Virus record (IMG/VR): IMGVR_UViG_3300042376_001249
Coordinates: 1-22,929 of that record
Source of the DNA: a virus
Direction: 5' to 3' (one strand)
DNA: 22,929 nucleotides
In this document: positions 1 through 22,929 of the stretch, one piece after another
How the letters are laid out: every line of letters begins with the position of its first letter
How positions within the stretch are numbered: the first letter of the stretch is position 1
Position numbers and translations under genes: made by a program
The notes under the pieces: generated by a model
The model's input: the letters and a program-made list of their open reading frames with translations, nothing else
What the model was told of the DNA's origin: nothing
The model's database searches: none

Positions 1-1
1 A

Positions 2-106
2 GACCGCATTGACAATCTTGGACATTATGAGCCAGGTAATGTCCGCTGGGCTACCCATCAAGAGCAATGCAACAACCGGCGTGCTCGTGGCTCAGTTTCC
101 AGGTAA
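2..106 (+). CDS. HNH endonuclease-like protein, C-terminal end only (cut by the window edge)
   Basis: An open frame enters from the left edge and ends at TAA 104-106, giving 34 residues that begin DRIDNLGHYEPGN and continue VRWATHQEQCNNRR. The pattern IDRIDN-x-G-x-Y-x-P-x-N-x-RWAT-x2-EQ-x2-NRR is the well-known C-terminal part of phage HNH/AP2-type homing endonucleases. The Asn and Arg residues of this stretch belong to the nuclease fold. The N-terminal part with the zinc or DNA-binding section lies outside the window, so activity cannot be judged. It is followed after 26 bases by a small basic-protein gene on the same strand. The family call is fairly sure because the motif is distinctive; the gene may equally be a free-standing homing endonuclease or a remnant. 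Confidence 0.75.
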   Translation, partial: DRIDNLGHYEPGNVRWATHQEQCNNRRARGSVSR

Positions 107-132
107 AGTGGTGACGCCAACTCATTCCTGTC

Positions 133-258
133 ATGGCAAAACCCAAGTCATCCGCAACTGTCAAAATCGAGTCCAAGCCCAAGAAAACACGTCAAGGTCA
201 AGGGCAAAACAGTTTGCCTAACCATGGCCGCAAAAAGATGCGCGGTCAGGGAAAGTAA
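133..258 (+). CDS. Small basic hypothetical protein (41 aa)
   Basis: ATG 133 to TAA 256-258 encodes MAKPKSSATVKIESKPKKTR followed by QGQGQNSLPNHGRKKMRGQGK. The protein is 41 residues, with about a third Lys/Arg and many Gln, Gly and Ser, and has no hydrophobic segment. The composition points to a nucleic-acid-binding or disordered protein; I do not recognise a named family. It lies between the HNH-like gene end and the lysozyme, 47 bases before the latter. A longer overlapping frame (9-221) covers the same bases but crosses both this gene and the endonuclease end, and its translation has no protein-like pattern. I prefer this frame because the sequence is coherent and the Lys-rich repeats fit small proteins often seen in cyanophages (inference). 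Confidence 0.6.
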   Translation: MAKPKSSATVKIESKPKKTRQGQGQNSLPNHGRKKMRGQGK

Positions 259-282
259 CACCCTATTTTTAATCTGTGTAAT

Positions 283-307
283 ATGGGAGTACTTGTTGTA
301 CTCCCAT
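283..307 (+). promoter_or_regulatory. Perfect hairpin covering the lysozyme start codon
   Basis: ATGGGAGTAC at 283-292 is the exact reverse complement of GTACTCCCAT at 298-307, with a five-base loop TTGTT. The 3' arm includes the first two bases of the lysozyme ATG (306-308), and the only GGGAG-type Shine-Dalgarno sequence is in the 5' arm. In RNA this 10-bp stem would hide both. It is not followed by a T tract, so it is not a standard terminator. A TAATAT box at 279-284 could act as a -10 element; transcripts starting about 291 would then lack the 5' arm and be translatable. Known precedent: the T4 lysozyme gene e is silenced in early transcripts by such a hairpin. Confidence 0.65.
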
Positions 308-959
308 GCCAACTTTGAGGGAAGCTGTTGAATTAATTCGGAAGTATGAAGGCTTCAGCGAAAAAGCGTTCCCCGCTGATGACACTGGGACTTATTCAAT
401 CGGTTACGGCACTCAATACTATCCTGATGGGTCTCCTGTTAAACAAGGGCAGTGGTGCACCAAGGAAAAGGCCTTGGAGTATCTGTGCAAGGAAGTAAAA
501 GCAATTCAAGGTCTACTGTCGGAGCTAGATATTCATCTTGATAACTCTGCCGAACAGGCATTGATTTCATTCATCCACTCGGTAGGTTGGAAGCCCTTCC
601 TCTACAGCACCATTGTGGACTGCATCCAGCAGGATGATTGGGCTGGAGTGGCAGAAGAGATTACACGCTGGATCTTTGATGAGAACCACAGGGTAATCGG
701 TGGACTCATTGACCGCAGACGAGAAGAGGTAGATCTGCTCCTGCGAGAGATTGATGAAAATCCCTGGTGCTCTACCGAAGTTTTGATGTCGGCCTTCCGC
801 AACTACAGCGCTGCACCACACCAGGTCAGGGCTATTCGCCAGCTGGAAGAGAACATCAATCCTTATGTGCTAGCGCAGTTTGCTAACGAATTCAAGGTAA
901 ATGAGGACCCTTGGAAACTGGACGACGCAAAAGAAATAGAATCGTTATTCGCAAGCTAG
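306..959 (+). CDS. Lysozyme / muramidase, glycoside hydrolase family 24
   Basis: This 217-residue protein should cleave the MurNAc-GlcNAc bond of peptidoglycan. The N-terminal 150 residues match phage T4-type lysozymes: E15 in KYEGFSEKAF is the expected catalytic acid, D25/D26 the second acid, and S31 in YSIGYGTQYYPDG sits where T4 has Thr26 of the E-D-T triad. The Ser is a conservative substitution. The C-terminal 65 residues, beginning near WCSTEV, are an added segment not needed for catalysis and unrecognised by me. There is no signal peptide or signal-anchor, so release would need a holin or injection with the virion. The ATG lies in the hairpin described separately. A second wall-lytic enzyme lies at 14205-15317, so this one could be the virion-associated or the lysis enzyme. 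Confidence 0.88.
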   Translation: MPTLREAVELIRKYEGFSEKAFPADDTGTYSIGYGTQYYPDGSPVKQGQWCTKEKALEYLCKEVKAIQGLLSELDIHLDNSAEQALISFIHSVGWKPFLYSTIVDCIQQDDWAGVAEEITRWIFDENHRVIGGLIDRRREEVDLLLREIDENPWCSTEVLMSAFRNYSAAPHQVRAIRQLEENINPYVLAQFANEFKVNEDPWKLDDAKEIESLFAS

Positions 960-983
960 CCTTAAAATAGTTTCATCAAAGCC

Positions 984-1289
984 ATGAAGGACGCAATGGA
1001 GAGGTCAGTGGAACCACGGGAGTTCGAACTACCACTGGAACTCCAGTTTTCAATGCGGAAGGCTGAGATGGTAGCCCAGGAAATGACCTGGGAAGAGTTG
1101 CATGCTGCTCTGCTTAACCTCTACCACCAGCGCCTGATGGAGTGGCAAGCAGTCAAGGAGATTCTCCAGGACGAGAACATCCAGTTAGATTTCGACGTTC
1201 CCACTGATCTGGAACTGCAAGAACTCGCCGCTGCCTGCGCGTTCTACGAAGACAGCGACGACGATGATGACGAGCTTCAGCCGTTCTGA
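984..1289 (+). CDS. nblA: NblA-like phycobilisome degradation protein
   Basis: The protein has 101 residues. Residues 13-70 (FELPLELQFSMRKAE to EILQDENIQLDFD) line up with the NblA/Ycf18 family: the EL-x-LE-x-QFS-x-R start, an M-S/T step, an L-x2-LY-x-Q segment and a closing E-x-L with LD. NblA is a small helical adaptor that binds phycobiliproteins and directs Clp-dependent breakdown of the phycobilisome during stress. Phage copies are known from freshwater cyanophages such as Ma-LMM01. Unlike host NblA (about 60 residues), this copy has a 12-residue N-terminal extension and a 30-residue acidic tail with a DSDDDDDE run. ATG 996 (Met5), preceded by AAGGA, could be the true start. It overlaps the convergent DUF3310 gene by 13 bases. 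The call comes from recalled family patterns, not a search. Confidence 0.62.
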   Translation: MKDAMERSVEPREFELPLELQFSMRKAEMVAQEMTWEELHAALLNLYHQRLMEWQAVKEILQDENIQLDFDVPTDLELQELAAACAFYEDSDDDDDELQPF

Positions 1290-1786
1290 ATTTCGTCCAG
1301 TTCAATCAAGCGATCCAGATACCACTGTGCCTTCTTCAGTGATTCTATCCCGCCTTTATGGCGCTCACGCCAAAGATACTTGGCGATATTACCCTTTAGA
1401 TAACCTCGGAATTCTTCTAAAGTCTGCTGGGCTTCGATTGCTTCGATACATTCGATCCCGCCGTCAGTGTAATGAGACGGATGGTTGACCACATCCTCTT
1501 GAATTACAGGAGGCCCCTGGATCGTAAACACAGGATTTGATGGGCTGGCCCAGGGTACCGGGCAAACCCCATCCTTACATTCGAGGGTTTCTACCGGCGC
1601 AAACCACGACGTTTTGCCGACAGTTCCTTCATTTCCTCCGTCGGACCCTCCAGTTCCAGTACCAAGGCTTTTGGCTTCGGGCTGGCTCCCATTGCCATTC
1701 CTTCCTCCGCCGATGGGATGTAACCCGTCAGGCCCGGACGACCCTCCGACAGTGACAGGTTCTGTCTCTCGTTCCCTTCTTGACAT
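1277..1786 (-). CDS. DUF3310 family protein (N-terminus uncertain)
   Basis: Residues 99-162 (VVNHPSHYTDGGIECIEAIE then YLKGNIAKYLWRERHKGGIE and LKKAQWYLDRLIELDE) carry the DUF3310 signature: NHPxHY, a GIECI/IE step, LKGNxxKYxWR-x-KxGxExLxKAxWYL. The family is widespread in phages and was once described as nucleotide-kinase-like; its function is unproven. Only two starts exist in this frame: ATG 1786, giving 169 residues with a Gly-rich 55-residue lead that overlaps the 1591-1932 gene, or GTG 1531, which would discard the protein-like stretch WFAPVETLECKDGVCPVP. Neither is satisfying, and a frameshift from the upstream gene at about 1614 would give a smooth fusion. The domain call is firm; the start is not. 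Confidence 0.8.
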   Translation of the reverse strand: MSRRERETEPVTVGGSSGPDGLHPIGGGRNGNGSQPEAKSLGTGTGGSDGGNEGTVGKTSWFAPVETLECKDGVCPVPWASPSNPVFTIQGPPVIQEDVVNHPSHYTDGGIECIEAIEAQQTLEEFRGYLKGNIAKYLWRERHKGGIESLKKAQWYLDRLIELDEIQNG

Positions 1787-1932
1787 GCAACCAGACCTCG
1801 GTTGTACATATCTTGCAATGGTACATCATTTTGCTCATTGTCGAGTGGAGCACCAAAATCTTCTTCCGTCAGACAACGGGACTTCACTTCATCTTGTACA
1901 AATGCATCCAAGAAGGCAGCTGGGCTATGCAT
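1591..1932 (-). CDS. Hypothetical protein (113 aa), possibly the 5' part of the DUF3310 protein
   Basis: ATG 1932 to TAG 1591-1593 encodes an acidic, Glu/Leu/Gln-rich soluble protein starting MHSPAAFLDAFVQDEVKSRC and ending LEGPTEEMKELSAKRRGLRR. I recognise no domain. The start is divergent from the plus-strand gene at 1972, leaving 39 bases for promoters in both directions; minus-strand TATTAT-like bases lie just upstream. The last 196 bases overlap the upstream-most part of the DUF3310 frame in the -1 register. At the overlap the sense strand reads GCA AAA CGT; a -1 slip on AAAA would continue as AAA ACG TCG TGG into the DUF3310 frame, giving ELSAK-TSWFAPVETLECK. It may therefore be a separate gene or the first half of a frameshifted one. 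Confidence 0.6.
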   Translation of the reverse strand: MHSPAAFLDAFVQDEVKSRCLTEEDFGAPLDNEQNDVPLQDMYNRGLVACQEGNERQNLSLSEGRPGLTGYIPSAEEGMAMGASPKPKALVLELEGPTEEMKELSAKRRGLRR

Positions 1933-1959
1933 CGTATTAAGCGCTAGAACTACTTCTTT

Positions 1960-1965
1960 TACAAT
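1960..1965 (+). promoter_or_regulatory. Candidate -10 box (TACAAT) giving a leaderless transcript
   Basis: TACAAT at 1960-1965 matches the bacterial sigma70 -10 consensus at five of six bases and ends only six bases before the ATG at 1972. Transcription from the usual position would begin at or beside the start codon, giving a leaderless mRNA. No Shine-Dalgarno sequence is present. No good -35 element is visible. Confidence 0.4.
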
Positions 1966-1971
1966 AATACT

Positions 1972-2352
1972 ATGGCAAGATTCTTTGATCCCACCTACGA
2001 TCCCAGGCAGGACTCTGGTAGTTCTGGCTCTGAAGTAACGGATCTACATCCCGAACGTAATTACGATACGGACTTACGTCGTATTGAGGAGTCCGAACGT
2101 CCTGACGTTGAAGCGATTAATGACGATCAAGCACGTATTAAACGCTTCATTACGTCAGCCAAGGCAGCCAATAAGTTCAAGCAGAAGGCTTCCATTGATG
2201 AGCCAACGCTCCGTGGCGAAACACCCCGTTCAGAAGCTGTGATTGGTGGTGTAGAAGTCCCCAGCACAGGCGATGAGTATGGGAAAGTCGGCAGTGTTGG
2301 TTACGCCAAGAAACCCAGGCCACAGTCGGGGACGTTCTACGGCTTTAGCTAA
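1972..2352 (+). CDS. Hypothetical protein (126 aa)
   Basis: The protein begins MARFFDPTYDPRQDSGSSGS and is strongly hydrophilic throughout, with many Asp, Glu, Arg and Lys residues and few hydrophobic ones; it is probably flexible. A Lys-rich helix (RIKRFITSAKAANKFKQKAS) sits near the middle and the C-terminus is Gly/Pro/Tyr-rich, ending SGTFYGFS. The MARF start resembles two other proteins in this window (7270-7641 and 16262-16987), which may reflect a shared virion-associated N-terminus, but that is weak. It is the only plus-strand gene between two minus-strand groups, diverges from the gene at 1932 and overlaps the convergent gene at 2349 by four bases. I do not recognise its family. Confidence 0.65.
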   Translation: MARFFDPTYDPRQDSGSSGSEVTDLHPERNYDTDLRRIEESERPDVEAINDDQARIKRFITSAKAANKFKQKASIDEPTLRGETPRSEAVIGGVEVPSTGDEYGKVGSVGYAKKPRPQSGTFYGFS

Positions 2353-2561
2353 CGCCAGTTATCGCTAAAGTCCTCAAGATCCAGGGCATCCTGCATCTGG
2401 CCGAGCATATCCTGAAGCATGTTTAAGATCCAGTTCACGTTCTCGGACTTGAACCCGGTTAAAGAACCAGCAAGTTCCTCGTTCTTAAGGAATACCACCT
2501 GATCCTCCAGGATGCGGAGGATGTCAATGCGTTGCTCAAGCGTGGTGCGATCCATGATCAA
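2349..2561 (-). CDS. Hypothetical protein (70 aa), coupled to dcd
   Basis: This small acidic helical protein starts MIMDRTTLEQRIDILRILED and ends DALDLEDFSDNWR. Heptad-like Leu/Ile spacing over most of its length suggests a helical bundle or short coiled coil. It starts inside the stop codon of the dCTP deaminase gene (ATGA overlap at 2558-2561), so translation is probably coupled to it; ATG 2555 (Met3) is an alternative start. Its end overlaps the convergent gene at 1972-2352 by four bases. No domain is recognised. It is the last gene of the 5010-to-2349 minus-strand run. Confidence 0.65.
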   Translation of the reverse strand: MIMDRTTLEQRIDILRILEDQVVFLKNEELAGSLTGFKSENVNWILNMLQDMLGQMQDALDLEDFSDNWR

Positions 2562-3145
2562 GCCTTTGCGTACACAACTTCTTGAGCCTGGTTCTGATAC
2601 TTGCCCTTCCGGTCCTGGTAGGACACCTCACAGGGAGTGCCGCGCAGGAACAGCAGCTGGATGATGCCTTCGTTTGCGTAGATGCGGTTGAACTGACCGG
2701 TAGCGTTGCTGATCTCCAGGGTCAGGTAGCCCTCCCAACCGGCCTCTGCCGGGGTGATGTTGGCAATGATGCCAGAGCGTGCGTAACTACTCTTACCCAT
2801 GGCAATCACGGTCACATCCTGGGGCAGCTTCAGCCGTTCTTCTGCAACAGCAAGGCAGTACCCATAGGGAGGCAGCAGGAAATACTTACCCTTCTCGTCT
2901 TCTAGGAGTTCGGAGTCTGACAGGATCTTGGGGTTGAAATCCTTAGGATCCGACACTCCCTCCTGGATGCGACCAAAGATCAGACATTGCTTGGGAGACA
3001 GGCGAATGTCGTACCCATACGAGCTGAGGCCATAACTCAAGATGCGGCGTCCATCTTCTTCATTCACCAGACGGTCGGTGAACGGTTCAATCATCCCTTG
3101 TTCCAGGGCAAAAGCCTTGATCTCAGCGTCGCAAAGGATTCCCAT
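2558..3145 (-). CDS. dcd: dCTP deaminase
   Basis: The 195-residue length equals the usual dCTP deaminase length (about 190-200). The enzyme deaminates dCTP to dUTP, the first step of one route to dTTP. Visible motifs are SYGYDIRLSP (residues 42-51), MGKSSYARSGI (116-126) and the segment TPAEAGWEGYLTLEISNATG (131-150) with E144 as the expected general base. The E. coli enzyme has GRSSLAR where this one has GKSSYAR; the form here resembles the GKSxYAR branch found in many bacteria and phages. AGGAT seven bases before the ATG is a good ribosome site, and TATAGT lies 22 bases upstream. Supplying dTTP fits a phage that builds its own nucleotide pool during replication. Confidence 0.93.
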   Translation of the reverse strand: MGILCDAEIKAFALEQGMIEPFTDRLVNEEDGRRILSYGLSSYGYDIRLSPKQCLIFGRIQEGVSDPKDFNPKILSDSELLEDEKGKYFLLPPYGYCLAVAEERLKLPQDVTVIAMGKSSYARSGIIANITPAEAGWEGYLTLEISNATGQFNRIYANEGIIQLLFLRGTPCEVSYQDRKGKYQNQAQEVVYAKA

Positions 3146-3163
3146 AGATCCTGTTAATCGTCC

Positions 3164-3173
3164 TTAACTATAC
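3164..3173 (-). promoter_or_regulatory. Candidate minus-strand -10 box shared with the glycosyltransferase gene
   Basis: On the minus strand these bases read GTATAGTTAA. TATAGT is a five-of-six match to the -10 consensus and lies ahead of dcd in the 33-base gap after the methyltransferase-like gene. The identical 10-base string occurs at 19584-19593 upstream of the glycosyltransferase gene. No convincing -35 hexamer is present at either site, so activation by a phage factor is possible (inference). Confidence 0.4.
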
Positions 3174-3178
3174 CGAAT

Positions 3179-3766
3179 TCAGTAGATAACGCGGCCAAAT
3201 TGCTCGTACGTTTCAATAAATTTCAGTGTGGCTTCAGACGATCTTCCTTGTGGCTGCAAGTACACCGCAAATGAACTGCAGGTTTTATGCTTGCCAATCC
3301 CTTCACTGGTGTTCTTGATCAGTGTTGGAATGGTCTTAAGGAAACAGATGGGGAAATCAAAGATCTTTTGCTCGTACCGGATCATGTCAGGGCAGTTGGT
3401 GAAGTAGATGGCCTGCTCCACTTCTCCCGCCAGCCACTTTTTATACAGCTGACGGAACCACACGGCATGAGACGACACCAAAGTTGGGGATGACGCCCTG
3501 GTCATCTTCCATTTATCCAGCTTTTTATCGAAGTAATAGCAGCCGCTTGGGGGGAAAAGGTACACACGACCAAACCACTGCTGCATGTTGAGTCCGTCCT
3601 GCTGAGGACTAAAGAACTCATCGGCCTGCACAAATTCCTGCGCCACCTTGGAACTGGCAGGATCTAAGTTGATCCCACCCATCACAATATTGGCAGCTTG
3701 CACCAGTTCTGTGGGCGTGATGAGTTCAAGATCTTCACGCCGTCCAGTGACACGACGGATGGTCAT
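3179..3766 (-). CDS. Dam-like phage N6-adenine methyltransferase homologue with altered catalytic motif
   Basis: This 195-residue protein follows the plan of the phage DNA N6-adenine methyltransferase family (Dam_2). Residues 33-40 read NLDPASSK, then VQADEFFSPQQDGLNMQQWF (46-65) and GRVYLFPPSG (66-75). In active members the first block binds S-adenosylmethionine and the last is a D/N-PPY catalytic motif. Here the position of the Asp/Asn is F71 and the Tyr is S74, so the key residues are missing while the surrounding fold is kept. The C-terminal FTNCPDMIRYEQKIFDFPIC fits the strand-helix pattern of the family's second half. It starts by ATGA overlap with the preceding gene. It may be catalytically dead and serve as a DNA-binding or decoy protein, or use a changed mechanism. 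Confidence 0.72.
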   Translation of the reverse strand: MTIRRVTGRREDLELITPTELVQAANIVMGGINLDPASSKVAQEFVQADEFFSPQQDGLNMQQWFGRVYLFPPSGCYYFDKKLDKWKMTRASSPTLVSSHAVWFRQLYKKWLAGEVEQAIYFTNCPDMIRYEQKIFDFPICFLKTIPTLIKNTSEGIGKHKTCSSFAVYLQPQGRSSEATLKFIETYEQFGRVIY

Positions 3767-4149
3767 GCTGCGTCAACAACCTTGTTGTAGTCTATTTCCA
3801 AATAGCGAATGCCCTCGTCATCATTGATGATGTAGCCAGCCTTCTCCTCGGGATCAATCTTCTGTGCTGCCTCCAGAATGCGGCGGAAGGTTTCAACTAG
3901 ATCATGGTTGTTATCCCGTTCCATCGCTTCTTTAGCGGCGTTCAGCTCTTCTAGCGTCATGTAAACCACCCCACGTTCCTGTTTCGGTTGGAAGCACATG
4001 ACCCCCGGCCCTTCCGATTGCCAGAACTGGTAGTACATCTCGCCCATATCACCAAGGATGAAGTCAACCGTCTGGTTGAGCATCTTTGCCTTGGTCTCGG
4101 TTACATCACCTTGCAGCGCAGCGTGGATGAGCTTCTCGCGACGATTCAT
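3763..4149 (-). CDS. Hypothetical protein (128 aa)
   Basis: This acidic, mostly helical protein starts MNRREKLIHAALQGDVTETK and ends RYLEIDYNKVVDAA. A middle stretch PKQERGVVYMTLEELNAAKE looks like a strand followed by a helix, and the end GYIINDDEGIRYLEIDYN like a beta hairpin. No motif I know is present. Its start lies 43 bases inside the upstream gene (4106-4606), and its stop overlaps the methyltransferase-like start as ATGA, so the set is translated as a block. The long upstream overlap means a later start is possible, for example Met23, but the N-terminal helix looks protein-like. Confidence 0.65.
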   Translation of the reverse strand: MNRREKLIHAALQGDVTETKAKMLNQTVDFILGDMGEMYYQFWQSEGPGVMCFQPKQERGVVYMTLEELNAAKEAMERDNNHDLVETFRRILEAAQKIDPEEKAGYIINDDEGIRYLEIDYNKVVDAA

Positions 4150-4606
4150 TTTCTACCAAACCCTGTCGTACTAAAGATTCTAGAAGCTTAGGTAATGGTT
4201 TGTAAATCACAACGAGCTTGCCAAGATTTCCACGTTTCTTAACAAGTTTCCCGTTTTCGTCACGAAGCTTGTCAAACTCGCCAGATCGGATAAGATATTC
4301 GGCCACACAACGCAACCGCCGCTTCAGGGGCAGCTCTGCCTGGGGGAACTTCCCACAAATGGTGTCGGGATTCATGTCGACGAAGGCCAGGCGCAACCTG
4401 TTGGCCAGGGTCATGCCCGAATTGGCGTCCTCCTCTTCATAATTTCTTACGTTTTCCAGGTATCGACGCAAGCATCCGTCATCGAACGAGCCAGAGGGGG
4501 GAAAGAACTCCTCCACCTGCTTGAACAGTGATGTGGGCAACAGCTGAGATGCGTTCTCAATTGTGACGGCAGCTAGGTCCAACCCCTGGAAACGGTTTGA
4601 AATCAT
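4106..4606 (-). CDS. Hypothetical protein (166 aa)
   Basis: The protein starts MISNRFQGLDLAAVTIENAS. Its C-terminal half is basic, with LKRRLRCVAEYLIRSGEFDK followed by a Lys-rich turn (GKLVKKRGNLGKLVVIYKPL) and LPKLLESLVRQGLVENESS. The helix-helix-beta-turn-strand order with a basic wing is compatible with a winged-helix DNA-binding fold, but this is a shape argument only. It follows the HTH gene with an ATGA overlap and precedes the 128-residue unknown with a 44-base overlap. Both suggest co-translation in a regulatory/nucleotide operon. Confidence 0.65.
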   Translation of the reverse strand: MISNRFQGLDLAAVTIENASQLLPTSLFKQVEEFFPPSGSFDDGCLRRYLENVRNYEEEDANSGMTLANRLRLAFVDMNPDTICGKFPQAELPLKRRLRCVAEYLIRSGEFDKLRDENGKLVKKRGNLGKLVVIYKPLPKLLESLVRQGLVENESSREAHPRCAAR

Positions 4607-5010
4607 TCGAGTTTCTCCTGGGTGGATTGGTATTTGTTGCCGTAGAAATCAGACAGGTCAATGTCCTTGTTTTTAGAAAAGGACATGACCAGGAAGTTCC
4701 ACGGGATCCGAATGACGGCCTTCTTGCCGGAGTCAGGAGCGATGTTGACGTAATGAATGCCCTCAGTCCAACCTTTTTCCGGCTTTTTCTTGCCAACGGC
4801 AATCCAATTTCGGATCGTTTGGTCGGATACGGACAGACGCCTGGCACACTCCTCGGTTGAGATGTACTCATCCGCAAACGCCTGGGGATTCATCTTGTCC
4901 GTTTCTTGCGTCTGATACCGGCTATGCCACATGGAAGCCAGAATATTTCTGACGCCCTTGAGTTCGAACGCAATATCTTCCAAACCCTTACGGATTCCGA
5001 ATGCTGCCAT
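4603..5010 (-). CDS. HTH DNA-binding protein, excisionase/MerR-like
   Basis: In this 135-residue protein, residues 49-71 (YISTEECARRLSVSDQTIRN then WI) form a classic helix-turn-helix of the excisionase/MerR-like kind: an invitation strand, helix 2 with Ala-Arg-Arg-Leu, a Val-Ser turn and the recognition helix QTIRNWI. Residues 79-90, KGWTEGIHYVNI, fit the following wing, typical of plasmid and phage regulators that read a short site. The N-terminal 40 residues are extra. It is the first gene of the 5010-to-2349 minus-strand operon, diverges from the membrane-protein gene at 5042 with only 31 bases between, and so is well placed to regulate both. GAAGAG upstream of the ATG may be its ribosome site. 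There is no integrase in the window to pair with an excisionase role. Confidence 0.72.
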   Translation of the reverse strand: MAAFGIRKGLEDIAFELKGVRNILASMWHSRYQTQETDKMNPQAFADEYISTEECARRLSVSDQTIRNWIAVGKKKPEKGWTEGIHYVNIAPDSGKKAVIRIPWNFLVMSFSKNKDIDLSDFYGNKYQSTQEKLE

Positions 5011-5041
5011 CGTTTCAACTCTTCTTTTTAGATGCTAGTGT

Positions 5042-5446
5042 GTGGGAAAACAATCTGCATTAGCAATGGAAGAACTTCCTACTTCCAACGTGCCTCCTCA
5101 AGTTCCCACTGAAGAGAATCAATCCATTCCTGGTGTGCTGACCCCTGAAGCCCTGGAGCAGCTGAAGGCTCGGGCTCGGGAAGAAGCCATTCGAATGACG
5201 ATTCTTCAGCAACAAATGGCACGTCCGGAACCAGCGGTCCAGCCCATTGCTCGGCCAGAGGTTCCAGCCAGCCAGAGGTTTGATTTTCCAATGCCACAGC
5301 CTCAGGTTGTTTATGTTCGCCGCAACCTGACAGTTGCGGAACTCATTGTGGTTTTTGCTATTGCTTGTGGAATCGTTACCGGTACTCAAGCAGCCTGGAA
5401 TTTTGTGTCTAACTCCTTGCCTAGGATTGAAATCAAGGCCCGGTAG
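5042..5446 (+). CDS. Single-pass membrane protein of unknown function
   Basis: In this 134-residue protein, residues 1-100 are soluble, rich in Pro, Gln and Glu, and probably disordered with one short helix (TPEALEQLKARAREEAIRMT). A single hydrophobic segment, AELIVVFAIACGIVTGTQAA (about 105-124), is followed by a short basic C-terminus SLPRIEIKAR. The layout suggests a type with the N-terminal tail in the cytoplasm. Start GTG 5042 gives MGKQSALAMEEL; ATG 5066 is an alternative with no better ribosome site. It precedes the fibre genes and lies near two lysis enzymes, so a holin- or spanin-like role can be considered. It could also be a virion protein. Nothing in the sequence decides this. Confidence 0.7.
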   Translation: MGKQSALAMEELPTSNVPPQVPTEENQSIPGVLTPEALEQLKARAREEAIRMTILQQQMARPEPAVQPIARPEVPASQRFDFPMPQPQVVYVRRNLTVAELIVVFAIACGIVTGTQAAWNFVSNSLPRIEIKAR

Positions 5447-5463
5447 ATTAAACACACTGCGAC

Positions 5464-5469
5464 TATAAT
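5464..5469 (+). promoter_or_regulatory. Consensus -10 box upstream of the first fibre gene
   Basis: TATAAT, the perfect -10 consensus, starts 36 bases before the GTG at 5500. No -35 hexamer is present 16-18 bases upstream. The same box with the same 36-base spacing occurs before the gene at 7270, and another before 9644, so it may be a phage-specific middle or late promoter form that does not need a -35. Confidence 0.5.
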
Positions 5470-5499
5470 TCATTTTATAGGGTTTGTGTGATTTAATAG

Positions 5500-7227
5500 G
5501 TGGCCAACAGACGGATATCCGAGTTACAGGAGATCGCCGGTCTTGACCTAGCGGATGGCGACCTATTGACGGTCGTTCAGGTCGCAGAAGTTGACCCTGC
5601 GATCAAGAACAAGAAACTAACGATATCTGGTACCCGTACTTATCTAAATGTCTACTATCTCCCCCGCACTGGGGGAACAGTTAGTGGTTCAATTGTTGTC
5701 CAGAACAACCTGACGGTTTCTGGTAACGCCAACCTGAACTCTCTGACGGTTACCGGTGACATTGTTTTTGCCAACCTCACGGTTCAAAACAATCTCACGG
5801 TCAGTGGCACCATCAGCGGTAACACAATTACCGGTGAAAGTATTGCTGCGCCCCTGGTAACGTCAGCCAGCGGTCGTTTCACTGATGTCACTGGCGCCAC
5901 GGCACGGTATACCTCTGGAACATTCCAGACCCTCAGTGGCAACTTCATTACAGGTGTGACGATTACCACCTTTACTGGTGGTTTCTCCAACATCGTTTAT
6001 TCCAATACCGTCAGCGGCGTCACAGTTACTGGCACGACGGTTAATGCAAGCAGCGGCGTTTATACAACTCAGCTTTCCGGTGCCACCATCACCGGCAACA
6101 ACATTAATGGAACCACTGGTACGTTCCAGACCCTGGTCACGAGCGGCCAAACGATTGGTGGTAACGTCACTGTCAGTGGCACGCTGAACGTATCTGGTAT
6201 TGGTACGTTTGCTTCTGGTGTCAACGTCCTTGGCACGCTGAGCGGCACAACCGTTACCGGTACCAACGCTCAATTCACCAACATCACAGGCTCCACAGTT
6301 GTTGGAACCACCGTTGTTTCTGGTGCGACCGTTACCGGTAACACGGGCAACTTTAGTAATCTCAACACCATCAGCGGCGTCTTTAGCGCCCAGCTCTCCG
6401 GTGCAACGATCACGGGGAACACCGGTAACTTCACGACGCTCAACGCAATCACGGCCATCTTTGAGACCGGGATTGTCAAGCAGAACATCACGGTTACTGG
6501 CAACATTGCAACCAGCGGCACCCTGACGGTTGGTCAGACGGCAACCATTGCTTCTGGCCTGACTGTCACCACTGGTTCGATCTCTGGTGTCACGATTACT
6601 GGTACCACTGGTCAATTCACCAACCTTGTTGGTATTGGTGGGTCGTTCACAACGTTGACCGGCACGACCGTCACAGGCGGTACCGCTAACTTCAACAACG
6701 GTAACTTCACTGGCACCCTGAGTGGTGCAACGGTTACTGGTAACACAGGCCAGTTCACCAACCTTCTTGCAGGTGGGGGTTCCTTTACAACCCTGACTGG
6801 CACCACCATTACTGGAACCACAGGTCAATTCACGAACCTGACCGCGATTGGTGGCAGCTTCACAACCCTCACTGGCACGACGGTGACCGGTGGTACCGCC
6901 AACTTCAACAACGGTAATTTCACTGGCACGCTGAGTGGCGCCACTATTACCGGCCAGGTTGGTCAATTCACCAGCATCACCGGTATCAGCGCTGGCTTCA
7001 CAACAGTGACCGGTGGTACCGGCATCTTCACCACCAGTGTTTCTGGAGCCACCGTGACCGGCAATACGGTCCAAGGAACCTCCGGCATCTTCCAATATCT
7101 GAGTGGTGCCACGATTACTGGTGTTAGCGGCAACTTCAGTACGGCATTAACGATTAGCGGACAGAATGTTGCCACTGTTAACTACGCGGACTCTTCTGCA
7201 ATTGTGTATGCAATTGCTCTCGGATGA
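5500..7227 (+). CDS. Tail fibre-like protein with tandem Thr/Gly-rich repeats
   Basis: This protein has 575 residues. The first 55, RRISELQEIAGLDLADGDLL then TVVQVAEVDPAIKNKKLTIS, are an N-terminal domain common in cyanophage fibre proteins and probably attach the fibre to the tail. Everything after about residue 60 is a long run of short beta-rich units of the form GTTVTG-x2-GxFTxL and SGATITG. Residues about 366-436 and 437 onward form a 71-residue repeat that is almost identical in protein but changed at many third codon positions. Such repeats typically build an elongated trimeric beta-helical shaft. There is no S74 chaperone domain and no obvious receptor-binding tip; the C-terminus ends NYADSSAIVYAIALG. 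Start GTG 5500 follows TAGG. Confidence 0.82.
   Translation: MANRRISELQEIAGLDLADGDLLTVVQVAEVDPAIKNKKLTISGTRTYLNVYYLPRTGGTVSGSIVVQNNLTVSGNANLNSLTVTGDIVFANLTVQNNLTVSGTISGNTITGESIAAPLVTSASGRFTDVTGATARYTSGTFQTLSGNFITGVTITTFTGGFSNIVYSNTVSGVTVTGTTVNASSGVYTTQLSGATITGNNINGTTGTFQTLVTSGQTIGGNVTVSGTLNVSGIGTFASGVNVLGTLSGTTVTGTNAQFTNITGSTVVGTTVVSGATVTGNTGNFSNLNTISGVFSAQLSGATITGNTGNFTTLNAITAIFETGIVKQNITVTGNIATSGTLTVGQTATIASGLTVTTGSISGVTITGTTGQFTNLVGIGGSFTTLTGTTVTGGTANFNNGNFTGTLSGATVTGNTGQFTNLLAGGGSFTTLTGTTITGTTGQFTNLTAIGGSFTTLTGTTVTGGTANFNNGNFTGTLSGATITGQVGQFTSITGISAGFTTVTGGTGIFTTSVSGATVTGNTVQGTSGIFQYLSGATITGVSGNFSTALTISGQNVATVNYADSSAIVYAIALG
6595..6970 (+). repeat. 213-bp in-frame tandem repeat in the fibre shaft
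   Basis: The segment starting at 6595 repeats at 6808 (period 213 bases, 71 codons); the second copy is incomplete and fades near 6970. Both encode TG-x-TTGQFTNL, GGSFTTLTGTTVTGGTANFN and NGNFTGTLSGAT. In one 15-codon stretch (NFNNGNFTGTLSGAT) the proteins are identical but five codons differ at the third base. Shorter, more divergent units of the same kind fill the rest of the gene. Confidence 0.75.
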
Positions 7228-7233
7228 TCCGTT

Positions 7234-7239
7234 TATAAT
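7234..7239 (+). promoter_or_regulatory. Consensus -10 box upstream of the 7270 gene
   Basis: TATAAT lies seven bases past the fibre-gene stop codon and starts 36 bases before the ATG at 7270, the same spacing as the box before 5500. No -35 element is visible at a normal distance. Confidence 0.5.
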
Positions 7240-7269
7240 GAATGAAACTGCGTAAGTACCAATAAATAC

Positions 7270-7641
7270 ATGGCCCGTTTTGTTTCGGTCGTTAGGCAAA
7301 GTATTGCAAGCGGTTCCACCGCCCCGACGGTTATTATTTCTGGTACTTCCAACTCCAGTGGTGTGCCAGCTAATACCTATGGTGTGATCCTGAGCATCCT
7401 TGCCTCTAACACCACTGCCAATTCTCAGAACGTCACGGTACAACTGATCAAATCTGGTGGCACCCCCACCGGATCTCTCATCACCTCTGGCACCGTACCA
7501 AACCAATCTTCTCTTGAATTCATGACCGGTAATAAGGTCATCGTTCAATCGGAAGATGTAATTCGTGCTTACGCAGGAACTGGCAGCGCTGTTGACGTGA
7601 CCATTTCCTACATGCTGAACCCGCAAGATAACACCATCTGA
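7270..7641 (+). CDS. Small fibre-associated structural protein
   Basis: This 123-residue protein starts MARFVSVVRQSIASGSTAPT and is rich in Ser, Thr, Gly, Val and Ile with alternating hydrophobic residues, a likely beta-sandwich. It has no signal peptide, and its hydrophobic stretches are too short and interrupted for membrane segments. The fold suggestion is of a small virion or fibre-decoration protein. Its position between two fibre genes, two bases before the next ATG, supports a role in the adsorption apparatus. I do not recognise the exact family. Confidence 0.7.
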   Translation: MARFVSVVRQSIASGSTAPTVIISGTSNSSGVPANTYGVILSILASNTTANSQNVTVQLIKSGGTPTGSLITSGTVPNQSSLEFMTGNKVIVQSEDVIRAYAGTGSAVDVTISYMLNPQDNTI

Positions 7642-7643
7642 TC

Positions 7644-9218
7644 ATGCCTTACATCGGTAATGTCCCAAGTTCCTTCAATGTTGGAACTGACAACATCAAT
7701 AATGATGCGATCACAACTGCCAAGATTGCAGATGGCGCGATCCTTAATGCCGATGTAAATAGTGCGGCTGCCATTGCCGGTACCAAGATCAGTCCTGACT
7801 TTGGTAGTCAGAATTTACTAACCACTGGTACCAGCACAGCAGCAAGTTTTATTCCCAGTAGTTCAACAGCACCAACAAACGGTTTATATTTAGCTTCCGC
7901 AAATAACGTAGCCATCTCGACTAATGGCACTGGGCGGTTGTTTGTTGATGCGAGTGGACGAGTAATTGTCGGAGCGTCGTCTGCCGCTGTAGGCAACCCT
8001 CTTGAAGTAGTTGCCACATCCAACGGCAATGCCATTGCTGTTCGCGGCAGAAGCTCTGACAACGTGGGAATCATTACGTTCCATCCAAATGCCAGTAGCA
8101 CTGAATATGCAAGGATCCAAGCAGAAAGCGATTCGGCATTGCGCTTCGGGACCGGATCTGCCGGATCCGAACGCATGCGCCTGGACTCCAGTGGCCGCTT
8201 AGGGATTGGCACTACTCCGGGAGTGACGTTAGACGTCAACGGACAAATCCGTGCAAACAATGACTTTCTCTACGCAGATTCAACAGCAACTCGCGGTCGT
8301 GTTTATGGCGACTCTTCCGGCTTAGTTGTTCGTGCAGATACTGGGTTGGCTCTTCGGTTTCATGCCGATGTTAATGAAAGAGCACGAATTGACACATCAG
8401 GCCGCCTGTTAGTTGGCACGTCTTCAAGTGTTAACAACGAGTGTATTTTTCAAACATCTGGCGACTCAGTTAGAGACATTGCTCTTAAATACACTGGTAC
8501 TTCGGGCGGCGCTGAAACAAGTTTTAGATGGATTGATAAAAACAACCAGGTAAATGCGCAAGTTGGCAACAACCTTCAAAACGATGCTATTGGCACAGCC
8601 GCCGCGCATCTTGTCTTTAAGACAGCAACCGGTGGCACGTTGGCGGAGCGGGTGCGTATTACGCAAGATGGCAAAATTTACATGGGTCAAACTTCCGGGT
8701 TTGGCTTTAGTACAAACAGGCTAGAGGTTGAAGGTCAAAACGCTGTTGCATTTAAGAGTACGGGCACCGCAGGCCAGCAAACTGCATACATCTGGCACTC
8801 CGCAACCAGTGGCAATAATTTGTTCATGGAATTTGGCACGGAATCGTCCATTAACACCCGTGGCTCTATTGACTACAACCGTGGCGCTGGTCAAGTTAGG
8901 TACAACGTCACGTCAGATCGCCGCCTCAAGTCAAACATTGAAGATGCAAGCTCAGCCCTAAACGTTCTTGATCAAATTAAAGTCAGGTCTTACACCTGGA
9001 CTGAGACCGGGTACAACATTCCTCACGGCTTTATTGCGCAAGAACTGAACGAAGCTGTACCCGATGCCGTCAAGGTTGGTGACGATGGAGATGAGGTGGT
9101 CGATACCTGGGCAGTCGACAACGCCAAGCTGGTGCCACTGCTTACAAAAGCACTGCAAGAAGCTTTGCAGAAGATCGACGCGATGGAAGCCCGACTGTCA
9201 GCCCTTGAGGCGTCGTAG
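7644..9218 (+). CDS. Tail fibre protein with C-terminal peptidase S74 chaperone domain
   Basis: This protein has 524 residues. The N-terminal part (MPYIGNVPSSFNVGTDNINN and DAITTAKIADGAILNADVNS) is a fibre-attachment-like segment. The middle is a beta-rich shaft with repeated stems of the type RLDSSGRLGIGT and RIDTSGRLLVGT. The last 101 residues are an S74 intramolecular chaperone: SDRRLKSNIEDASSALNVLD, then YNIPHGFIAQELNEAVPDAV, an AKLVPLLTKALQEAL helix and a closing coiled coil. S424 and K429 are the expected Ser-Lys dyad that releases the domain by self-cleavage after it has guided trimer folding. This domain is known from endosialidases, T5 L-shaped fibres and many cyanophage fibres. ATG 7644 is spaced two bases after the previous stop. 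Confidence 0.88.
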   Translation: MPYIGNVPSSFNVGTDNINNDAITTAKIADGAILNADVNSAAAIAGTKISPDFGSQNLLTTGTSTAASFIPSSSTAPTNGLYLASANNVAISTNGTGRLFVDASGRVIVGASSAAVGNPLEVVATSNGNAIAVRGRSSDNVGIITFHPNASSTEYARIQAESDSALRFGTGSAGSERMRLDSSGRLGIGTTPGVTLDVNGQIRANNDFLYADSTATRGRVYGDSSGLVVRADTGLALRFHADVNERARIDTSGRLLVGTSSSVNNECIFQTSGDSVRDIALKYTGTSGGAETSFRWIDKNNQVNAQVGNNLQNDAIGTAAAHLVFKTATGGTLAERVRITQDGKIYMGQTSGFGFSTNRLEVEGQNAVAFKSTGTAGQQTAYIWHSATSGNNLFMEFGTESSINTRGSIDYNRGAGQVRYNVTSDRRLKSNIEDASSALNVLDQIKVRSYTWTETGYNIPHGFIAQELNEAVPDAVKVGDDGDEVVDTWAVDNAKLVPLLTKALQEALQKIDAMEARLSALEAS

Positions 9219-9267
9219 TCCTACTCACTAATATCTACTGGTAAACTAAAGAAAACGGTTACGTAAA

Positions 9268-9606
9268 ATGACCCTTACTTCTGAATGGCACATCGCCGCT
9301 CTTGAGACCGCTCCTTCGGAAGATGGCCTGACCGATGTTGTGAAAGTCGGTCACTGGACTGCATCTGCCACTGAAGTGGACGGTGCCAACACCTATACCG
9401 CCAGCTGCTACGGCTCCGTTGGTTTCGGTACCCCAGACCCCGATGCCTTCGTTGATTACCCCAACATCACCGAAGAAGAAGCCATCACCTGGGTCAAGGA
9501 AACCCTTGGTGCTGAGCAGGTGACTGCCATTGGTGACAATCTTCTGAGTCAGATTGAAGAGCAGAAGAACCCTTCTATCGTGACATTACCACTCCCTTGG
9601 AGCTGA
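9268..9606 (+). CDS. Small conserved cyanophage protein of the fibre region
   Basis: This acidic 112-residue protein starts MTLTSEWHIAALETAPSEDG. Strands VVKVGHWTASATEVDG and TYTASCYGSVGFG are followed by a helix EEEAITWVKETLGAEQVTAI and a C-terminal helix ending IVTLPLPWS. The alpha/beta arrangement and the closing PLPW resemble a small protein family common in cyanophage tail-fibre regions; I cannot give it a function. It may be a virion component or a fibre assembly factor. A 49-base gap separates it from the fibre gene before. Confidence 0.7.
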   Translation: MTLTSEWHIAALETAPSEDGLTDVVKVGHWTASATEVDGANTYTASCYGSVGFGTPDPDAFVDYPNITEEEAITWVKETLGAEQVTAIGDNLLSQIEEQKNPSIVTLPLPWS

Positions 9607-9615
9607 GTATTAATC

Positions 9616-9621
9616 TATAAT
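9616..9621 (+). promoter_or_regulatory. Consensus -10 box upstream of the 9644 gene
   Basis: TATAAT starts 28 bases before the ATG at 9644, in the short gap after the 9268 gene. It is the third such perfect box in the fibre block, again without a recognisable -35. Confidence 0.45.
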
Positions 9622-9643
9622 TTGGTCAGTCCATCCATTAACC

Positions 9644-9820
9644 ATGGCCTCGATCCAAGAAAAGATTGATTCTCTGTACAAGGAACTGGAAGAAGTTGTG
9701 GAGCAACACAACCAGGCTCTTCAGGTTCAAACTGCAGCCAAGGAAAAAGCAATTGCCCTCCAAGGTGCACTCAATGCACTGAAAGAACTGCAGGAAGAAG
9801 AGCCCGCTGAGGCTGAATGA
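9644..9820 (+). CDS. Small coiled-coil protein (58 aa)
   Basis: ATG 9644 to TGA 9818-9820 encodes MASIQEKIDSLYKELEEVVE, then QHNQALQVQTAAKEKAIALQ and GALNALKELQEEEPAEAE. The protein is nearly all helix, with hydrophobic residues at heptad positions (I4, I8, L11, L15, V18/V19, L26, V28), so a parallel coiled coil is likely; its acidic end is probably disordered. It has its own candidate -10 box at 9616 and sits among fibre genes. It may be a fibre chaperone or a virion connector. The call as a real gene is supported by coherent coding sequence and flanking spacing; the role is inferred from context alone. Confidence 0.75.
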   Translation: MASIQEKIDSLYKELEEVVEQHNQALQVQTAAKEKAIALQGALNALKELQEEEPAEAE

Positions 9821-9851
9821 TTTAAAATAAAGCTAAGCGCGTAGGGTAAAA

Positions 9852-10511
9852 TTGAGCTACATTGGTCAACAACCAGTAGTTGGTCGGTATATTAAAATCG
9901 ACCAAATCTCTGGTGGTTTCAATGGAACCGCTAGTGGTTTTACCCTGGCTGCAGGTGGGCAAGGTGTTTTACCTGGTACCGCCCGCAACTTAATGCTCTC
10001 CTTGGGGGGTGTCATCCAAGAACCAGAGGTTGATTTCACGGTCTCTGGTTCTGGAATCACCTTCACCACACCGCCAGTTTCTGGTACAACCTTCTTCTGT
10101 GTCGTCTTTGGCGACATGCAGGCCATCGGTCAGCCCAGTGATGGCACCGTTATTCCTGCATCGATTGCCGCCAGCGGTATCTTCACCTTCCCAGATAGCG
10201 TTAACGTCAACGGCTCTGGGTTCCTAAAAATTCCCATTGGCACAGAAGCCACCAGGCCTGCTGGTAATACTGGTTATATCCGTTACAACACCACAACCAG
10301 TCAATTTGAAGGTTATAGCTCTGCCTGGGGTGCTTTAGGTGGTGGTGCCACTGGTTCAGGTGGTGACCGGGTTTTTGTTGAAACCAGTCAGACCGTCACT
10401 ACGTCCTACACGCTCACCAGTGGCTACAACGCCATTACTGCCACCCCACTCACGGTGGCCTCAGGTGTCACAGTAACCGTGCCATCTGGTGCTGCATGGG
10501 TTCTTGTTTGA
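9852..10511 (+). CDS. Fibre-associated virion protein, TTG start
   Basis: The protein has 219 residues. TTG 9852 gives MSYIGQQPVVGRYIKIDQIS; an MSYIG-type start is frequent in cyanophage fibre proteins, and a ribosome-site-like TAGGG lies five bases before it. Residues 15-90 (TASGFTLAAGGQGVLPGTAR, LMLSLGGVIQEPEVDFTVSG, GITFTTPPVSGTTFFCVVFG) form a compact domain widespread in cyanophage structural proteins. The next part, IPIGTEATRPAGNTGYIRYN then TTSQFEGYSSAWGALGGG, is a familiar fibre-tip motif. The C-terminus is a short beta domain ending TVPSGAAWVLV. It has no S74 domain. It is probably a short tail fibre or an adaptor. Confidence 0.78.
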   Translation: MSYIGQQPVVGRYIKIDQISGGFNGTASGFTLAAGGQGVLPGTARNLMLSLGGVIQEPEVDFTVSGSGITFTTPPVSGTTFFCVVFGDMQAIGQPSDGTVIPASIAASGIFTFPDSVNVNGSGFLKIPIGTEATRPAGNTGYIRYNTTTSQFEGYSSAWGALGGGATGSGGDRVFVETSQTVTTSYTLTSGYNAITATPLTVASGVTVTVPSGAAWVLV

Positions 10512-10522
10512 GGAATTGAAAA

Positions 10523-11563
10523 ATGCCAGTCATTATTAACGGAAGTACAGGTATCTCGGGCGTTGATGGTTCCGCTGGTACTCCTGCATTCCAAGGGTCT
10601 GATGCCAATACCGGTATCCGTTTTGGTACTGATATTGTTTCGTTGGTGACTGGTGGTAGTGATCGTTTATATATCGATAGTTCTGGGAGGTTGGGTGTAG
10701 GGACCACCTCTTCTCCTGTTGGCGCCTCCATTCGTTTAACGCTTGATAACTCAAACGGTGGTGGAATTGAGTTAGTTGCAGCTAATAATGGTGGCGCCGC
10801 ACTTGTTCCATCTGCTGGTGGCGGTCTTCAATTTTATACACACACTGGCGCAATTGGTTCTGAATCTTACTCCGAACGTGTTCGCATTGATAGCTCTGGC
10901 AGGCTAGGTATTGGCACCGGTTCTCCTGGCGCTGCAACGCATATTGTTCAAGGAAGTGCGGGAGTTGATACTTTTTATGCACAAAATAGCGCAAGTAATA
11001 ATGTTATTAGGCTTCAATCAGCAACTTCTACGGATAATTATGTTGATTTTTATGCAGGAGCAAGCAGTGGTAATCTAATCATCCGTGGAGCTGGAACTGA
11101 ACGCGTTCGGATTGACAGCTCCGGCAGGTTGTTAATTGGCACGTCTTCGACTTCCACATCACATCTTCTTCAAGTAGCAGGACCAACTCTTACTAGCTGG
11201 TTTGCCTGTGATACCAAGGCTGACAACAATATACCAGCTTCAACAACAAATGTTTTAACAATTAGCGGCTCTAGCAGCGTAATGATAAAAGTCTATATTC
11301 AGGTTTATTTTTCCGCAAACGCTGCTTTGAACGCATTCTTTGATTACGATATTCTCACCGCAGACACAGGTGGAGCTGGTGGAGGAGCAACAATTCGTCA
11401 AACCCTCAATGAATCAGTCGGTAGTTTCCAAGTTTCAACTGGAGACTTTGCTGTTACACGGTCAGCTAATACTGTGACAATTACATATACAAATCAAGCA
11501 TCTGGCGAGAACGGTATCATTTGGCGAGTTGCCGGACTTTTCAACTCATTATCTATTACCTAA
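10523..11563 (+). CDS. Tail fibre protein without S74 domain, distinct C-terminal tip
   Basis: This 346-residue protein starts MPVIINGSTGISGVDGSAGT after a good ribosome site GAGGAA. Repeated stems YIDSSGRLGVGT, RIDSSGRLGIGT and RIDSSGRLLIGT mark the shaft and are shared with the neighbouring fibres. From about residue 225 (AGPTLTSWFACDTKADNNIP) the sequence changes to a separate beta-rich domain: VLTISGSSSVMIKVYIQVYF, FDYDILTADTGGAGGGATIR and a GENGIIWRVAGLFNSLSIT ending. That domain is probably the receptor-binding tip. It takes the place where two other fibres have a self-cleaving chaperone, so trimer assembly must be achieved in another way. Confidence 0.8.
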   Translation: MPVIINGSTGISGVDGSAGTPAFQGSDANTGIRFGTDIVSLVTGGSDRLYIDSSGRLGVGTTSSPVGASIRLTLDNSNGGGIELVAANNGGAALVPSAGGGLQFYTHTGAIGSESYSERVRIDSSGRLGIGTGSPGAATHIVQGSAGVDTFYAQNSASNNVIRLQSATSTDNYVDFYAGASSGNLIIRGAGTERVRIDSSGRLLIGTSSTSTSHLLQVAGPTLTSWFACDTKADNNIPASTTNVLTISGSSSVMIKVYIQVYFSANAALNAFFDYDILTADTGGAGGGATIRQTLNESVGSFQVSTGDFAVTRSANTVTITYTNQASGENGIIWRVAGLFNSLSIT

Positions 11564-11633
11564 GCCTCGTAGGTTTACTCACTTCCATGGCAAACACAAG
11601 CATTTTATACTGGCAATATAAAGGTAGGAACTA

Positions 11634-12974
11634 ATGGCTAAAGTTCGGATTAATGGGGATACCTCTGGTTACATTGAATTAGCTTCCCCTGCTGCTGCTG
11701 GATCTAACACCATTACCCTTCCGTCAAGTAACGGTAGTGCTAACCAGCTGCTTAAAAACAGTGGTACAGCTGGGACCCTAGCCTGGTCTACACTCACTGA
11801 AGATTCCAGTGGGAACTTAAGCGTTGACAGTGGGACGTTATATGTAGATGCAAGTAATAACAGGGTGGGTATCGGGACTACGAGTCCACGTAATGTTTTA
11901 GATGTAAACGGAACGATCTATGTTGCTGGTGGTAATCAAATTCAAATTACAGGTAGTGGTGGAACAACTGGTCTTCAATTAATTGGCCAAGATGCAGCTG
12001 AATCTGTAATTGGCACAATGAGTGCGCAAGCACTTGCCATAAGAACTAATTCTACGGAACGTCTTCGTATTGATAGTTCCGGCAGACTTTTAATAGGTAC
12101 ATCCAATAGTCCTACGCAACCTCAAGGTCAATATGGCCTTTTAGTTGTTCAAGGGTACGCAGGAAGTTCCACTGGAGAAGGTATTGTTTCTATTCAACGT
12201 GGATTAGGCGCCGCATCAATTGCTTCTGGTGGCGATATAGGCAGGCTTGTTTTTGGTGATAGTGCAGGTAATACCTTTGCAGGTATTTTTGTACTAGCTG
12301 ATGCGACACCTGGTGCAGGTGATTATCCCGGACGGTTGATGTTTGCGACAACTGGGGATGGAGCATCTACTCCGACAGAGCGGTTTAGGATTAATAATGG
12401 CGGCACGCTATACAGCGCAAATAACAGCGTTAGCCTTGGGACCGAAACAGCCGTAATGTCTGGTGGTGGACGCTTTACTGTCCACGGAGATTTCTTTAAC
12501 TCCACTGCGGGCGCGGCTTTTAGCACCACTAATGACAGCACTGGTGCTATCTATATGCAATTTGGTAATTCGGCAGGAACCAGAATTGGAAGTATTACAC
12601 GAGCGTCTTCAACATCTATTTCGTTTAGCTCAACCTCTGATTATCGTTTAAAAGAAAATGTCAAAGATGTAAAAAATGCGCTTGAAATAGTAAAGCAAAT
12701 TCGTCCGGTAACTTTTAATTTTATTGGACACAAAGATGAACACAGTACAGGTTTTATTGCACATGAGTTACAGCAAATCATACCTGAAGCCGTAAGTGGT
12801 ACAAAAGACGGTATCTATCCAGACGGAACTCCAAATTATCAAGGAATTGACCAATCTAAATTGGTTCCTTTTCTCACTGCCGCATTGCAAGAATCAATCC
12901 AACGTATTGAACAATTAGAAACCTTGAACGCTTCGTTTGAAGCACGTCTTGCTGCCCTGGAGGTGAAGCCATGA
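11634..12974 (+). CDS. Tail fibre protein with peptidase S74 chaperone domain
   Basis: This 446-residue protein starts MAKVRINGDTSGYIELASPA and continues AAGSNTITLPSSNGSANQLL, a widespread fibre N-terminal domain. The shaft has stems such as YVDASNNRVGIGT and RIDSSGRLLIGT. The last 112 residues are an S74 chaperone: SDYRLKENVKDVKNALEIVK, then STGFIAHELQQIIPEAVSGT and a helical end; S335 and K340 form the expected dyad. From about position 12,000 the DNA becomes clearly richer in A and T than the fibres at 5500-9218. A ribosome site AAGGTAGGA lies just upstream. A 15-codon frame (11587-11634) ends TAA on the first base of this ATG and may be a leader peptide. Confidence 0.88.
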   Translation: MAKVRINGDTSGYIELASPAAAGSNTITLPSSNGSANQLLKNSGTAGTLAWSTLTEDSSGNLSVDSGTLYVDASNNRVGIGTTSPRNVLDVNGTIYVAGGNQIQITGSGGTTGLQLIGQDAAESVIGTMSAQALAIRTNSTERLRIDSSGRLLIGTSNSPTQPQGQYGLLVVQGYAGSSTGEGIVSIQRGLGAASIASGGDIGRLVFGDSAGNTFAGIFVLADATPGAGDYPGRLMFATTGDGASTPTERFRINNGGTLYSANNSVSLGTETAVMSGGGRFTVHGDFFNSTAGAAFSTTNDSTGAIYMQFGNSAGTRIGSITRASSTSISFSSTSDYRLKENVKDVKNALEIVKQIRPVTFNFIGHKDEHSTGFIAHELQQIIPEAVSGTKDGIYPDGTPNYQGIDQSKLVPFLTAALQESIQRIEQLETLNASFEARLAALEVKP

Positions 12975-14194
12975 GTACCCTTAAAGTCATCCAAATTCAG
13001 CACCCAAGTGCTGCCTCTGCTGCTCTCACCCTAGATGCCAGCGGTAACCTTAGTACCAGTGGTACCCTCACCTTCCCTGCAGGTTCAGCTTCCTCTCCCT
13101 CTATTCAAGCCACTGGTGACCCAAACACCGGACTCTTTTTTCCAGCAGCTGATACCATCGCATTTGCAGAAGGTGGTACCGAAGTATTAAGGATTGACAG
13201 CTCTGGTCGGGTTGGTATTGGTACCAGCGCCCCATCAAACACTCTTCATGTATCAGGCACAGCAGGAACTCCTGTTGTGTTTGAACGCACTAATACAACT
13301 GGAACTTTCCTTGCATTAAAAGACAGTACAAGCCAAACATTCATTGGTAATACCAATGGTGTGTTTTCTATTCAAACCCCAGGAAGTTCTTATTCAGATA
13401 AATTTGTTGTCACTTCTGGTGGTTTAGTTGGAATCGGGACCAGCAGTCCAAATAAACCGTTGCAAATTTACAGCGGCTCTGTAGATTCCGAAATACGGTT
13501 ACAAACAAACTCTGGAACTGAACAAAATGCATATATTACACTTCGCAATAGTGGAGGAAAATTAGATATTTATTCTGTTAATAGTGACATTGCTTTAAAT
13601 CCTGGGAACAGTGTTGCAGCTACATTTAAAGCTGATGGAAAGGTCGGAATTGGAACTGCTAGTCCTAGTGTAAAACTTGAAATTTCAGGCGCAGCAAATC
13701 AAAATGAAATTCGCAGTGTAGATGGAACCATTAATTCTCAGTGGTATCAAGACAATAATGGATACGCTATTTTTGGAACATTTAGCAATCACCCTCAAGT
13801 ATTTAGAACTAATGGTTCAGAAAGATTAAGAATACCTGCGGCAGGAGGATTTTGTATTGGCAGTAGCACAAGTCCAAATTCGTTAACAGCGACTTCCGGC
13901 ATCCGTTTAGGAGGAAGTACTATAGCTAGTTATGATTTTATCAATGTAACCACAACACCTGTAACCATTGCTAATGGTGTTGGCATTGGCGGTTTTGGTT
14001 TTGTGCAAGCTTACAATACAAGCAGTGGAGCTCAATATACAGGAATCATTATGTGGAGAGCTGGCGTTGTAGCTGTAATCTCTGAATCTAACGCTCTGGG
14101 ATTTGGTTTAACTTATTCTGTATCAGGTTCTACTTTACGCCTGCAAACGGCAAGCGGTACAGTAACAGGTAGCATCATTAGCCTTGCTAGTTAA
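12971..14194 (+). CDS. Tail fibre protein without S74 domain, distinct C-terminal tip
   Basis: This 407-residue protein starts MSTLKVIQIQHPSAASAALT, with ATG overlapping the upstream stop (ATGA) and a strong ribosome site GGAGGTGA five bases before. An N-terminal beta domain includes LTFPAGSASSPSIQATGDPN then TGLFFPAADTIAFAEGGTEV. Stems RIDSSGRVGIGT, VTSGGLVGIGT and FKADGKVGIGT follow. From about residue 320 (IRLGGSTIASYDFINVTTTP) the sequence is a separate tip, with glycine-rich VGIGGFGFVQAYNTSSGAQY, an IIMWRAGVVAVISESNALGF core and a TVTGSIISLAS end. Like the 10523 fibre it has no chaperone domain. The gene is AT-rich in its middle, unlike the endolysin after it. Confidence 0.8.
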   Translation: MSTLKVIQIQHPSAASAALTLDASGNLSTSGTLTFPAGSASSPSIQATGDPNTGLFFPAADTIAFAEGGTEVLRIDSSGRVGIGTSAPSNTLHVSGTAGTPVVFERTNTTGTFLALKDSTSQTFIGNTNGVFSIQTPGSSYSDKFVVTSGGLVGIGTSSPNKPLQIYSGSVDSEIRLQTNSGTEQNAYITLRNSGGKLDIYSVNSDIALNPGNSVAATFKADGKVGIGTASPSVKLEISGAANQNEIRSVDGTINSQWYQDNNGYAIFGTFSNHPQVFRTNGSERLRIPAAGGFCIGSSTSPNSLTATSGIRLGGSTIASYDFINVTTTPVTIANGVGIGGFGFVQAYNTSSGAQYTGIIMWRAGVVAVISESNALGFGLTYSVSGSTLRLQTASGTVTGSIISLAS

Positions 14195-14204
14195 TACATA
14201 AACA

Positions 14205-15317
14205 ATGACAATAAAACTTGCGGATGCTGCTGAGTTTTATAAGGGACTGCAACATCAGGTAGATGCCTGGAACTGGTTGCAATCTCAGTTGACTCCTGAA
14301 CAGCTCAGTGAGTTTGCAACTAAGTACCGTAATGCTCCAGATGATTTCCCTAATACCTGGGATGGGGTGATTGCTGCTGCTAAAAAAGCTGGTGCTAAAT
14401 TCCCAGAATGCGTGGCAGCTCAGTGGTACGTTGAAAGTGCCCAAGGAAAACATGTATCGTGCACCCATAATTACTTCGGCATCAAATCAAAAGATGGCGA
14501 GGGGTGTTATGTCACCACCAAGGAATTTGTCGGTGGTAAAGAGATTGAGATCAAGGATTGGTTCAAGCGTTTCGATAACTTGTATGCCTGCGTGGACTAC
14601 CTGGTCAGCAGGTGGTACAAAGATTTCAACGGGTATCAAGGCGTTAACCGTGCCAAAACACGCAATGAGTGCGCCCAACTTCTGAAAGAAGAGGGTTACG
14701 CGACAGATCCTGTATATGTAACCAAACTAATCCAGGTAATGGATCGTCAGACCCAGGTGCCGGATGCCAATGAACCTGATGTCATCAATCAAAAGATCCT
14801 GCCTGTTCCTTATGAGTACCAGCTGGATAACCAATCGGGTAAAGGGTATCGCGAATGCTTCTCGTCAACCTGTGCCATGATCGCACGTTATTACGGGAAG
14901 GTTAAAAACGATGATGAGTACAACAAGATCCGAGCTAAGTACGGTGACACCACCAACAAGGATGCTCAGCTCGGAGCCCTGAGGGAGCTGGGACTCAACG
15001 CCAAGTTCATCACCAATGGGAATGCCGCCTTACTGGAAAATGAGATCCGCAATGGCAGGCCTGTTGCCGTTGGTTGGCTGCATAAAGGAACCGTCTCCTA
15101 CCCAACAGGTGGGGGTCACTGGACCTGCTGTATTGGGTTCACACCCGATGCGTTTGTCTTCCATGACCCCAACGGAGAAGCAGACATGGTGAATGGCGGT
15201 TACGTTAGCAATGACCGCAAAGCAGGAACTGCAGTTAAATACAGCAAGAAAAATTGGTTACGGCGATGGGAATGCGACGGAAAAAACACAGGTTGGGCCA
15301 TCCTGGTAAGCAAGTGA
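14205..15317 (+). CDS. Bifunctional endolysin: glucosaminidase plus C39-like peptidase
   Basis: This protein has 370 residues. Residues 45-185 match a FlgJ-type GH73 beta-N-acetylglucosaminidase: AAQWYVESAQGKH (71-83) with E77 as catalytic acid and the NYFGIK motif (89-94). Residues 200-370 are a papain-like C39-type peptidase: GYRECFSSTCAMIARYYG with C218 or C223 as nucleophile, GGGHWTCCIGF with H305, and FHDPNGEADM with D321. Together the two domains would cut the glycan chain and a stem peptide. There is no signal peptide. The position at the end of the fibre block, with a second wall enzyme at 306-959, suggests a division between lysis and entry. Either enzyme could be the virion one. Confidence 0.87.
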   Translation: MTIKLADAAEFYKGLQHQVDAWNWLQSQLTPEQLSEFATKYRNAPDDFPNTWDGVIAAAKKAGAKFPECVAAQWYVESAQGKHVSCTHNYFGIKSKDGEGCYVTTKEFVGGKEIEIKDWFKRFDNLYACVDYLVSRWYKDFNGYQGVNRAKTRNECAQLLKEEGYATDPVYVTKLIQVMDRQTQVPDANEPDVINQKILPVPYEYQLDNQSGKGYRECFSSTCAMIARYYGKVKNDDEYNKIRAKYGDTTNKDAQLGALRELGLNAKFITNGNAALLENEIRNGRPVAVGWLHKGTVSYPTGGGHWTCCIGFTPDAFVFHDPNGEADMVNGGYVSNDRKAGTAVKYSKKNWLRRWECDGKNTGWAILVSK

Positions 15318-15475
15318 AGAACTACAAGGAACCACACATCCGCGTCAACATCTGCTGGGAGTTAGGAGAAGAAAGAAAATGCGTCACCCTCGACAAGAGC
15401 GACGCATATAAAACCCGTGAGTGGGTTGAAAATAATGATGGTGTGGTCTATTGGTTTCAGGCGCTACCTAATTAG
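15314..15475 (+). CDS. Hypothetical protein (53 aa), translationally coupled to endolysin
   Basis: GTG 15314 overlaps the endolysin stop (GTGA), giving VKNYKEPHIRVNICWELGEE, then RKCVTLDKSDAYKTREWVEN and NDGVVYWFQALPN. A longer reading from ATG 15254 is possible but its extra 20 residues lie in the endolysin frame's shadow and are unlike protein. The protein looks like a small alpha/beta fold with strands RVNICWEL and VVYWFQAL. No family is recognised. The stop overlaps the convergent minus-strand gene by four bases. Confidence 0.65.
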   Translation: MKNYKEPHIRVNICWELGEERKCVTLDKSDAYKTREWVENNDGVVYWFQALPN

Positions 15476-15636
15476 CGTTGCTTAGCGCGGCCAATCACCA
15501 GGGCACCGATCTCGATCAGACGGTACAGCTTGCGAGCAAGCTGATCATCCTTGGGGGTCGGAGTCAGGGCGCAGATAGCAGAGCACGCCGCATGAACGGC
15601 TAGTGCTACTTCAAGATACTCATTAAGTTTGTGCAT
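15472..15636 (-). CDS. Small hypothetical protein (54 aa)
   Basis: ATG 15636 to TAA 15472-15474 encodes MHKLNEYLEVALAVHAACSA, then ICALTPTPKDDQLARKLYRL and IEIGALVIGRAKQR. GGGAG lies about nine bases before the ATG. It is helical, with one Ala-rich stretch that is only weakly hydrophobic. It is the last gene of the minus-strand block. No function is visible. Confidence 0.6.
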   Translation of the reverse strand: MHKLNEYLEVALAVHAACSAICALTPTPKDDQLARKLYRLIEIGALVIGRAKQR

Positions 15637-15654
15637 GGGAATCTCCCGTTTCTT

Positions 15655-15984
15655 TTATTCTATGATCCTTGGTTTATAGATATAGAAAGATTTCGTACTT
15701 GTATCAATATCAGATAACAGGTTTGGATCATGGCGATCAATCCACTTCTGCCATATCCTCATCTGCTTTTCTGCTTTAGCTGATTCACAACGGAAGCAAA
15801 GCATGTCACCAGCTGGTATCTGCTCCAGCCATACGTACAACTGACGCATTGCAATAGCATTGGCCCTGGTACCACCAAACCCACTCAGGTATTGATCAAA
15901 TTGCTGAACACGTTTACGCCTGGTGCGCCGTGACAACCAATCGTTAATCTGTCGCCGGCTTTTGCCAGCGGCCAAACTGGCCAT
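15655..15984 (-). CDS. Hypothetical basic protein (109 aa)
   Basis: From ATG 15984 the protein reads MASLAAGKSRRQINDWLSRR and continues TRRKRVQQFDQYLSGFGGTR, then a helical middle, a CFRCESAKAEKQMRIWQKWI segment with Cys-x2-Cys, and DTSTKSFYIYKPRIIE. The strongly basic N-terminal helix suggests nucleic-acid or membrane-surface binding. The frame is open further to GTG 16155, but that longer start reads through a poly-Lys run (KKKKKK) and would overlap two small genes, so I prefer 15984. It overlaps the preceding 51-residue gene by 44 bases. Unknown family. Confidence 0.55.
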   Translation of the reverse strand: MASLAAGKSRRQINDWLSRRTRRKRVQQFDQYLSGFGGTRANAIAMRQLYVWLEQIPAGDMLCFRCESAKAEKQMRIWQKWIDRHDPNLLSDIDTSTKSFYIYKPRIIE

Positions 15985-16096
15985 CCATACGTAATTTTTC
16001 CCAGTACACAGCCATGGAATCAGCCTCGTCACTATTAGATGACCTTGATCCGTCTTGGTTGTCGTTACGATTTTGTGACGAGTAATTCGCTTGCAT
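15941..16096 (-). CDS. Possible small protein (51 aa)
   Basis: ATG 16096 to TAA 15941-15943 encodes MQANYSSQNRNDNQDGSRSS, then NSDEADSMAVYWEKLRMDGQ and FGRWQKPATD. The first half is polar and disordered; the second half has a protein-like helix (AVYWEKLRMDGQFGRW). It starts just after an A/G-only tract (AAAAAGAAAAAGAAAAA) and lies in a different frame from the longer reading of its neighbour. It fills the 37-base-spaced position after the 43-residue gene at 16134-16265, which supports it as real, but there is no good ribosome site. Confidence 0.45.
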
Positions 16097-16133
16097 TTTT
16101 TCTTTTTCTTTTTAAGTAAGGAAGAGAACGTGT

Positions 16134-16265
16134 TTAGATGTCGTAGATCCGACACTGGCTGGCACCAGGATTTTCTTCACAATAGCGACGGAAATTTTCA
16201 GTCGGTGACATATAGATACACCGTTTGAAAAACTTGCAAACAAACCAGTTGTAGAAACGCATCAT
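16134..16265 (-). CDS. Small conserved-looking protein (43 aa)
   Basis: ATG 16265 overlaps the upstream stop (ATGA) and gives MMRFYNWFVCKFFKRCIYMS, then PTENFRRYCEENPGASQCRI and YDI. The N-terminus is an aromatic, amphipathic helix with Phe, Trp and Tyr, and the C-terminus a small Cys-containing turn (RRYCEENPGASQCRIYD). Cys10, Cys16, Cys28 and Cys38 could pair or bind metal, but this is only a possibility. A second in-frame ATG at 16262 would remove one Met. The coherent sequence and coupling make it a real gene. Confidence 0.62.
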   Translation of the reverse strand: MMRFYNWFVCKFFKRCIYMSPTENFRRYCEENPGASQCRIYDI

Positions 16266-16987
16266 GGTCGTGTTGCCAATGGGATAAATACATCTGGAAA
16301 CTTGTCATCCGGTGGATGCTCACGGTTCCAGGCTGCCTCCCATTCCGAGAGGGAGTGCTCGTGTTCTTCAAAGCCAGTGAAAGTATCCGACAGGTCACAC
16401 AAGATCAGGTCAGTGCCATCCTCCAGGAGAAAGAACGAGAAGTCCTCCAGGATCAGGAACGGACTGATGTCAGCAACTTCAATCACAATGCCCAGGGAAT
16501 AATCCAAGGGCTCGTTGCGCGTGGAGGATACACACAGGAGGTAACTACCGATTTCCAGTGGGAAGTACAGGTCGTTACCAAGATCAACACGGTTGGGGTT
16601 GAAGTTGTTGTAGAAGTATGAGCCAGCATCCATCACGTGACCAACGTATGGGTAATACGTTTGACCATTGGTATTGACAGCTGAGATACTGTCTTGATCG
16701 AAAATCATCCTCCCCTGGATCGGGTTGAGGTTGAGATCGTACGCAGAAACCTGGATGTAGTTAGGGCGCGGACCACCTTTACGAGTAATAATCCACGCCG
16801 GGGTTGTTAAGTTGATCTGAAACCAATGGTTCATGGTGCCGCCACCATAACCATTCAGACCAACAGTGTATTCTGGGCCTAATTTACCTGTCAGATAGCG
16901 CAACGAAGTTTGGTTGAAAGAACCAAGAACAAGCGGATTAGTTTTTGTTCTCTGTCGTTGACTAGCTTGATTCGAAAATCTAGCCAC
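16262..16987 (-). CDS. Hypothetical protein, probable virion component
   Basis: This 241-residue protein starts from GTG 16987: MARFSNQASQRQRTKTNPLV. Residues 25-165 alternate short strands with aromatic and Gly-rich turns (VGLNGYGGGTMNHWFQINLT, then WIITRKGGPRPNYIQVSAYD) and look like a beta-sandwich. The C-terminal 70 residues are acidic with a hydrophobic repeat (ADISPFLILEDFSFFLLEDG, then TDLILCDLSDTFTGFEEHEH). There is no signal peptide and no clear membrane span. The beta-rich design resembles decoration or head proteins, but this is inference. It follows the HNH-like gene by 20 bases. A TACAAT box (minus strand, 17014-17019) overlaps that gene's end and could be its promoter. Confidence 0.65.
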   Translation of the reverse strand: MARFSNQASQRQRTKTNPLVLGSFNQTSLRYLTGKLGPEYTVGLNGYGGGTMNHWFQINLTTPAWIITRKGGPRPNYIQVSAYDLNLNPIQGRMIFDQDSISAVNTNGQTYYPYVGHVMDAGSYFYNNFNPNRVDLGNDLYFPLEIGSYLLCVSSTRNEPLDYSLGIVIEVADISPFLILEDFSFFLLEDGTDLILCDLSDTFTGFEEHEHSLSEWEAAWNREHPPDDKFPDVFIPLATRP

Positions 16988-17007
16988 TTCTACACAACAA
17001 TCTTTAT

Positions 17008-17676
17008 TTATTCATTGTACTCTGGTCGATCTTTTACGTATTGAGAATTGGTAATAGCATTCTTGAACTCACGTTCTATTACCGGTCTAATACCAGACTC
17101 ACGTTGAGACTGCCGGTTGTAGAGCATCAGTTTCTCTGCCTTGAATTCTACCTCTAGGGGATTGATCGTCTGTGGTGGATACGTACGGTTAAAGCTGGAC
17201 ACCATATGTAGTGGGTTGCCGCACCTTGGGTTGTTACACAGACGGGTCACCACCAACGCACCAACATCACCCCAAGCGCACTGGTAAAGCGCCTTGTGGA
17301 CATTGACGTTTTCAGACTTCTGCTTGCTGTAGTGCGAGCGGTAGGAAGGTAGGCACACTCTCTTGGGGGTAGCACCACCAGGGGATTCGATCTCCCAGCA
17401 GTCTTCCGGGAAACCAATCGCCACCTTTTTCCAGAGCTTGGCGTATTTGGTCTTGTATTCACCTGTGACGTAGTTGATGTCGAACCCACAGACGTTGCTC
17501 AGGATCTTCTTGGCGCACTCATAGCACCAGTGGTGGGTGGAGTCCCGGATCACATGGCCGTGTAGGCATGGGTGCCCCCGGTAGTACCCAAGGAGATTCA
17601 ACTGAGACTCAGTGAGATTCTCAATGCACTGGACGTGACGGAACTGAGGGTTCCCGCTTTCAATCAAATTTGCCAT
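17008..17676 (-). CDS. HNH-like zinc protein, degenerate catalytic site
   Basis: This protein has 222 residues. An N-terminal zinc ribbon-like pair C37-x2-H40 and C51-x2-C54 (PCLHGHVIRDSTHHWCYECA) is followed by an HNH zinc-loop segment: VNVHKALYQCAWGDVGALVV (124-143), then TRLCNNPRCGNPLHMV with C147, C152, N154 and H157. In the classic form the residue two before the first Cys is a His that attacks the phosphodiester bond (HxC). Here it is Arg (R145 in TRLC). The zinc-binding frame is kept but the general base may be lost, so the protein may bind DNA without cutting. It begins one base after the stop of the 17678 gene. Confidence 0.72.
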   Translation of the reverse strand: MANLIESGNPQFRHVQCIENLTESQLNLLGYYRGHPCLHGHVIRDSTHHWCYECAKKILSNVCGFDINYVTGEYKTKYAKLWKKVAIGFPEDCWEIESPGGATPKRVCLPSYRSHYSKQKSENVNVHKALYQCAWGDVGALVVTRLCNNPRCGNPLHMVSSFNRTYPPQTINPLEVEFKAEKLMLYNRQSQRESGIRPVIEREFKNAITNSQYVKDRPEYNE

Positions 17677-17677
17677 C

Positions 17678-18037
17678 TCAATACCAGTCCGATTTACGAC
17701 GATTGCGACGAGTTGGTGGTTTTACGGTTTTGCGCTGCTCAAGCCACATGTCAGCAGGCAGCGAATCCCTGGGACGGTCATCGGGACGTAGTACGTCCGC
17801 ATTACCTGGGTCCTGGCCGGTACGCAGGTAGTACACAACGCGGTGAGCGTGGAACTTCTGCCCCCACAGCGATACCACGTAGTACCTCTTGTGGTGTTCC
17901 AGGTACCCAGCCATCTGCCCAGCTGCATGGCGGCCTGTGGTGTTAACCCACTCCAGACCACTGGGGTAGTCATCGGTGAGCTTGACCTTTTGCCTGAGTT
18001 CCTCCAGGGGAGGAAGGGGTCTGTACTGCCTGGCCAT
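17678..18037 (-). CDS. HNH-like protein, probably inactive
   Basis: This 119-residue protein starts MARQYRPLPPLEELRQKVKL. Residues 28-80, LEWVNTTGRHAAGQMAGYLE then KRYYVVSLWGQKFHAHRVVY and YLRTGQDPGNADVL, follow the two-strand-plus-helix plan of phage HNH/AP2 homing endonucleases, with the H-A-H-R-V-V-Y helix start as its clearest sign. The following residues should give His-x-Asn-x-Asp and an N-x-R pair, but read RPDDRPRDSL and the C-terminus is a basic tail (VKPPTRRNRRKSDWY). It lacks the catalytic His and Asn, so it is likely a non-cutting derivative. It is adjacent to another degenerate HNH gene and downstream of a repeat-rich intergenic region. Confidence 0.65.
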   Translation of the reverse strand: MARQYRPLPPLEELRQKVKLTDDYPSGLEWVNTTGRHAAGQMAGYLEHHKRYYVVSLWGQKFHAHRVVYYLRTGQDPGNADVLRPDDRPRDSLPADMWLEQRKTVKPPTRRNRRKSDWY

Positions 18038-18087
18038 GGCGGGAATGTGTGCAGAGTTAGGGACTTTACCATATGTTTTATCTTTCT

Positions 18088-18129
18088 ATAGAGTAAATAA
18101 CAGTGTGATCAGAGTGTAATTTACTCTAT
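18088..18129. repeat. 42-bp interrupted palindrome
   Basis: ATAGAGTAAAT at 18088-18098 and ATTTACTCTAT at 18119-18129 are exact reverse complements. The inner 20 bases are also partly palindromic around TGATCA (18106-18111), so 18 of 21 pairs match about one centre. The arms are AT-rich and not followed by a T run in either direction, so a terminator is unlikely. An operator, a protein-binding site or an origin element fits better. Confidence 0.75.
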
Positions 18130-18168
18130 GTAAGGGTGGGAAGGGGCCTAAAGTCCGAATCACTGCAC

Positions 18169-18206
18169 ATACACCTGAGTCTCACCCTGAGACCTTGATA
18201 CACCTG
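18169..18206. repeat. 9-bp direct repeats flanking a small hairpin
   Basis: ATACACCTG occurs at 18169-18177 and again at 18198-18206 (29 bases apart). Between them, GTCTCA (18179-18184) and TGAGAC (18188-18193) form a perfect six-base inverted repeat with a CCC loop. The ordered arrangement repeat-hairpin-repeat suggests a binding site for a dimeric protein. Confidence 0.6.
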
Positions 18207-18210
18207 TACT

Positions 18211-18242
18211 TTCATGCCTTCATGCCTTCGTGCCTTCGTGCC
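18211..18242. repeat. Four 8-bp tandem repeats
   Basis: TTCATGCC at 18211-18218 and 18219-18226 is followed by TTCGTGCC at 18227-18234 and 18235-18242: four head-to-tail 8-base units with one A-to-G change in the last two. The array is non-coding and just beyond the terminator of the glycosyltransferase gene. Short iterated sites of this kind occur in replication and partition regions. Confidence 0.75.
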
Positions 18243-18254
18243 GCACCAACGCAC

Positions 18255-18280
18255 AAAAAAGCCCCTGCCGAAGCAGAGGC
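18255..18280 (-). terminator. Rho-independent terminator of the glycosyltransferase gene
   Basis: Read on the minus strand, GCCTCTGC, loop TTCG and GCAGGGGC form an eight-position stem with one A-C mismatch, followed by TTTTTT. The stem, tetraloop and T run are the standard intrinsic terminator. It lies 30 bases past the stop of the gene at 18311-19564. Confidence 0.85.
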
Positions 18281-18310
18281 CATTCCCCACAGGTTTCGTC
18301 CCCATGCACC

Positions 18311-19564
18311 TTAGGCCGGAACCAGCTCCTTCTCCTTCTTCTTCGCTTTCTTTTTAGGAGTCACCAACGCCTCAGGCTCCAGCACAGGGTTCATCACCTC
18401 CTGGAACACCCCACTGAATTGAGCAGCGATGGTCTCCCAGTTGAACTGTTCGTCAGTGGCCCGCAGGTAACAGAGTTCGGCAACGGCATCGAGTTTCTCG
18501 CGGTCCTCGTACAGCTCGTTAAGGATCTCTGCAAGGTGTTCGGCGGAGGGGCAGGGCATCTCGCGAGCGAAGTTGGTGTCTACATCCACGTGGTCACAGC
18601 GGATGAGCTTTCCATATCCTTCGAAGATCTCCTTGCAGGACGTGTGGTTCGGCACCACCTGCGCCACACGGCAGGCCGCGTGCTCGAAGTTCACCAGACC
18701 CCAGCCTTCCCCTTTACAGGTATTGACACCCACATCGGCACACTGATAGATGGTCTCAAGCATCTCAACTGGGACCGAAGGTGGGTTCTGGGTATTACCG
18801 GTCATGATGATGCGGCCATTGGGATCCAGACCTTGCTTGTGCATCTCACGCCCAAAAACCTGCATCACATCCCAACCCTGGTCCTTCAAGCCCATATGCA
18901 GGTAGAGCATGGCATCGGGCTTATCGACTGCAAAGCGAGCGAATGCGTCGATGGTGATGTCGATCCGTTTGCGGAACTGGTTCCGGTTGGCGTTCATCAC
19001 GATGAAGGCATCTTCCTTCAGACCCAGGTTCTTGCGTGCCTCAACCTTATCCCCAGGCTTGAACTGACCAGCCGTCACCCCATGGGGAATAACAGTGATG
19101 GGCTTCTGGATCCCACCTTTAATAAATTCGTGAGCCCCAAATTCCGTATAGGAAACGATGGCGTCCCAGTTGTTGGCGGTCTCATTGAGGCAACCAACCC
19201 AGTTGTAGGAGTCCATGGGCATGTACCCCACGAACTTGAAGCCCATCTTCTGGTGCAAATCAGCAATACGTTTGTACTGCTCATTAATAATCCAGCAGTC
19301 GTTAATCGTAAATACGATGTCTGGCTTCTCAATCTCAACCACTTCCCGAATCCGATCCTCACCAAAAGGAGCCTGCTGGAAGCGATTGGATGCTGGATAG
19401 ATTTTAAATTCTTCCTGCATTGGGTCTGGATCACCGTGCCAGTTGCAGCCCAGTACAACGATTTCGTACTCGTCTTTCAGACGTTCAAGAACGTTGTGGG
19501 TGACACGTGCGAAACCAGTGGTGGCAATAATGTCACCTACCCAAAGCAGTTTAGATTTCGACAT
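18311..19564 (-). CDS. Glycosyltransferase, GT-B fold (GT4-like)
   Basis: This protein has 417 residues. The N-terminal Rossmann half begins LLWVGDIIATTGFARVTHNV with the GFARV-type acceptor loop, and the C-terminal half contains NANRNQFRKRIDITIDAFAR (192-211) and GEGWGLVNFEHAAC (285-298). E286 and E294 make the EX7E nucleotide-sugar-binding motif of retaining GT4 enzymes. It probably moves a sugar from a nucleotide donor to an acceptor such as phage DNA, a virion protein or a host surface polymer; the substrate is not visible. The tail is Lys-rich (TPKKKAKKKEKELVPA), perhaps binding nucleic acid or membrane. It is last in its operon, with a terminator behind and a GTATAGTTAA box ahead. Confidence 0.87.
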   Translation of the reverse strand: MSKSKLLWVGDIIATTGFARVTHNVLERLKDEYEIVVLGCNWHGDPDPMQEEFKIYPASNRFQQAPFGEDRIREVVEIEKPDIVFTINDCWIINEQYKRIADLHQKMGFKFVGYMPMDSYNWVGCLNETANNWDAIVSYTEFGAHEFIKGGIQKPITVIPHGVTAGQFKPGDKVEARKNLGLKEDAFIVMNANRNQFRKRIDITIDAFARFAVDKPDAMLYLHMGLKDQGWDVMQVFGREMHKQGLDPNGRIIMTGNTQNPPSVPVEMLETIYQCADVGVNTCKGEGWGLVNFEHAACRVAQVVPNHTSCKEIFEGYGKLIRCDHVDVDTNFAREMPCPSAEHLAEILNELYEDREKLDAVAELCYLRATDEQFNWETIAAQFSGVFQEVMNPVLEPEALVTPKKKAKKKEKELVPA

Positions 19565-19583
19565 TCAATCGAGTTATTCTCGA

Positions 19584-19593
19584 TTAACTATAC
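19584..19593 (-). promoter_or_regulatory. Candidate minus-strand -10 box upstream of the glycosyltransferase gene
   Basis: On the minus strand GTATAGTTAA, identical to the string ahead of dcd (3164-3173). TATAGT overlaps the end of the speD coding region and lies about 20 bases before the ATG at 19564. No -35 is visible. Confidence 0.4.
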
Positions 19594-20034
19594 AGAGTTT
19601 TTTACTTCTTCGAGCACATCGTCAATGTTACGGATTTCTCCAGCGCACATCTCCATTAGCGATTTCTGGAAGTTTGCAGCAACTGGAGTGATGGAACGTG
19701 TTAATTCCCGCTCCTCTGCAACTTGCGCCTTGAGTTTATATTTCAAAAACTCAGCTGCCTTATGGGTGTTGGTTGTATCCCCGCAGGTGTACAAATCAAT
19801 GGCGGCATACCGCATCTCAGGCCAGGTATGAATCGATGCGTGGGATTCAGCCAGGAGTGCCAGTAGCGTCACACCTTGCGGCTCAAACTTCTCACCAAAG
19901 ATCCGCAGAATCGTGGCCTTGGACATGAGGAGGGCAGCTTCCAGCCACTCCTCCAGCAGGTCGTAATTATCCAGGGCCTCTGCATCGCAGTCATACAGGT
20001 CCAGGATTAGGTGACGCCCATTAGACATCTGCAT
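19588..20034 (-). CDS. speD: S-adenosylmethionine decarboxylase (proenzyme)
   Basis: This protein has 148 residues, the size of bacterial AdoMetDC. The motif LLAESHASIHTWPE (60-73) is diagnostic: self-cleavage occurs between E63 and S64, and S64 becomes the pyruvoyl group. H69 and C84 (in DLYTCGD) fit H68 and C83 of the Thermotoga enzyme with an offset of one. The product, decarboxylated AdoMet, feeds spermidine synthesis. speD is a known auxiliary gene in marine cyanophages, perhaps supporting packaging, translation or replication. Its ATG lies 13 bases inside the primase-helicase gene; Met3 (ATG 20028) is also possible. It shares an operon with the replication gene. Confidence 0.95.
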   Translation of the reverse strand: MQMSNGRHLILDLYDCDAEALDNYDLLEEWLEAALLMSKATILRIFGEKFEPQGVTLLALLAESHASIHTWPEMRYAAIDLYTCGDTTNTHKAAEFLKYKLKAQVAEERELTRSITPVAANFQKSLMEMCAGEIRNIDDVLEEVKNSV

Positions 20035-22660
20035 TTTCTAGTTCATCTTCCATTGTCGCATCAGCATTCACTTCTAGCGACATCCCATAGAACTCCTTGT
20101 ACTTCTGTTTATCGGATGACACCTCCACAACGGACGGCCAATCCTCATATTTCGGGCTGGACTCCCGTACGGCAACGTTCACCATCCGCATGCCCCTGGT
20201 ATTCCGCATGGGGAATGCGTTGATCTTGAGCTGATGCTTACAGACATCAACAAACAGAGGTTCAAAGCGGTTCCGTGACATCACACCAACGTTGCACTGG
20301 CGGCAGAACTCGGCATAACTTGCGTACAACCACTTGTCCTGATTGGCATAGATATGGGATGAACCCATCGGTGCATTCTTTGTGAAGCCCACAGCTGAAC
20401 TCACACCTGGGTCATACACCACCTTGTGTTCCATCCAGTCCAACAGTGGGTTGGACCTGAGGTTCTGCATCTTCTCGTACTTCTGGAAGAACTTCACCCG
20501 CTTGGCGGTCTCCATCAGGTAGTTCCGCATCTCCTCCTCGCTCATGTCCAGGAGCCAGTTCACCAGCCCTGGCAGCAGAGGCGAGAACACACCCTGTGGT
20601 TCACCCTTGGAATTGAACTTAATCAGTTCCTTTTGTTCATTCGGGCCGCCCGTGAACGGACGGTCGAAAGGAATGGTGAGGCGACGACGGGCCAAACCAG
20701 AGGTGTAGTCGGTGGACTGAATAGCTTCGTTGGCCGTAATCATCACCATCCCGTGGTATTGGAATGGATCTAATGCTTCGCCCTGATACTTGCGTTCACT
20801 ACGGATCCAGTCATTACCGGTGATGGCCTTCAGGCGAGAGACCGAACCACCCCAGCGGTCAGCATCCTGGAACAGCAACAGCTTCTTACCCATGTAAGCA
20901 GCTGCCTCAAAACGGTTCTTCTCCATGTTCTCGAAGTCCGTTGAGTAGGTATTACTCTTACCCACCAGTGCGACAGCCAAGTTGGCGTAGGTGGATTTAC
21001 CCGACTTACCCGGACCCACAATCTCAATGAACTTCTGGATCTCATAGCGACCCAAGAGTGTGGCCCTAAGCCATGCCCGCAGAACTTGAGTGCGCTCCCA
21101 GCTGTCGTGCTGCGTATGCTTCAGCCACTTAACAATTTCTTCACATGTAGCAGATGGATCGTAGGGGTACGGCATCTGCTGGATCATGTGCTGCTCCTTA
21201 GTAAATGGAAGCAGCTCCCTGGTCTCGACATTCAGAACACCGTTGGTGAACAGCAGGAATTCCGAGCCGTCATACCAGTCCTCAAAGGACAGGATCGACT
21301 GCAGCTGGCTGAACACATCGTTCATCAGGTTGGAGCTGAAGCCATTGGGGAGGAAGTCACCCAGCAGTTGCAGTTTGTGGCGGATGTCGCCCAAGATCTC
21401 AATCTTGGTCAGGGGTGACCAGAGACCACGGGCCTCCTTCTGGTACTGAAAAAACTGACCGTGGGGTTGACTGAAGAGCAGATCCCCCTTATACAGATCC
21501 AGAACAACGTCGGTAACTACGTTCGATGAAGGGTTTCGCGTCCGCTGGTCTTTGCCTGTTTTGTCTGCAGGCACCTGCTTTTGCCGTGAACTCCACAACG
21601 GTTGAGCAGCAGTGGGAGCCGTGGTTTGCTCCAGTACTTCAGGTGCCATCTGTAGATCCTCTTCTAGTTCAGCCAATAAATTTGAAACGTGTTCTAATGT
21701 CGCATCATCAACATTCATCGCACGGTGTTCCTGGGAAGGCTTCCAGCCATGCTCCTGGGCGATGTGAATAAGGGAGCCGACGCCACGGCCACCACCTTTC
21801 GAGAAGGAACGCCAACGCCTGTGGCACTCACCGTCCCTGTACTTTTCCGACTGCTTGGACCATTCGTCCCATTGCTCCAGCAGTGATTCATCCAACGAGT
21901 GCAGCGACTGACCAATCGTGATCCAAATGTCGTAGTCATCCGTTGCTTCCGGCGGCAGTGCCCACATGGCTTCTGTCGCCAGCTTCATGTCCCGTTCAAG
22001 GGAAACCTCAGCGTTGATGGCAAAGCTGGGGCCAACGATCCGAGTACGTTCGCGAGCCGGTGTGCCTTGGCGAACATTCTTGTTGATGATGGCGTTCAGC
22101 AGCCAGTCCGGGAACTCAGGCAGCTCTGGCACCCACTCAAAACCTTGGCCTTCTGCCGTGTAGTAACCATCAGTCTCAGGGTGTAGACCCATGAGAACGC
22201 CCTGGTGCCGCTGCCACAGGATCTCCAGTTTTTCTTTATCTTCTTCTGCGTGCCAGGTGTATTTGTTCCGGACGAAGTGCTTGTGCTTCTCCCGGTCCAG
22301 GCGATACAGCTTCCGCTCACGACCGATCTTCCCGCTGAGGATGGTCAGGGTCGGAGGCAGTGCTTCCTGGAGGGGCAGGTCAGAGATGCCTTCGATGAGC
22401 GGATAAACGCTGGGGCCATCGACATCAACCCATACCAAGCCATAGGGATGGTTGTAGACCGGACCACCAAGCAGACCGATAGCCCTGCAGTTGCCAGCGA
22501 CAATTTCTTCTTCGACTTCCCGTACGCTGAACGGTTTGTTCTGCCACCCGTTGACGTAGGGATCCTTCTTGGCACCCAAGGGCGTGAGGGGCCAGTCCAG
22601 AGGGATGTAGCTGAGATTGATCTCGCCTGGTCTGAGGGCTTGCTGGCTGCGGCTGGTCAT
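20021..22660 (-). CDS. PrimPol/SF3 helicase fusion (D5-like primase-helicase)
   Basis: This protein has 879 residues. Residues 15-190 resemble a bifunctional primase-polymerase domain: TPLGAKKDPYVNGWQ, then GLLGG and GLVWVDVDGPS with the metal-binding pair D79/D81. Residues about 240-308 match the primase C-terminal 2 domain (DIWITIGQSLHSLDESLLEQ, then ECHRRWRSFSKGGGRGVGSL). A polar linker follows (310-385). The C-terminal part is a D5-type superfamily 3 helicase: Walker A GPGKSGKST (549-557), Walker B KLLLFQDAD (593-601), the sensor motif MITANE (640-645) and Arg finger RRR (658-660). It should unwind DNA and make primers at replication forks. It starts by ATGA overlap with the small gene at 22657. 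Confidence 0.92.
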   Translation of the reverse strand: MTSRSQQALRPGEINLSYIPLDWPLTPLGAKKDPYVNGWQNKPFSVREVEEEIVAGNCRAIGLLGGPVYNHPYGLVWVDVDGPSVYPLIEGISDLPLQEALPPTLTILSGKIGRERKLYRLDREKHKHFVRNKYTWHAEEDKEKLEILWQRHQGVLMGLHPETDGYYTAEGQGFEWVPELPEFPDWLLNAIINKNVRQGTPARERTRIVGPSFAINAEVSLERDMKLATEAMWALPPEATDDYDIWITIGQSLHSLDESLLEQWDEWSKQSEKYRDGECHRRWRSFSKGGGRGVGSLIHIAQEHGWKPSQEHRAMNVDDATLEHVSNLLAELEEDLQMAPEVLEQTTAPTAAQPLWSSRQKQVPADKTGKDQRTRNPSSNVVTDVVLDLYKGDLLFSQPHGQFFQYQKEARGLWSPLTKIEILGDIRHKLQLLGDFLPNGFSSNLMNDVFSQLQSILSFEDWYDGSEFLLFTNGVLNVETRELLPFTKEQHMIQQMPYPYDPSATCEEIVKWLKHTQHDSWERTQVLRAWLRATLLGRYEIQKFIEIVGPGKSGKSTYANLAVALVGKSNTYSTDFENMEKNRFEAAAYMGKKLLLFQDADRWGGSVSRLKAITGNDWIRSERKYQGEALDPFQYHGMVMITANEAIQSTDYTSGLARRRLTIPFDRPFTGGPNEQKELIKFNSKGEPQGVFSPLLPGLVNWLLDMSEEEMRNYLMETAKRVKFFQKYEKMQNLRSNPLLDWMEHKVVYDPGVSSAVGFTKNAPMGSSHIYANQDKWLYASYAEFCRQCNVGVMSRNRFEPLFVDVCKHQLKINAFPMRNTRGMRMVNVAVRESSPKYEDWPSVVEVSSDKQKYKEFYGMSLEVNADATMEDELENADV

Positions 22661-22842
22661 GCTCGGCTATCTTCCTTAAGTTCTACTTTAAAGTTCCGAT
22701 CAGGGAACGAAGCATCTTTCACCAGATAAAACGCATGAAGATGCATGAGGGAGGGCAGATAAAAACAATCCCCATCCACCGCATTGCTCATGCGGCACTG
22801 AAGAGTATTTATCCACTCTCCCAGGGAAATATAAATTTCCAT
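22657..22842 (-). CDS. Small hypothetical protein (61 aa)
   Basis: The gene starts at ATG 22842: MEIYISLGEWINTLQCRMSN, then AVDGDCFYLPSLMHLHAFYL and VKDASFPDRNFKVELKEDSR. A Cys/His-containing middle and a closing basic/acidic strand are visible, but no known motif. It overlaps the primase-helicase start by four bases and so is co-translated. No good ribosome site is present. The 87 bases beyond, to the window edge, hold only a nine-codon frame in the same orientation (MSLSDFRKL) and no gene I can support. Confidence 0.6.
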   Translation of the reverse strand: MEIYISLGEWINTLQCRMSNAVDGDCFYLPSLMHLHAFYLVKDASFPDRNFKVELKEDSRA

Positions 22843-22929
22843 CTGGGGTGGAGCTGAGTGTTTTCTTATCCTACGGCGACCAATCCGTGGGAACCCTTAC
22901 AGCTTTCTGAAATCACTTAGACTCATTGG

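Follow-up and report, generated by a model that had tools for sequence, protein, structure and literature searches.

In the present work, we describe a long nested hairpin behind the PrimPol operon of a viral DNA stretch of 22,929 nucleotides (the whole analysed sequence, referred to as the window). We consider it rather probable that this hairpin acts as the replication origin, or as an essential cis-acting replication element, of the S-EIV1-type cyanophage lineage and that it is recognised by the phage PrimPol-SF3 helicase. A strong comparative case comes from about 90 related cyanophages, in which this single locus holds 31 mutually unrelated hairpin sequences. Among systems with a PrimPol-helicase, the need for a stem-loop in replication has been shown for plasmid pRN1 and proposed for phage BIP-1. 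No origin study for the S-EIV1 lineage was found in the literature searched, which left out most subscription journals. For S-EIV1, the genome is complete and the host is known by name (Synechococcus), so the origin idea is directly testable. A preceding sequence-only reading of the window had pointed to a candidate origin in the same gap, and this is the reading best supported here. It is carried by the place and fold of the hairpin, by a layout comparable to that of pRN1 and BIP-1 and by the origin-binding-like C-terminus of the PrimPol, but not by iterons or GC skew.

The hairpin and its surroundings in the window

The gap at 18038-18310 separates the glycosyltransferase gene from the HNH-like ORF h1, both encoded on the minus strand. 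It is located 3' of the PrimPol-SpeD-glycosyltransferase operon with its terminator and directly ahead of two HNH-like genes, giving the order PrimPol-helicase, SpeD, glycosyltransferase, terminator, hairpin, h1 and h2 (Table 1). The 42-bp palindrome with 18 of 21 pairs recognised in the sequence-only reading is present (arms 18088-18108 and 18109-18129, 86% complementary), and it represents the core of a larger structure. A second inverted repeat (18048-18068/18149-18169, 81%) surrounds the palindrome, so that both together form a single nested hairpin about 126 nt long. In 400 dinucleotide shuffles of the gap, an ungapped inverted repeat as good as its best one arose only once. RNA folding of 18038-18180 yields z-scores of -6.0 on the plus and -3.9 on the minus strand, while DNA folding of the nested hairpin yields -4.6 and -4.7 on the two strands. 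The window's hairpin is among the weakest of its family. Its stem is interrupted and, like those of several close relatives, scores low in a strict hairpin scan, in which it does not rank first in its locus; in a sliding RNA fold with GC correction it falls outside the top 12. By a blastn-style measure, the palindrome still ranks first in its locus (L085).

Table 1. Coordinates of the hairpin, the neighbouring genes and the short sequence features in the window.
Feature	Position	Strand	Evidence or remark
Nested long hairpin, conserved element	18046..18173; outer arms 18046-18068 and 18149-18173		Two inverted repeats, RNA and DNA folds, counterparts in relatives
42-bp palindrome, inner stem, 18/21 pairs	18088..18129		DNA fold z -5.1 and -4.3; 1/400 shuffles
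GGACTTT motif at stem base	18061..18067	+	Inverted partner 18150..18156 (-)
Dyad GTCTCA-CCC-TGAGAC adjoining stem	18179..18193		Candidate initiator-binding site
Direct repeats ATACACCTG	18169-18177 and 18198-18206 (span 18169..18206)		Flank GTCTCA-CCC-TGAGAC dyad; marginal against chance
Four 8-bp tandem units (TTCRTGCC)	18211..18242		Repeat search; closest relatives only
Intrinsic terminator of PrimPol-SpeD-glycosyltransferase operon	18260..18281	-	Stem 18281-18260, then T run
HNH-like ORF h2	17008..17676	-	PHROG 1872, E 3.6e-10
HNH-like ORF h1, start about 9 bp from hairpin	17678..18037	-	PHROG 99, E 1.1e-7
Glycosyltransferase, final gene ahead of terminator	18311..19564	-	Domain search
S-adenosylmethionine decarboxylase (SpeD), same operon as PrimPol	19588..20034	-	PF02675
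PrimPol-helicase: Prim-Pol, PriCT_2, D5_N, DUF5906 (SF3), C-terminal winged helix	20021..22660	-	Domain search; models and Foldseek

The repeats in the remainder of the gap fared differently. The intrinsic terminator and the four 8-bp tandem units were correctly noted before, and the period-8 array was matched in none of 1000 shuffles of the gap. The two 9-bp direct repeats reported around a hairpin exist as well, but arise in 23 of 500 shuffles, which makes them marginal against chance, and they are not conserved. Judged from the repeat search, the tandem array is confined to the closest relatives, with at least two units in only 6 of 90 relatives. The earlier comparison of these repeats with iterons is therefore not supported, and an iteron origin on the 8-bp array was rejected. 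A script for perfect-stem terminators returned 8 of the 90 relatives; it missed the window's own terminator, so this count was set aside.

Short motifs beside the stem show a wider distribution. The GGACTTT pair at the stem base accounts for two of the four copies in the window, and the words CGGACTT/ACTTTGG are 15-18 fold enriched in the gaps of relatives. Over CGGACTT/ACTTTGG, ACACTTT and TGAGACT, the enrichment in gaps compared to upstream DNA ranges from 9- to 37-fold. The GTCTCA-TGAGAC dyad occurs in the gaps of 33 of 90 relatives, against a chance expectation of 0.0125 per 430 b. GAGAC reaches its highest density in the stretch from the glycosyltransferase to the hairpin (7.5 per kb versus a background of 1.4). 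In S-EIV1, TGAGAC is enriched throughout the PrimPol region, including the gap but not there alone, and may thus also serve as an operator.

A Pfam search gave no match for either HNH-like ORF. By eye, h1 has an HNH_3-type look without the usual DH residues and may therefore bind DNA instead of cutting it. In the S-EIV1 record (KJ410740), a single h2-like frame of about 225 aa at 7027-7725 (L004:16670-17368) is overlaid by three ORFs annotated as hypothetical, of which two run on the opposite strand; this annotation looks wrong. Elsewhere in the window, 14205-15317 encodes a likely two-domain lysin, in which a glucosaminidase domain precedes a C39/C70-like peptidase domain.

Fold and place of the hairpin across relatives

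Among annotated relatives, Synechococcus phage S-EIV1 (KJ410740) comes closest; its primase shares 56% identity with that of the window. A nearly identical contig also exists (99.97% over 10.2 kb). Viral contigs were scanned with the glycosyltransferase and the PrimPol, resulting in 129 loci and 92 distinct regions behind the glycosyltransferase. A Watson-Crick hairpin score was calculated over every locus, and 90 of the 92 regions were long enough to test the position. In 77 of these 90 distinct relatives, the top-scoring hairpin of the fetched locus is placed no more than 800 bp 3' of the operon, where about 6.1 would be expected, a rough figure as uniform placement is assumed; the window is one of the 13 exceptions. 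The score has a median of 31.9 inside the gap, whereas the best hairpins elsewhere have a median of 15.0 and a maximum of 21.4.

By sequence, the 85 elements, which were recognised from their fold and place, form 31 clusters with no alignment possible across half their length, yet all 31 carry the hairpin, with stems of up to 112 pairs. Because the hairpins form so many unalignable clusters, it is structure and place rather than sequence that are conserved, and the hairpin sequence turns over completely as far as the compared loci tell. Within close clades, the pairing itself is retained: in the clade of the window, changes on both sides preserve the pair in 8 of 28 to 33 pairs (both strands), and compensatory changes do so in 9 of 67 pairs in the L101 clade. 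In two loci (L088 and L097) the glycosyltransferase is located elsewhere; the hairpin follows directly after SpeD and stays with PrimPol-SpeD. In the complete S-EIV1 genome, the element at 7843-7955 is the top hairpin genome-wide, and self-blastn reveals no other long self-inverted repeat.

Individual hairpins show further peculiarities. The arms of L106:12476-12723 consist of tandem TGACACTTT-type units in an inverted array, so this stem seems to grow by repeat duplication. The hairpin loops of L104, L110, L121 and L131 carry a G-rich CGGGGG-type motif (GGGGGTNCGGGGG).

Candidate initiator and rival readings

The PrimPol-helicase of the window comprises PF09250, PF08707, PF08706 and PF19263, with TIGR01613 just under its cut-off, and the domain search gave no Toprim hit. 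Modelled at full length, the protein is poorly predicted in its helicase part (mean pLDDT 64.8 for the whole model), while the C-terminal 155 residues are modelled with a pLDDT of 82.3 and display the order of elements of a winged helix. In Foldseek, the best PDB match of this C-terminal domain is 1ka8, the origin-binding domain of P4 (E 2.6e-3, probability 1.00). The TM-scores of 0.39/0.57 are modest and this is the sole match near significance; subsequent hits, including Orc1/Cdc6 initiators, are not significant, and a sequence-profile search of the PDB found nothing.

These elements can be arranged into a possible initiation pathway. The C-terminal winged helix of the PrimPol would dock on double-stranded sites beside the stem, for which the GTCTCA/TGAGAC dyads and, alternatively, the stem-base GGACTTT motifs are the candidates. 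The hairpin would be extruded by negative supercoiling or would melt, allowing the SF3 ring to load on the extruded or melted structure. The single strands exposed in this way could then receive their first primers from the PrimPol domain, after which the phage DNA polymerase A, annotated in S-EIV1, would take over. Several observations count against the origin reading, among them the low scores of the window's hairpin and of several close relatives, the modest Foldseek match, the excess of A-C mismatches over all loci and the distant phages RcGingersnap and Mel-JY03 (see below). Cumulative GC skew, which the sequence-only reading had put forward as a check, reaches its extreme values in the complete S-EIV1 genome at 35.3 and 74.5 kb, with none at the element at about 7.9 kb, and an origin at a GC-skew turning point was accordingly rejected. 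In addition, h2 is linked to the hairpin as tightly as the PrimPol.

Judging from gene neighbourhood, the leading alternative partner of the hairpin is the pair of HNH-like genes, for which it might serve as a promoter or operator, as a leader, or as structured DNA (e.g., a cruciform) bound or nicked by the nuclease. We regard this assignment as doubtful, even if the linkage is close. The sequence-only reading had pointed out the two genes beside the gap, and they are indeed conserved neighbours: in 83 of 85 loci, h2 follows on the 3' side of the hairpin at a distance of up to 1.5 kb, and in 62 of 85 h1 does so within 600 b, the h1 match beginning at a median of 27 b past the hairpin. Moreover, among phage records, h2 turned up in the S-EIV1 lineage only. 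Comparable hairpins, however, stand behind the PrimPol genes of pRN1 and AchV4, systems without these HNH genes, which tilts the balance to the PrimPol. A sense-strand RNA leader should also favour G-U on the gene strand, where the bias is none or the reverse.

The same mismatches bear on transcription of the plus strand into a non-coding RNA or an attenuator hairpin, a reading that appears quite improbable. Over all loci, in gene-strand orientation, 270 A-C mismatches stand against 184 G-T, a weak hint of strand preference that would agree with the lower RNA folding energy of the plus strand in the window (-54.9 versus -36.9 kcal/mol). With one representative per cluster the bias is small (89 versus 71), and across these independent clusters the mismatches are close to strand-neutral, with no clear preference. 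This favours a function at the DNA level (a cruciform or one of the two single strands) rather than as a sense RNA leader. Further points against a plus-strand RNA are the complete turnover of the arms, the lack of an Rfam match at gathering thresholds and of a sigma-70-like promoter within 17500-18900 on either strand. Least probable of all, and by our estimate very much so, is a MITE-like mobile insertion, a protelomerase site or a palindrome maintained solely by template-switch mutation. Nested inverted repeats would suit such origins, and template switching can make quasi-palindromes more perfect, but mutation alone fails to explain retention at this locus only. A MITE or insertion sequence was rejected, as several copies at varying places would be expected, whereas the window holds one copy, S-EIV1 one long self-inverted repeat, and the position is fixed in about 90 phages. 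Rejected as well was a protelomerase (telRL) site: PF16684 is absent from seven records including the complete S-EIV1 genome, the other six of which may be incomplete. A distant blastn search in phage records returned nothing.

Relation to known replication systems

The candidate origin, with the PrimPol as its presumed partner, can be compared to several known systems. In the case of P4, an SF3 helicase carries a C-terminal origin-binding domain, to which the window PrimPol shows a predicted structural match, and crr is located directly 3' of the alpha gene and a terminator, in the same order as in the window. In contrast, the alpha primase is Toprim-type (PMC4234260), whereas the window protein has a Prim-Pol domain, and crr is built of type I repeats TGTTCACC and not of a long hairpin. 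A P4 alpha/crr-type origin was rejected, given a window protein with no Toprim hit and a gap sequence with none of the TGTTCACC repeats.

About a dozen distant cases were covered in addition. In the same scan, the top-ranked hairpin is found 71 b behind the PrimPol gene of AchV4 and 201 b behind that of Achromobacter phage phiAxp-2. The phiAxp-2 hairpin (L143:8715-8819) has long near-perfect arms (TTGCAGCTTTTGCAGGTTTAA) and would by the same logic be a candidate origin. Microcystis phage Mel-JY03 (L144:7676-8004) has a 329-b hairpin of about 100 pairs starting 29 b past its D5/SF3 helicase gene. This is a split system with the primase part in a separate DnaG/Toprim-like ORF, and the hairpin layout is thus not limited to PrimPol systems. 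Conversely, RcGingersnap, with the same Prim-Pol and PriCT_2 make-up, has no dominant hairpin within 0.7 kb behind its PrimPol, and no such hairpin was seen in LR797314, VLCpiS10a, Solent, Angelica and Rowa, which have Toprim, NrS-1-type or unassigned primase parts. Since RcGingersnap lacks a hairpin and Mel-JY03 has one without a PrimPol, the association is good, not absolute.

A stem-loop origin has also been proposed for Bordetella phage BIP-1 (PMC4234260). BPP-1/BIP-1 share with the window a Prim-Pol, PriCT_2 and D5_N protein and have the top hairpin of the fetched region 3' of the primase gene. Their hairpin sequence is unrelated, host and gene order are different, and the origin there is a proposal only. 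In BPP-1, an 'endonuclease' ORF is also located beside the hairpin, adjoining the terminase genes. One could speculate, although we think it unlikely, that PrimPol-SF3 phages share an origin class set by shape and position, a giant cruciform-forming hairpin behind the initiator operon, and that the S-EIV1 lineage couples to this hairpin an HNH-type nuclease dedicated to its processing or resolution.

The closest parallel is the Sulfolobus plasmid pRN1, where an intact stem-loop of about 100 b, 3' of the PrimPol-SF3 gene, is needed for replication and also suffices when it accompanies the replication operon (Berkner et al., 2014; PMC4234260). The terminator ahead of it is dispensable, the stem-loop functions when relocated, and a broken pair can be rescued through restored symmetry; by the authors' own account, direct proof that initiation occurs at the stem-loop is not given (PMC4234260). 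In the stem, conservation extends to the fold and not to the sequence; pRN1 is described as free of iterons, and a winged helix is reported for its replication protein (PMC4234260). Under our hairpin scan, this stem-loop ranks first in pRN1. There are clear differences: SpeD and the glycosyltransferase separate PrimPol and element in the window, the phage stems often exceed that of pRN1 in length, the hairpin has dyads and short motifs on its flanks, HNH-like genes come next, and a requirement in cis has been shown for pRN1 alone. The likeness, on the other hand, extends over the replication protein (Prim-Pol, helical primase domain, SF3 helicase and C-terminal winged helix), the succession of a terminator and a large stem-loop 3' of the replication operon, and a conserved fold with unconserved sequence, here in all 31 clusters and with compensatory pairs. 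By analogy, the hairpin of the window is most likely a variant of the pRN1-type stem-loop origin.
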